A DNA stretch of 41,965 nt from a virus. Below are positions 1-41,965 of this stretch, in pieces (positions within the stretch are counted from its first letter, which is position 1; each line of letters starts with the position of its first letter). A program made the position numbers and the translations under genes. The DNA is taken from IMG/VR virus record IMGVR_UViG_3300048912_000043, positions 1 through 41,965 of that record; one strand, 5' to 3'. Below the pieces are notes generated by a model. That model saw only the letters and a program-made list of their open reading frames with translations. It was not told where the DNA came from and ran no database searches.

Positions 1-150
1 GCCACCGGGGACGCCACCGGGGACGCCACCGGGGACGCCACCGGGGACGCCACCTGGGCCGCCACCTGGGCCGCCACCAGGGACGCCACCTGGGCCGCCA
101 CCTGGGCCGCCACCAGGGCCGCCACCAGGGACGCCACCAGGGACGCCACC
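1..150 (+). repeat. 12-bp coding minisatellite, right part
   Basis: Twelve full 12-bp units plus a leading gccacc. Each unit fits NGG-GMC-GCC-ACC, where the first base is A, G or T and the fifth base is A or C. Translated units in order are GDAT four times, WAAT twice, RDAT, WAAT twice, RAAT, RDAT twice. It is continuous with the repeat at 41807-41965 when the window is circularised; the junction unit is one codon short. Confidence 0.97.
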
Positions 151-903
151 GGGGACGATCTGTCGAACTGGTATGTTGTCAACGGCGACATGCGCGCCCT
201 GGCGCGCGAGATCGGTATCGACGACTTCGGTCTCCAGTGTGCCGCGAACGCCTGGAACATGTGGCAGTACGGGAACCAGGACAGCGGCTATGACGCCTAT
301 CTGTCCTTCTTCCAGGACGTCGCCGGCCTGAGCCTTGACTACAGCGCCTATAAGCACTGGCGGACGCTGGCTGAGCGCGCCGGACCGAGGATCATGCACG
401 CCGACTTCTGCATGATCTCGGATCGACCGTCGCTCCTCACCGTGGACGAGCAGAACCGTCCCCACAACGAGACCGGCCCATTCTGCCAATGGCGCGATGG
501 CTCGGCGCTGTTCGCCTGGCACGGCGCCAGAGTTCCGGCGAAGTGGATCGTCAACCGCGCCGATATCGACCCGAGTGAGGTCATCCGACACGAGAACGTC
601 GAGTTGCGCGCAGCCGGCGCGGCCATCGCAGGCTGGCCGAAGATGCTCAAGGTTCTTGAGGCCAAGGTGATCGACGACAGCGGCTCTCCGGATATTGGGC
701 AGCTGATCGAATTGAAGCTGCCCGGCCTCCAAGAGCCCGGACGCTTCCTGAAGGCGATGTGCCCCCGCAACGGGATCATCGTCGAGGGCGTGCCGCGCGT
801 CAGCGATATCGACCGACTGCCGATCGAAACCGCGCTTCACGCCCAGGCGTGGCGCATCGGCGACCCTCTGTCTGAGTACCAGCATCCGCCCGCGCGGACC
901 TGA
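1..903 (+). CDS. DUF6745-like repeat protein, C-terminal part (continues from 41525)
   Basis: The frame is open at base 1 and joins in phase with the ORF open at 41965, giving about 447 residues (147 + 300) if the window is circular. Bases 1-150 encode tandem tetrapeptides of the type [G/W/R]-[D/A]-A-T. The rest (about residues 51-300 of this part) is a folded domain rich in Trp, with WVNRADIDPSEV and ENVELR motifs and a closing segment about Ile/Leu-rich strands. That pattern resembles what I know of the DUF6745 family, whose function is unknown. It is followed by a small gene at 938 in what looks like the same transcription unit. Expression would be early, from the 40.7 kb control region. 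Biochemical role unknown; family call is by recall of motif style only. Confidence 0.7.
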   Translation, partial: ATGDATGDATGDATGDATWAATWAATRDATWAATWAATRAATRDATRDATGDDLSNWYVVNGDMRALAREIGIDDFGLQCAANAWNMWQYGNQDSGYDAYLSFFQDVAGLSLDYSAYKHWRTLAERAGPRIMHADFCMISDRPSLLTVDEQNRPHNETGPFCQWRDGSALFAWHGARVPAKWIVNRADIDPSEVIRHENVELRAAGAAIAGWPKMLKVLEAKVIDDSGSPDIGQLIELKLPGLQEPGRFLKAMCPRNGIIVEGVPRVSDIDRLPIETALHAQAWRIGDPLSEYQHPPART

Positions 904-937
904 TCAACCCCTTCAAACCTAGAAGCGAGAATATAAC

Positions 938-1291
938 ATGCCCAAGCAGATCATTGGCGCCCAAGGCGAAATTACGATCATCAAGATCGATGCCGCACCG
1001 GCAGACTTCAGCGCCATGGCCAAGGCCGAGCGCGCCAAGGCCGGGTGGATCATCAGCCACAGCGAAAGCGGCCACCACCATGTGCTGACCGGCGGCCAGG
1101 TGATGGAGCGCATCAGCGATGTGCCGGAGGGGATGAAGATCCTCTACGCCATCCTCGAAAACCCCGAGCGCCTGATCCAGGACGCCCAGGTTCCGCACGG
1201 GCACTTCGATCTAGGCGCTGGCATCTATGAGTTCCGCATTGCTCGCGAATTCGACCCCTTTGCCGAACAAGCGCGCCGCGTCGCGGACTGA
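938..1291 (+). CDS. small conserved-looking protein with His-rich motif
   Basis: 117 residues, ATG start, lying 34 bp behind the DUF6745-like gene. The central motif SGHHHVL (about residues 44-50) gives three adjacent histidines, and a second His-containing stretch (HGHFDLGAGIYEF, about 87-99) follows. The protein is mainly beta-prone with a charged C-terminus. The histidines could bind a metal or fit a small cupin-like fold, but I cannot place it in a named family. Proximity suggests it works with the repeat protein; that is inference. Confidence 0.75.
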   Translation: MPKQIIGAQGEITIIKIDAAPADFSAMAKAERAKAGWIISHSESGHHHVLTGGQVMERISDVPEGMKILYAILENPERLIQDAQVPHGHFDLGAGIYEFRIAREFDPFAEQARRVAD

Positions 1292-1293
1292 CC

Positions 1294-1563
1294 ATGTCCA
1301 CCCCCAACACCCAGAGCGCGACACCCATTCAACAAGCGGGGCGCTCGTCGCGCGGCGTCCCGCACGGACTGGACCAGAGCCTATTCTGGAAGGACGTGCG
1401 CCAAGCGGTGCTGTTCGTCGCCCTGTTCACGGCACTTGGTGGCGGCGTCGTCCTGTTCCTGCTCCTGGACCGTCCCGCCCAAGCAATGGTCGCCTACTCG
1501 GCGCTGGTTGTTTGGTGCTTGGTGATGATCGTGGCGGGGCTGCGTCGCGGTGCACGCCGATGA
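1294..1563 (+). CDS. small membrane protein, two predicted TM helices
   Basis: 89 residues. About 35 polar N-terminal residues are followed by two hydrophobic stretches (about 39-56 and 63-80) separated by a short loop with Asp-Arg, then a basic tail (GLRRGARR). It starts 2 bp after the previous stop and overlaps the next gene. An inner-membrane protein of unknown role. Confidence 0.6.
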   Translation: MSTPNTQSATPIQQAGRSSRGVPHGLDQSLFWKDVRQAVLFVALFTALGGGVVLFLLLDRPAQAMVAYSALVVWCLVMIVAGLRRGARR

Positions 1564-1735
1564 CCCGCTCGTCGCCGCGATCCGCGTGTGCGTGGACCTA
1601 TGCCGGACCGAGAAGGCCCTGGTCGAGTGGTTCGACGAACACCGCCAGGCCCTAGCCAACGAGCCCCCTGAAACCAAGTCCGCCGCCTGGAACGAGGTCA
1701 AGCGGAGAACACGAGAACTGAGGAGCCGGACGTGA
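1550..1735 (+). CDS. small hypothetical protein
   Basis: 61 residues from a GTG start that overlaps the end of the membrane protein gene by 14 bp. Mostly helical and charged (Glu/Arg-rich). No family recognised. The start is chosen for the tight overlap typical of this operon; its stop forms a GTGA overlap with the frame beginning at 1732. Confidence 0.5.
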   Translation: MHADDPLVAAIRVCVDLCRTEKALVEWFDEHRQALANEPPETKSAAWNEVKRRTRELRSRT

Positions 1736-2064
1736 TCGCAGGGACCTACGACTTCACCGAGGCCGTCATCGCCGAGGACATCGAATGCGCCAGCCAACAA
1801 GTCCAGCCGAGCGGTGGGCGTGGTGGGAAGCGGCTGTCGCCGGTCTCGACCCGCCAATCCACGCCGACGAGCCGCACGCCGGGTTCTTCAAGGTCCGCCG
1901 CTTCCCATACGGGAAATGGCCAAAGGGTCCGTTCGTCCCCGCCCGCGTCTGGTGGGTACCGGGCGAAGTCGACCCAGCGACCGGAGAACTCCTGTCCGAC
2001 GAAATCTGCCGCGCCGAAGTCGACGGCCGGCCAACAGACCCCTGGAGAGCATGGCCATGGTTAG
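1732..2064 (+). CDS. possible overlapping ORF
   Basis: An open frame starts with GTG in a GTGA overlap with the previous stop, the coupling style used across this genome. Its first 17 residues (before 1785) have normal coding composition. From 1785 on it shares DNA with the better-supported gene in another frame and becomes Ser/Pro/Thr/Arg-rich, as shadow frames often do. It may be a short leader-like gene or spurious. Confidence 0.25.
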   Translation: MIAGTYDFTEAVIAEDIECASQQVQPSGGRGGKRLSPVSTRQSTPTSRTPGSSRSAASHTGNGQRVRSSPPASGGYRAKSTQRPENSCPTKSAAPKSTAGQQTPGEHGHG

Positions 2065-2177
2065 CCGCGAGACCGATCAGCGAGAGCGAGTGGACGTGGT
2101 TGAAGGCGCTAAGCCCGCTTCTGCCAACATCGATACCACCGAAGCCCACGAAGAACCTGCCGCGCCGCGCAGCCTGA
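1785..2177 (+). CDS. Trp-rich phage hypothetical protein
   Basis: 130 residues, ATG start. Strongly Trp/Pro-rich (WAWWEAAVAG, then FPYGKWPKGPFVPARVWW), and it ends in a Pro/Lys/Arg tail. The composition differs from random frames and the N-terminal 95 residues look like a compact domain. The last part overlaps the start of the ERF gene by about 125 bp. I do not recognise a function. Being directly upstream of a recombinase hints at early DNA metabolism. Confidence 0.65.
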   Translation: MRQPTSPAERWAWWEAAVAGLDPPIHADEPHAGFFKVRRFPYGKWPKGPFVPARVWWVPGEVDPATGELLSDEICRAEVDGRPTDPWRAWPWLAARPISESEWTWLKALSPLLPTSIPPKPTKNLPRRAA

Positions 2178-2863
2178 AGCAGCGTCTAGCGGACATTCGC
2201 GACGAATGCGCGGGGATTGGCAAAGAAGACATCAAGATGGAGAAGGACGGCAAGAAGTGGACCATCAAGGGCCACACCGTCGAGGCCATCTTGTCAGAGG
2301 TCCGCCCCCTGCTTTCGAAGCACGGGGTTGACCTCGAACCGACCCTTGTCGAGCGCGCCTACTCCGGCAACCGTTGTGACGTCATCGTAGATTTCACGTT
2401 TGAGCGCACGGACGACAGCGACGAAAAGCGCGTCATCCGCTGGGCTGGTGCGGGTACCGACAACGGCGACAAGGCCTTCGCCAAGGCCGGCACGAACGCC
2501 CTCAAGGAAGTTCTGAAGAAGCGCTTCCTGATCACCGATCGCGATGACGCGAAGGAGGAAGAGGAGCAAGTCGAGCACCAGACCGAAGAAGGCATCAATC
2601 GCGCCGAAATGGAGCGCCAGGCGGAAGCAAAGCGCGCCGCCCTTGAGCTTTGGGCCAAGGCGCTTCGCAATGCGCTGAAGACCGCGAAAACTTTGGAAGA
2701 GGTGCGCGCGCTGGAGCTGGACAACAAGGAGCAACTTCGCTCGCGCGACACACCGGCGGCTACCCGCGAGTTCTTCATCGACCTCATCCAGCAGCGCAAG
2801 AAAGAGTTCGAAGGCGGCCAGGGAGGCGGGGTGGCTGAAGAAGCGCCCTCCGACGTCGACTGA
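2051..2863 (+). CDS. erf: ERF-family single-strand annealing protein
   Basis: 270 residues with the ATG at 2051, preceded by a GGAGAG Shine-Dalgarno. The open frame runs further upstream to 1814, but that extension is a shadow of the previous gene. An ERF-type core runs from about residue 40 to 160: a helix (LKQRLADIRDE), then strands with HGVDLEP and a GTDNGDKAFAKAGTNALKEVL segment typical of ERF proteins. A long charged, helical C-terminal region follows (about 165-250, Glu/Lys/Arg-rich, coiled-coil-like). ERF proteins anneal complementary ssDNA in phage recombination and genome circularisation. The next gene begins in a TGATG overlap. Alternative starts are ATG 2057 and GTG 2090. Confidence 0.82.
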   Translation: MAMVSRETDQRERVDVVEGAKPASANIDTTEAHEEPAAPRSLKQRLADIRDECAGIGKEDIKMEKDGKKWTIKGHTVEAILSEVRPLLSKHGVDLEPTLVERAYSGNRCDVIVDFTFERTDDSDEKRVIRWAGAGTDNGDKAFAKAGTNALKEVLKKRFLITDRDDAKEEEEQVEHQTEEGINRAEMERQAEAKRAALELWAKALRNALKTAKTLEEVRALELDNKEQLRSRDTPAATREFFIDLIQQRKKEFEGGQGGGVAEEAPSDVD

Positions 2864-3312
2864 TGTCCGAGCGCCCCGCCATCATGTGCGTGCGTCGTGG
2901 CGACTTCCTACAGCCGCTTACACCGCTGGACAGTGAGCTGATCCGCGCCCATCCGGCCGGTAAGCCTCTGAAGCTACAGATCACCCAGGCGCGCCGGTCT
3001 GGCCGCCAGATGCGCCTCTACCGCGCCTTCCTGACGCTCGTGGCCGACAACCTGGAAGGCGACGTCACGCCCGATGCGCTCCACGAGTGGATGAAGCTTC
3101 GGCTTGGTCTCGTCGAGGCGGTTCCGTTGCGTTCCGGCCGGGTCGATCTGGTCCCGAAGTCCGTCGCCTTCGACAAGATGGAGCACGGCGAGTTCACAGC
3201 CTTCTTCGCAGGCGTCAAGCGCTTGGTGCTGGAGCAATTGATCCCGCGCGCCAACTGCGAGGCGTTCGAGCGCGAGGCCCTGGCCATGATTGGTGAGGGG
3301 GAGTTCGCATGA
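2863..3312 (+). CDS. DUF1367/NinB-like recombination-associated protein
   Basis: 149 residues; the start overlaps the previous stop in TGATG. The layout matches phage proteins found beside recombination genes: an N-terminal strand region, a conserved-looking ITQARRSGRQMRLYRAF stretch (about residues 46-62), then a KSVAFDKMEHGEF motif (about 103-115) and a C-terminal helix. DUF1367 and NinB-type proteins have this order. Function is likely accessory to recombination; which of the two families it belongs to is uncertain. Confidence 0.6.
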   Translation: MSERPAIMCVRRGDFLQPLTPLDSELIRAHPAGKPLKLQITQARRSGRQMRLYRAFLTLVADNLEGDVTPDALHEWMKLRLGLVEAVPLRSGRVDLVPKSVAFDKMEHGEFTAFFAGVKRLVLEQLIPRANCEAFEREALAMIGEGEFA

Positions 3313-3638
3313 CCCTCACCCGCGAAGCCGTCACCATCGAAAAGCGCCGCGTCCTGACCCGCGTGGAAGTCATCGAGCTTTCCGTCCGTCAGAACGGCAA
3401 ATGCGGCTGTGGCTGCGGCGGTAAGCTGGACGCGCTGTCCGAGGGCGTGACCGACGAACACCGGGTTCCTCTGGCCTTGGGCGGGACCAACGACCTGTCC
3501 AATCGCGAGCTGTGGCGCAACCCCTGCTCCCTCGCCAAGACCAAGAAGGACTTCACCGCGATCGCCAAGGCCAAGCGCTTGGCCGGTGAGACCTGCACGA
3601 CGGCGGGGCGTCCCATTCCGCAGCGCGTCAACGCCTGA
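3309..3638 (+). CDS. HNH endonuclease domain protein
   Basis: 109 residues; ATGA overlap with the previous gene. A CGCGCG cysteine cluster (Cys32, 34, 36) is followed by an Glu-His pair at 50-51, a GGTNDLSNREL segment with the central Asn at 65, and Cys73 before KTKKD. This is the HNH order, with EH in place of the more usual DH. It would be a small metal-dependent nuclease. A Lys/Ala-rich tail follows. Placed directly after the recombination genes. Confidence 0.75.
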   Translation: MTLTREAVTIEKRRVLTRVEVIELSVRQNGKCGCGCGGKLDALSEGVTDEHRVPLALGGTNDLSNRELWRNPCSLAKTKKDFTAIAKAKRLAGETCTTAGRPIPQRVNA

Positions 3639-3713
3639 GCGCCCAAGGGCTCTCGCAAGCTGCCGTCTCGTCCCTTCCCCAAGCACCCCCTCCCCTCCCA
3701 GGAGAACTGACCA

Positions 3714-3884
3714 ATGAGTGCATCGAAAGCCAATCGCCAGCGCAAGCGCGCCGAGGAGATCGACCTTCGGATCGGACAGCTCCTAGCCAAGCCGCCAGGA
3801 GCAGTTCGCAACCGCATGATCAAGCGCCTAGAGGCTGAGTACGCCGGACTGCGCTTCAAGCCGGAGGCCTCCACCAATGCCTAA
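3714..3884 (+). CDS. small basic hypothetical protein (56 aa)
   Basis: ATG at 3714 is preceded by AGGAGAAC at good spacing. 56 residues, helical and rich in Arg/Lys (ANRQRKRAEE near the N-terminus). It ends 8 bp inside the next gene, the overlap seen elsewhere in this operon. No family recognised. Confidence 0.6.
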   Translation: MSASKANRQRKRAEEIDLRIGQLLAKPPGAVRNRMIKRLEAEYAGLRFKPEASTNA

Positions 3885-4137
3885 CCCCATAGACCACGGC
3901 GGCGAGCAGCCCGTCATCAACCACGATGCGACGGCTGCGCTCGCCCCTCGTTACGCGGTCGGCGACCTCGTGAACTACACAGAGGACGGGGTGATTTCCC
4001 GCAGCCCGATGGGCGAAATCTGCGAGGTCGTCGCAACGGGCGGATACCGCGTTCTCTGGGGCGACGATCCCGACGACCGCGCCGGCGGCATCCTGCTCTA
4101 CGGCGATGACGAGCTCGTTCCGGCGGGTGCGCTATGA
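3877..4137 (+). CDS. small acidic hypothetical protein
   Basis: 86 residues. After about 25 residues comes a beta-rich segment (RYAVGDLVNYTEDG, then a VLWGDDPDDRAGG stretch) that could form a small SH3-like barrel, as in other phage proteins with a GDLV core. It overlaps both neighbours. Role unknown. Confidence 0.55.
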   Translation: MPNPIDHGGEQPVINHDATAALAPRYAVGDLVNYTEDGVISRSPMGEICEVVATGGYRVLWGDDPDDRAGGILLYGDDELVPAGAL

Positions 4138-4394
4138 CCGCCCCCAAGACGGACAAAGGCGGCGTCTCCTGGTGGATGGCCGCGCTCATCATGATCGCGA
4201 TGGCCGCGACCTACGTCACCGGCCGGATCGACCAACAGCGCCACGACCGTCGCGCCGTTTCGGCCTTCACGCAGCGCATCTTCGTCAGCGCCATCGTCTG
4301 CGGCGCGTCTGGCGACGAGACCTTCGCGTGCAAGCAGCTCGCCGAGTTCTCGACCGAGCGCCCCCTCTCCGCGCGGAGCCCCCTCAATGACTAA
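4134..4394 (+). CDS. small membrane-anchored protein
   Basis: 86 residues; ATGA overlap with the previous gene. Ten polar residues are followed by one hydrophobic helix (WWMAALIMIAMAATYVTG, about 12-29). A soluble domain with two Cys (about 56 and 66) probably faces the periplasm. The Cys pair could form a disulfide. Unknown function. Confidence 0.6.
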   Translation: MTAPKTDKGGVSWWMAALIMIAMAATYVTGRIDQQRHDRRAVSAFTQRIFVSAIVCGASGDETFACKQLAEFSTERPLSARSPLND

Positions 4395-4572
4395 CGCCAT
4401 CAACCACGAAGAAGCGGGGGAGAGCGCGAGCATCCCTTGCGACGGCTGCGGCGCTACCGAGAACAGCAAGCGGTGCATCGGTTGCCTGCACGACTTCGGC
4501 ACGCCCGAAAGCGCCTGGGTCCAGAAGTACACGCGCCCCGCCACCCAGCAGCAGGAGTCCTCCCAATGCTGA
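4387..4572 (+). CDS. small zinc-ribbon protein
   Basis: 61 residues. CDGCG at about 18-22 and CIGC at about 30-33 form a four-cysteine zinc knuckle. The start overlaps the upstream stop by 8 bp and the end overlaps the next start by 7 bp. Probably a nucleic-acid or protein binding module. Confidence 0.6.
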   Translation: MTNAINHEEAGESASIPCDGCGATENSKRCIGCLHDFGTPESAWVQKYTRPATQQQESSQC

Positions 4573-4985
4573 AAGAGGTCAAACTCTCAGACCACGGCTG
4601 GCTGCCGATCGTGCTCTGCCCGACCGATGGCGTGGACCGTCGATTGATGCTGCCAGGCGGCCGGGAGGTCATCGGGGCTCACCACAACGGCGGCCTCGGT
4701 CAGGCGTCTGGCTGGCAGACCAAAGAGGCCTTCGAATACGATGTGCCGGTGTACGAGGAGCAGCTGAAGGGCGGCTTCATCGCCGACTTCGTTCCGCGCG
4801 CCAGCCGCCCCGCACCCGAGCGAAAGCAAATCGGCACGCGCAAGGCCATCATGTGGAAGGTCGGCAAGCTCCCCGAAGGCGTTTACCCGACCCACTTCCG
4901 GCCAAACGACACCGTCTACGGATCGGCCACGACCCCTCCCCCTACTACGGGAAGCGCCGCACCGGTGGAAGGGGGTGAGGGATGA
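4566..4985 (+). CDS. hypothetical protein
   Basis: 139 residues from ATG 4566; the frame is open further upstream but that part is a shadow of the zinc-ribbon gene. The N-terminal half is beta-rich (DHGWLPIVLCPTDG). The last 20 residues are Pro/Thr/Gly-rich and disordered. ATGA overlap with the next gene. No family recognised. Confidence 0.5.
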   Translation: MLKEVKLSDHGWLPIVLCPTDGVDRRLMLPGGREVIGAHHNGGLGQASGWQTKEAFEYDVPVYEEQLKGGFIADFVPRASRPAPERKQIGTRKAIMWKVGKLPEGVYPTHFRPNDTVYGSATTPPPTTGSAAPVEGGEG

Positions 4986-5173
4986 GCGACCTGCGAGTGA
5001 AATGGTCCGTACCGTGCGGGTATTCGACGGACATGTCCTGGGTAACCACAGGGCCTGACATTCAATATGAGGGCGTGGTCGTCGGGTTCGTTCCCGGTTC
5101 CAAGGCCATCGTGCATGTCGATGATTTCCTCACGGAAGTCAGCATCGACGACCTGAAGGTGATTTCCCGATGA
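4982..5173 (+). CDS. small beta-rich hypothetical protein
   Basis: 63 residues, ATGA overlap on both sides. It is strand-rich (YEGVVVGFVPGSKAIVHVDD), with the look of a small SH3-like barrel. Unknown role. Confidence 0.55.
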   Translation: MSDLRVKWSVPCGYSTDMSWVTTGPDIQYEGVVVGFVPGSKAIVHVDDFLTEVSIDDLKVISR

Positions 5174-5595
5174 GCATCTTCACCAAAGACAAGGTCCATG
5201 ATGCTGACAGCTGGGTCGCACGCGACCTACCGGGCGGGATCTACTGCGCCCCGCGCTGCGGTTGCAAGTGCACGCGAGAGGACTACGAGCGCGCTTGCCG
5301 TGACGGCGCGGAAATCGCGGCTGCGCTTGGCGACGGCTGGACCGTCCGAGTCTGGGAGAATGGCGGCTGGCATTGCGAGGTCGTCAAGGGCATCGCGCGC
5401 GTCGATCGGGACTATGAGATCCCCTACAGCAGTCCGCGCAAGATCTCAGGCTACTCGGCGTGGCTGAATAGCGAGGTCTGCGGCCAGATCATTGTCCATG
5501 GCGCCGATCCGGTAGAGGCGCTTGGACTGGCTATGCAGGAAGCGCGCACCAAGCTCCTCCGCTACGAGGCCGAACTGAACGAGGTGTCGGCATGA
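5170..5595 (+). CDS. hypothetical protein with Cys motif
   Basis: 141 residues. A Cys cluster (CAPRCGCKC, about 26-34) is followed by an alpha/beta body (WTVRVWENGGWHCEVVKG). The C-terminal helix is typical of phage proteins of the 'VEALGLAMQEA' kind. Overlaps both neighbours by 4 nt. Function not recognised. Confidence 0.6.
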   Translation: MSIFTKDKVHDADSWVARDLPGGIYCAPRCGCKCTREDYERACRDGAEIAAALGDGWTVRVWENGGWHCEVVKGIARVDRDYEIPYSSPRKISGYSAWLNSEVCGQIIVHGADPVEALGLAMQEARTKLLRYEAELNEVSA

Positions 5596-5810
5596 CCGGA
5601 CGCTGCGAACGCCAGGGATCGTTCTGCCCCTACTGCGGCTATCGGGCCTGCTTGAAAGCCAAACCAATCATCCCTCGCGCGGCAATCACGCAAACGCCTG
5701 CGAGTGGCAAGGCGGAAGTCGCCACTGTGGCCGAACGTGACAAATCCCGGGAGGAAAACCCCTCTGTTTCGCGCTCACCGGAAGAACGTGAAGGGGTGGA
5801 GCATGGGTAA
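5592..5810 (+). CDS. small protein with N-terminal zinc-knuckle-like motif
   Basis: 72 residues. An N-terminal CPYCGYRAC motif (about 12-20) is followed by a Ser/Glu/Arg-rich, probably disordered tail. ATGA overlap upstream; it ends 8 bp into the methyltransferase gene. These exact overlaps support it as real despite the low-complexity tail. Confidence 0.5.
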   Translation: MTGRCERQGSFCPYCGYRACLKAKPIIPRAAITQTPASGKAEVATVAERDKSREENPSVSRSPEEREGVEHG

Positions 5811-6819
5811 GGGCGTCTACTACAACGAGTTTTCAAAACAGAAGGCGGCCTGGCTGCGCCATCTCATAGAGGAGGGCGCGATTGCCCATGGAGTCGTCGA
5901 CGAGCGCTCGATCACCGAAGTCCAGCCCGAAGACCTCGAAGGCTTCGCGCAATGCCACTTCTTCGCCGGCATCGGCCTCTGGTCCCTCTGCCTCCGCCGC
6001 GCCGGATGGCCTGACGATCGACCTGTTTGGACCGGTTCCTGTCCCTGCGGCCCCTTCAGCAAGGCCGGCCTCCGCCAAGGCTTTGAAGACCCGCGCCACC
6101 TTTGGCCGTTCTGGTTTCCACTCATCCGCAAGTGCCGGCCTGACATCGTCTTTGGTGAGCAGTCTGATGAGGCGGACGCGTGGATCGATCTTGTTCAGTC
6201 TGACATGGAAGGCGACGGCTACGCCCTCGGGACGGCTATTATACCTGCTGCGGGCTTCGACGGAGCGCACGCACGCCACCGAATTGGCTTCGTGGCCGAC
6301 GCCAACAACACCGAGTGGTGGACAGAGCGTGCCCCCTGGAACGACGGTCACTGGCCAAAGGCCGGACGGATCGAAGGCTACCGTGACGCTCGAGATGGCG
6401 GCCAAGGCCTCGGCCTGGCCGACGCCGACGCTAGCGGACAGCAGGAACAGCAGGAATTCAACGGCGCCGGAGCGACCGGAGGGCTCGAAATGGGTTCCGG
6501 GCGTGGCGCTCTGCGATGCGGCTATCCTAGCGGCTTGGGCGACCCCGAAGAAGCACGATGGGATGCGCGGGGGGAGTTTGGGACATATCGACGGTCGGCG
6601 CAGCTGTCTGATGGATCAGGTGTTGTTGACTGGCTCGCCTGCCGAGATAGCCGCTGGCGCCCGATTGAACCCGGCCTTAGCCCGCTGGTTGATGCGGATC
6701 CCACCCGCATGGGACGCCTGCGGGGTTACGGCGATGCCATCGACGTCGAGACGTTCACGCAGCTGATCGCCGCGTATCTCGAGGTCTCTCCCCTCCAATC
6801 CCAGCGAGCAGCAGCATGA
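5803..6819 (+). CDS. C5-cytosine DNA methyltransferase
   Basis: 338 residues from ATG 5803 (GGGGTGGAGC ribosome site upstream); an open extension to 5704 belongs to the previous gene's DNA. Motif I is FFAGIG (53-58). Motif IV has the catalytic cysteine in TGSCPCGPFS (Cys82). The usual ENV motif is altered to FGEQ (117-120). Motif VIII is HARHRIGFVAD (156-166). The C-terminal GYGDAID matches the motif X region. The middle (about 165-290) is Gly/Ala/Asp-rich with repeated ADAN/ADAD/GDPE elements and would be the target-recognition part. The product would methylate cytosine in phage DNA, probably to evade host restriction. It carries a second long frame, listed separately. ATGA overlap downstream. 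Confidence 0.87.
   Translation: MGKGVYYNEFSKQKAAWLRHLIEEGAIAHGVVDERSITEVQPEDLEGFAQCHFFAGIGLWSLCLRRAGWPDDRPVWTGSCPCGPFSKAGLRQGFEDPRHLWPFWFPLIRKCRPDIVFGEQSDEADAWIDLVQSDMEGDGYALGTAIIPAAGFDGAHARHRIGFVADANNTEWWTERAPWNDGHWPKAGRIEGYRDARDGGQGLGLADADASGQQEQQEFNGAGATGGLEMGSGRGALRCGYPSGLGDPEEARWDARGEFGTYRRSAQLSDGSGVVDWLACRDSRWRPIEPGLSPLVDADPTRMGRLRGYGDAIDVETFTQLIAAYLEVSPLQSQRAAA
5888..6766 (+). CDS. overlapping ORF inside the methyltransferase gene (WPTP-repeat protein)
   Basis: A second frame on the same strand is open from TTG 5882 (ATG 5888) to 6766, about 292 residues, almost fully inside the methyltransferase. It contains three spaced motifs (SWPTPTT, AWPTPTL, AWATPKK). Other protein-like features are DLFGPVPVPAAPSARPAS, a SLTWKATATPSGR segment, and a C-terminal ARLNPALARWLMRIPPAW stretch. 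These do not look like a random shadow; from memory, phage proteins with repeated WPTP motifs exist in databases, but I could not check. No ribosome site stands out, so translation is unproven. Confidence 0.4.
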   Translation: MESSTSARSPKSSPKTSKASRNATSSPASASGPSASAAPDGLTIDLFGPVPVPAAPSARPASAKALKTRATFGRSGFHSSASAGLTSSLVSSLMRRTRGSILFSLTWKATATPSGRLLYLLRASTERTHATELASWPTPTTPSGGQSVPPGTTVTGQRPDGSKATVTLEMAAKASAWPTPTLADSRNSRNSTAPERPEGSKWVPGVALCDAAILAAWATPKKHDGMRGGSLGHIDGRRSCLMDQVLLTGSPAEIAAGARLNPALARWLMRIPPAWDACGVTAMPSTSRRSRS

Positions 6820-7277
6820 CCCAGTCCGATAAGACCATCTCCGAGCTGAAGGCGGCGAAAGGAAAACTCGACCGGCTGGCCCAAAACCGCCTGCTGCCGC
6901 TGTTCGTCCGCGACGAGGCCAACTTCGTCAGCGCGGTCCTGACCGCCGCCGAAGCGGAGAACGAAGCCCTCAAGGCTCGCCTGGAAGGGGTCCAAGCCGA
7001 GCGAGACGCCGCTAGGGAGGCGCTGAAGGAGGAGCGCACCCCTTCCGGTGCCCTGGCTGTAGAGCGAGGGGGAGTGCCAGAAGGGTGGGTGCTGGCGCCG
7101 CGAGAGCCGACCGATGCGATGCTGAAAGCTTGCGGCGACGCATGGACGCCGACAATGCGTCAGATGTGGCCAAAGATCGTCGCAGACCTCTACCGCGCCA
7201 TGCTTTCCGCCGTACCGGCCACCCCTGAAGGGCCAAAAGAGCGGGAACCCTCCTCTTCTGAAGGGGAGGACGCGTAG
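6816..7277 (+). CDS. coiled-coil hypothetical protein
   Basis: 153 residues; ATGA overlap with the methyltransferase. Residues 1-75 form a long helix with heptad spacing (AEAENEALKARLEGVQAER is the clearest stretch). A VPEGWVLAPREPTDAML motif follows (about 87-103), a common phage element of unknown role. The tail is acidic and Ser/Glu-rich. Confidence 0.65.
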   Translation: MTQSDKTISELKAAKGKLDRLAQNRLLPLFVRDEANFVSAVLTAAEAENEALKARLEGVQAERDAAREALKEERTPSGALAVERGGVPEGWVLAPREPTDAMLKACGDAWTPTMRQMWPKIVADLYRAMLSAVPATPEGPKEREPSSSEGEDA

Positions 7278-7511
7278 ATGGACAAGGTGATCATCTCCTG
7301 CATCGTCGCCATCGTTCTTCTCAGCGCTGGTGCGGGCGCGATTAACGCCGCCTCCGACCGAAGCTTTGAGCGCGGACGGGCTGTCGGCAAGTGTGACGTG
7401 GTCCTGATGCTCGACGCGGCGATGCGCAAGAAGGACCCCAAATTCTCCGCGCCTGACGGCCTGATCGCCCGGTGCAAGACCCTCACCAAGGACAAGACCA
7501 ATGCAGGGTGA
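7278..7511 (+). CDS. small secreted or membrane-anchored protein
   Basis: 77 residues, starting directly after the previous stop. A hydrophobic segment at about 4-24 (VIISCIVAIVLLSAGAGA) acts as signal anchor or signal peptide. Then comes a short domain with two Cys (about 39 and 66). Unknown function. Confidence 0.6.
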   Translation: MDKVIISCIVAIVLLSAGAGAINAASDRSFERGRAVGKCDVVLMLDAAMRKKDPKFSAPDGLIARCKTLTKDKTNAG

Positions 7512-7770
7512 AGCCGTGAGCCTAACGAAGCCCGTGTGGAAGCTGGAGAGCGGCGGCGTTTCATACTGCAAACGCATCGTCCTGAACGGGCGCATCGTCG
7601 GCCTCGCTGATCAGCTTAGCAACGGGTCTTGGATCGTCTCTGACACGAACGGCAAGCGCTATCTCAGCATTCCAGCACTTCCTTCGGCCGCGCGCTGCTT
7701 GACGGCTTTCAAGAATTCGGAAGCCGGTCGCCAAGCCCTTAAACAGGGAGCCCCGCATGTCGAACGCTGA
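7501..7770 (+). CDS. small hypothetical protein
   Basis: 89 residues from ATG 7501, overlapping the previous gene by 11 bp; GTG 7516 is an alternative start with a GGGTGA upstream. Strand-rich (ESGGVSYCKRIVLNGRIVG), then a helical C-terminus. No family recognised. Confidence 0.5.
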   Translation: MQGEAVSLTKPVWKLESGGVSYCKRIVLNGRIVGLADQLSNGSWIVSDTNGKRYLSIPALPSAARCLTAFKNSEAGRQALKQGAPHVER

Positions 7771-8065
7771 GCTTATCAAGCGGTTGGAGGGGGCGGGCGA
7801 AATGGAGCGCTCGCGCGACGGATGCCGGGACTTCACCTGCGCGATCTGTCAGCGGAACGTCGACATGCGCTTCAACCGCTACTGGCGCAAGGAAGCCCAC
7901 ATCGCTCCGATCTGCCGTAACTGCGAAATCTGGTACGCGGCCGGCCAGGGCAAGCCTACCGGCGGAACCTTCATGGACCGCCGAAACGTCACTCGCGGCC
8001 TGGCGATAACCGAGGCGCTGAGGACCGAAGCAGCTACCAAGGCCTGGAGAACCCAACATGGCTGA
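7757..8065 (+). CDS. zinc-finger-like small protein
   Basis: 102 residues. CAICQ (about 28-32) and CRNCE (about 53-57) make a four-cysteine zinc site around a basic loop (RFNRYWRKEAH). The C-terminal half is helical. Overlaps both neighbours. A DNA-binding or adaptor role is plausible. Confidence 0.6.
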   Translation: MSNAELIKRLEGAGEMERSRDGCRDFTCAICQRNVDMRFNRYWRKEAHIAPICRNCEIWYAAGQGKPTGGTFMDRRNVTRGLAITEALRTEAATKAWRTQHG

Positions 8066-8303
8066 ACGCGACTACGTCACAGCGCCGGTCTCCGACCAAC
8101 TCGGCATCCCGCGCATCATCGCCGGCCTCGTGTCGGACCTTGATGAGCTGCGCGCCGGGAAGATCAGCGTCAATGACGCCATGGCCCGCTCAATGCTCGC
8201 CAAGCAGATTTTCAACGGCGTCCGGATCTACCTCAATGGGACGAAGATGCTCGCCGACGCTGCCCCGCGCGCCCTCAACCAGGGAGGGGATAAGGATGGC
8301 TGA
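8058..8303 (+). CDS. small helical hypothetical protein
   Basis: 81 residues. Two long helices are predicted (IIAGLVSDLDELRAGK and AMARSMLAKQIFNGVRIYL). This is a common style among small phage proteins next to recombination modules. Overlaps neighbours by 8 nt on each side. Confidence 0.55.
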   Translation: MAERDYVTAPVSDQLGIPRIIAGLVSDLDELRAGKISVNDAMARSMLAKQIFNGVRIYLNGTKMLADAAPRALNQGGDKDG

Positions 8304-8754
8304 GACCCTGCCCCGCGTCCGGGCGAAGCCTCATCCAGAGGACTGGCCGGACGACGCACCGATGCTCCTCGACGAGTACATCGCCGTGTTCTATCCGCAC
8401 GGCCCCTTGACGACATCCTCGCTTCGAACGGAGATCCGCAAGGGTCGCCTCGCGCCGGCAGAGATCGCCGGAAAGTTCTATATCACGCCCGCCGCCGTGC
8501 GGGCCATGTTCAAGGCCGCGCAATGCCACGCCAAGCCAAAGGGCCTCGCCTCTACCTCCGTGAGGGTCGTATCGAGCCCAGCACCGGAAAGCGACGCGAG
8601 CCCATCTGGGTCATCCGCGATGGATCGCGTGAAGTCAGCACAGGCCTCACTCGCGGCGAGCTTGACGCAGCTCAGCAGCGCCTCGCCCAGTACATCGCCG
8701 AGAAGTGGGCGCCGGTCGCAGGTGGTGACCCTTCCGACCCGAAGAACGTCCTGA
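8296..8754 (+). CDS. xis: excisionase-like HTH protein overlapping the integrase gene
   Basis: 152 residues from ATG 8296 (GGAGGGGATAAGG upstream). The N-terminal 75 residues look like a small winged-helix/excisionase fold: LDEYIAVFYPHGPLTTSSLR, then GRLAPAEIAGKFYITPAAV. The C-terminal 75 residues are Ser/Ala-rich and share DNA with the integrase in another frame (8523-8754). Xis-type proteins bend attachment-site DNA and steer integrase towards excision, and the place directly before int fits. Where translation normally ends is unclear; the Ser-rich tail could be a by-product of the int frame. Confidence 0.65.
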   Translation: MAETLPRVRAKPHPEDWPDDAPMLLDEYIAVFYPHGPLTTSSLRTEIRKGRLAPAEIAGKFYITPAAVRAMFKAAQCHAKPKGLASTSVRVVSSPAPESDASPSGSSAMDRVKSAQASLAASLTQLSSASPSTSPRSGRRSQVVTLPTRRTS

Positions 8755-9758
8755 TCGCCGAAGTCCTAGCGCTCTACGCGCGGGAGAAGGCCCCCACCCT
8801 CGCCGACCCAAAGAGCATCAAGGGTTGGATTCAGAACCTCGCCACGTGGTGGGGTGACAAGACGGTCGCCGACGTGAAGGGCAAGACGTGCCGAGAGTAC
8901 GTCGCCTGGCGCACCTCTCAGCGGATCGCTTCGGGCAAGGGCCTAAGCCTGCGCATGGTGTCTCACCAGACGGCGCGGCGGGAGTTGGAGACGCTGTCCG
9001 GCGCGATCGGCCATTGGCATAAAGAGCATACCCTGACGACCCGCCCTGTGGTCGTGCTCCCCGACAAGCCAGAAAGCCCTAGAGACGCCCTAACGCGCTC
9101 GGAGGCGGCGAGGCTGCTGTTGTCGGCCAAGGGGCGCAAAATCGGCTCTGACGGGTGCTGGCAGGCCACCACGAAGCAAGTGAAAGCCCAACGCCTGCAT
9201 CTCCGCCGCTTCCTGCTGATCGGCCTCTACACCGGAACCCGCGCCAAGGTCATCACCAGCCTGCTCTGGAGCGAGACGCCCAAGCAAGCCTGGGTGGATC
9301 TGGACAAGGGGATGATCTATCGCCGTGGGCGCGAGGAGCGCGATAAGGCGACCAAGCGCCGGCCGGTCGTCCGCATCCCGTCTAGGCTCCTAGCGCACAT
9401 GCGGCGCTGGCGCGAGATGGATCGCCGCAAAGAGGTCGAGCTACGCCGGGAGAACCCAGAGATGCGGATCAACTCGGTCCTGCACTATGGCGGCCAGCCG
9501 ATCGCCACGGACGTTCGCAACGGCTTTGCCTCAATGGTGGCCGACGCTGGCCTTTCCGGTGCCGTGACGCCGCACTGGTTGCGTCACACGGCTGCAACGT
9601 GGCTCATGGAAGGCGGGGCCGATGTTTGGGACGCCTCGGCCTATCTGGGCATGACGGCGGCGACGCTGGAGAAGCACTACGGCCACCATAGGCCCGACCA
9701 CCAGGCCGCCGCCAGACGGGCGATTTCGCGCCAATCTGGGGCGGTTTCTGGGGCGTAA
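8523..9758 (+). CDS. int: tyrosine-family site-specific integrase
   Basis: 411 residues. The N-terminal arm-binding and core-binding domains span about 1-185. In the catalytic domain the visible active-site residues are Arg240 (LYTGTRAKV), His351 and Arg354 (PHWLRHTAATWL), and the nucleophile Tyr386 (EKHYGHH). The length is normal for phage tyrosine recombinases. The start lies inside the excisionase-like gene in another frame. It ends inside the array of 11-bp repeats flanking the tRNA-Val attP, so it should integrate the phage into a host tRNA-Val(UAC) gene. Confidence 0.93.
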   Translation: MPRQAKGPRLYLREGRIEPSTGKRREPIWVIRDGSREVSTGLTRGELDAAQQRLAQYIAEKWAPVAGGDPSDPKNVLIAEVLALYAREKAPTLADPKSIKGWIQNLATWWGDKTVADVKGKTCREYVAWRTSQRIASGKGLSLRMVSHQTARRELETLSGAIGHWHKEHTLTTRPVVVLPDKPESPRDALTRSEAARLLLSAKGRKIGSDGCWQATTKQVKAQRLHLRRFLLIGLYTGTRAKVITSLLWSETPKQAWVDLDKGMIYRRGREERDKATKRRPVVRIPSRLLAHMRRWREMDRRKEVELRRENPEMRINSVLHYGGQPIATDVRNGFASMVADAGLSGAVTPHWLRHTAATWLMEGGADVWDASAYLGMTAATLEKHYGHHRPDHQAAARRAISRQSGAVSGA

Positions 9759-9951
9759 ATCTGGGGCGAAGACGGAAACCCCAATAAAATATGGTGGGCA
9801 GTGAGGGGATCGAACCCCCGACCCTCTCGGTGTAAACGAAGGTCGCGCACGCGCGAGCCATATAAACCGGGGCTTTTGCCCAGCGTGGCGGGCGTTTTCA
9901 GGCAATCGTGTTCACGCTTGGTTGCCTTCAATCTGGGGCGTATCTGGGGCG
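9733..9951 (+). repeat. five 11-bp direct repeats, probable integrase arm sites
   Basis: Copies of a (A/T)ATCTGGGGCG-like unit lie at 9733-9743, 9745-9755 (tttctggggcg), 9758-9768, 9930-9940 and 9941-9951, all in the same orientation. Three are on one side of the tRNA-derived core and two on the other, spaced 11-13 bp within each group. This is the layout expected for arm-type integrase sites. Confidence 0.7.
9792..9839 (-). other. attP: attP core: 3' half of tRNA-Val(UAC)
   Basis: On the minus strand this 48-bp stretch runs from the anticodon loop (TTTACAC, anticodon TAC) through the variable loop, a T arm (GGGGGTTCGATCCCCTC) and an acceptor strand ACTGCCC-A-CCA. No 5' half with a matching GGGCAGT lies next to it, so it is not a full tRNA gene. 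A tRNA 3'-end copy just behind an integrase is the hallmark of attP: on integration it rebuilds the host tRNA. The identity core probably starts at the anticodon stem, where pairing with flanking phage bases fails. Confidence 0.88.
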
Positions 9952-9985
9952 AGACCCGATTTCGGCGCTTCCCTATATATAGAGC

Positions 9986-10228
9986 ATGTCCGACCTCACC
10001 CCCGCCGACTGCGCCCGCCAAGGCCACAGCGTTGTTGTATGGTGCGTCAATCGCTGCAATGGGCGTAAATTGGATTGCTCAAGGCCTGGTCCATGGCGTG
10101 ATAGGACGCTGGCCGAGCTTGGCGAGAGTGGTGCGCTCAGGTGCTCGCGATGCGGAGCCCCGGCTGGGTTTATATCGGTCTCAGCGCATCTAGTGCGAGA
10201 TCCGGTGTTTCGTTGGAGGAAGGCTTGA
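9986..10228 (+). CDS. small zinc-ribbon protein beyond attP
   Basis: 80 residues. Cys and His residues are spaced as C-x3-GH-x4-WC-x3-C, then CSRCG near residue 54, as in small phage zinc-ribbon proteins. An AT-rich stretch (tatatatag at 9974-9982) just upstream may be its promoter -10 region. It sits between attP and a structured non-coding region. Role unknown; likely DNA binding. Confidence 0.6.
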   Translation: MSDLTPADCARQGHSVVVWCVNRCNGRKLDCSRPGPWRDRTLAELGESGALRCSRCGAPAGFISVSAHLVRDPVFRWRKA

Positions 10229-10552
10229 GGGGCGACGGCGAAATCCGCGATCTTGGCTATCCGGTGGAAGCGCCCAGGGGCTCTTATCACCAAGCAACGC
10301 CGCTCCTCTTTGGTCGCCTACGACCATCGGAAGTAGCGACCGACGAGAAAAGCCCATCGGCCGCCGAGCGCTCCAGGGCCAGCTAGTCTCTCGCGTCCGA
10401 GATTTCGCTGGCCCGGCTCCAAGGGGTACGCCGTACCGGGCTACGCGTCACTTAAGCCGCGTGGGGATTCGAACCCCGTTGATCCCTTGGGAAGCACCAC
10501 CAATCTACCACAGCCATAGGGGAAGGGAATCCCTGGCGTTAGGGCTTGGGCC
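10229..10552. other. structured non-coding region
   Basis: No convincing gene. It holds, in order: a hairpin at 10312-10341 (GGTCG-C-CTAC against GTAG-CGACC), a nested hairpin at 10376-10414 (GGGCCAGC against GCTGGCCC with inner TCTCG/CGAGA), a short palindrome ggtacgccgtacc at 10425-10437, and a tRNA-like element. No T-run follows the hairpins, so they are not clear intrinsic terminators. A structured RNA or a protein-binding region is possible. Confidence 0.55.
10457..10520 (-). tRNA. tRNA-like element, degenerate Gly(CCC)-like
   Basis: The minus strand shows a good T arm (GGGGTTCGAATCCCC) and upstream an anticodon-loop-like CTTCCCAAG as in tRNA-Gly(CCC), with a GTGGTAGA D-loop-like stretch before it. 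The anticodon stem and acceptor stem do not pair well, and no CCA end is coded. Probably a decayed or atypical tRNA, or a T-arm mimic. Confidence 0.3.
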
Positions 10553-10753
10553 TCAAGCGGGAATGTCGATCCAGCGGATCGCGTAGTCCTCGTGGATCGA
10601 CGGCCAGTACGCGCTCTTGCCGAAGCCGAGGTAGCGAACCCACTGGTCGGGCCGCTTCTTGTCGCGGAAGGCCACGATCGGCCCGGAGCCCTTGAAGTCG
10701 ACCAGGACGCAGCGATCGTCGGGCGCGCTGGCCATGTCTTGCCACTCCCCCAT
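10553..10753 (-). CDS. small phage protein, DUF551-like
   Basis: 66 residues from the ATG at 10753, overlapping the upstream regulator's stop. It opens with the WQDMASAPDD pattern and ends with WIDIPA, as in small phage proteins of the DUF551 kind (W..m.taP.dg ... W..iP). Function of that family is unknown. Second gene of a two-gene leftward operon. Confidence 0.65.
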   Translation of the reverse strand: MGEWQDMASAPDDRCVLVDFKGSGPIVAFRDKKRPDQWVRYLGFGKSAYWPSIHEDYAIRWIDIPA

Positions 10754-10953
10754 CACTCCCCTGCCTTTCGGGTGTTGCGCTCTCGGCGCTTGATCTCTCG
10801 GTCGATGGCCTCGCGGATGAAGGCGAGGCGCTTTTCCCCAGGCAGCAGGACGCTGGCGATCCGCTCCTTGGTCCCGGCCGGGAGCAGGAGGTTCACGTTC
10901 TCTTCCACGAACTGCTTGGGCGCCATGACGCGCGGGGTAGCCTGTACATCCAT
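10753..10953 (-). CDS. ribbon-helix-helix (Arc/CopG-like) regulator
   Basis: 66 residues from ATG 10953 (alternative 10926). A strand (NVNLLLPAG) is followed by two helices (KERIASVLL and KRLAFIREAIDREIKRRE). This is the layout of a dimeric ribbon-helix-helix DNA-binding protein. Its upstream region carries three TGTACATYC elements and faces a rightward promoter, so it probably regulates itself and the divergent genes. A TA antitoxin role is possible but the downstream gene is not toxin-like. Confidence 0.65.
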   Translation of the reverse strand: MDVQATPRVMAPKQFVEENVNLLLPAGTKERIASVLLPGEKRLAFIREAIDREIKRRERNTRKAGE

Positions 10954-11019
10954 CCGGGTCAACTCGGCGCTCCAATTATGTACATTCTTGTTGACATTGA
11001 ATGTACATTCTTTAGGTTG
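10943..11019. promoter_or_regulatory. divergent promoter region with TGTACAT operators
   Basis: tgtacatcc at 10943, tgtacattc at 10979 and the perfect 12-bp palindrome gaatgtacattc at 10999-11010 form a repeated operator. A rightward promoter fits TTGACA (10991-10996), 16-bp spacer, TAGGTT (11013-11018), with the palindrome between its -35 and -10. Leftward TTGCTC-N17-TACATT is a weaker candidate for the regulator gene. Confidence 0.6.
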
Positions 11020-11063
11020 GTTGAGCAAGCGGAATGGCCGCTTGGTTTCGGAGCTAGAACCCG

Positions 11064-11216
11064 ATGAATCAAGACCAGAAGAAGAACGTCGAGGCCTTGA
11101 TCGCCAAGGCGACGAAGGCGGAGAGGTCAGAGGACGCTCTCCGCTTCTCACAGGCCGCGACCAACGCTGCCAACGCGCTATCCGCTTTGCACAACATTGA
11201 GCGCGCCAGCGCCTAA
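11064..11216 (+). CDS. small Ala-rich hypothetical protein (50 aa)
   Basis: ATG 11064, GGAG upstream, 50 residues. A helical, amphipathic protein (KAERSEDALRFSQAATNAAN) of a type common among small phage genes. First gene after the rightward promoter at 10991. Function unknown. Confidence 0.6.
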   Translation: MNQDQKKNVEALIAKATKAERSEDALRFSQAATNAANALSALHNIERASA

Positions 11217-11252
11217 CCCTCGGATGGATTTCCGGTCTCGCCATCTCGCACG

Positions 11253-11333
11253 ATGGCCGATCTGATCCGCGCAGCCAGGGCGCGCACTGACGCGATCTTG
11301 GCGTGCGGCCCCACCAACACCAAGGCGGCTTAG
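11253..11333 (+). CDS. possible 26-aa ORF
   Basis: ATG 11253 to a TAG; it contains LACGPTNTKAA. The composition resembles its neighbours' coding style but it is very short and has no clear ribosome site. It may start further upstream at GTC/GTG-like codons. Low support. Confidence 0.3.
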   Translation: MADLIRAARARTDAILACGPTNTKAA

Positions 11334-11354
11334 GCCGTAGAAGGAGAGACACGG

Positions 11355-11579
11355 ATGGCGAGTTACGATCAGGCCAGGGCTGACTTCGAAGCGCTTGAAC
11401 GGCTGGCGGAGCTTGACGATCAAGTCGAGTTGGATGCGCTGCGCGTGGACCTCATGCGCAACCCGACCAAGGCCTTCGCCGCCGAGATGTACGAGACGGG
11501 CATTCGCCTCTGGCTGGATCAGCACCGCGTCTATTTCGGCTCCCACCCCGACGTTCAGGCCATCGCCGAGCGTCGCTAA
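11355..11579 (+). CDS. small acidic helical protein
   Basis: 74 residues, with AAGGAGAGAC directly upstream. Helical and Glu/Asp/Leu-rich (LERLAELDDQVELDALRVD). No family recognised. Part of the short rightward operon controlled with the RHH gene. Confidence 0.6.
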   Translation: MASYDQARADFEALERLAELDDQVELDALRVDLMRNPTKAFAAEMYETGIRLWLDQHRVYFGSHPDVQAIAERR

Positions 11580-11619
11580 CCCCAGCAATCCAGCCCAGGC
11601 TGGGAGGAGAGAGAAGACC

Positions 11620-11805
11620 ATGGCTGAGAAGCTGACGCAGGCGCAAAAGGCGCTTCTAATCTCGTTGCCAGGGAAGTGTCCTCGTAGCAGCCGAACCGCG
11701 CAAAGTTTGGTCGATCGCGGACTTGCGGCCTGGGTTAGCCGGACCTTTTCCTGGCGTCTGGACATCACCCCCGCCGGCCGAGCTGCGTTGTCGGACCAGC
11801 CATGA
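11620..11805 (+). CDS. small winged-helix-like protein
   Basis: 61 residues from ATG 11620 with GGGAGGAGAG upstream. LVDRGLAAW, then DITPAGRAAL, is the helix-wing pattern of MarR/PadR-like winged helices, here without other domains. It may bind DNA. Third gene of the short operon. Confidence 0.6.
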   Translation: MAEKLTQAQKALLISLPGKCPRSSRTAQSLVDRGLAAWVSRTFSWRLDITPAGRAALSDQP

Positions 11806-11850
11806 CCCGCCGCCGCAACCCCCACCTAGCTAACGACAAGGGATGATGAG

Positions 11851-12039
11851 ATGAGCGACGACCTGTCTGGCCTAAAGCGCCGCATTATCGTCCAGCAGCA
11901 CGCCCCAAATGCAAAGGTCGATCAGGAGCGCGACATGATCGCTATGCCTACAGACGAATTCGAGGAGGCCCTTAACGCAGCGTACCAATCCGGGATGGCG
12001 CGCGGCATAATGGAAAGCATTCCGTCCGAGCCCGACTAA
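11851..12039 (+). CDS. small hypothetical protein
   Basis: 62 residues, ATG preceded by AAGGGATGATG. The N-terminal part is polar and the C-terminal half helical (EFEEALNAAYQSGMARGIM). Last gene before the convergent hairpin. Function unknown. Confidence 0.55.
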   Translation: MSDDLSGLKRRIIVQQHAPNAKVDQERDMIAMPTDEFEEALNAAYQSGMARGIMESIPSEPD

Positions 12040-12047
12040 ACGTCGAA

Positions 12048-12079
12048 AGGCCCGCCACCCGGTTAAGGGCAGTGGGCCT
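12048..12079. terminator. convergent terminator hairpin
   Basis: AGGCCC-GC..CCC, loop GGTTAA, GGG..GT-GGGCCT forms a long GC-rich stem between the rightward short operon and the end of the leftward late operon. On the minus strand it is followed by TTTCG, only a short T-run. Its place between converging genes supports a bidirectional stop. Confidence 0.6.
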
Positions 12080-12107
12080 GTTGTAGCTCAAGCCGTGAGG
12101 CGAGCCT

Positions 12108-12650
12108 TCAGGGTTTTTGCCCTGTAGCCGAGTTGTAGAGATCGCGCTGAGTAACGTACCAAGAACGCCAGGTCAGCGCTTCCGACTCCCAAGTGCGGCA
12201 GGTTCCGTAATTATCGATGAAGGCGGTTGCGAGCTGGCTGGGCGCAACGTCGGAAGCGACTTCGACAGATCCACCGGGGGTTTCGGGAAGGGCGGCGCCA
12301 GTCGCGGCGGCGTCGTGGATGCGCACGAGGCCAGCAGGAAGCCGGAACTCGCGATCAACAGCTTGCGGAACATAGACCGTAACCTCCTTGGTTAACGTCT
12401 GGGTGCGCCAGCGGATTTTCTCGACCGTGGCAGTGTGTTTCTCGGCGATGGTTTCGGTTGCCGCGTCGGACTTCTTCCCGGCCTCCAGCGCCTTCTTTTC
12501 AGCCTTGGCGACGGCCTTCGCGTACTCGGCCTTCTGATGCTTCACGCCGGCCGCGTAGCCCATGTGTCGGACGCCTAGGAGCGCCATGAAGACGGCAATG
12601 GCTATGGCGGCGTACCGGCCGAGTGGGGAACGGAGGAAGGTGGAGATCAC
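12108..12650 (-). CDS. Rz: Rz-like inner-membrane spanin
   Basis: 180 residues from GTG 12650, which makes a GTGA overlap with the lysozyme stop; an upstream GTG at 12677 is possible. A membrane helix (about 14-32, YAAIAIAVFMALLGV) is followed by a long charged helix (KAEYAKAVAKAEKKALEAGKK) as in i-spanins. The whole o-spanin gene lies inside it in another frame. i-spanin and o-spanin join inner and outer membrane and fuse them at the last step of lysis. Confidence 0.8.
   Translation of the reverse strand: MISTFLRSPLGRYAAIAIAVFMALLGVRHMGYAAGVKHQKAEYAKAVAKAEKKALEAGKKSDAATETIAEKHTATVEKIRWRTQTLTKEVTVYVPQAVDREFRLPAGLVRIHDAAATGAALPETPGGSVEVASDVAPSQLATAFIDNYGTCRTWESEALTWRSWYVTQRDLYNSATGQKP
12173..12373 (-). 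CDS. Rz1: Rz1-like outer-membrane spanin lipoprotein
   Basis: 66 residues, fully nested in Rz in another frame. A short signal sequence ends in the lipobox LASC (Cys17, MFRKLLIASSGFLLASC), followed by a Pro-rich mature part (TTPPRLAPPFPKPP), as in known Rz1 proteins. The lipid-anchored mature protein is about 50 residues. This nested architecture is known from lambda-type spanins. Confidence 0.8.
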   Translation of the reverse strand: MFRKLLIASSGFLLASCASTTPPRLAPPFPKPPVDLSKSLPTLRPASSQPPSSIITEPAALGSRKR

Positions 12651-13378
12651 CGCTGCGCGCCCCGATGCTTCAGCCACGCAAAGACCAGCGTCAGGACCGC
12701 CAGGACCGCCCCGATCATGGCCAGGGTAGCCACCATGTTGGCGACCTTGTCGCTCTGGGCGGCGAAGGGCTGGATCGTCTGGGTGACTTGAGCCACACCC
12801 GCCGCAGCCGATGCTACCGCCGTAGCTCCTGCCGTCATGAACGTCTTGCTCTCGACCAGAGGCTTGACCGGTTCAGGCGTCGGAGGCGTAGGGACCGAGC
12901 GCGTCACCGAAGACGGCAGAACCTCGTCAGCCGCGTGCAGGTCAGCGGCGAACAAAGCCGCCTCAGCCTCTCGGCGATTCACGAGGCCCTGAACCCGCTT
13001 TCCACCAGCGTTGACGAAGCGGCGGATCTGCGCGGGCACGGCGTCGAGCTGACCGGCGTTGAGCACCTTCCAGATCGTCCACGACTTGTTGGCGCCCAGG
13101 TTGAAGACGAACGAGAGCAGCGCCGCGTACTGGCCATCCGTCAGGCCGTCGATCACGCCCTGCTTGACCACGCCAGACAAGCGCGTAGCCGCCACCTCTA
13201 GGTCAGCCTTCAGAAGCTCCCGTGCGCGGTCCTTGGTGATCTTTAGTCCTGGCGTGACGTGAGGTCCTGTAGAGCCGTAGCCGATCGTCAAGACGCCGAC
13301 GATGTCCTGGTAGGCCGTCAGGCGCAGGCCTTCGAACCGCGCGGTCAGGTCAACCGCTTCCGTGGGAATGGGCCTCAT
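12647..13378 (-). CDS. T4-type lysozyme (GH24) with C-terminal membrane helices
   Basis: 243 residues from ATG 13378, spaced 6 nt from AGGAGA (GTG 13384 is an alternative). The catalytic triad spacing matches T4 lysozyme: Glu16 (RFEGLR), Asp25 (AYQD), Thr31 (LTIGYG). It cleaves the MurNAc-GlcNAc bond in peptidoglycan. The lysozyme domain ends near residue 150, then a Pro-rich linker (about 163-173), and two hydrophobic segments (about 181-200 and 216-237). Such C-terminal helices are unusual for this family and suggest membrane tethering or holin-like behaviour. Next to the holin candidates and the spanins. Confidence 0.88.
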   Translation of the reverse strand: MRPIPTEAVDLTARFEGLRLTAYQDIVGVLTIGYGSTGPHVTPGLKITKDRARELLKADLEVAATRLSGVVKQGVIDGLTDGQYAALLSFVFNLGANKSWTIWKVLNAGQLDAVPAQIRRFVNAGGKRVQGLVNRREAEAALFAADLHAADEVLPSSVTRSVPTPPTPEPVKPLVESKTFMTAGATAVASAAAGVAQVTQTIQPFAAQSDKVANMVATLAMIGAVLAVLTLVFAWLKHRGAQR

Positions 13379-13417
13379 AGCCACTCTCCTGGTTGGAATT
13401 TCTACGGGGGCGGCTGG

Positions 13418-13789
13418 TCATTTCAGCACATGACCAATGCGGTCCCCGATGACGTACCAAAGGATCGTCCCGAAGATCGTCGCGGCCATGGAGATTCCGA
13501 TCGCCCGGTTCGTCCACCGGTCGTAAACGAGCTGCCGGTTCTCCATCCGTCCGACCCGGCCGAAGATCCCGCTCCCCGTCTTCCGACCGTCCTCGTTTGT
13601 GGTCTCGGTCCCGATCGCGTTCTTGAGATCCACGACCGTGGTCTTCATCCCCTGCGTGTCCATCGTGATCACGGCCACGTCTCGCACGACCTCGTCCACC
13701 TTGGACGTTAGCTGGCCGATCTGCCTTTGCACCTCAAGGACGGCTTGGAGGATGGCGCCGTGCGTGGGGTGTTCGTCTTTTGGGATCAT
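13418..13789 (-). CDS. coiled-coil protein with C-terminal membrane helix, holin candidate
   Basis: 123 residues. The N-terminal 80 residues are helical and polar (AVLEVQRQIGQLTSKVDEVV). A single hydrophobic helix lies near the C-terminus (about 95-113, IGISMAATIFGTILWYVIG). Single-helix membrane proteins of this form occur in phage lysis cassettes. Overlaps its upstream gene by 4 nt. Confidence 0.55.
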   Translation of the reverse strand: MIPKDEHPTHGAILQAVLEVQRQIGQLTSKVDEVVRDVAVITMDTQGMKTTVVDLKNAIGTETTNEDGRKTGSGIFGRVGRMENRQLVYDRWTNRAIGISMAATIFGTILWYVIGDRIGHVLK

Positions 13790-14298
13790 TGGTCTCCTCG
13801 GACTTTGACATGCCCCAGAGAACCGCGCCCGCCGAGAAGGCGAGACAGCCGACGACGAACCAAGTCGTAAACAACGCCCCCTCCTTGTGATCCAATAATC
13901 AACAACGATAGCGCGAAGTTTATATCAGCAGTCGCCCACCAGGCGACCGTCATTGACCTGCTGAAATCACCTTTCGCCAGGAACATGACGTGGACGACAC
14001 ACATCGCCGATCCAACAAAGGACAGGAGCAACTTGTAAAAGGCTTTGCGATGTACCAGCCTGGAGACGTACAGCGTCGTCATGGCCGCGTCAGTGAAGGC
14101 GGCGACCGCCACCATGGGCCTGATGTCCCTGGGCCACAGGGCCTTCGTGATGATATCCCCGACCAGGCATGTGGCCAGGGACAGCATCAGGCCTACAGTG
14201 AAGATCACTGCGTCAATATGGCGGGCGTCCCGATGCTCGGCGTAGAGCGAAAGCGCCAGGACTATCAGACAGGCCAGGATGAAGGCCGCCGTCAACAC
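13786..14298 (-). CDS. four-helix membrane protein, holin candidate
   Basis: 170 residues; the GTG start overlaps the previous stop (TAGTG). Hydrophobic stretches at about 3-19, 32-50, 58-75, 86-105 and 113-133 suggest four or five membrane helices, and a basic cytoplasmic tail follows (RRRLSRLLGGRG). Directly upstream of the lysis genes. Multi-helix holins fit, but so do other membrane roles. Confidence 0.5.
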   Translation of the reverse strand: MLTAAFILACLIVLALSLYAEHRDARHIDAVIFTVGLMLSLATCLVGDIITKALWPRDIRPMVAVAAFTDAAMTTLYVSRLVHRKAFYKLLLSFVGSAMCVVHVMFLAKGDFSRSMTVAWWATADINFALSLLIIGSQGGGVVYDLVRRRLSRLLGGRGSLGHVKVRGDQ

Positions 14299-14522
14299 TA
14301 CTCAGCGCCTCGATCTGGCGTATCCGTCCCGCCGCTGAGCGGTTGGATGATCCCCGCATCCGTGGCCTTCTTGGCGATGCGGCTCAGGTGCTCGTGGGCG
14401 AACAGCGCGCGGTCCTGGTCACGGGCGTTGCCCTTCTGGGCAATCCGGCGCTTCAGCTCGAACATGTAGACCTGAAGGCTCTCGGCGAACTCCTGATCCG
14501 AAAGCTGGGTGACGTCGGTCAT
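14298..14522 (-). CDS. small helical hypothetical protein
   Basis: 74 residues with an ACAGGAG ribosome site upstream. Charged and helical (EFAESLQVYMFELKRRIAQK). Follows a 100-bp gap containing short hairpins, perhaps the start of a lysis sub-operon. Unknown function. Confidence 0.55.
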   Translation of the reverse strand: MTDVTQLSDQEFAESLQVYMFELKRRIAQKGNARDQDRALFAHEHLSRIAKKATDAGIIQPLSGGTDTPDRGAE

Positions 14523-14627
14523 GTCGATGCTCCTGTTTGTTATGATTGTAGCTTAGCGCATGGAGCATCAGCCGCGAGCGGGAGCTTCGCGGTGATGCAC
14601 CAGCGGTCGATACGGGGGTGATGGGGT

Positions 14628-15788
14628 CTAGCTGAGCAGCGCGCGGACGATCAGACGGGCGATGTCGTAGTGACCCGAGGTGTTCGGGTGAACGCTATCC
14701 TGGATCAGGTTACCAGCGGCGGCGTAGGAGATGATTGAGCCTCGCCAGTCCAGGAGGGGGATGTCGTACTCCTGGGCGAGGTCCCACATCTGATCGACGT
14801 ACTGGCCTTGAATGGGACCGTTCCCAGCGGTGGAACTGTCGAACGACGGCGTGAGCATCCAGGCGTCGCCCGTAAGCAACGCGTTTTCGATCTGGGTCCG
14901 GATGTTGGCCTTCGAGGTCGCCAGAGCGACCGACTGACGCCAGTCGTTGATTACACCGGTTTGGAGGATGCTCAGATCAGGCGCGAAGCTATTGACCATC
15001 GCGTAGCCAGCGCCCCAGGGCGAGTTCACAGCATCGCCCCCGATCATCGCAGCCGAGGCGTTGCCCGAGATCCCGAAGTTGCAGACCCGAACCGGCTTGA
15101 CGACGCCCGTATCGTCATACGCGTCGATCGCCCTAATGCTCACCGCGCCACCGGAAGCCCAGGTCAGGGTCAGCGAGTGCGCGCCCAGCGTCACAGCGTC
15201 AACTGTCACGCTGGTCAAGCCGTTAGCCGCCGCGCAGTTCACATCGACCGGAGAACCGCCGTCCAGCGTATAGGTGAAGTGCCCATAAGCCGGGTTGCGG
15301 TCGTACCAGATGACGAATTTCGAGACGGGGTTCTTGGGCGTATAGACGTTGTTCCCGGTCGTCGTCGCTCGCCACGCCGCCCCGCCAGGGCCGCTCACGC
15401 TGACGGTCCACGCCGCGTTTCGAACCCAACGACTGTCGTTGGTGGCGATATCCGCCACGGCGATCCCGCCAGCGCCGAACCATCCATCACCCGACGCCGG
15501 GACGCCGCGATCCTTCAGCATGGCCGGCACAAACACAGGCCAGCCCATCAGATTGAGGTCAGATCGGCCGCTGCTGTCCACGGTCCGCACGGTGCTATCG
15601 CCGATGCCAGCGATGCGCCCAGGACGATCGGTGCGCCCCAGCGCCCGCCGAGCCTTCAGCGTGTTCGACGGCTTGAGATTGTAGATGTTCGGGCTCGCGA
15701 AGGCCTGCATGGCCGAGAGCGCCTTAAGCTCAGCGATGGTCGGCAGGCGAGAGCCCGTGCCGTCGAGGTCGATATAGCCGTTAGCCAT
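14628..15788 (-). CDS. SGNH/GDSL-type hydrolase, probable tail-associated esterase
   Basis: 386 residues. Block I has the nucleophile in GIGDST (Ser65). Gly and Asn blocks are visible as FGISGNAS and LQTGVINDWRQ. Block V has Asp364 and His367 in DSVHPNTSGH. These give the SGNH catalytic set. The middle (about 125-215) carries a beta-rich insert. The N-terminal 55 residues could attach it to the tail. Phage SGNH enzymes commonly deacetylate host surface polysaccharide during adsorption; the target here is unknown. Located after the fibre-like genes. Confidence 0.82.
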   Translation of the reverse strand: MANGYIDLDGTGSRLPTIAELKALSAMQAFASPNIYNLKPSNTLKARRALGRTDRPGRIAGIGDSTVRTVDSSGRSDLNLMGWPVFVPAMLKDRGVPASGDGWFGAGGIAVADIATNDSRWVRNAAWTVSVSGPGGAAWRATTTGNNVYTPKNPVSKFVIWYDRNPAYGHFTYTLDGGSPVDVNCAAANGLTSVTVDAVTLGAHSLTLTWASGGAVSIRAIDAYDDTGVVKPVRVCNFGISGNASAAMIGGDAVNSPWGAGYAMVNSFAPDLSILQTGVINDWRQSVALATSKANIRTQIENALLTGDAWMLTPSFDSSTAGNGPIQGQYVDQMWDLAQEYDIPLLDWRGSIISYAAAGNLIQDSVHPNTSGHYDIARLIVRALLS

Positions 15789-15948
15789 TGGAAGCCACCA
15801 CGACGAGGGGTTGCGAAAGAACGCGGATGGCCTGGCCGGTCACGCGCAGGGCGGAGCCGCCGAAAACGCGCCAGGGCGCCCCACCACCCTTGGTAAGGGC
15901 GGCAAGGGACGGCCGGACGACGCCGGAAACGACAGGTCGGATGATCAT
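15781..15948 (-). CDS. small linker-like protein (55 aa)
   Basis: ATG 15948 in an ATGA overlap with the upstream stop; its end overlaps the SGNH start. 55 residues, hydrophobic and Val/Gly-rich (VVSGVVRPSLAALTKGGG). Position and tight overlaps support a real gene, perhaps a tail structural piece. No family recognised. Confidence 0.6.
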   Translation of the reverse strand: MIIRPVVSGVVRPSLAALTKGGGAPWRVFGGSALRVTGQAIRVLSQPLVVVASNG

Positions 15949-16256
15949 TGGCTGATCCGGTAGGTCGCCGTCCCCGAGGTATATGCGGTGCAGTTCAGGC
16001 GGTAGATCACGCCAGGCTCGGGCTCTTCGGCGATCACCGAGAACGGCGCCGTCCAGCTCGCCGTCGTCCCAGAGGCGTCACTTGAACAGACGAACCAGGT
16101 CGTTCCATTGTCGAACGAGCGCTCCAGTTGGACGGTCGCGACAAAGGTCCCAGAGACGGAGACGTTGAAGCCGTTTGCAGTGTTGCGTTGGGCGACCAAG
16201 GGCGCGAAGGGCGCCGACTGGCCGGTAGCGGTAAACGAGCCGGTGACGTTCGCCAT
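15945..16256 (-). CDS. small beta-rich phage structural protein
   Basis: 103 residues with AGGAGACAAG upstream. Strand-rich with a FVATVQLERSFDNGTTWF stretch (about 38-55), a form I know from many small phage proteins next to tail genes. Probably a virion component. First gene after the terminator at 16281. Confidence 0.65.
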   Translation of the reverse strand: MANVTGSFTATGQSAPFAPLVAQRNTANGFNVSVSGTFVATVQLERSFDNGTTWFVCSSDASGTTASWTAPFSVIAEEPEPGVIYRLNCTAYTSGTATYRISQ

Positions 16257-16280
16257 GCTCTTGTCTCCTCAGGGTCAAAG

Positions 16281-16306
16281 AAAAACCCCGGCTGTTGACC
16301 GGGGCT
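16281..16306 (-). terminator. rho-independent terminator after ejection-protein genes
   Basis: On the minus strand AGCCCCGGTCAACAGCCGGGGTTTTT has a strong stem (CCCCGG/CCGGGG, loop TCAACAG) and a T-run of five. It ends the main structural transcript just after the 581-residue protein and before the tail-esterase cassette. Confidence 0.85.
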
Positions 16307-16388
16307 TGGGTGTGGTAGAGGCAGGGCTTGCGCTTCTGCCTGATGCTGTTTTGGTTCTTGAACTCGCCAGACCCGGTCGGGGCGGCGG

Positions 16389-18134
16389 TTATTGCTGCTG
16401 TTGTTCTTGTGCAGCCGCCGGCATGGCGATCGGTAGCGAAGCTCCTGAGCGCGGCACCTGAGCGAGATATTCCTGAAGAGCTACGATTTTGGGGTCGAAC
16501 TTGGCCAGGGCGGCCAATTGAGCCTGTGCCTGGGAAACCTGGGCTGGAGAAGCCGTCGCCGGAAGCGCCTCAATGACCTTGCGGGCGCTCAGGAAGTAAG
16601 GCGTGGCCGCGCCGCCGACCCCGGCCGCAATAGCCCCGGCAAGCGCGGGCTCTTTCGTGGCCAGGGCGCCAAGTCCGGCGATCCCGCCCTGTGTCATCAG
16701 AGCGTTAGCTGTGCCCGGATTTCCGTAGCTGTCCGGTATCATCCGCGACGCCGCCGTGGCGATGTCCTGCAACTGCCCCTGCCCCTTGCCCGCTACGTTG
16801 ACGCCGCGCAGTTTAGCGGACGCTCTTACCTGGCTATTCAATTGACCAGGAAGAAAGACGCCGCCTCGGTTGCTCGCCGATGCAGCTGCCTTGTTCATGA
16901 TCTTGTAGATCGACCAGCCCTTGTCAGCCTTCGCGATCATCTCGCCAGCGACAGGGTCCGAGCGCTGAATAAGGCCCATGACAGCACGGCGCGCGTCACC
17001 GAACATGTCGGCCAAGGTTTCATCCCCTCGACGCGCGGCAGCCCCTTGGAGTTTACCGAGCTCGGAGTGGATATCCTTGACCTTCTCGCCCGTAAGGCCT
17101 GGCTGCTGGAGGCGATTAAGTCTGTTGCTGATGGCCCTGTTGTAGAGGTTGGCGCTCTCGTCGGTGAGGTCGATGGATCGTTGCCCAATGGCTGCAAAAT
17201 CTGTCGCCAAAGCTTCGTCGGCGACGGGAGCCGGAACCATCTTGATCGCCTGATCATAGACCTTGGACAGTTCATTATCCACGTGCTGGACCATGTCGAA
17301 GCCAGGCTTGATGTCCTTCGGGACCTTTCCTCCGATAGGTTCTAGCGCCTTCAACGCCACACCTCGGTTTAGCTGCTCGATCTGGCGAGAGCGCGCCCCG
17401 CTGATAGCCGTTTCCATAACCGGCGCGCGCGCCGCGAGGTCTTCTAGTTTTTTGGCTCCTGGCCCCATGCGCTGGGGAATGGTGGTTTGCACGCCAATGT
17501 CCTTAAGCACTTGGGCATCCATTGCTGGCCCCGTGAGCTTCTTTGGTGGCGTATAGCCTTGAGGAAGGCGCGGGCCACTCATCCCCACGGGTCCGCGCGC
17601 TGGCATGGCGCCAGCCAGCGCCGCGCTAAGGTCGCTGTTGATGCGTCCTACGGCCTCTTGTCCGGATAGCTTGCGTGGCGGCGCCGGACCCTTCCCGTCT
17701 AGAATGCTACGGACGCCGCTGGCAAGGCTCGTCGGCTGGTAGGTTGGTAGGCCAGAGTTCACAACTGCTTGGGCAATTGGCTTTGTCACGACATTCTGCG
17801 CGCCAGCCAGCGGTGATGTCACTAGCCCGGCCAACTCCAAGAGACTGGGCCCCCGGTTGGCTTTGACATCCTGTGGCGTTCGGGCGTTCAGCATTGAACC
17901 GAACTTTTGCGACACGTTGCGCCAAGAACCGGCGATCGGCTCGACAAAGTTCTCAACGGGATTGGTGAAGGGAACGCCCGTAGGCGCGCTGGGCGCGGCC
18001 GTAGTCGAGGGAGCTTCACGCAACGAAGCCGCATTCAGGCCCTCCGACGCCAAGTAGGTGTCGATTTCCTGCTCACTGGCGCCGCCATCAATCATGCGAC
18101 CGACGTTGCGCTTGGCCTTTGCAATGTCAGTCAT
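16389..18134 (-). CDS. large internal virion (ejection-type) protein
   Basis: 581 residues. Ala/Gly-rich with disordered Pro-rich N-terminal stretches, long helices in the middle (LNRLQQPGLTGEKVKDIH) and an Ala-rich C-terminal half ending in poly-Gln. It is the third of three consecutive proteins in the place and size order of podovirus ejection proteins (as in T7 gp14-16 or P22 gp7/20/16). Such proteins are injected to form a DNA channel. No sequence motif proves this. Confidence 0.6.
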   Translation of the reverse strand: MTDIAKAKRNVGRMIDGGASEQEIDTYLASEGLNAASLREAPSTTAAPSAPTGVPFTNPVENFVEPIAGSWRNVSQKFGSMLNARTPQDVKANRGPSLLELAGLVTSPLAGAQNVVTKPIAQAVVNSGLPTYQPTSLASGVRSILDGKGPAPPRKLSGQEAVGRINSDLSAALAGAMPARGPVGMSGPRLPQGYTPPKKLTGPAMDAQVLKDIGVQTTIPQRMGPGAKKLEDLAARAPVMETAISGARSRQIEQLNRGVALKALEPIGGKVPKDIKPGFDMVQHVDNELSKVYDQAIKMVPAPVADEALATDFAAIGQRSIDLTDESANLYNRAISNRLNRLQQPGLTGEKVKDIHSELGKLQGAAARRGDETLADMFGDARRAVMGLIQRSDPVAGEMIAKADKGWSIYKIMNKAAASASNRGGVFLPGQLNSQVRASAKLRGVNVAGKGQGQLQDIATAASRMIPDSYGNPGTANALMTQGGIAGLGALATKEPALAGAIAAGVGGAATPYFLSARKVIEALPATASPAQVSQAQAQLAALAKFDPKIVALQEYLAQVPRSGASLPIAMPAAAQEQQQQ

Positions 18135-18137
18135 GAC

Positions 18138-19280
18138 CTACTCCAGGCCGTATTTCTTCTTGAGCGAGGCCGCGTCAGCCTTGCGAGGCGGGCCACTGAA
18201 AGCGGTCGAAGGAAGGCCTTGGGCGGATGGGACACTCTGGAAAGCCTCGGCGCCACGCTGCTGAAACTTCTTGATCTGAGACTGTGCGCGCTGCTGCTGA
18301 ATGTTGATCAGGCGATCAATGGTCTTGGCGTCGAGGTTGATCGAACCGCCCGCAACCTTCGCTGCGAATTCCCGGTCAGCGTTCGAGATGCCCGTGCCCG
18401 AACCAAGCTGCTTGGCGATGTTGAGCACCTGTTGGCCCATGACAGCCTGAAAAGCCTCAGTGTTGGCTACCTTGTCGCGGATACCAGGATTGACCAGAGC
18501 GGCGACCTTGCCGAGAGCTAGACGGGCATCAGCGGCCGCGCCGGTGTACATGCCCTTCCCTAGCATATCTTTGGCTTGGCTTAGCGTCGTCATGGCTTCG
18601 TCAGCGGTGTCCGCAACGTCGCGGGATTTTGAGAGATCTTGCGCGTATTGCGTGGCGAACGCCTCGGCAAACTTGTTTTGCGCCGGCAGGGTGATTGGCA
18701 CGTTGACGCGCGTTGCACCGCTCGCCGCCTTCTGCAGCGAGAAGTTCTTGTACCCCGGATCAACGTCAAAGCCGACGACACGGCCCTGGTCGTCCATGCG
18801 CGGTAGAAAGCCCTCCGGCGTCATCTTGGCGACGTAGTCTTGAGCATCCCGCTGGGCGGTCTGTCCTTCGGCGATTGACGGCCCGCGCGCACCGGTCGCC
18901 GTGTAACCGGTCGGCGTTTGCGTGCCGTAGATCCCGGCGTCCACCACAAGCTTGGGGGCCGTTAGGAAGCCCTGGCCTGGGATAAAGCGGCTATCGCCAC
19001 CACTCACGTTTGCAGCTTCAAAGCCGCTAGCGCGAGCCTTGGCCCATTCTGTTGGGTTGGCGCGGTAGAGGGCAAGTTCGCGCGGATCGGTGATGGTAGA
19101 AGCAATTTGAGCGTCGAGAGCGCGATTTCCGAGTCCTGAGCGGACCTTCTGAATATTGCCACCCTGGCCGCCGCCCAATGCAGCGCCCGTGTCCGACAAC
19201 GTCGCTCCAATCAGCGCCCAGCGGTCTGCGGCTTGTTGTTGCTGCTCAGACGTGAGGTTTTTTCGGCTGAACAGGCCCAT
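18138..19280 (-). CDS. internal virion (ejection-type) protein
   Basis: 380 residues. Gln/Ala-rich helical ends flank a domain with many Gly and Asp (about 90-150). The C-terminus is Lys-rich. It starts in a TAATG overlap with the previous gene. Adjacent to two similar-looking proteins, suggesting a three-part ejectosome. Confidence 0.6.
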   Translation of the reverse strand: MGLFSRKNLTSEQQQQAADRWALIGATLSDTGAALGGGQGGNIQKVRSGLGNRALDAQIASTITDPRELALYRANPTEWAKARASGFEAANVSGGDSRFIPGQGFLTAPKLVVDAGIYGTQTPTGYTATGARGPSIAEGQTAQRDAQDYVAKMTPEGFLPRMDDQGRVVGFDVDPGYKNFSLQKAASGATRVNVPITLPAQNKFAEAFATQYAQDLSKSRDVADTADEAMTTLSQAKDMLGKGMYTGAAADARLALGKVAALVNPGIRDKVANTEAFQAVMGQQVLNIAKQLGSGTGISNADREFAAKVAGGSINLDAKTIDRLINIQQQRAQSQIKKFQQRGAEAFQSVPSAQGLPSTAFSGPPRKADAASLKKKYGLE

Positions 19281-20281
19281 TACTTCACTCCGAAGCCGAG
19301 AGCGCCAAGGCCCGAGGTCAGCGACCCCGCCGCCCCCAGAATTCCCGCCAAAGACCCGAGCGGATCGCTCGACTTGGTTACACTCGTCGAATTGCTCGTG
19401 CCCGTGCCCTGGTTCGTCTGGCTGGTGAACGCGCCGATCGGGATCTGGCCATTGAGCGCGCCGAGCAGTTGCAGGAAGGTCGGCGTCGCGTTGAGCTGGC
19501 TTTGGGTGATCGCCTGTTGTTGGCCGCCAAGATCACCGAGCAGACCGATATCCGCCCGCTGGCTCGACCCCTGCGCCTCGCCAAGGCTTCCAAGTAGCCC
19601 GGCGGATTGGAGCTTGCGTGCGGCGGCGTTGTCCTGCTGTCCCGCGTTGAACATGGCGCCTTGGTTCATGGCGCCCATACTGGCCAAGGCGGCTTGCTGA
19701 CGCATCTGGGCTTCCTGCGCAGCCAGGGTGGCGGCCTTGTCGAAGGCGTCGTAGCGCAATTGGCCCGACGTTGTCGCGCGACCACGGGTCAGCGCATCGG
19801 CTAACTCCGCCTCCTTAAACACGCTGCGGTCGCTGTTGAAGGCCTTGTTCGCGGTAGCTGCGGCTTTGGCGGCTGCAGTTTGCCGACCGGCGCCATAATC
19901 GTAGTCCGCCAAGGTCGCGCCAACCAGGTCGTTCAGGCCCGCGTTCATGAACTTCTCGATACCGCCGTTATCGAGGATGCTCGTCCCGCCGTAGGTCGAA
20001 ACCCCAGCAGTGTTGGCGGGCGCGTTCCCGGCGGCGGTGGCGGCCGTCCCGGCCTGATCGAACAGAGATTGCCACCCCCCAAGGTTCCCGGCCTGGCTGA
20101 AGGCCTGTGTCTGGAGCTGCGACGGCCCGGCGACGTAGGACGACGGATCGGTCTTGCCGAAGTCAGCGATCTGCTGGCCCAACTGCTGATAGTTGTTGCT
20201 GAGCCAAGGCGCGACCGTGGGCGTGCTCGTGGTGAGCGTGTTGGTCGTGCTGTTTTCAGTCGTCTTGGATTTCTTGTTCAC
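19280..20281 (-). CDS. internal virion (ejection-type) protein
   Basis: 333 residues. The N-terminus is Ser/Thr-rich and disordered, the middle a long Ala/Gln helix (AKAAATANKAFNSDRSVF), and the last 40 residues a Gly/Leu-rich hydrophobic stretch (LAGILGAAGSLTSGLGALG) that could enter a membrane. GTG start in a GTGA overlap. Fits the first ejection protein of a podovirus. Confidence 0.6.
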   Translation of the reverse strand: MNKKSKTTENSTTNTLTTSTPTVAPWLSNNYQQLGQQIADFGKTDPSSYVAGPSQLQTQAFSQAGNLGGWQSLFDQAGTAATAAGNAPANTAGVSTYGGTSILDNGGIEKFMNAGLNDLVGATLADYDYGAGRQTAAAKAAATANKAFNSDRSVFKEAELADALTRGRATTSGQLRYDAFDKAATLAAQEAQMRQQAALASMGAMNQGAMFNAGQQDNAAARKLQSAGLLGSLGEAQGSSQRADIGLLGDLGGQQQAITQSQLNATPTFLQLLGALNGQIPIGAFTSQTNQGTGTSNSTSVTKSSDPLGSLAGILGAAGSLTSGLGALGFGVK

Positions 20282-20631
20282 AGCATCTTCCTCAACTCGC
20301 CGTCGATGACCTCAAAACCACGCTTGCGGAGCACCCTGGACCAACCCAGGCGACCGTCGATGGACGTGTAGGCGCAGCCCAGAGCCCGCGCGTGCGCGTT
20401 GACGCCGGGCTCCAGACTGATCAGCTCGGATAGGTTTCCAGCCCCTAGCCAGAGATGCAGGAAGCGGTGTGTAGGAGTCTGTTCCAGGGTCGAGACAAGC
20501 GCGCATCGCTCCCCGGCCCAGAGCATCGCCCTGCCCGTCGCCAATTCCTGTTCCAGATCCTCGATCGTGTAGTTCTCGTGGGACCGCGCCAGGGCCTTCC
20601 GAAGCCGTTCCCGCATCTCCTGTGGCGTCAT
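20278..20631 (-). CDS. GNAT-fold-like phage protein
   Basis: 117 residues. Helix-strand order with LWLGAGNLSELISLEPGVNAHARALGCA resembles small phage proteins of GNAT-like fold found by the tail hub gene. The last residues (GWSRVLRKRGF) match the closing pattern of those proteins. Whether it has acyltransferase activity is unknown; it may help assembly. 4-nt overlaps on both sides. Confidence 0.6.
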   Translation of the reverse strand: MTPQEMRERLRKALARSHENYTIEDLEQELATGRAMLWAGERCALVSTLEQTPTHRFLHLWLGAGNLSELISLEPGVNAHARALGCAYTSIDGRLGWSRVLRKRGFEVIDGELRKML

Positions 20632-22412
20632 CGATCCCCGGCCAGGACCGCGTCGAATAGCGGCACGCCTTGACGCGCAAAGCTGGGAGCTGAGTTACCC
20701 GACCACGTGATGCGGACCATCCGGCCCGTAACGCGAAGGTCGTACTTCTCTTCGCCGGAGACCGTCGTGTAAGGACCGTTGCTGGTCAGGGTCGATTGTG
20801 GGTAGAGGCCGGTCTCGATGGTGACGTGCACCGGGCCAATCTGGTCCTTCAAGTCAGGCCAGAAGCCCCGGATCGCCATGACCCTGGCGTCTTCCGTCAG
20901 GGCGAAATACGAACTCCGGATGCTCCATGAGAGCGCCGAGCCGTCCGCCGAGCTGCCCTTCTCGTGCAGATAGACCATCCCGCCATAGGTCACGCCGATC
21001 GGGTATTGATCAGAGGCCGCGCCGCTGTCTGAATATGCCGTTCGGGCGATATCGCCCAAAGAGGCCGTCACTCCATCCATCGACAAGGCCACGTAGCGGC
21101 TGATCTCGTTCCCATCACGCGCGTCAGCGTAGAAGAACCAAACCTCGTTGAACTTGGTGTTGGTAGCGGCGACAATCTTGTCATTCTGGCTGGGCGCCAG
21201 ATTGTTGACCACGTCATCGCCAACCATGACGTTGAGCTGTTGCGGGACACCACCCACCGGACAGGCAAAGAAACGTCCCTGAGGCGTCAGCCAGTAGGCC
21301 GTCTGCCCTGCCACTGCCGCCGCGCCTGGACCGATCAGGCCGCAATTGTCACCGACCTGCTCAAACACCCACGGCTGGCTTTCATCACCCGTGAACCGGC
21401 CCACGTGAAGCGCTGAATTCGTCCAGACAAAGACGTAATCGCCGACCACCCGGCCGGCGACGATGAAGGACCCGCCTTCCAGGATCACTTGCTCGGCGAG
21501 GTTGTCGCTCTCCGGGACCCAGACAGTGGGGAAGTCCGGATCCGTAAACCGGATTGCCATCGGATTGAAGGTCCCCGACGACGCCATGTTGCAGCCTAGC
21601 GCCATGATTTGGCGTTGAGCCGTCACCAGGGCGTATGTCACTTGCGCCGGGGCGTTGTCGATCGGTGCGGCCCTCACGCCCGTGTCGTTTTCCCACAGAT
21701 AGATCGTGCCGCCTCGAAAGCCGGCCACGACGTTTTCACCACGGTTCGAGAGCGACCACGTCGCAGGATAGAAGGAAGCCGTCGAAGGCGCCGAGTAGTA
21801 GCCCGTCGAATAGGTCCCCGTGCCGTAGCCCGCCCCGCCCGTACCGTCGATCGCGCCACCCGTCCAGGCCCGCTGCGGTGTCACGGTGACGTCCGCTCCG
21901 CCTCCCGTCGCCGTGCTGGTGGCGTTCGAAGTAAAGGCGAAGGTAAACGTGTCCGTCGTCGTCGCGGTGATTGTGAACGTGCCGTTGGGCGTGATCCCCC
22001 CTACCGCTGTAGCCCCGGCTATGACCACACTATCGCCGATAATGTAGGGATGCCCCGCCCGGGTTACGACGACGTTCGGCGTCGCATTCGTCACTGAGAG
22101 CGGGTTTGAACCTAATGCGACCTTTGGCAACGCCAGGGTTGGGGTGATGTCGTACAGGACGTAGTCGTTCAGCAACGACAGATGATCGTGCTGTCCGAAC
22201 GCGATGTTCTGGACGAAGCTGTTGTCCCGGAATGGCAGCACAGATCGACAAACACCCGGAAGTGTCCCGGTATAGTAGCTCTCCCAACCGCCGACCGTCT
22301 GCCACTTGCTCTTCCAGAACCGCACATTGTTGCCGTAATCGAATGAGCCAGGATAGCTGTTCGACGTGTCGTCGGTATTGATCCCCGGCGGAATATCGAT
22401 GCGGAAGCGCAT
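20628..22412 (-). CDS. tail hub/stabilisation protein, P22 gp10-like position
   Basis: 594 residues. It starts with a short N-terminal strand region (RFRIDIPPGINTDD) and contains a repeated-strand beta-propeller-like body. A Thr-rich insert (about 100-180, ending TPQRAW) resembles the small FCCH-type domains found in phage tail proteins. Its place between fibre and ejection genes, next to the GNAT-like gene, is that of the podovirus hub that seals the portal. Confidence 0.65.
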   Translation of the reverse strand: MRFRIDIPPGINTDDTSNSYPGSFDYGNNVRFWKSKWQTVGGWESYYTGTLPGVCRSVLPFRDNSFVQNIAFGQHDHLSLLNDYVLYDITPTLALPKVALGSNPLSVTNATPNVVVTRAGHPYIIGDSVVIAGATAVGGITPNGTFTITATTTDTFTFAFTSNATSTATGGGADVTVTPQRAWTGGAIDGTGGAGYGTGTYSTGYYSAPSTASFYPATWSLSNRGENVVAGFRGGTIYLWENDTGVRAAPIDNAPAQVTYALVTAQRQIMALGCNMASSGTFNPMAIRFTDPDFPTVWVPESDNLAEQVILEGGSFIVAGRVVGDYVFVWTNSALHVGRFTGDESQPWVFEQVGDNCGLIGPGAAAVAGQTAYWLTPQGRFFACPVGGVPQQLNVMVGDDVVNNLAPSQNDKIVAATNTKFNEVWFFYADARDGNEISRYVALSMDGVTASLGDIARTAYSDSGAASDQYPIGVTYGGMVYLHEKGSSADGSALSWSIRSSYFALTEDARVMAIRGFWPDLKDQIGPVHVTIETGLYPQSTLTSNGPYTTVSGEEKYDLRVTGRMVRITWSGNSAPSFARQGVPLFDAVLAGDR

Positions 22413-23827
22413 TACGGGCTAATCCGCGTGAGCCAGATGGCGGCGGCCTTATTCACGGGAGAAGAACCGCCGTAAAGCCATGTCCCAGCGCCATTGTTGT
22501 TCGTCGCGTAGGATTGAAGGGCCAGAGAGCTCGTCACTGACAACGTGAAGGTGTCATCTCCGGCCGCATACCCGCCAATGGCCGTTGCCCCACCGAATGA
22601 AGTGGCGTAGCCGGCCTCTCCATGGAAGATTTCCGCGCCAGCGGTGTTGTTGTAGATGCGACCAACGAACACATCGACGCCCACGCCCGTAATGGAAAAC
22701 TTGGCTCGGTACTTCCCAGCCGGCACGTTCGTGAGGTTTCCACCCGAATAGGTGACCCCCAGAACGTTGTCGACGATGTTGCTCACAAGCCGCGCTTGCC
22801 AGGTCGCGGCGCTGTAGCTCGGCGACGAGGCGGCGTCTTCGTAGGCGTAAAGGTGTGGCCCGGCCCCTGCGCTCTGGCTGACGATGGCAATCCAGTTCGA
22901 GCCATCGCAAAAGACATCTACCCCCTCGCCTGCGATAAGGGTAATCGACGTTTTAGCGCTCCCACCTGCTACCGTGACCGTCTCGGTTCCGGCCGGATCG
23001 ATCGTGACGAGCCCTGTTCCGACGTTGATCAGGCGGCAATAGAACCGATTTCCGAGAGTCGCCGCGGCTGTCAGGTTCAGAGTGATTGTGTTCGATGCAA
23101 GGATGATCGTCCCACGGTCGGACAAAGCGACGGTGTAGGTCGCGGTCTTGGTCTGATATCCCTGCCAGCCATCCCAAGCCCATTGCGAGGTGCCTTCCGG
23201 GTAGCCGTCAACGCCCGTGCTCTTGAGCACCTGGCCAAGGGTGGCCGTGGACGATGCAGGCAATGAGCGGCGCCAGGCCGCCGCCGCACCGTCGCTGAAC
23301 ACACTCAGATAGGTGGTGCCGACGTTCTGCCCCGGTAGCGCTCCAGTAGTCTGGAACGCGATCCCATCGACATAGGCCTTCGTCACCGCCGAACTGTTCA
23401 TCATCGGTGTGCCGATATTGACGACCTCAGACCCACCGAAATCGTTCGACTGGATCTTTCGGCAATCGGCGCCGTCGCAGGCCACGGCGGCAAAATCGCC
23501 CGCCTTGACAGTAGCGGTGTTGCCCCCGCCCGTGGTCAGGATCACGTCAGCCGAGACCGCGCGCACCCAATACCATTTCTCGACGCTAGGGACCGTGATC
23601 GTGCCGGTGGATGCCCCAGTGTACTTGATCAGGCGCATACGGGCCTGGTCAGCGATGTAGTTGGAGCTGGTGAGCGTCGCGGTAGCGGAGATCGTCACCC
23701 AGCCGTCAGACAGGGCGTCAATCAGGTCGATGACGCGGTTCAGCCCATTTGGGCCGCCCCAAGAGTTCAGTTGCTCGCCGGGGCCGATCTTTTCGAGGCG
23801 ATTGCGAGTCGTGGCGCTAGAAACCAT
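22412..23827 (-). CDS. tail fibre or tailspike, probable receptor-binding protein
   Basis: 471 residues. The N-terminal 40 residues (LEKIGPGEQLNSWGGPNGLNR) serve as attachment. A collar of strands with GTITV/ATVKAGDFAAV repeats follows, then a segment (VTKAYVDG) commonly seen in tail fibres, and a C-terminal Gly/Ser-rich beta domain (about 330-471, C1q-like in look). The C-terminal domain is the likely host-binding part. Confidence 0.7.
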   Translation of the reverse strand: MVSSATTRNRLEKIGPGEQLNSWGGPNGLNRVIDLIDALSDGWVTISATATLTSSNYIADQARMRLIKYTGASTGTITVPSVEKWYWVRAVSADVILTTGGGNTATVKAGDFAAVACDGADCRKIQSNDFGGSEVVNIGTPMMNSSAVTKAYVDGIAFQTTGALPGQNVGTTYLSVFSDGAAAAWRRSLPASSTATLGQVLKSTGVDGYPEGTSQWAWDGWQGYQTKTATYTVALSDRGTIILASNTITLNLTAAATLGNRFYCRLINVGTGLVTIDPAGTETVTVAGGSAKTSITLIAGEGVDVFCDGSNWIAIVSQSAGAGPHLYAYEDAASSPSYSAATWQARLVSNIVDNVLGVTYSGGNLTNVPAGKYRAKFSITGVGVDVFVGRIYNNTAGAEIFHGEAGYATSFGGATAIGGYAAGDDTFTLSVTSSLALQSYATNNNGAGTWLYGGSSPVNKAAAIWLTRISP

Positions 23828-24072
23828 TAGACGGTCGCTCCGGTATCGAGCCGAATCCAGTTCGTCCCGTCGCTTATGCAGACAACGGGCGTTCCGCCGA
23901 TGGAGCGGACGAAGACTTGGCGGTTTTCCCAGCGGACAGGGTCGGGTAGTTCCGCGTCGGTCGAGACTGTGCGGGTCTTGACCGATGTGAGGTTGTCAAA
24001 GGTGCGCTGGAGCACTTCGGCGAACCGCTGAGCCCACGCCGGGGCCTCGGTTGCGTTAAGGCCGAGCGCCAT
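23827..24072 (-). CDS. small virion-associated protein
   Basis: 81 residues from ATG 24072 (the open frame goes further but overlaps the adaptor gene). Helical N-terminus, strand-rich C-terminus with FVRSIGGTPVVCISDGTNWIR, a pattern common in small phage proteins ahead of fibres. TAATG overlap with the fibre gene. Confidence 0.55.
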   Translation of the reverse strand: MALGLNATEAPAWAQRFAEVLQRTFDNLTSVKTRTVSTDAELPDPVRWENRQVFVRSIGGTPVVCISDGTNWIRLDTGATV

Positions 24073-24685
24073 TGTCGTAGACGCCGCTTTGCGTTTGCAT
24101 GGCCGCGCCCAAGCCTTGGCGGAGACCATCGGCCTTGATATCAGCCATAGCGTCGTTGAAGGCGCCCGACCACATGGCGACGCGCTCGTCGTCCCTGAGG
24201 TAGGGCGCCGCCTCGGACAAGGGTCCGTAGAGATAGGCGTGCTTGTAGTTCGCCAAGACCCAATTGGTAGGCTCGTCGTCCGAAAGCGGCGTCAGGGCTG
24301 TGCGATAGCGGATGCGGGCCGAAATGGCGTCGCCAGGGATTGGGTAGAACACCAACGATCCACCAGCGATGGTGTAGAAGCGGGGCGTACCGCCCGCATC
24401 CCCTACCGGCAATTCATCGAACTGTTCCGGTGAAAGGTACTCGATGCGCTCATACCCCTGGATGCTCAATCGGATTGATACAAGCCCCCGGAAGTCATCG
24501 GGTAGCGTGTAGGTCTCGCCTGTGATTGAGATGGTCGCGATCGTCTGCATCTGGCGATGCTCGACGCGAGCGTTCATCTTGCTCTCTGACAGAGCAATGA
24601 AATCCGGCACCCTGGCGGTCAGGTCCGACCTGTTCAGCCAGTCGGCGACCGCGCTCTTTAGCTCGCTGTATGTCGAAAGCGCCAT
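24056..24685 (-). CDS. head-tail adaptor protein
   Basis: 209 residues. The opening (TYSELKSAVADWLNR) and later ITGETYTLPDDF and YKHAYLYGPLSEAAPYL match the SU10/P22-gp4-type adaptor proteins I know. They bind under the portal and connect to the tail. Length is normal. TGATG overlap with the upstream gene. Confidence 0.78.
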   Translation of the reverse strand: MALSTYSELKSAVADWLNRSDLTARVPDFIALSESKMNARVEHRQMQTIATISITGETYTLPDDFRGLVSIRLSIQGYERIEYLSPEQFDELPVGDAGGTPRFYTIAGGSLVFYPIPGDAISARIRYRTALTPLSDDEPTNWVLANYKHAYLYGPLSEAAPYLRDDERVAMWSGAFNDAMADIKADGLRQGLGAAMQTQSGVYDNGARP

Positions 24686-25029
24686 CAGCGAATAACCCCG
24701 TTCGAGAAGCCTAGACGCCCCTCAGCGGTGCGTAGATGCGCCCATTCGGGGTCGTTCAGCTTTTTGGCCAGGCGGTCGGAGTGCTCGGGGTCGAACATCC
24801 ACCAGCCCTCCTCGTTCAGCCACTTCAGCGCCACGATGTAGGGGACCGACGCCACCCGCCGAATGTCGCGGCTAGGCGTGTACCCGTCATTGTGGGTCGC
24901 CATGGCCTTGTTACGATCAAGGATCGCGTCGGTGTTCTGGCTGGACGCGAAGCGCGTTCCGTTCTCGTCCTGGATCAGGTGGTGGTCGATGCCGGCCGAG
25001 GAGGTGAACAGGAACGTCTTCTCGCTCAT
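24685..25029 (-). CDS. conserved phage structural-region protein
   Basis: 114 residues. Opens with SEKTFLFTSSAGIDHHLIQD and has a WLNEEGWWMFDPEH segment. It sits between capsid and adaptor genes in many podovirus-like genomes in my memory. Function unknown, perhaps a completion factor. Confidence 0.6.
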   Translation of the reverse strand: MSEKTFLFTSSAGIDHHLIQDENGTRFASSQNTDAILDRNKAMATHNDGYTPSRDIRRVASVPYIVALKWLNEEGWWMFDPEHSDRLAKKLNDPEWAHLRTAEGRLGFSNGVIR

Positions 25030-25031
25030 GG

Positions 25032-25412
25032 TCAGGCCTGGTTCAGCATGGCGACCTGAGCGGTGCGCTCTTTGGCGGCGGCGATGGCTTCAGCTTCCCG
25101 TTGCGCACGTCGCTCAGCCATGGCGGCCTTGGCGCCCTCGAAATTGACGTAGCCGCGCTCGTAGAGGTTCAGCGCGATGTCGAGCGCGACGGTGAGCTTC
25201 TCACCCTCCTCGTAATGGGCCTCGCCCAAGGAGGCGACATGCTCGCCCATCGAGATCTTGCCGTCGCCCATCGGCAAAACGACGCACTCGACCACGGTTG
25301 GGGCGACCGGGTTCTTGATCGCGACGGCAGCCTGGCGGGCGGCGCGTTTCTTCAGGGCGTCAGCTGCTTCGGCGTCAGCGCGGGCTTCGGATTGGCTTTT
25401 GATGCCAGCCAT
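25032..25412 (-). CDS. helical protein near the capsid gene
   Basis: 126 residues. A charged N-terminal helix (AEAADALKKRAARQAAVAIK), a middle beta segment, and a C-terminal Ala/Glu/Arg helix. No family recognised. Placed 50 bp behind the major capsid gene. Confidence 0.55.
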   Translation of the reverse strand: MAGIKSQSEARADAEAADALKKRAARQAAVAIKNPVAPTVVECVVLPMGDGKISMGEHVASLGEAHYEEGEKLTVALDIALNLYERGYVNFEGAKAAMAERRAQREAEAIAAAKERTAQVAMLNQA

Positions 25413-25463
25413 GTTGTCCTCATGAAAACGGGGCCGCAGCGATCGCCACGGCCCCTAGGGAAG

Positions 25464-26420
25464 TCAGGTCAGGTCGGCGATGACGCCGTGAGCCTTTTCG
25501 TTGCGGACAACGAGGCCCTTTTCCATCGTCAGCAGGAACTTCTTGTTGTCGCCCGACGACGCCAGTTCCTTCGACTTCAGGCCGTCCAGCGTGGCGATCG
25601 CGGCCATCTTCGGGTCGACCAGCACCGCAGCGCGGCTCAGGCCGTACGGGTGCGGAACGGCAGTCAGGGTGCCGAAGTCGCCGACGTAGACGTCCGCCGA
25701 GCCGTAGATCGTGGCCTGCGAGGTGCCGCTGACGGTGCCTCGGATATCGGCAATGCCGGTGAAGGCCGAGAACTGCTGCTTGTGCGTGCCGCCCATGTAA
25801 ATCTGGGTGGGCTTGCCGCCGTTGGAGAAGATCGTCGCCCAGACGGTTTTCAGCAGGGCCTCGGTATAGGTGCGCTGGGTGCCGTCCGTGGCGGCGGCCA
25901 CGATGCCGGCCGAGAAACCGCCATCCGAGCCACCGGCACCGCGCGAGTCGTTCGAGGTGATGAACGCCTGAATGCCGGCGGTCTTGCGGGTCGTGGCGCC
26001 GGATTCTGCAACCGAAGCGTAGTTGCCGATGACGCGCATTTCGAGGTCGCGCTTCATCTCGATGGTCTTGAGCACCTTCTGGCGCTCGTATTCCGACGAA
26101 CGGCCGGCCTTCTTGACGACTTCCTGGGTGCGCGAGACGCCGCCGGTCTTGGCGAGGATCTGCATGTAGTTGCCCAGGCGGGTCGTCAGGTTCGGGGCGC
26201 CCAGGGTGTAGTCGTCACCTTCGAGCTGCGCGTTCGTCGCCGAGGGCGCGGCCAGGGTTTCGGTCTGCCACTCGTGATAGATGTTCGTGGCGTCAGTGGT
26301 GTCGATGTTCGACACCAACGGGGTTTCCTCCGGAGCGACGCGATAGATCGAGTCTTCCAGGTCCTCGCGAACGCCAACGTTGGGCGTAGCCGAGGTTACA
26401 GTGTTGTTAGGAGCGGTCAT
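25464..26420 (-). CDS. major capsid protein, SU10/DUF5309 type
   Basis: 318 residues. The N-terminal arm (VGVREDLEDSIYRVAPEETP) and the LTTRLGNYMQILAKT and RSSEYERQKVLKTIEMKRDLE stretches match the SU10 major capsid family (DUF5309, HK97 fold). A Gly-rich region (about 140-165) follows, and the C-terminus ends KGLVVRNEKAHG. It forms the icosahedral shell. Located between scaffold and adaptor genes as expected. Confidence 0.85.
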   Translation of the reverse strand: MTAPNNTVTSATPNVGVREDLEDSIYRVAPEETPLVSNIDTTDATNIYHEWQTETLAAPSATNAQLEGDDYTLGAPNLTTRLGNYMQILAKTGGVSRTQEVVKKAGRSSEYERQKVLKTIEMKRDLEMRVIGNYASVAESGATTRKTAGIQAFITSNDSRGAGGSDGGFSAGIVAAATDGTQRTYTEALLKTVWATIFSNGGKPTQIYMGGTHKQQFSAFTGIADIRGTVSGTSQATIYGSADVYVGDFGTLTAVPHPYGLSRAAVLVDPKMAAIATLDGLKSKELASSGDNKKFLLTMEKGLVVRNEKAHGVIADLT

Positions 26421-26422
26421 GT

Positions 26423-27436
26423 CTAATGTCCTCTGGACACAAGCAGAGCAACAGCGTCGTCAATCGATCGCGTTTGCGCGAAGCGGTTCTTGGCGACGCT
26501 GGCCTGACGATTTGCGGGGGGAGCCTGGCCAGAGCCCACAGAGGGCACGGTGCGGACAGGCGGTGCTTTGGGTTTCGCCGGGGCGACAGTGGCCTTGGCC
26601 TTCGTCTGCGCCTGGTCGTAGAGCCATGCCTTGTGAGCGATGACCGCCTCTTTGGCGCTGATCGTCGCGAGATGGTCGGCCGGAATGCCTTGCTCGACGA
26701 GGTATTTCCCCACCGTGGTCAGCATTTCGGGGTTCTTGGCCAGTTCCGGCGCAATCCGGGTCAACTCATCGGCTTGTTCACGCATGAACGCCGTGTGGGC
26801 GACCTTTTCGGCCTCGCGCTGGGCGACCTGAAGTTTCTCGACCTGAGCTTTCTGCTCATCGAACGCAAGACGGGCGGAGTTGAACGCCGCCAAGTCACGC
26901 GTTGCGGCCTCTGGATCAGTCTCCGACTGGATACGCTGTGACCAGGCTTGCCAGTCGACGTCATCCCAGCGGGATTTGAAGGTTTCGACCGCCTGAGGCA
27001 CAAACTCACCGAGCTGTTCGGCCAGGGCGCGGACGCCTTGAACCTCACTGTCGGCCTGCTTGCGGTATTCAGCGGCCTCCTGCTTGGCTTTGGCGACGAT
27101 CGTCTCGCGCTTGTCCTCTTGCTCCCGCACGATGGCTTGGAGTTCGGGGGTCAGGGCGGCGAACTTCGCCTTGGCTTCAGCATCCCACCATTGCGGCGCA
27201 TCCACGGGTTCGGCCTCGGCCTCCCCTTCGGGCTCCACTTCCCCGCTGTCGCCGGCCTCTTCAGGCTCGCCAGCGTCGTCGCCCGTGGTGGCGGGCTCAG
27301 CTTCAGGCTCCTCGGGTTCCGCAGCCTCTACGGGCGCGTCCTCCACTTCAGGAGCGTTGTCTTGCGTCAGAAGACCAATGGCTTGGTCAATGGACAGCGG
27401 CCCATCGCCTTGCGGCGTCGGCTGATCAGTCATCAA
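26423..27436 (-). CDS. scaffolding-like protein
   Basis: 337 residues. A very acidic Pro/Glu/Ala-rich N-terminal third, a long helical middle (EQEDKRETIVAKAKQEAAEY), and a Pro/Lys-rich then basic C-terminus. Composition and position directly before the capsid gene fit a scaffolding protein that guides capsid assembly and is then removed. Confidence 0.75.
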   Translation of the reverse strand: MMTDQPTPQGDGPLSIDQAIGLLTQDNAPEVEDAPVEAAEPEEPEAEPATTGDDAGEPEEAGDSGEVEPEGEAEAEPVDAPQWWDAEAKAKFAALTPELQAIVREQEDKRETIVAKAKQEAAEYRKQADSEVQGVRALAEQLGEFVPQAVETFKSRWDDVDWQAWSQRIQSETDPEAATRDLAAFNSARLAFDEQKAQVEKLQVAQREAEKVAHTAFMREQADELTRIAPELAKNPEMLTTVGKYLVEQGIPADHLATISAKEAVIAHKAWLYDQAQTKAKATVAPAKPKAPPVRTVPSVGSGQAPPANRQASVAKNRFAQTRSIDDAVALLVSRGH

Positions 27437-27452
27437 TCACCTTTGAGGGTGG

Positions 27453-27719
27453 TTAGCGGCGCTCAGGCGCCAGGAGAGCGGCCATTTCCGCGCTGTGGGC
27501 CTCGACGCGGCCGTTGCTCACGGACACTTCAAGAGCCTTGCGGACCATGTTGATCGCATTGAAGGCCGCGAAATACTTCTCGCGCGTAGGCGTGTCGTCG
27601 ACGCCCGTCGCCGCCCACTTCTCGATAAGCAGCGCCTTCATCGCTTCAAACGCCTCAGACGTCTCGGCAAGCTCCATGGCTGCCCGATTGCCCTTGGCGA
27701 TCGTCTGTTCCGGGCTCAT
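27453..27719 (-). CDS. small helical structural-region protein
   Basis: 88 residues, all helical (AMELAETSEAFEAMKALLIEK). ATGA overlap with the portal stop. Proteins of this size between portal and scaffold occur in similar phages; role unknown. Confidence 0.6.
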   Translation of the reverse strand: MSPEQTIAKGNRAAMELAETSEAFEAMKALLIEKWAATGVDDTPTREKYFAAFNAINMVRKALEVSVSNGRVEAHSAEMAALLAPERR

Positions 27720-29821
27720 CCAGGGTCTCCGCCAGGCCGCACATCAGACGTCACGTTGGCGCTCGTCTCATAGTCGGCGCGCTCAGCATCTCGGCGGGTG
27801 CGCTCGGCCTCCAAAGCCAACTTGGCGGTCAGCTCCTCGCGCTTGAGCTGGAGTTCGGCGATCAGAAGTTCTCGCTTGAGCGCGATTTCCTGCTCAGCCG
27901 TTTCGCGCTGGATCTGGAGTTTGCCTTGAAGCTCCATCATCTTCAGTTCGTATTCGCTGGCGGCCTTCTGCTGGTCTTGCTGGAGCTTGACCTGGTCGCT
28001 CTGGGCGCTCATTTGCAGCTTGGTTTGCTCCATCTGCATTTTGCCCTGAACCTCGACCATCTTCGGGTCTGGCTGGGGCTGCTGCGGTGGAGCCGTGTCG
28101 GGATCTGTGAAGTAGGCCTCGGGGTTCTTCACCCCGGCCTTTTCTGTCGACCGCACCGCCGCGTTATAGATGTTTTTTGGCGTAACCAACGTGCCCATGA
28201 GACCGCCTTCCACGGCCTGAGCCTGCATGGCGATCACCCGGTCCATGACCATCATGTCGTGCTCACGACCGGACGCGCCAAGACCAATCTCAATGGTCAT
28301 GTCGTTGCGCACACCCCAGGACGACGGATCGACCTGCACCCACTTGTTGCGGAGGCGAATGGTCCTGGCCTGAGTAGAGTGCTCTCTAAGCAGCGCATGC
28401 ACGCCCAAAAACAGGTCTTTCACGCCCGTCTCGGCGAAGGTGCGCGCGATCATGCGGATGCGCTTTTGCGCCATCATCATGAGCTGCTGCGCGCCCTTGG
28501 CCGTGTCATGCAGCGTATCGGGGTTGAGGCCCTGAGCGTTTCGGACAATGCCCGTGCGCTGCTCGGCGACCGTCGAGAAGAACTCCAGGTGTTGCAGCGT
28601 GTCGAAGTTCAGGCCACCACCATTCAGCGGAATGATCGCATCCGGCCCCTTGGCGCGGATCGGCACGCCAGGCTCGTTGCGCAGGTAGTCAGACACCGTC
28701 GTCGCATCGGCGGACTGCATGTTGATAACCGAACGCTGATTGAGGGCGAAGTACCCCGCATCCAGTGTCATGCGCATCAGGGCGGTCTTGATGCGCTGGA
28801 TCTCAATCAGCTTATCGGCGATCGACTCGCCATAGAACCGGTGCGGGACGAGGAACGGCGTAATAGACGAGAGTTGGATCGCGTTGACCTCCTGCTTGCG
28901 CAGGATGACCGTGCTGTTCCCCTCCCCGCCCGTCAGGACCAGCCAAAGCTTCTCACCGTCGCTGCTCTTGATGCGAATGTAGTGCTCGATGACCTCGATC
29001 TGGCGCATCGAACGCTTGGCGTCGCCCTGTAGAGCGGTTTCCTCCTCGTCGACTGTGTCGCGGGCCTCGGCGACTTCATCCGAATACCCTGACCACGCCG
29101 GCAGCTCATCCAGCTTATCGGCGTCGATTCCACTAGCGATCAGGTCTTGAACGCGGGGGCGCGATCGGGTGGCGACGTAAGTGGCCTCAGGGAGCCAAAC
29201 CGTGTCACGTGCGACCGAAATGTCTTCCGGCGCCACAGCCTCAACCTTGACGCATCCGTCGTAGTTGCGGCGGAGGGTGAAATCGTACAGGTTCGGATCA
29301 TCGTCGTTGTGGCTTGCCTCAACGATCTCACCAGATTGGCTTGCGGCCTCCAGCTCCATCGCCGTCTTGCCTTCGAACCGCTCCTCTTCCTCTGAGCCGT
29401 CCTCCCAGCGCCACTTGAACACGCCCGTCTTGGACTGAAGTGCGTCTTTGAACACGGACGTGAAGGTCAACCAGCCTGGGTTCTCGTTGAACACCACGTG
29501 GTTGACGACGTCGGTTTCCTGCTGAGCGCCCTCCTCGTCCTCGGCGCCCACTGGCTGGAACGCAGCGACGTCCTCACCGCCAGTGAAGATCTCCACCAGA
29601 TCGGGTAGAATGGTCTCGATGGCGTCGGCCACGTCCAGCGACACTGCCTTGGACCGGTTAGGCAGGGACGGAATGTCCCTCATCTCGCCGCGATAGTACT
29701 CCAGAGCGCGAACGCGGGCGTCGGTCAGGACTTGGTCGTTCTCGAAGCCGATCGATCGCTGGCGCTCAGCATTGAGCATGGCCAGCATTTCATCGTCGTC
29801 GATGTCCGAGCCTGTCGCCAT
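27716..29821 (-). CDS. portal protein, SU10/P22-like
   Basis: 701 residues. The N-terminal 470 residues have portal-like features: ALEYYRGEM, VADAIETILPDLVEIFTGGE, RFYGESIADKLIEIQRIKTA, a long helix, and GIVRNAQGLNPDTLHDTAKG. The C-terminal about 110 residues are Gln/Glu/Lys-rich and form a long coiled coil (KLQQDQQKAASEYELKMMEL). Portals form the dodecameric DNA gate at one capsid vertex. Follows the terminase genes with 3 bp between. Confidence 0.88.
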   Translation of the reverse strand: MATGSDIDDDEMLAMLNAERQRSIGFENDQVLTDARVRALEYYRGEMRDIPSLPNRSKAVSLDVADAIETILPDLVEIFTGGEDVAAFQPVGAEDEEGAQQETDVVNHVVFNENPGWLTFTSVFKDALQSKTGVFKWRWEDGSEEEERFEGKTAMELEAASQSGEIVEASHNDDDPNLYDFTLRRNYDGCVKVEAVAPEDISVARDTVWLPEATYVATRSRPRVQDLIASGIDADKLDELPAWSGYSDEVAEARDTVDEEETALQGDAKRSMRQIEVIEHYIRIKSSDGEKLWLVLTGGEGNSTVILRKQEVNAIQLSSITPFLVPHRFYGESIADKLIEIQRIKTALMRMTLDAGYFALNQRSVINMQSADATTVSDYLRNEPGVPIRAKGPDAIIPLNGGGLNFDTLQHLEFFSTVAEQRTGIVRNAQGLNPDTLHDTAKGAQQLMMMAQKRIRMIARTFAETGVKDLFLGVHALLREHSTQARTIRLRNKWVQVDPSSWGVRNDMTIEIGLGASGREHDMMVMDRVIAMQAQAVEGGLMGTLVTPKNIYNAAVRSTEKAGVKNPEAYFTDPDTAPPQQPQPDPKMVEVQGKMQMEQTKLQMSAQSDQVKLQQDQQKAASEYELKMMELQGKLQIQRETAEQEIALKRELLIAELQLKREELTAKLALEAERTRRDAERADYETSANVTSDVRPGGDPG

Positions 29822-29824
29822 GGG

Positions 29825-30556
29825 TTAAACCGCTCCGAAGCTCGGGATCTCTAGTCGCATCGGCCTGGGGCGCGTGGTCGCGTGTCGCAGCATCATCAGG
29901 GCGTATCGCGAGGCGCTTATCCGGTCGTCTCGCTCCTTGACGATCAGACCATCCAGCCGGTGATAGAGACGAAATTCCTGTAGCCAGCCGCCGCAGGTGG
30001 AGAACACCTTCCAGCGACCCGTTTTCATTCTGTCGAGCATGTTCATCACGCCCGCCTCTACGCCGTTCGACCCGTCCAGGAACGTCGCCTTCTCGGCGCA
30101 CATGTTGAGGCCCTGTTGACGGTACTGATCGGCCAACGCCAGTCCCGAGCCCTTGTCGTGCTGCAACCCGTCATGTGGCCAAGCCACCGGTAGCCAGTCG
30201 CCCCAAGCCTTCACCGCGGCAGCGTGAACGACAGGCGTCTGCTCCCTCACTGCGTAATCGGCCGTGAGGTAGACAACGTCGTTGTCGCGATCCCAGGCTA
30301 GGCGACACGCCCCGAACGGGTGGTCCCAACCGAAGTCGATCCCGACGATCTGGGGCCAGCTCTCAGGGATCGCGATCGGATCGCAGGTGATCTGCTCCTC
30401 AGCGATCGGAAACACCCGACCCGAGCCCATCGAAGGGATGCCCTTGACCCGCGCCTCACGCTCATGCTCGGGGTAGCTCGCGATGATCTCCGCGCGCTGC
30501 TCTGGCGTGTAGTGCTCCGCGTCGTCGATCGTCATCGACGTGACGTGGCGGCTCAC
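29825..30556 (-). CDS. terL: large terminase, nuclease part (separate ORF)
   Basis: 243 residues from GTG 30556. It begins in the conserved MTIDDAEHYTPEQR region and continues with GSGRVFP. The RNase-H-like nuclease acids are visible: Asp74 (VGIDFGWDHP), Asp129 (AWPHDG) and Asp210/211 (KERDD). It is the normal C-terminal half of a large terminase but lies in a different frame from the ATPase half, with a 4-nt GTGA overlap. It would cut concatemeric DNA during packaging. See the finding on the split. Confidence 0.85.
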   Translation of the reverse strand: MSRHVTSMTIDDAEHYTPEQRAEIIASYPEHEREARVKGIPSMGSGRVFPIAEEQITCDPIAIPESWPQIVGIDFGWDHPFGACRLAWDRDNDVVYLTADYAVREQTPVVHAAAVKAWGDWLPVAWPHDGLQHDKGSGLALADQYRQQGLNMCAEKATFLDGSNGVEAGVMNMLDRMKTGRWKVFSTCGGWLQEFRLYHRLDGLIVKERDDRISASRYALMMLRHATTRPRPMRLEIPSFGAV

Positions 30557-31248
30557 ACCGACTCTCCGAGGAACATGCTCACCACGTCCGACATGCCCAG
30601 CAGCGGCGTGAAAGTGATCATGGTCAGACCGCCCGTAGCGTTCGTTCGCGTCAGCCCTTCCATGTAGATGTCCAAGGGCGGCTCCTCATCGAACCACACC
30701 CCGTCGAGCGTCTCGCCCTGCCACTTCTGTCGGCCCTGGTCGTAGCTCTTGAAGCCGAGGGTCGATGTCCCGCCTGACACGTGGCGGACGGTGACGTTGT
30801 CGAGCGCGTCCGCAATCCCCTGGCGCCGCCCCCAATCGCTCAGGTCGTCGCCGGGTATCATCCCCGTGCCCCAGGCGCTTTCGTCCTTCGGCTCGCCAAC
30901 GAGATAGCGCTGAACGCCATCGCGAGTGACCTCGCCGGTCTTGGATCCAGCCCACCAGCGCGTGGGGCGATCCCACCTGCGCCCTTCCCACCAGGCCGGA
31001 TACTTCCCTGTCAGGTGAAAGGCCACCTCGGCCGCGCCGCAGTAGGTCTTGCCAAGCTGGTTGCCCGCCATGAGCAGGCGTTCACGGTGCTCCGTGCCAG
31101 CCGCGTGAAAGGCCCGCTGCTTGGCATACGGCCGATACTCAGTGAGCCGTCGCCGATCCTTGCGGCGCTTGGCCTCCTCCAGAAGCGTCGCCAATTCCGA
31201 TTTCAAGAGCGAGCGCGAGTTGTCGAATTCGAGCGTCAAGCTGTTCAT
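30553..31248 (-). CDS. terL: large terminase, ATPase part (separate ORF)
   Basis: 231 residues. Walker A is AGNQLGKT (61-68, Lys67), Walker B is GVWFDEEP (Asp187, Glu188), and a coupling motif TFTP follows (about 212-215). The stop comes right after GMSDVVSMFLGES, where intact terminases continue into the nuclease domain. The two ORFs together are 474 residues, a normal full length. It powers DNA packaging. Its first 110 bp overlap the small-subunit-like gene. Confidence 0.85.
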   Translation of the reverse strand: MNSLTLEFDNSRSLLKSELATLLEEAKRRKDRRRLTEYRPYAKQRAFHAAGTEHRERLLMAGNQLGKTYCGAAEVAFHLTGKYPAWWEGRRWDRPTRWWAGSKTGEVTRDGVQRYLVGEPKDESAWGTGMIPGDDLSDWGRRQGIADALDNVTVRHVSGGTSTLGFKSYDQGRQKWQGETLDGVWFDEEPPLDIYMEGLTRTNATGGLTMITFTPLLGMSDVVSMFLGESV

Positions 31249-31507
31249 CGGTCAGGTCGCCCGTGGTCTCGATCTTCAGTTCCTTGGGGAGCAGCGAGGC
31301 GACGACCTTCATGTAGTCTTGCGGCCGCTCCTCGCGGACCCTGGCGATCGTGGCGGGGCCGTGCTTGTCGAAGTCATCGTGAAGCGCTTGGACGAACGCC
31401 TCACCTAACTTGGAGCGAGCACCCTTGGGGCGGCCTGTCGGGTTTCCGCTTTGCCCAGGCTTGAAGAGGTGGGCCGGCCGCTGTTGATCGTCTGTTTCAT
31501 CAGTCAA
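31139..31507 (-). CDS. DUF5681-domain protein, putative small terminase
   Basis: 122 residues. The N-terminal FKPGQSGNPTGRPKGARSK (about 15-33) is the DUF5681 signature. Helices follow (FVQALHDDFDKHG, then QDYMKVVASLLPKELKIE). Proteins with this domain often sit just before large terminases and are proposed to act as the small subunit. Last 110 bp overlap terL in another frame. Confidence 0.75.
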   Translation of the reverse strand: MTDETDDQQRPAHLFKPGQSGNPTGRPKGARSKLGEAFVQALHDDFDKHGPATIARVREERPQDYMKVVASLLPKELKIETTGDLTDEQLDARIRQLALALEIGIGDASGGGQAPQGSATAH

Positions 31508-31521
31508 CCGGCGCTCTCCAT

Positions 31522-32037
31522 TCAGTACGTGTCCGCGATCGGCCCCTGCCCCGTGGTGAAGCTGTTCGGGCTGGTGATCGTGGTGGCGGTGCCGTAGGTC
31601 TCACCGGTCTTCTTGAAGGCGGTGAAGTTGCCCAGGATGTGAGTGCGGAAGCGGGCGCTCGTGCTGTCGAACTGGAAGCCCGCGAAGTAGAGGCCAGGAC
31701 CGACCGCTTCATACGCCGCAGCGAACGGGATCTGCTGGTATGCCGCCGTACCGCTCTGCGCGGTGCTAGCGCTCTTGGCGACCGGGACGCCGTTGCTGTC
31801 GTACAGGATGGCGGTCACGTTGCCCGCTGCGGCCGTGCCGTTCAGAAGGCTTAGGCCGGTGATGGTACCGTTGATCGGGATGAACACACGGCAGATGTAG
31901 GTTTCGGTCACGGCCGGGGTCGTGTCGGTACCCGTGGTCGTGGTGGTGGGCGCCACGCCACCCGTGTGCCAGACGGTGACGGCGCCACGGTTGAACGTGC
32001 CGATGCCAGCCTTTGCCATCTTGGTTGCTTGAGTCAT
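31522..32037 (-). CDS. beta-rich decoration or accessory virion protein
   Basis: 171 residues, with AGGAAGG upstream. Strand-rich and Thr/Gly-rich (TITGLSLLNGTAAAG, FAAAYEAVGPGLYFAGFQF). It looks like secreted-type virion decoration proteins. First gene of the late operon behind the promoter at 32227-32254. Confidence 0.6.
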   Translation of the reverse strand: MTQATKMAKAGIGTFNRGAVTVWHTGGVAPTTTTTGTDTTPAVTETYICRVFIPINGTITGLSLLNGTAAAGNVTAILYDSNGVPVAKSASTAQSGTAAYQQIPFAAAYEAVGPGLYFAGFQFDSTSARFRTHILGNFTAFKKTGETYGTATTITSPNSFTTGQGPIADTY

Positions 32038-32151
32038 GAGCCTTCCTCCAGACGGCTAATCCGCCAAATGGGGTTGATGACAGGGGTTCGCGCCGAGCCG
32101 CCCTTTGCTCAGGTGTTCTGGATCTGCGTTGTTCGGTGGCGCGAATGAGAA

Positions 32152-32182
32152 AGCCGCCGGAGCGATGTGCTCAACGGCGGCT
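32152..32182 (-). terminator. leader hairpin, terminator-like, between late promoter and late genes
   Basis: On the minus strand AGCCGCCGTTGAGC-acatc-GCTCCGGCGGCT forms a long GC stem followed by TTTCTCATT, a weak T-run. It lies about 40 nt downstream of the promoter start. It may end replication-operon readthrough, or be a conditional terminator for late expression. Confidence 0.65.
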
Positions 32183-32226
32183 GATTGTAATTCTGATGCT
32201 GCGGGCGCAGGTGCGCCGATACGTGG

Positions 32227-32254
32227 ATAGTACAGGTTGGGTTTAGACTGTCAA
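32227..32254 (-). promoter_or_regulatory. strong sigma70-type late promoter
   Basis: On the minus strand: TTGACA (32254-32249), 16-bp spacer, TACTAT (32232-32227). The -35 is a perfect consensus and the -10 has five of six. It points to the structural operon and lies in a 235-bp gap without genes. No similar promoter is seen elsewhere on this strand. Confidence 0.75.
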
Positions 32255-32273
32255 CTGGGCGCTAGGTGTTGTG

Positions 32274-32519
32274 TCAGTCATCCGGAGGACAGCCAGCTAT
32301 TAGCCAAGCCTTGGCTTGCTCCATGATCCAGACAGACCGTTCCGCGTTTGCCTCGGCGAAGGAAGACGCGACATAAAGCTTGCCGGATCCCTTTTCGTAG
32401 CCGACCACCACGACCTCTTCACATGCCTCCTTGGCGCTGTCGCATACGTTGGCCACCGGTACGCCCTTGGTAGCGGCCTCGGCGCCCTCAAGCCAGATGA
32501 CTTCAGCACCCTCGCTCAT
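32274..32519 (-). CDS. small phage hypothetical protein
   Basis: 81 residues from ATG 32519, in an ATGA overlap with the upstream stop (an upstream start at 32531 exists). It contains KLYVASSFAEANAERSVWIM, a pattern I know from small phage proteins with an alpha/beta layout. Last gene of the replication operon. Function unknown. Confidence 0.65.
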   Translation of the reverse strand: MSEGAEVIWLEGAEAATKGVPVANVCDSAKEACEEVVVVGYEKGSGKLYVASSFAEANAERSVWIMEQAKAWLIAGCPPDD

Positions 32520-33088
32520 TCCATCCCCCAATACACCGCAGCCAGCGACAGGGCGCCGTGTAACCGCTCCTTGAGCACCGCGATCCCGTTCTTGTCCCCG
32601 GCGATGGCCAGGAGGTGCGAGCCCTTGCCACAGACCTGCTCGACGATGTCCATGAAGGACTTCAGGCCCGCCAGGCCGTTACGGTTCAGGTTAGCGATGT
32701 GGCGACGGGCGACAAGGTCTTTTGGATCGTTCTCGTTGCTGGCCGTGCCGCGGATCATCGGCTCGCTGTTGCACTTCATGCCTGAGCCCCAGGCAGTGCG
32801 GTACAGCTCGGCGTATCGGTCCCCGGCCTGGACGACGGCGCGGTGGCCCTTCCTGGCGAAGTCGGCGCGAGCCAGATCCCAACCGTCGCGGACGATGGCG
32901 GGCTTCTCTCGTTCGCCCCGTTTGGCCTGTGGCTCCTCGATGTGCTCGCCACGAAAGCGGCGGAGCGTGATCGTCTCGCGTCGGCCGGCGCCTACCGCGT
33001 CACGCTCTTGGCGCTCACGGCTTTCGCGGGCTTCCTTGATGTTCTGCTGGCGCTCGATGCTGGCCAGATAGGATGCTGTGTTTCTCAC
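32516..33088 (-). CDS. DUF6456-like regulator, tentative
   Basis: 190 residues. The first 70 are charged and disordered (RESRERQERDAVGAGRRE). The C-terminal half shows GSGMKCNSEPMIRG, then FMDIVEQVCGKGSHL and KNGIAVLKERLHGALSLAAVYWG. This layout recalls DUF6456 proteins, some of which may be regulators in alphaproteobacteria. Its place before the late promoter makes it a candidate late activator or antiterminator; both points are inference. Confidence 0.5.
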   Translation of the reverse strand: MRNTASYLASIERQQNIKEARESRERQERDAVGAGRRETITLRRFRGEHIEEPQAKRGEREKPAIVRDGWDLARADFARKGHRAVVQAGDRYAELYRTAWGSGMKCNSEPMIRGTASNENDPKDLVARRHIANLNRNGLAGLKSFMDIVEQVCGKGSHLLAIAGDKNGIAVLKERLHGALSLAAVYWGME

Positions 33089-33128
33089 TCATGTTCCCCG
33101 ACCTCCCAGGTGAACCCCGAATATTGAA

Positions 33129-33401
33129 CTATAACCCCTGCCTGCCCTGCTGGGCCTCGGACATGACATGCGCGCCAGACAGAGCTAGGACGCTGACTAC
33201 GCCACCTTGAGACGCGCCCTGAATCTCCCACCCGATCAACGAAGCCTGGTGAGTGCCATTCATGGTGTATACGATGGCGTCCGGCTCGTACCCGTACTCG
33301 GCAACGTACCGCTCAAACGTCTGCGCCACGGCCTGGAGGAACTGCTCTCGGCGCTCGCTTTGAATAGCGGCCTTGCCGATGCTGATGACGTTCTCGCTCA
33401 T
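33129..33401 (-). CDS. small alpha/beta hypothetical protein
   Basis: 90 residues. Helix (REQFLQAVAQTFERYVAEYG) then strands (AIVYTMNGT). No recognised family. Ends before a 40-bp gap. Confidence 0.55.
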   Translation of the reverse strand: MSENVISIGKAAIQSERREQFLQAVAQTFERYVAEYGYEPDAIVYTMNGTHQASLIGWEIQGASQGGVVSVLALSGAHVMSEAQQGRQGL

Positions 33402-33635
33402 CTACCCCTCCCGCTTAGAGCGCTCTGCCATCATGGCGTCGGCGATGTCGTAGGAAGCTATAGCCGCGGCCGCCTTCTCCGATACGCCGAGCTTGGCCAC
33501 CACAGACGGTAGCGCCGCCATGGCGAACTCGTCGCGGAGGGTTTTTATAGGTCCGTGGTCGTGGCCTACGTACGGCGTTTCGATTTTAAAGGTAGGCGAG
33601 TTTGCGTGCGGATAATGGTCCGTCCAGACACTCAT
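33402..33635 (-). CDS. small phage protein
   Basis: 77 residues. TLRDEFAMAALPSVVAKLG, then IASYDIADAMMAERSK, is a pattern found often in small phage proteins (Leu-Arg-Asp-x-Phe-Ala-Met-Ala ... Tyr-x-Ile-Ala-Asp-Ala-Met). Function unknown. Adjacent to the previous gene without gap. Confidence 0.65.
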   Translation of the reverse strand: MSVWTDHYPHANSPTFKIETPYVGHDHGPIKTLRDEFAMAALPSVVAKLGVSEKAAAAIASYDIADAMMAERSKREG

Positions 33636-33651
33636 CTACCTCTCTCCATCC

Positions 33652-33843
33652 TTAGACATTGATGTGCTCCTGGCGCTTGGCGAAGCGTCCGTTGGGCAGG
33701 CGAAGCGGGGTGATCTCAAAGAGGCTGTCGATGTCCTCTTGCTGGGCGGCGATCGTCGCCCAAGCCCGGCTAAGCTGTCGGTTCATGATGGCCAAAGCGA
33801 TCAAGGCGCCAATGACCACGCCAGTTATGAAGGTGGCGATCAT
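33652..33843 (-). CDS. small membrane-anchored protein
   Basis: 63 residues. An N-terminal hydrophobic helix (about 2-20, TFITGVVIGALIALAIM), then a charged helix. Overlaps the helicase stop by 4 nt. Unknown role. Confidence 0.6.
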   Translation of the reverse strand: MIATFITGVVIGALIALAIMNRQLSRAWATIAAQQEDIDSLFEITPLRLPNGRFAKRQEHINV

Positions 33844-35306
33844 GATACCCGCTCCGTTTCGATGAACTTCCGCTCGTCCCGACTGAATTGCATCCGCACC
33901 TCGCCAGGGCGGCCTAGAATATCGTGGTAACGCGACTTCTGCGTCTTAATGATCGTGTCGTCTTCGTTCTCTCTGTGAACGATCACGCCAAGATCCGCTT
34001 TGTTGTACCAGTTCGCCGAGCCGGCTATGTCGTACAATGTCGGCATTTTATAATGACCATCAGCGTCTTTCACGCTCTTTGTCGGGTGAGCAATCACCAT
34101 CACGTGAACCTGGAATGACTTGGCAAACCGCTTCAACATGCGGATAGCGCGTCCGATATACTCTGTTTCGCTTTCGTCCCGACTGCGGGCGTGCTCAATC
34201 TCATTCCACGGGTCGATGACGATGATGGAACATCCGTCGCGTATGACCGCCTGCGCCATCTTCTCGACCACCCATTCCAGCGTGGCGTCCTCGTCCTCTC
34301 GGGGGATGAAGAACCGATGGTGGCGGTCAATCCAGGCGTCTGCGGCGGCGCGTTGGCGCTCGTCCTGCAGGTGCTCCGGCATTCCATGGAACCACGTGCG
34401 AAGGGACCGGCGGTGATCGCGTTGCGGCTCCTGTTCGAACGAGGCCCAGCCGATGACAAGGTTATGGTCCGTGGCGATCCCGCACAGGACGTCGTTGGCG
34501 AAGCTGGTCTTGCCGAACCCCGGCGTGCCCGTGATGACGGAAAAATCGCCCAAGCGAAGGCGGAAGTTCTCTGAGAACAGCTGGTGGCGCGGGTGCATGA
34601 TCCGCATGGCTGGAAGCGGCGCCAGTTCCGACATGCGGTAAACGCCGTCCAGGGCGATCCACTGCGCTCGATTGATCGTCTCGACGACACCCTTGGTCCC
34701 GTAGTCTTCCAAGACCTCGTTGAGATCCTTGCACCGCTCCCGGCCGCGATCCTTCTTTGACTTCGGGTAGGTTACGAATTTGCAGCGGGCTCGGCCGAAC
34801 ATCACCGACAGGTCGTGCAGGAGCGCCAGGCCGTTCTCATCGTTGTCCGTGGCCAGGATCAGGTACGGGACGCGGTCCTTGTTCGTCATCGGACGGATGC
34901 TGGCCATCCACTCGTACTTGGCGCTCGCCTCCAACTCTTCTTGGGTGCGTTCGCCAGGCGGCGGCGCGCCGTCTGGAACGCTGATCGTGCGCAGGAATCC
35001 GCTCTGGAGCGCTGCGATTGTGTCCAGCTCGCCCTCGGTGATGATCAGCGGCTGGTCAAGCAGACTTTCGTCGCGAAGGCAGTCCTCGTTGTAGGCGATG
35101 CGAAGGCCGCCCTTGTCGGCCGACCATTTGCCCTCGTCGACGTCGAAACGGCGATACTTGCGCCGCACGACTTCGCCAGCGCGCTTGAACGGAATGACCA
35201 AGGCGCTACCACCAGCGCGGTTTACGCTCTCCAACCCGAGCTTGTCGGCCAGTTCCACGTCCAGGCCACGACCGGCCAGAATGTCCATGTGCGTGTCCGA
35301 GATCAT
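33840..35306 (-). CDS. Toprim-DnaB-like primase-helicase
   Basis: 488 residues. A Toprim region (about 85-165) has Glu91 (ITEGELD) and Asp154/Asp156 (LATDNDENG). A RecA/DnaB-type helicase follows with Walker A GTPGFGKT (260-267, Lys266), the FEQEP motif (about 290-294) and Walker B IIVIDPWNE (Asp365). This is the T7 gp4 domain order minus its zinc finger, which is coded by the overlapping ORF upstream. It would unwind DNA and perhaps prime synthesis at the phage fork. The start at 35306 lies inside that zinc ORF. Confidence 0.9.
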   Translation of the reverse strand: MISDTHMDILAGRGLDVELADKLGLESVNRAGGSALVIPFKRAGEVVRRKYRRFDVDEGKWSADKGGLRIAYNEDCLRDESLLDQPLIITEGELDTIAALQSGFLRTISVPDGAPPPGERTQEELEASAKYEWMASIRPMTNKDRVPYLILATDNDENGLALLHDLSVMFGRARCKFVTYPKSKKDRGRERCKDLNEVLEDYGTKGVVETINRAQWIALDGVYRMSELAPLPAMRIMHPRHQLFSENFRLRLGDFSVITGTPGFGKTSFANDVLCGIATDHNLVIGWASFEQEPQRDHRRSLRTWFHGMPEHLQDERQRAAADAWIDRHHRFFIPREDEDATLEWVVEKMAQAVIRDGCSIIVIDPWNEIEHARSRDESETEYIGRAIRMLKRFAKSFQVHVMVIAHPTKSVKDADGHYKMPTLYDIAGSANWYNKADLGVIVHRENEDDTIIKTQKSRYHDILGRPGEVRMQFSRDERKFIETERVS

Positions 35307-35502
35307 CGAAGTACGCCCCTTTGAAATCGCAGTGGAAGCAGCTTGCGAGCACGGCTTCCTTGGTGATGGTGACGTGAAGGCAGGGATCTTTATTCTTCCT
35401 GCGGTTCGGTGAGCAGACCGGACAGGGCGTCCGGTAGTCGCTGCGGCCCGACCAGATGCGGAGACCAGCCGCCTCGGCCTTGGCCTCCTTGGTCAGACCC
35501 AT
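35206..35502 (-). CDS. primase zinc-finger ORF
   Basis: 98 residues. CPVC (about 27-30) and CFHC (about 55-58) with KDPCLHV between give the zinc-ribbon of T7-gp4-type primases. Residues after about 66 are in DNA shared with the helicase frame and look like an out-of-frame tail (Gly/Arg/His-rich). It would recognise the primer start site, either as a separate subunit or after frameshifting into the helicase. Confidence 0.7.
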   Translation of the reverse strand: MGLTKEAKAEAAGLRIWSGRSDYRTPCPVCSPNRRKNKDPCLHVTITKEAVLASCFHCDFKGAYFDDLGHAHGHSGRSWPGRGTGRQARVGERKPRWW

Positions 35503-36218
35503 GACACCCGCCTCTCGACCTTTGGCGCGGCCTCGGCTTCCCGGCGTCGCCTGACGCCCTGCGCTGCCTTGGTGAGGTAGGATCGCGGGTCGTTTGTTCC
35601 GTTCGCCTTGGCTTGGCCGATCGCCGGCAGGAGTTCCCTGGCGCGGATCTGGTTCTCGCTGAGCAGGCGCCCAAAGATTTTCTTCGCTTGGTCCGTGCTC
35701 AGGCGATGATGCGCCATGAGCAGTTCCGGACCCTGGCTCCAGGCGTCTCGGTCTGGGTCCAAATCGACCACCAGCGCCGTAGAGGATTTATCCTCTACGG
35801 AACTATTCTGGTATCTGGTATCTGGTAACGCGCACGTATGTCCTGGCAAATCAGTAGCAATTGCTAAGTCCGGTTCCTTGTTTTTCAATGACTTAGCTTT
35901 TCCACCAAGTGAACCAACTTCGGCACGTTTGATCGACTTTTCGCGCGCCTTTTCGAGTTCAAACTTGATCCTTTTATGGGTCAGGCCATCGCCATCGACC
36001 GTGAAAAACGCCATCACTTCGGCACAGATCTTTGCCCAGCGCGAGGGTGTGCAGCCGGTCACCTTGGCCAGCTTCTTGGGGTCGTTGGGCAGCGTTCCAC
36101 CCGACAACCACATCGAACCAAGGAGCTGCAAATAGGCGCCGTGCTGTTCGCATGTCAGGTGGCGCGTGTCGCCGAAATAGTCTGACCAGTACATTTGCAT
36201 GAAGGCTGGTCCGCTCAT
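35493..36218 (-). CDS. DUF1376 replication-initiator-like protein
   Basis: 241 residues from ATG 36218, in an ATGA overlap with the previous gene. The N-terminal 90 residues are DUF1376 (MYWSDYFGDTRHLTCEQHGA, then LPNDPKKLAKVTG), a winged-helix domain found in phage replication initiators. A disordered linker and a C-terminal helical part (AHHRLSTDQAKKIFGRLL) complete the usual form. It probably binds the phage origin or loads the helicase coded next. Confidence 0.75.
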   Translation of the reverse strand: MSGPAFMQMYWSDYFGDTRHLTCEQHGAYLQLLGSMWLSGGTLPNDPKKLAKVTGCTPSRWAKICAEVMAFFTVDGDGLTHKRIKFELEKAREKSIKRAEVGSLGGKAKSLKNKEPDLAIATDLPGHTCALPDTRYQNSSVEDKSSTALVVDLDPDRDAWSQGPELLMAHHRLSTDQAKKIFGRLLSENQIRARELLPAIGQAKANGTNDPRSYLTKAAQGVRRRREAEAAPKVERRVSWV

Positions 36219-36727
36219 TGAACCCACTCCTCAAGCATTTTCGATCCCTTAGCGCGGTTGCAGCCTCTGCAAGCGCAGGTCAGGTTGTGACGAAGATCTG
36301 TTCCGCCGCGTGATACCGGATGGATGTGGTCCACCTCGAATGGACCGTAAGGGATGCCGCAGTAAGCGCACTGACCCTCCTCCTCTATAATCTGACGCTT
36401 TTGCGCGCTGGTCAGGGACCGCTTTGGTTTCTTCGTCTGAGTTTCGATCTCGAAAACGGCGCGAACGTTCGTAAGAACGTCTCCGTCAGGCATCGTGTAG
36501 GCCTGGATTTTTCCCTTCACGATGAGCGCCGCGCGCAGCTTTTCCCACTTGCGCAGAGACACGCCCGTCCAGCCGGAGAGCCATCGCGGATCGTCCGGTA
36601 TCGGGCCGCCGCGATCGTAGATCAGGTCCAGGATGGTGTTGTAAGCGCCGCGTTCCTCCAGGGTCAGCATGAGCATGCCGTCCAGGGCGTCGCGGTGATA
36701 TCTGGGGTGCCAGTCAAACGCGCTCAT
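36215..36727 (-). CDS. DUF1376-HNH fusion protein
   Basis: 170 residues. Residues 1-92 are a DUF1376 winged helix (FDWHPRYHRDALDGMLMLTL, LEERGAYNTILDLIY). Residues 115-165 are an HNH nuclease: CAYC (120-123), DH (133-134) in EVDHIHPVSRGG, Asn148, and C-x2-C (153-156). The fold pair combines DNA binding with a nuclease. It sits immediately before a second DUF1376 gene, which suggests duplication. ATGA overlaps on both sides. Confidence 0.82.
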   Translation of the reverse strand: MSAFDWHPRYHRDALDGMLMLTLEERGAYNTILDLIYDRGGPIPDDPRWLSGWTGVSLRKWEKLRAALIVKGKIQAYTMPDGDVLTNVRAVFEIETQTKKPKRSLTSAQKRQIIEEEGQCAYCGIPYGPFEVDHIHPVSRGGTDLRHNLTCACRGCNRAKGSKMLEEWVQ

Positions 36728-36900
36728 CCTAGGCGCTCCACAATCTTGTCGAAGACGCGCTGGACACTCGCTCGCGCTGTGGCGCTAGCGTTTCCATTAG
36801 CCTTGCGGACGAGGATGTTCAGATAGTCCAGCATGTCTTCGACGCTGGATTCACGTTTCGTGCTCTTGAACGGCACGACGGTGCTTTGTAGGTTGCGCAT
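36724..36900 (-). CDS. small helical protein (58 aa)
   Basis: ATG 36900, 58 residues, ending in an ATGA overlap with the next gene. Helical C-terminal half (EDMLDYLNILVRKANGNA). No family recognised. Overlap and composition support a real gene. Confidence 0.6.
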   Translation of the reverse strand: MRNLQSTVVPFKSTKRESSVEDMLDYLNILVRKANGNASATARASVQRVFDKIVERLG

Positions 36901-36919
36901 AAGCGCTCCACCTCTTGGG

Positions 36920-37315
36920 TTAGGTGACGGCGTTAGCGGGCCGGGGCGTTGCGAGCGCTCCGGTCACGCGCTCAGAGTCTCCCACAGTTCGTCCAGACCA
37001 CAAGTTATGTTCCAGGAACGTTCCTGTGGACGGGGAGCAGACCTGTGGACGAGACCTCAACTTCTTGAGGTTCGAGAGAATGGAGGTGTGGTCCACACCC
37101 CAGACGGCTGCTAGCCCGTAAATGCTGCATCCAGACAGGCTAATGATCTCATCCCACACCATACCGCGAATTCTCGCGTGCTCTGTCGACGTGGAGAAAA
37201 CCACGTCGTATTGCCGAACTAAATTTCGCTCCGAGACGCGCTTGAGAACCTCGTCGCAAAGCTTCCTGTCAGGCTTGTTCTTTTGTCGACCGGCATAGAC
37301 GCGAGGCTTCTTCAT
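36920..37315 (-). CDS. DnaA domain IV-like DNA-binding protein
   Basis: 131 residues from ATG 37315 (ATGA overlap). Residues 50-87 match the helix-turn-helix of DnaA domain IV: VWDEIISLSGCSIYGLA, then GVDHTSILSNLKKL, close to the DnaA signature around Asp-His-Thr. No AAA+ domain is present. It may bind DnaA-box-like sites in the phage origin, or compete with host DnaA. The C-terminal 40 residues are disordered. Confidence 0.75.
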   Translation of the reverse strand: MKKPRVYAGRQKNKPDRKLCDEVLKRVSERNLVRQYDVVFSTSTEHARIRGMVWDEIISLSGCSIYGLAAVWGVDHTSILSNLKKLRSRPQVCSPSTGTFLEHNLWSGRTVGDSERVTGALATPRPANAVT

Positions 37316-37692
37316 GCCGCCCTCGCCTTGACGCTGGCGTTCAAGCTCCAACCATAGGGCCGAAGCCATTCCGTCAGGATGTCCTCAACTTGCTCCAGGG
37401 ACTTCGCCTCAGCCCATAGAAACCCGCGCCTAGTCAACTCGTCGCGCATTTCGCGCTGCGCTGGCGACAGGGAGCCCCTGGAGGCCTTAAGCTCTATGAA
37501 GGCGACCTTGGATGTGGGCAGGAGTAGGACAAGGTCCGGAATGCCGGCCTTGACACCCATGGCCTTCAGGATGCCAGCCTCGGCTTTCGAACGGCCTCCG
37601 CCATTGGGGACGTGAAAGAATAGCATCCCTGGCAACGCCCGTTCTATAAACTGGACGACGGAGATCTGAAGCTGTTGCTCTGGGCGCTTCAT
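37312..37692 (-). CDS. VRR-NUC nuclease
   Basis: 126 residues. The PD-(D/E)XK core is visible: GIPDLVLL (Asp53), AFIELK (Glu67, Lys69) and SPAQREM (Gln79), preceded by PNGGGRSKAEAGILKAMGVK. This is the short stand-alone VRR-NUC form common in phages, a structure-specific nuclease for branched DNA in replication or recombination. 4-nt overlaps on both sides. Confidence 0.85.
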   Translation of the reverse strand: MKRPEQQLQISVVQFIERALPGMLFFHVPNGGGRSKAEAGILKAMGVKAGIPDLVLLLPTSKVAFIELKASRGSLSPAQREMRDELTRRGFLWAEAKSLEQVEDILTEWLRPYGWSLNASVKARAA

Positions 37693-37871
37693 CGCACCTT
37701 CACCCCAGCCACATAGCCAGCGTCACGGGCGGCGCGGAGGCGAGCGTGCAGCACGTGCTGCTTGGCCTTGTAGGTCGCAGCCGATCGCGATTTCTTAGAC
37801 AGGACCGCAGCCGCGTCGGAGGCGTTCACCCAGCGACGGATGAAGGCCGACAAGAGGTTCTTGGTTTTCAC
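37689..37871 (-). CDS. small basic protein (60 aa)
   Basis: GTG 37871 in a GTGA overlap with the previous stop. Very Arg/Lys/Ala-rich and helical (SKKSRSAATYKAKQHVLHAR), likely nucleic-acid binding. The open frame continues upstream but belongs to the membrane protein DNA. Confidence 0.6.
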   Translation of the reverse strand: MKTKNLLSAFIRRWVNASDAAAVLSKKSRSAATYKAKQHVLHARLRAARDAGYVAGVKVR

Positions 37872-38155
37872 GCGAAAGCCTCCTTCAGCAGCAGAAACAG
37901 GACGATCGCGACGGCCCAACCAGCTAAGCCAAGGGGAAGAAGCAGGATTGGCGGGAGCCTCTTGGCGGACATGGCCTTGAGCTTTCCGTCAGCCCACGAC
38001 GCCATCGCCAGGCCGGCCGACGAAATCCCGCGTCCGATCCAGCTCAGCGCGAGCCCCATCGCTTTCGTCGTGATCAGAAACGCGTCCCTGCACCAACATC
38101 CGGTGGCGGCGAGCCAGCTTTTCATGGTGTTGTCTTTCGTGGTCGTGCCAGTCAT
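37868..38155 (-). CDS. membrane protein overlapping the HTH gene
   Basis: 95 residues (or 85 from ATG 38125). A mid hydrophobic segment (about 28-52) and a strongly hydrophobic C-terminal helix (PPILLLPLGLAGWAVAIVLFLL). It shares about 160 bp with the end of the HTH gene in another frame, and couples to the next gene by GTGA, so both frames look used. Confidence 0.5.
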   Translation of the reverse strand: MTGTTTKDNTMKSWLAATGCWCRDAFLITTKAMGLALSWIGRGISSAGLAMASWADGKLKAMSAKRLPPILLLPLGLAGWAVAIVLFLLLKEAFA

Positions 38156-38435
38156 CGAGCGATTGGCCGATGACGTCCCCGAGAACGGGGAGAACGACAG
38201 CCCAGCCGCCGTTCGGGTGCTTTAGGATGTGCTCAAGGACCCGGAGGGAGGCGCGGCGGGCGAACACGCCCCTGGCCTCATCCAGCGATAGATCCAGAGC
38301 ACGCGCGAGATGCTTCGCCGTGGGATACTTCTCGCGCAGACGCCCGGCGAGAGCGTCGCGCATATCGGTGTCAAGCACTTTGTTGTGCTGAAAACCCGCT
38401 TTGGGGTGTGAGATTTCCAACGCCATCGCCCTCAT
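37989..38435 (-). CDS. HTH-type phage regulator, first gene of the leftward operon
   Basis: 148 residues; ATG 38435 with GGAG upstream. MRDALAGRLREKYPTAKHLA, then RALDLSLDEARGVF, resembles HTH proteins of alphaproteobacterial phages that open replication operons. A following segment (RVLEHILKHPNGGWAV) and a charged C-terminus complete it. It could control the leftward operon. The C-terminal 50 residues lie in DNA shared with the membrane ORF. Confidence 0.6.
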   Translation of the reverse strand: MRAMALEISHPKAGFQHNKVLDTDMRDALAGRLREKYPTAKHLARALDLSLDEARGVFARRASLRVLEHILKHPNGGWAVVLPVLGDVIGQSLDDWHDHERQHHEKLARRHRMLVQGRVSDHDESDGARAELDRTRDFVGRPGDGVVG

Positions 38436-38479
38436 TGTTTACGGGCTCCAGCGAGTGGAGACTGAACGAGGGAGTGAGC

Positions 38480-38656
38480 ATGTTCGCGGCGGACGAGGAC
38501 TTCATCGAAGCCATCCACGCGATCTACGGTACGATTGAAGACGAGTACGAAGCCAGCCGAGAGGGCGCCAAGGCATGGTCCAAGGCGTTCCTGGTTGGGA
38601 GAAAAGACCGGATTGAAGCCGTCAACCGACTTGTTGAAGGTCTTGACCCGAAGTGA
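38480..38656 (+). CDS. small hypothetical protein (58 aa)
   Basis: ATG 38480 preceded by GAGGGAGTGAGC. 58 residues, acidic then helical (DEDFIEAIHAIYGTIEDEYE). It points away from the HTH gene with only 44 bp between starts. Function unknown. Confidence 0.6.
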   Translation: MFAADEDFIEAIHAIYGTIEDEYEASREGAKAWSKAFLVGRKDRIEAVNRLVEGLDPK

Positions 38657-39010
38657 ACAAACGACACGACGAGAACAACGGGGAGCGGGCTGGCGGGCCT
38701 TCTCCCCTTTCGCCGTTGAAGACGAGGACGAGGAGCGACGGGGGGAAGCCGCTCCTCGCCAGTGGACGCCGACCGGGAGGGCATGGTCAGCATCCGCCCA
38801 GGCCGTGGGGTACGGGTAGCCTGGGGTATGGGATTGGTGTTGAAAGCCCCCCGACATGGTCAGGCTCCCGATTTGGGCGAAACACCCAACAAACGGCGAT
38901 TGACACTCATTTTGGGCGGGAAACGTCCGTGAGCGTCATAACGCCGCAGATCAAAGACAGCGCCATCCGTCGTATACTCGCCACTAACGATAGTGGTGGG
39001 GAGGCCGCAC
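38657..39010. other. intergenic region with hairpin and promoter-like element
   Basis: No convincing gene. A 9-bp perfect stem CGAGGAGCG/CGCTCCTCG lies at 38729-38758 without a T-run. TTGACA stands at 38900-38905 with no good -10. At 38973-38978 a TATACT is followed by a perfect 6-bp inverted repeat CCACTA-acga-TAGTGG (38981-38996), then the GGGGAGG ribosome site of the next gene. Confidence 0.5.
38973..38996 (+). promoter_or_regulatory. TATACT -10-like element with inverted-repeat operator
   Basis: TATACT is directly followed by CCACTAacgaTAGTGG, where the transcript start would lie. A repressor bound here would block the gene at 39011. A matching -35 is not clear. Confidence 0.45.
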
Positions 39011-39238
39011 GTGTACGAAGCTGCAAACGACGGCTGCGCCAACTGCTTGGCGCTGGCCTCAGTGCTAATGTCCAGCAAGAAGACAAAGCGCAGCGCCGAG
39101 CGATGTCGAAAGCGCGTGTCCAGGGTCCTGACAGGCCTTGTGACCGCGCCCCCGAAAGATGGCGCTCCAGATCCTTGCGACGCCATCGGAGCCATTCGCA
39201 GGACTTGTCTGACGTGCGGGCGGTGCGAGGGCATCTAG
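39011..39238 (+). CDS. small Cys-rich protein with GTG start
   Basis: 75 residues from GTG 39011, six bases behind GGGGAGG. CANC (about 9-12), then C32 and a C-terminal C-x9-C-x2-C-x2-C cluster (residues 56-72) suggest zinc binding; the middle is basic (KKTKRSAERCRKR). It ends 4 nt inside the convergent Cro-like gene. A longer open frame reaches 38993. It may be a regulator of the immunity region. Confidence 0.5.
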   Translation: MYEAANDGCANCLALASVLMSSKKTKRSAERCRKRVSRVLTGLVTAPPKDGAPDPCDAIGAIRRTCLTCGRCEGI

Positions 39239-39471
39239 GCGGCCTTCCCGACGAGGAAGCGCTCAAGAACGTCGATGTCGCTATCGCTGAGGCCGGCGAT
39301 CGGTCCGACCTTCATGCCGGTAGTCCGATAGATCTTGATCGCCGTGGGGCGCCGGATCGGCTTGTTTCCCGACGCGAGGTGGGAAATGTGCGATTTGCTG
39401 TAACCAAGCAAGCGCGCCAGATCGACGGGTCGAAGGCCGCGCTCCTTGAGAAGTGCTTCGATAGCGTTCAT
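39235..39471 (-). CDS. Cro-like HTH repressor
   Basis: 78 residues from ATG 39471 (GTG 39477 possible). A compact XRE/Cro-type HTH: LRPVDLARLLGYSKSHISHL, then SGNKPI. Faces away from the repressor gene across a region with GTTGCC operators, as lambda cro and cI do. Direction is the same as the replication/late operon. Which of the two is functionally Cro is inferred from size and place. Confidence 0.78.
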   Translation of the reverse strand: MNAIEALLKERGLRPVDLARLLGYSKSHISHLASGNKPIRRPTAIKIYRTTGMKVGPIAGLSDSDIDVLERFLVGKAA

Positions 39472-39480
39472 GGCCACTAG

Positions 39481-39497
39481 GTTGCCATATAGTCAAC
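39481..39497. promoter_or_regulatory. operator 1, GTTGCC...CAAC
   Basis: gttgccatatagtcaac, an imperfect 17-bp palindrome with GTTG/CAAC ends, lies just upstream of the Cro-like gene start. It differs by one base from the copy at 40709-40725. Confidence 0.65.
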
Positions 39498-39525
39498 ATG
39501 GTGGGAAGCCCCGGCCTGAATTTTT

Positions 39526-39549
39526 GTTGCCGGATGGGAAGTCGGCAAC
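39526..39549. promoter_or_regulatory. operator-like inverted repeat GTTGCCG/CGGCAAC
   Basis: A 7-bp perfect inverted repeat with a 10-bp centre, sharing the GTTGCC half-site of the other operators. It starts exactly 45 bp after operator 1. Confidence 0.55.
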
Positions 39550-39570
39550 GCGGACCGGCCGTGAGACAAA

Positions 39571-39587
39571 GTTGCCTATGGCTCAAC
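39571..39587. promoter_or_regulatory. operator overlapping the repressor start codon
   Basis: gttgcctatggctcaac carries the same ends as the other operators and contains the repressor ATG (39578). Binding here could give negative autoregulation. It starts exactly 45 bp after the operator at 39526. Confidence 0.6.
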
Positions 39588-39874
39588 GGCACTTCATTCG
39601 CGAATGGCGCAAGCATCGCGGGCTGACCCAGGATCAGCTCTCGGAGCGGATAGGCATCGACAAGAGCTATCTCTCGAAAATCGAGAACGGCAAGAAGCGC
39701 TACGACCAGCCGTTTCTAGAGGCCGCCGCCGAGGTGTTGCGTTGTGAGCCCGCGGATCTGATCATGCGCGATCCCACCGCGTCAGAGTCCATCTGGTCGA
39801 TCTGGGAACAACTTCAACCAACACAGCGCAGTCAGCTTGTCGAGATCGCCAACACCCTAAAGAAGGTCGGCTAG
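39578..39874 (+). CDS. XRE-family repressor, probable lysogeny regulator
   Basis: 98 residues from ATG 39578. HTH at about 8-62: FIREWRKHRGLTQDQLSERI, GIDKSYLSKIENGKKRY. A helical C-terminal part (WSIWEQLQPTQRSQLVEIAN) may dimerise. It lacks a peptidase domain, so it is not a LexA/cI type that cleaves itself; induction may differ. It faces the Cro-like gene, with operators in the gap and over its own start codon. It meets the acyltransferase stop tail to tail. Confidence 0.8.
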   Translation: MAQRHFIREWRKHRGLTQDQLSERIGIDKSYLSKIENGKKRYDQPFLEAAAEVLRCEPADLIMRDPTASESIWSIWEQLQPTQRSQLVEIANTLKKVG

Positions 39875-40716
39875 GCCCAGCAGTCGGCTAGCCAATAGGG
39901 ATGCTCCGATTGGGCCGCCTGTGTAACGTATTCCCGCACCTTAGCGGGCGCCTCGTTGAATGGCGCTATGCTTTCCCCTTTCATGAAGCCCTTTAAGTCG
40001 AAGGCTCCGTTTCGCAGGTCGAGCACAAATGGCGGACGCGGCTTGCGGTATCGGTGCTTTGCGTCAGGATCAAGCGCGAGCTGATTAAGCTGGCCGTGGT
40101 TCTCTAGCATATAGGCGGCGTCAAAATCCCACCAAGGGGCGAACGGGGCTCGGTCTCGCAGTTTCCGGGCCGGCACTCCGGCATATACCCCAAATGCCTC
40201 TACGTCGCGGGTGACAATCGCTCCCGCCCCTATGACTGCGCCATCTCCAATCGAGACCCCGTCCAACACAACCGCATTTGTCGAGATAAGCACGCCGTTG
40301 CCGATATTGACCTGATTGAACGGCTTCATGGCTGGGCGCGGGAAAGCGGTTTCAAAGACGGGCAGTCCGATAAACGACACGTTCACGGGCACGTCGTGTT
40401 CATGCTCCGCGCCACTCAGGATCTTCGCTGAGGCGTTGACCTCGCAAAAACGACCGATCCGCCCCAGCCTTCCACTGCCCCGAAACTGAATGCGCTCAAT
40501 GACCGACAAGGAGCCCGCTCCTACGTCGATAAACGCGCCATCCACCAAGACGCGGAAGTCGTAGTGTCCAAACATCGCCGAAAGCCTGGCGAACGGGGTG
40601 ACGCCGCCAAGCTTTGTGCGCACAGGTTGATTCCAATCCATGAACCACCATAGCTCGGCTAGGTAATTTTTAGGTTGCCTATTTGGCACTTTTCCCATTG
40701 ACGGGCAGGTTGCCAT
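39871..40716 (-). CDS. hexapeptide-repeat O-acyltransferase, probable lysogenic conversion gene
   Basis: 281 residues from ATG 40716 (GGGAGAG upstream). ATG 40698 and 40641 are alternatives, and a longer open frame reaches 40818. A left-handed beta-helix of hexapeptide repeats is clear in the middle and later part: VNIGNGVLISTNAVVLDGVS, IGDGAVIGAGAIVTRDV, then YAGVPARKLR. GAEHEHD at about 102-108 may hold the catalytic His. This fold is typical of CoA-dependent acetyltransferases acting on sugars. Next to the repressor and not part of replication or assembly, it probably modifies host surface polysaccharide in lysogens. Confidence 0.75.
   Translation of the reverse strand: MATCPSMGKVPNRQPKNYLAELWWFMDWNQPVRTKLGGVTPFARLSAMFGHYDFRVLVDGAFIDVGAGSLSVIERIQFRGSGRLGRIGRFCEVNASAKILSGAEHEHDVPVNVSFIGLPVFETAFPRPAMKPFNQVNIGNGVLISTNAVVLDGVSIGDGAVIGAGAIVTRDVEAFGVYAGVPARKLRDRAPFAPWWDFDAAYMLENHGQLNQLALDPDAKHRYRKPRPPFVLDLRNGAFDLKGFMKGESIAPFNEAPAKVREYVTQAAQSEHPYWLADCWA
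40674..40689. promoter_or_regulatory. operator-like GTTGCC-TATTT-GGCAC
   Basis: gttgcctatttggcac, close to the other operators, 35 bp before the copy at 40709. Upstream of the rightward early genes and inside the 5' part of the acyltransferase gene. Confidence 0.45.
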
Positions 40717-40725
40717 ATGGTCAAC
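40709..40725. promoter_or_regulatory. operator of the early rightward operon
   Basis: gttgccatatggtcaac differs from operator 1 by one base. It lies between the acyltransferase start (its minus-strand ATG is inside it) and the first early gene at 40754. A TTGACG at 40698 may be the -35 of the early promoter. The repressor bound here would silence both. Confidence 0.65.
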
Positions 40726-40753
40726 TCTCCCTACCAACAGGGAGCGCCGCCAG

Positions 40754-41020
40754 ATGGCCCCGGACAAAATGCAAGCGCTGGAGATCGCGATGGCCAAGGC
40801 CGTCGCTCCGTGCGCCAAGGCTGAGAAAGCCCAACCCCGCCAACCGCTGCTGATGAGCGCTCAGGCTCAGGTCGACCGCATGGTCGAGAAGGCCGAGACC
40901 GCCGTCAGCTACCCGCTCAGCTTCACCCGCATGGACGGCACGGTCGTTCACTGTGGCTACGGCTACGTGTTTGGCGATGCGGCTGATCGGGCCGAGGCCT
41001 TTCCGATGGCGGCTGAATAG
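40754..41020 (+). CDS. first gene of the early operon, hypothetical
   Basis: 88 residues with GGGAG upstream. The N-terminal half is helical and Ala/Lys-rich (KMQALEIAMAKAVAPCAKAE), the C-terminal part strand-rich (TVVHCGYGYVFG). No family recognised. Its place behind the operator suggests immediate-early expression. Confidence 0.6.
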   Translation: MAPDKMQALEIAMAKAVAPCAKAEKAQPRQPLLMSAQAQVDRMVEKAETAVSYPLSFTRMDGTVVHCGYGYVFGDAADRAEAFPMAAE

Positions 41021-41022
41021 CC

Positions 41023-41268
41023 ATGCCATCCACCATCAAGCCGAACCACGAAGCGCAGATGCGCCCGCTGGCGCTGACGGTCACGGCGAACCACACACTC
41101 GCCTTCGTCGGTGGTGACGTCCACTCCACCGTGGACTGGCCCGTGACCGAGACCCAGAACGCGGCGATCCAGTACTGGTCGCTCACGCTGGCCAACGACA
41201 TCCGCAAGGACGCGCTTGGCGCTACGGCCGCCCTGCTCGCCTCCGTGTTCGGGGAGCGTGCGCAATGA
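41023..41268 (+). CDS. hypothetical early protein
   Basis: 81 residues, 2 bp behind the previous stop. Strand-rich (ALTVTANHTLAFVGGDVHST) then helical. No family recognised. ATGA overlap with the next gene. Confidence 0.6.
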   Translation: MPSTIKPNHEAQMRPLALTVTANHTLAFVGGDVHSTVDWPVTETQNAAIQYWSLTLANDIRKDALGATAALLASVFGERAQ

Positions 41269-41504
41269 CCGCGCCCTTCCAGCCCCTCTTCTTCCAGGCC
41301 CACAGCGGAGCAGTCCACTTCCTCGGCCGCCCGCTGACCGAGTTCACCGCCCTTCGCGCGTCCGTCGCCCTTCGTAAGGCCGCGATCGATGCCCCGCTGG
41401 GCTCCCGCCTGGAAGCTGCATACGCCGACGCCAAGGAGCAGGCCGAGAAGGCCATCCGTCAAGCGCGTCTCCAGTCCACCACCATCACTGGCCTAAGGGC
41501 CTGA
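41265..41504 (+). CDS. hypothetical early protein
   Basis: 79 residues. A C-terminal long helix (EAAYADAKEQAEKAIRQARL) follows a short N-terminal beta part. No family recognised. Followed 20 bp later by the repeat-protein gene. Confidence 0.6.
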   Translation: MTAPFQPLFFQAHSGAVHFLGRPLTEFTALRASVALRKAAIDAPLGSRLEAAYADAKEQAEKAIRQARLQSTTITGLRA

Positions 41505-41524
41505 ACCCTAGGGGGGAATACATC

Positions 41525-41965
41525 ATGGCGAAAGCCAAGCTCTACCACTTCGAAGACCATCCGGGTCACCGCGAACAGCTTAAGCCATGGGCTGACAAGT
41601 GGATCGCCAACGCCATGTCAACCAAGGCCATGGACGATGCAGACCGCGAGGCCTGCCGTGAGGCAGTGATCGGCATGTACGCCGCCGCTGAGCTGCCGCC
41701 CCCCAAACATATTGTCTTCGTGCCCAGTCCGTTCGTTCTGGCCTTTGCTGGCGGCTTCTCGGCCGCTATTTGGCATCTCAGTAAGCGCGCCAAGCCTACT
41801 ACGACCAGGGACGCCACCAGGGCCGCCACCAGGGACGCCACCAGGGCCGCCACCGGGGCCGCCACCGGGGACGCCACCTGGGACGCCACCGGGGCCGCCA
41901 CCGGGGCCGCTACCAGGGACGCCACCGGGGACGCCACCTGGGACGCCACCGGGGCCGCCACCGGG
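41525..41965 (+). CDS. DUF6745-like repeat protein, N-terminal part (continues at 1)
   Basis: 147 residues to the window end, with AGGGGGGAA upstream of the ATG. Residues 1-94 are a helical N-terminal domain (HFEDHPGHREQLKPWADKW), with a hydrophobic stretch (FVLAFAGGFSAAIWHL, about 71-86) before the repeats. From 41807 the tetrapeptide repeats begin and run to the window end. Joined to 1-903 the protein is about 447 residues. The two domains flank the repeat like ends of a linker. The part from 1 shows DUF6745-like features; function unknown. Confidence 0.72.
   Translation, partial: MAKAKLYHFEDHPGHREQLKPWADKWIANAMSTKAMDDADREACREAVIGMYAAAELPPPKHIVFVPSPFVLAFAGGFSAAIWHLSKRAKPTTTRDATRAATRDATRAATGAATGDATWDATGAATGAATRDATGDATWDATGAATG
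41807..41965 (+). repeat. 12-bp coding minisatellite, left part
   Basis: Thirteen full units plus one codon, of form NGG-GMC-GCY-ACC. Units in order: RDAT, RAAT, RDAT, RAAT, GAAT, GDAT, WDAT, GAAT, GAAT, RDAT, GDAT, WDAT, GAAT. One unit has GCT instead of GCC (near 41909). It continues at base 1. Confidence 0.97.

Follow-up and report, generated by a model that had tools for sequence, protein, structure and literature searches.

A tetrapeptide repeat array of variable length and order between two domains of a DUF6745 phage protein

The window, by which we mean the whole stretch of DNA analysed, is a phage record of 41,965 bp. Using Tandem Repeats Finder, a 12-bp tandem array was detected at both ends of this contig, with a score of 223 at 1–157 and 226 at 41804–41965. 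The two array pieces and the coding regions next to them are arranged as follows.

41525..41803, plus strand: N-terminal domain of the array gene, with an ATG at 41525 and homology to the relatives L049 and L040.
41804..41965, plus strand: array piece 1, about 13 units AT[RGW][DA] (12-bp period in Tandem Repeats Finder, 13.5 copies; translation), one unit with a synonymous GCT.
1..157, plus strand: array piece 2 of the split gene, about 13 units AT[GWR][DA] (12-bp period in Tandem Repeats Finder, 13.1 copies, 93% match; translation).
158..903, plus strand: C-terminal domain with DUF6745 (PF20530), from Pfam and AlphaFold2.
938..1291, plus strand: 117-aa partner gene directly downstream of the DUF6745 gene, from alignments.

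The ORF that starts at the ATG at 41525 runs through the 3′ array piece, and the 5′ piece ends at a stop at 903. The N-terminal piece (41525–41965) and the C-terminal piece (1–903) lie on a common strand and in a common frame. Over 78 residues the N-terminal piece matches the amino-terminal end of L049, a complete relative, at 59% identity (E = 4e-32), and its domain is 32% identical to that of L040 (E = 5e-8). At the other end of the contig the best Pfam match is DUF6745, which covers residues 118–226 of the 5′ piece (approximately nt 352–678; E = 1.3e-12) and, at 47.9 bits, passes the gathering score of 27. Since the N-terminal homology to L049 and the DUF6745 domain are found at opposite ends, we conclude that these are two parts of a single gene, which the contig ends divide within the array. 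The architecture of the DUF6745 array proteins, an N-terminal domain followed by a period-4 array and a C-terminal DUF6745 domain, is thus found across two contig ends, with the junction itself outside the contig. The nine bases GCCACCGGG are both the first nine and the last nine of the contig, and the array ends regain register if these nine bases are counted as common to both. Because the contig breaks within the array, the two sets of about 13 units in the window need not be the full unit count. The array is also open on the reverse strand, where an open-ended shadow ORF of 295 aa covers 1–885 (minus strand).

The unit in the window is GCC-ACC-NGG-GMC, 12 bp in length. A preliminary description had placed about 25 units at positions 1–150; the 12-bp pattern is real, but only about 13 units lie there and the other 13 or so lie at 41804–41965. 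The variable codon begins with G in 10 of the 25 complete units, with A in nine, with T in six and with C in none, and the codon that follows is GAC in 14 and GCC in 11. All six residue pairs that had been claimed are present, and the single GCT is the sole synonymous variant in the window array, in agreement with the earlier remark that almost nothing changes synonymously. A meaning had also been attached to the absence of C from base 1, and this could not be upheld. The Arg codon is specific to each array: in arrays of the NGG type, Arg is encoded by AGG only in 23 cases, by CGG only in five other arrays and by both in none. Since every array keeps one NGG-type Arg codon, we consider the absence of C to be accidental. 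Over the genes of the window as a whole, CGG is the commoner of the two codons (66 versus 11 AGG).

Searches of viral and genome collections yielded more than 100 related loci. DUF6745 proteins of phages, Mycobacteriaceae and alphaproteobacteria resemble the window protein in their N- and C-terminal domains, and about half of the fetched loci carry a tetrapeptide array; they differ from it in that core residues and codons are particular to each lineage and that some lack an array. Among 118 reading frames examined, which include the two pieces from the window itself, 64 contain a period-4 array of up to ~72 units. The core residues are lineage-specific and fall into seven types (AT, AV, QV, QL, NL, SV and SL), which require 14 changes in a tree of the C-terminal domain. 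The variable residue is the one directly after the T, V or L anchor, and two alphabets recur, W/R/G/E with a third base G and D/Y/R/G/A/H with a third base C or T. The alphabet of W, R or G followed by D or A given in the preliminary description therefore holds for the window array but not for its relatives. Since complete relatives without an array exist, we regard the array as an insert between the two domains that a family member may have or lack. No array was detected in the DUF6745 proteins of Microcystis phages (Ma-LMM01 and others), so that a comparison of repeats with these phages is impossible. Using the DNA pattern of the window unit, AT[GRW][DA] arrays were also found in proteins without a DUF6745 match (L143, 5870–6625; L163, 829–1452), the first of which has a weak match to DUF7666 (E = 0.0026, below the cut-off). 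A 12-bp tandem repeat on the Blattabacterium plasmid pMADAR_001 (L129, 60–340) translates like a QV array and lacks DUF6745; we rejected it as a relative and take the match, to a different kind of 12-bp repeat, as a chance one.

Seventeen of the 64 arrays start at a contig end, which indicates that arrays tend to break assemblies and makes their true lengths uncertain. This, together with the break in the window array, raises the question of whether mis-joined short reads made the array or its variation. We give such an artefact almost no credence, since like structures are present in deposited phage records, bacterial genomes and a complete plasmid record, and the reading frame is kept throughout.

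The distribution of changes over site classes was determined in 55 arrays comprising 1673 units. Departures from the array majority amounted to 1.7% at third bases, 37.7% at bases 1–2 of the variable codon and 0.4% at bases 1–2 of the core. The probability that two units differ in a synonymous codon was 0.019 within an array versus 0.518 between arrays, and in 216 of the 221 combinations of residue and array only a single codon occurred. Within an array a given residue has one codon, and nearly all change is concentrated in one or two places of the unit. The number of distinct further states per site was 83 for bases 1–2 of the variable codon, 25.5 for bases 1–2 of the next codon, 7.5 for third bases and 4 for the core; these counts are not independent, because the arrays share descent, and the comparison between site classes carries an equal bias in every class. 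Bases 1–2 of the variable codon thus change at 11 times the per-site rate of third bases. Recent expansion with unit shuffling, or selection admitting certain residues, had been suggested in the preliminary description, and both shuffling and selection find support here: shuffling and turnover in the uniformity of synonymous codons within arrays, their difference between arrays and the different arrays of flank-identical assemblies (see below), and selection in the disparity between variable codon and third positions. These substitution patterns are most simply read as units being duplicated and lost at a high rate while selection favours a variety of residues at one or two sites.

A neutral minisatellite, that is, a tolerated spacer that grows by slippage, varies as far as a flexible linker permits and has no function in its unit number and order, would agree with the optional presence of arrays in the DUF6745 family and with the low confidence of the helix model described below. 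The similar repeats of phage Tweety gp54 were once likened to unstructured proteins (PMC2884959). We nevertheless think a neutral origin unlikely: the 11-fold rate at bases 1–2 of one codon is the reverse of the neutral expectation, the same two restricted alphabets of residues turn up in many lineages, and repeat-number mutants of Tweety show a phenotype (PMC9262239). Variation that is limited to defined bases, with silent third bases, might also be written into the variable codon by dedicated targeted mutagenesis, for instance by a diversity-generating retroelement. No reverse transcriptase (RVT_1) match was found within the window, and the array was rejected as a target of such an element. 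Furthermore, adenine-specific mutagenesis would not spare the A of ACC, which hardly varies although it is present in every AT-type unit. Targeted mutagenesis is consequently very improbable.

Unit number and order vary between assemblies with identical flanks, as was found in the comparison among relatives that the preliminary description had proposed. Loci L021, L022 and L027 are identical over 600 bp upstream and their arrays differ by indels, including indels of two and five units, while L017/L018 and L038/L039 are each identical over 1500 bp downstream and carry different arrays; all of these differences come from metagenome assemblies, which can mis-assemble repeats. Equal unit number and order in distant relatives, which had been named as evidence against active expansion, was not seen among the relatives. 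Arrays can be entirely different in related genes that retain both domains. Mycobacterium interjectum, with SAV[DGYR], and M. parascrofulaceum, with SV[WRG][DA], have wholly different units at a domain DNA identity of 77%, and the units of L049 and L052 differ in their synonymous codons throughout. Turnover is not always visible, since the two copies of the DUF6745 array gene in Nocardia farcinica NCTC11134 (L130 and L131) have arrays that are equal except for two single-base gaps. These gaps shift the frame in one copy and could be sequencing errors.

Unit order is close to random in most arrays. An excess of repeated four-unit words was found in only seven of 42 arrays, so that block duplication is not evident in most of them. 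Near-random order is consistent with a combinatorial recognition code, in which each variable residue contacts a protein or nucleic-acid partner and the order of units is information, as in TAL effectors. In TAL effectors each repeat has 34 residues, constant but for two adjacent variable ones, and the repeats recognise DNA bases. The two adjacent variable residues of the otherwise constant tetrapeptide, and alphabets in which W, Y, R, D, H and G are frequent, likewise speak for a code. Against it, order changes freely among flank-identical assemblies, neither a partner nor a one-unit-one-contact geometry for a four-residue helical unit is known, and the escape mutants of Tweety are described by repeat number. 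We regard a recognition code as quite unlikely.

In AlphaFold2 models the array is a helix, with a pLDDT of ~52–75 in the window model and 38–48 in that of L045. The C-terminal DUF6745 domain is modelled with more confidence, at a pLDDT of ~90–97 across most of its second half. The array may therefore be a long alpha-helix with a small or hydrophobic residue at every fourth position, a model with low-to-moderate structural support. Relatives of the window protein with solved structures were found neither by sequence search nor by fold search, and in a viral fold library only DUF6745 and unnamed phage proteins gave good scores. A literature search on DUF6745 found no function.

The partner gene contains the conserved motifs ISHSExGHHH and REYDPFxEQARRVAD. 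Of the 55 loci that have it, 52 carry it directly downstream, no more than ~150 bp away. Residues H41, S42, E43, G45, H48, H87, E104, R113 and D117 are invariant in 31 members. The partner gene matched no named family, and its distant members match phrog_27831, a family of unknown function. PADLOC and NCBIfam searches gave weak matches only, mostly to the array stretch, with no meaningful match to the defence database. Genes near the array gene in the window encode an Erf-like annealing protein, NinB/Orf, a DNA methyltransferase and an integrase; the presence of genes for recombination, methylation and integration suggests that the array gene sits in the early region of a temperate phage. The window also contains a 21-bp tandem repeat of 2.2 copies at 21817–21863, within a minus-strand ORF (20628–22412) that matches a virion structural protein family.

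The explanation that we favour, and to which we give about an even chance, is that a fast-turnover, selection-diversified tetrapeptide spacer, probably helical, joins two domains of an early phage protein and plausibly tunes counter-defence or host binding. The data given above establish the gene anatomy and the evolutionary pattern. In the mechanism that we propose, the repeat would be a central linker between the N-terminal domain and the DUF6745 domain, and the assembler would have broken the genome inside the array, so that the gene is split over the contig ends. Units of 12 bp would be gained, lost and shuffled in frame through slippage or recombination, while selection would maintain variation at one residue per unit, which is charged, aromatic or tiny. 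If the array is helical as modelled, its length and surface could set the placement of the two domains. We infer the function of the DUF6745 array protein by analogy: like Tweety gp54, it would counter an opponent that varies, most probably a defence encoded by a prophage or by the host, and a changed repeat number or order would retune it.

The array design is present in several unrelated contexts, since L143, L163 and Tweety gp54 all lack a DUF6745 match. It is conceivable, if still doubtful, that several unrelated early proteins (DUF6745, Tweety gp54, the weakly DUF7666-like protein and others) each acquired a hypervariable tetrapeptide array independently. Such arrays would then be a device of phages in general, rewritten fast in both length and unit order to follow host or prophage defences. 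The work on Tweety gp54 left open how the number of four-residue repeats retunes counter-defence, and in the DUF6745 family dozens of variants occur naturally, spread over seven core types, two alphabets and unrelated hosts and accompanied by a conserved partner gene. If the analogy is true, the whole of DUF6745 (a domain of unknown function) would be a candidate anti-defence family, and the relative effects of array length and order would be directly testable. Because tetrapeptide arrays break short-read assemblies, they are under-counted.

Several known systems resemble the window array in part. TAL effector repeats share with it two adjacent variable residues per constant unit, and we claim no homology. 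VR2 of bbp36 in Bordetella phage BMP-1 is likewise a coding repeat of variable number in a phage gene (PMC2884959); it differs in having a 24-bp element, and the likeness is taken from its description only. The GxxxG repeats of FliH are also period-4 coding repeats of variable number (PMC2674601), and the Tweety array matches FliH models. FliH differs in being a flagellar export protein without DUF6745, the likeness being one of composition and period. A search for literature on phage 12-bp coding repeats under other wording found nothing further.

The closest parallel is Tweety gp54 with Che8 gp57 and PMC gp51 (PHROG 3416), which have, like the window, a 12-bp unit of two constant and then two variable residues. 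In Tweety gp54 the first six bases of the unit and both following third bases are invariant, and the reported unit numbers are 48 in Tweety, 26 in Che8 and 15 in PMC (PMC2884959). As in the DUF6745 arrays, third bases are invariant and variation falls in bases 1–2 of adjacent codons; G, W and Q(R) are encoded by NGG and CAG codons, similar to the NGG codon of the window, and the array lies between unique N- and C-terminal parts. The units themselves differ, AA[GWQ][SY] versus AT[WRG][DA]. Homology was rejected for the flanking domains, on the basis of Pfam, PHROG and hhalign: no Pfam family matched Tweety gp54, the window protein did not match PHROG 3416, and hhalign gave a probability of 33% over 11 columns. 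Since the flanking domains are unrelated, the DUF6745 array proteins form a family of their own, of a kind that is already known. Tweety, DeadP, Taj and KristaRAM share identical flanks of 426 bp and 108 bp and have 49, 39, 31 and 17 AAxx units, respectively, as counted by regular expression with one degenerate last unit included. The difference in unit number is clear in these phages; in flank-identical DUF6745 relatives it is seen in metagenome assemblies, which can mis-assemble repeats. Escape from the Phrann gp29/gp30 defence is reported for Tweety gp54 mutants whose unit number is raised or lowered (PMC9262239), and the repeats are also described as tuned against the MichelleMyBell defence (PMC8549241), which gives the tuning by repeat number suggested in the preliminary description an experimental precedent in an unrelated protein. 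Counter-defence tuning has thus been demonstrated for Tweety gp54, and for the DUF6745 protein we propose it by analogy.

Follow-up and report, generated by a model that had tools for sequence, protein, structure and literature searches.

The cytosine methyltransferase gene analysed here carries a second coding sequence in its +1 frame on the same strand, and we consider it very probable that the two encoded polypeptides form a two-chain C5 methyltransferase of the M.EcoHK31I type, with alpha (frame 0) as the catalytic chain and beta (+1 frame) responsible for target recognition and motif IX. In the proposed enzyme alpha would provide motifs I, IV, VI and VIII, continue as an unconstrained linker through the modules and end with motif X. 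Beta, probably initiated internally within the alpha gene, would provide a short N-terminal segment, one to six WPTP modules (here three) that are likely to recognise the target, and motif IX. The two chains would then assemble so that the parts ordered in the DNA as I-VIII, TRD, IX and X make up one enzyme, like M.EcoHK31I. Exchange of modules among phages should change or add target sequences, and the likely benefit would be the shielding of phage DNA from host restriction.

The window is the whole analysed stretch, a virus record (IMGVR_UViG_3300048912_000043) of 41,965 bases. Judged from the integrase (8523-9755), the recombination genes (an Erf-like annealing protein and a NinB/Orf-like mediator, 1814-3312) and the portal, head and terminase genes, which lie on the opposite strand from the methyltransferase, the virus is probably a temperate tailed phage. 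The methyltransferase occupies the early region, with the recombination genes on one side and the integrase on the other. The GC content at the locus is about 64%, and no restriction enzyme was recognised near the gene.

Records of related phages differ in which of the two proteins they show. Both overlapping CDS are annotated in Escherichia phage K1ind2, only beta in Pseudomonas phage PMG1 (as 'DNA methyltransferase'), and only alpha in epsilon15 and N15. In some records beta is named 'Mte8', a name for which no useful description was found in the literature searched. Since annotation pipelines typically retain a single one of the two frames, half of a common phage enzyme goes missing or is listed as 'hypothetical'.

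The two overlapping frames and the start of beta

The features of the two frames outside the recognition modules are as follows (all on the plus strand).
5803..6819: alpha, DNA (cytosine-5) methyltransferase, frame 0, 338 aa plus stop, ATG at 5803
5962-5976: alpha motif I, FAGIG
6046-6048: codon of the catalytic Cys of alpha motif IV, CPC
6154-6162: alpha motif VI, GEQ
6268-6282: alpha motif VIII, HARHR
6283..6612: alpha pass-through region, from motif VIII to WLACRDSRWRPIEPG, where the alpha frame is without purifying selection
6724-6741: alpha motif X, GYGDAI
5888..6766: beta, +1-frame ORF, 292 aa plus stop (6764-6766), ATG at 5888, with TTG 5882 as an alternative start
5870..5876: AGGAGGG, Shine-Dalgarno-like, inside alpha codons 23-25, candidate ribosome-binding site of beta
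6046..6292: conserved N-terminal segment of beta, SARPASA.. to LTWKATATPSGR..LRAS, over alpha motifs IV-VIII, with both frames constrained
6200-6235: LTWKATATPSGR, beta frame

Alpha belongs to the C5 cytosine DNA methyltransferase family (PF00145, E=1.6e-10; phrog_363, E=8.4e-60) and its profile matches M.HhaI (E=3e-17); GTG 5704, if taken as the start, gives a longer ORF. The sequence and the alignment of relatives place the Cys of PC, the Glu of GEQ and the RxR-type motif VIII all in alpha. In the same material no motif-IX-like segment was seen in the alpha frame, and in the alignment of relatives alpha has no conserved sequence of its own from motif VIII to WLxCRDGKWRPVEPG. Motif IV reads PCG in the window and in its relatives L007-L009 instead of the usual PCQ, which is present in the other aligned relatives, and the same clade has GDA rather than GNA in motif X (6724-6741). 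With PCG (6046-6054) and GDA, this particular copy of alpha may or may not be active. In EBPR siphovirus 2 (JF412297, 136-2631) an apparent intein lies in the catalytic motif of alpha, between CPC and QPF; beta is situated downstream of it and is untouched.

A sequence-only reading of the window had described a +1-type frame open for about 292 codons, and this frame indeed runs from ATG 5888 to the stop at 6764-6766. The frame is open from 5870 to 6763, beginning right after the TAG at 5867-5869. A database search with the second frame, which that reading had proposed, returned protein families of its own, phrog_1008 (E=2.8e-25) and phrog_31772 (E=2.4e-13). In relatives the N-terminal segment of beta reads ..STLYKLTWK..TPSGR..LRAS.

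Four observations indicate that the start of beta is likely internal to the alpha gene, while its exact position is not fixed by them. In the window, the AGGAGGG is spaced 5 nt from TTG 5882 and 11 nt from ATG 5888. Among relatives, a beta-frame ATG is present at alpha residue 39 in 105 of 154 cases (48 under the synonymous expectation), and the Shine-Dalgarno pairing at this ATG is stronger than in synonymous shuffles (-5.06 vs -2.52 kcal/mol). In N15 the beta frame opens only at alpha residue 66. Finally, alpha-synonymous constraint begins near alpha residue 82-84, and the first ~55 residues of beta are without constraint of their own. The reduction in alpha-synonymous change anticipated by the sequence-only reading was thus found over the overlap but not across these ~55 residues. 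TTG is enriched at alpha residue 94 (115 vs 33) and Shine-Dalgarno strength at this position is not, and this enrichment may reflect coding constraint rather than a start of beta.

Instead of internal initiation, programmed ribosomal frameshifting could join the N-terminal part of alpha and the +1 frame into a fusion, which we regard as unlikely. Shifts into and out of the +1 frame would give a full enzyme, since the order I-VIII, TRD, IX, X is colinear with that of single-chain enzymes, and the actinophage relatives do switch the selected frame within the module region. However, the constraint on beta starts at about alpha residue 82, upstream of motifs VI and VIII, which such a fusion would lose, and at alpha residue 39 both the start codon and the Shine-Dalgarno pairing exceed the synonymous expectation. 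In addition, no slippery site was recognised in an unsystematic inspection. Internal initiation of beta is the reading adopted below.

WPTP modules, motif IX and the actinophage relatives

The downstream part of beta consists of three modules followed by a constant C-terminus (plus strand).
6293..6415: beta module 1, WPTPTTPSGGQSVPPGTTVTGQRPDGSKATVTLEMAAKASA; alpha reads VADANNTEWWTERAPW...; many relatives carry its family, at ordinal position 1, 2 or 4
6416..6535: beta module 2, WPTPTLADSRNSRNSTAPERPEGSKWVPGVALCDAAILAA; alpha reads LADADASGQQ...; related modules elsewhere have 45-52% identity
6536..6658: beta module 3, WATPKKHDGMRGGSLGHIDGRRSC..., which continues into the constant C-terminus; in alpha this DNA reads LGDPEEARWD...
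6659..6712: beta motif-IX-like segment, ARLNPALARWLMRIPPAW, lying in the DNA just upstream of alpha motif X

All motifs previously listed for the +1 frame are present, with the W of SWPTPTT at 6293, that of AWPTPTL at 6416 and that of AWATPKK at 6536, as well as LTWKATATPSGR and ARLNPALARWLMRIPPAW; the repeated ADAN/ADAD/GDPE attributed to the methyltransferase frame is seen there as VADANN, LADADA and LGDPEE. Beta usually carries one to five WxTP units (six at most), with a median unit of 35 aa, and the window has three. When complete units were grouped, 212 of the 325 fell into 26 families of three or more, and the ordinal position of one family can vary from 1 to 4 between phages. Moreover, 1064 of 1414 ungapped block matches joined shifted positions, and all were in phase. 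A given module yields a near-identical protein in beta and unrelated strings in alpha. True dual coding and insertion of modules, which the sequence-only reading had offered as alternatives, therefore both hold in part: the region is built of ~35-aa cassettes in varied order and constant phase. The WPTP modules are most likely target-recognition elements, and we infer that each of them would recognise one target.

The C-terminal segment ARLNPALARWLMRIPPAW was aligned by hhalign to RLxxxFPEWMMGWPAGW, which is motif IX of single-chain actinophage enzymes, and relatives carry a LNPAHSRWLMGLPPEWD segment at the C-terminus of beta. The beta profile from the WPTP units through the C-terminal segment matched the LPTP units plus motif IX of the actinophages with E=1.7e-8 and a probability of 95.4%. 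In the single-chain enzymes the region matching beta lies in frame between motif VIII and motif X. Thus, the DNA order I-VIII, TRD, IX, X is common to both, and the window's family has the TRD-IX part one frame off. This homology concerns the module and motif-IX part of beta, and the mapping is one of profile alignment, not of structure. The matches of the N-terminal beta profile in actinophages may be a shadow of the conserved alpha core and were left out for this reason. A search of the PDB with the beta profile gave no sequence match.

The resemblance of beta to the TRD and motif IX of single-chain C5 methyltransferases bears on the possibility that beta arose de novo by overprinting and serves an unrelated function, e.g., as a toxin or an inhibitor of host enzymes. 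Many overlapping genes of viruses are known as overprinted novelties whose functions have nothing to do with the older frame. This explanation nevertheless appears very improbable, as alpha has no conserved TRD of its own and beta without an overlapping alpha occurred in none of the 190 loci. A recognition subunit complementing alpha is the reading that we keep.

Some actinophage loci (L185, L187 and L195-L226) have hybrid frames, in which the +1 frame encodes the first TRD modules and frame 0 the later modules and motif IX. Substitutions at the frame-0 positions were 0.303/0.107/0.097 in the +1-frame modules and 0.103/0.082/0.348 in the later modules and motif IX. Of 24 actinophage loci, about half close the +1 ORF with a TAG located 8 nt ahead of the first LPTP codon in frame 0; the context of this TAG is mostly TAGACCTGCT.

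Selection, register and stop codons in relatives

The register of the overlap makes the third codon position of alpha the second of beta, and the first of alpha falls on the wobble position of beta. Differences at alpha four-fold sites were ~0.65 in the alpha-only codons before the constrained part of beta, ~0.2-0.4 in the overlap core from about alpha residue 82, and 0.077 at alpha residues 286-295, and they returned to 0.6-0.68 once beta ended. In the module region, for which rates were taken from the 1414 blocks aligned without gaps, the differences at alpha positions 1/2/3 were 0.431/0.153/0.096, with 0.040 at alpha four-fold sites. The same shift was observed in the modules of the window and its three closest relatives (0.352/0.208/0.193 at alpha positions 1/2/3).

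The substitution classes in the core were NN 0.143, NS 0.217, SN 0.260 and SS 0.603. Purifying selection acts on both frames in the core, as in an overlapping gene pair, and in the modules beta alone is under constraint. In the modules dNN/dNS was 0.20 (beta, strong constraint) and dNN/dSN 1.94 (alpha, no constraint), and dNS/dSS was 1.29 for alpha, the corresponding second value for beta being 0.13; the sequence pairs behind all these rates are not independent, and the values are descriptions rather than exact tests. The contrast in selection is large and shifts where the overlap begins and ends. From motif VIII to the C-terminus of alpha, beta is the selected protein and alpha is unconstrained. 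Neither the nature of beta nor the near-absence of constraint on alpha across the modules had been identified in the sequence-only reading.

These rates also weigh on the explanation that alpha alone is the enzyme, its variable region being a TRD grown by insertion of gcc-gac-type modules and beta being incidental. Insertion and shuffling of modules would fit such a history, and the predicted TRD of M.EcoHK31I is placed in the large subunit (PMC3404938). However, purifying selection is absent from alpha in the module region (1.94; 1.29), where beta is strongly conserved (0.20; 0.13), and a given module spells out nearly the same protein in beta and unrelated strings in alpha. We therefore give this explanation hardly any probability and retain the two-chain enzyme with recognition in beta.

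The overlap itself was followed in 190 loci with a beta HMM match, which came from viral contigs, bacterial genomes and named phages with GC contents from 34% to 73%. Alpha overlaps beta in the same +1 register in all 190. Alpha is contained in one ORF in 186 of these loci and in two ORFs in L001, L039, L144 and L178. In one of the latter, L001 (Pseudomonas phage PMG1; 1286-1423 and 1374-2204), a frame change near the N-terminus splits alpha and leaves beta intact.

Taken alone, the open +1 frame of the window is weak and not compelling evidence, as 9% of the shuffles of alpha synonymous codons had no +1-frame stop either (mean 1.36; P=0.09). The stop test was therefore read from relatives, in loci gathered through alpha (unselected for beta) and between the PC motif and motif X. 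In 78 alpha-selected relatives 1 stop in the +1 frame was observed vs 193.7 expected, and in 37 relatives of a Bacteroides-phage enzyme, where the median GC is 43% and the lowest 34%, there were 17 vs 151.4 expected. All 18 stops are the natural terminator of beta just past the motif-IX-like tail. Hence, premature stops of beta were absent from the 115 alpha-selected loci, in which ~345 were expected, whereas +2-frame stops in the same loci were about as numerous as expected (867 observed vs 723; 677 vs 698). A chance open frame, for which the window alone gave P=0.09, is rejected on the absence of premature stops in the relatives. Interruption of the second frame in relatives with an intact methyltransferase, looked for here as the finding that would speak against dual coding, was not encountered.

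That the +1 frame is an untranslated by-product of high GC and of the codon make-up of alpha, as the ~64% GC of the window and the equally long open frames in 9% of the synonymous shuffles might suggest, is already contradicted by the relatives and has next to no probability, since the 115 loci lacking the ~345 expected premature stops include those of 34-48% GC, the +2 frame is at expectation, the substitutions track the beta frame, and the homologous parts are in frame in single-chain enzymes. With its own protein families, the lack of premature stops, the lowered alpha-synonymous change and the beta-type substitutions, the second frame is well supported as a real coding sequence, i.e., as the true dual coding that the sequence-only reading had considered. 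Few long dual-coding genes on a single strand have been proven in dsDNA phages, and the present case gains its statistical firmness from hundreds of natural sequences.

Comparison with known systems

The existing families that match beta, phrog_1008 and phrog_31772 ('DNA methyltransferase'), are silent on frame, subunit and mechanism, and the literature searched yielded no account of the phage family as a dual-frame enzyme. The breadth of the family, the shuffling of modules in a hidden frame and the frame-switching actinophage intermediates appear to be undescribed in that literature.

The C5 methyltransferases of the Bacillus subtilis phage SPR/phi3T type are multispecific and contain tandem exchangeable modules of ~40 aa with one target each. 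The likeness of the WPTP modules to them is one of general layout, and it differs in that the SPR/phi3T modules are in one frame of one chain. If the WPTP modules set specificity, the protected sequences could be predicted from a frame that is usually unannotated.

The single-chain actinophage enzymes (e.g., Mycobacterium phage Starcevich gp69, L185) share with the present family the catalytic domain, related LPTP modules and motif IX. They differ in that some modules, along with motifs IX and X, share the frame of the catalytic domain; in many of them the +1 frame still holds the first modules. We see an even chance that hundreds of phages hold their specificity in phase-locked +1-frame cassettes for which the alpha frame is a neutral spacer, and that actinophage intermediates, switching frame within the array at a mostly conserved TAG, link single-chain and dual-frame enzymes by a change of frame and not by gene fusion.

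M.EcoHK31I and its isoschizomer M.EaeI are two-polypeptide C5 methyltransferases (YGGCCR), and the small polypeptide of M.EcoHK31I is reportedly encoded within the large gene in another frame. In the 190 loci studied here the second polypeptide likewise lies in another frame inside the first gene. According to PMC3404938, which cites Lee, Kam and Shaw 1995, the large polypeptide of M.EcoHK31I has motifs I-VIII and X and the small one has motif IX, and the same division between the first and the second chain is seen here; this likeness is one of described layout. In contrast, the predicted TRD of M.EcoHK31I is on the large subunit, whereas selection places the recognition modules here in beta. 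Furthermore, M.EcoHK31I is part of a restriction-modification system, unlike the phage gene with no restriction enzyme recognised beside it. A sequence search for M.EcoHK31I in plasmids turned up nothing but copies that were prophage-like or decayed and lacked a restriction gene, and one search of E. coli genomes gave 3 weak matches. The gene pairs on the Klebsiella aerogenes plasmid LR134256.1 (L279) and the Citrobacter amalonaticus plasmid NZ_CP083652.1 (L280) are apparently decayed; their matches are in pieces or without an annotated gene, and no restriction enzyme is annotated nearby. M.EcoHK31I has already been used for targeted methylation tools (PMC3439449), for which the modular and naturally split layout of the phage enzyme could be useful.

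M.AquI likewise distributes the catalytic part and the TRD/IX part over two chains (PMC3404938). However, it is cut in linear order, its small subunit comprising the distal variable region and motifs IX-X, whereas in the present pair alpha retains motif X and the two genes share their DNA in different frames. The locus likely joins a known but rarely recognised kind of split methyltransferase, here with a modular specificity subunit in a hidden frame.
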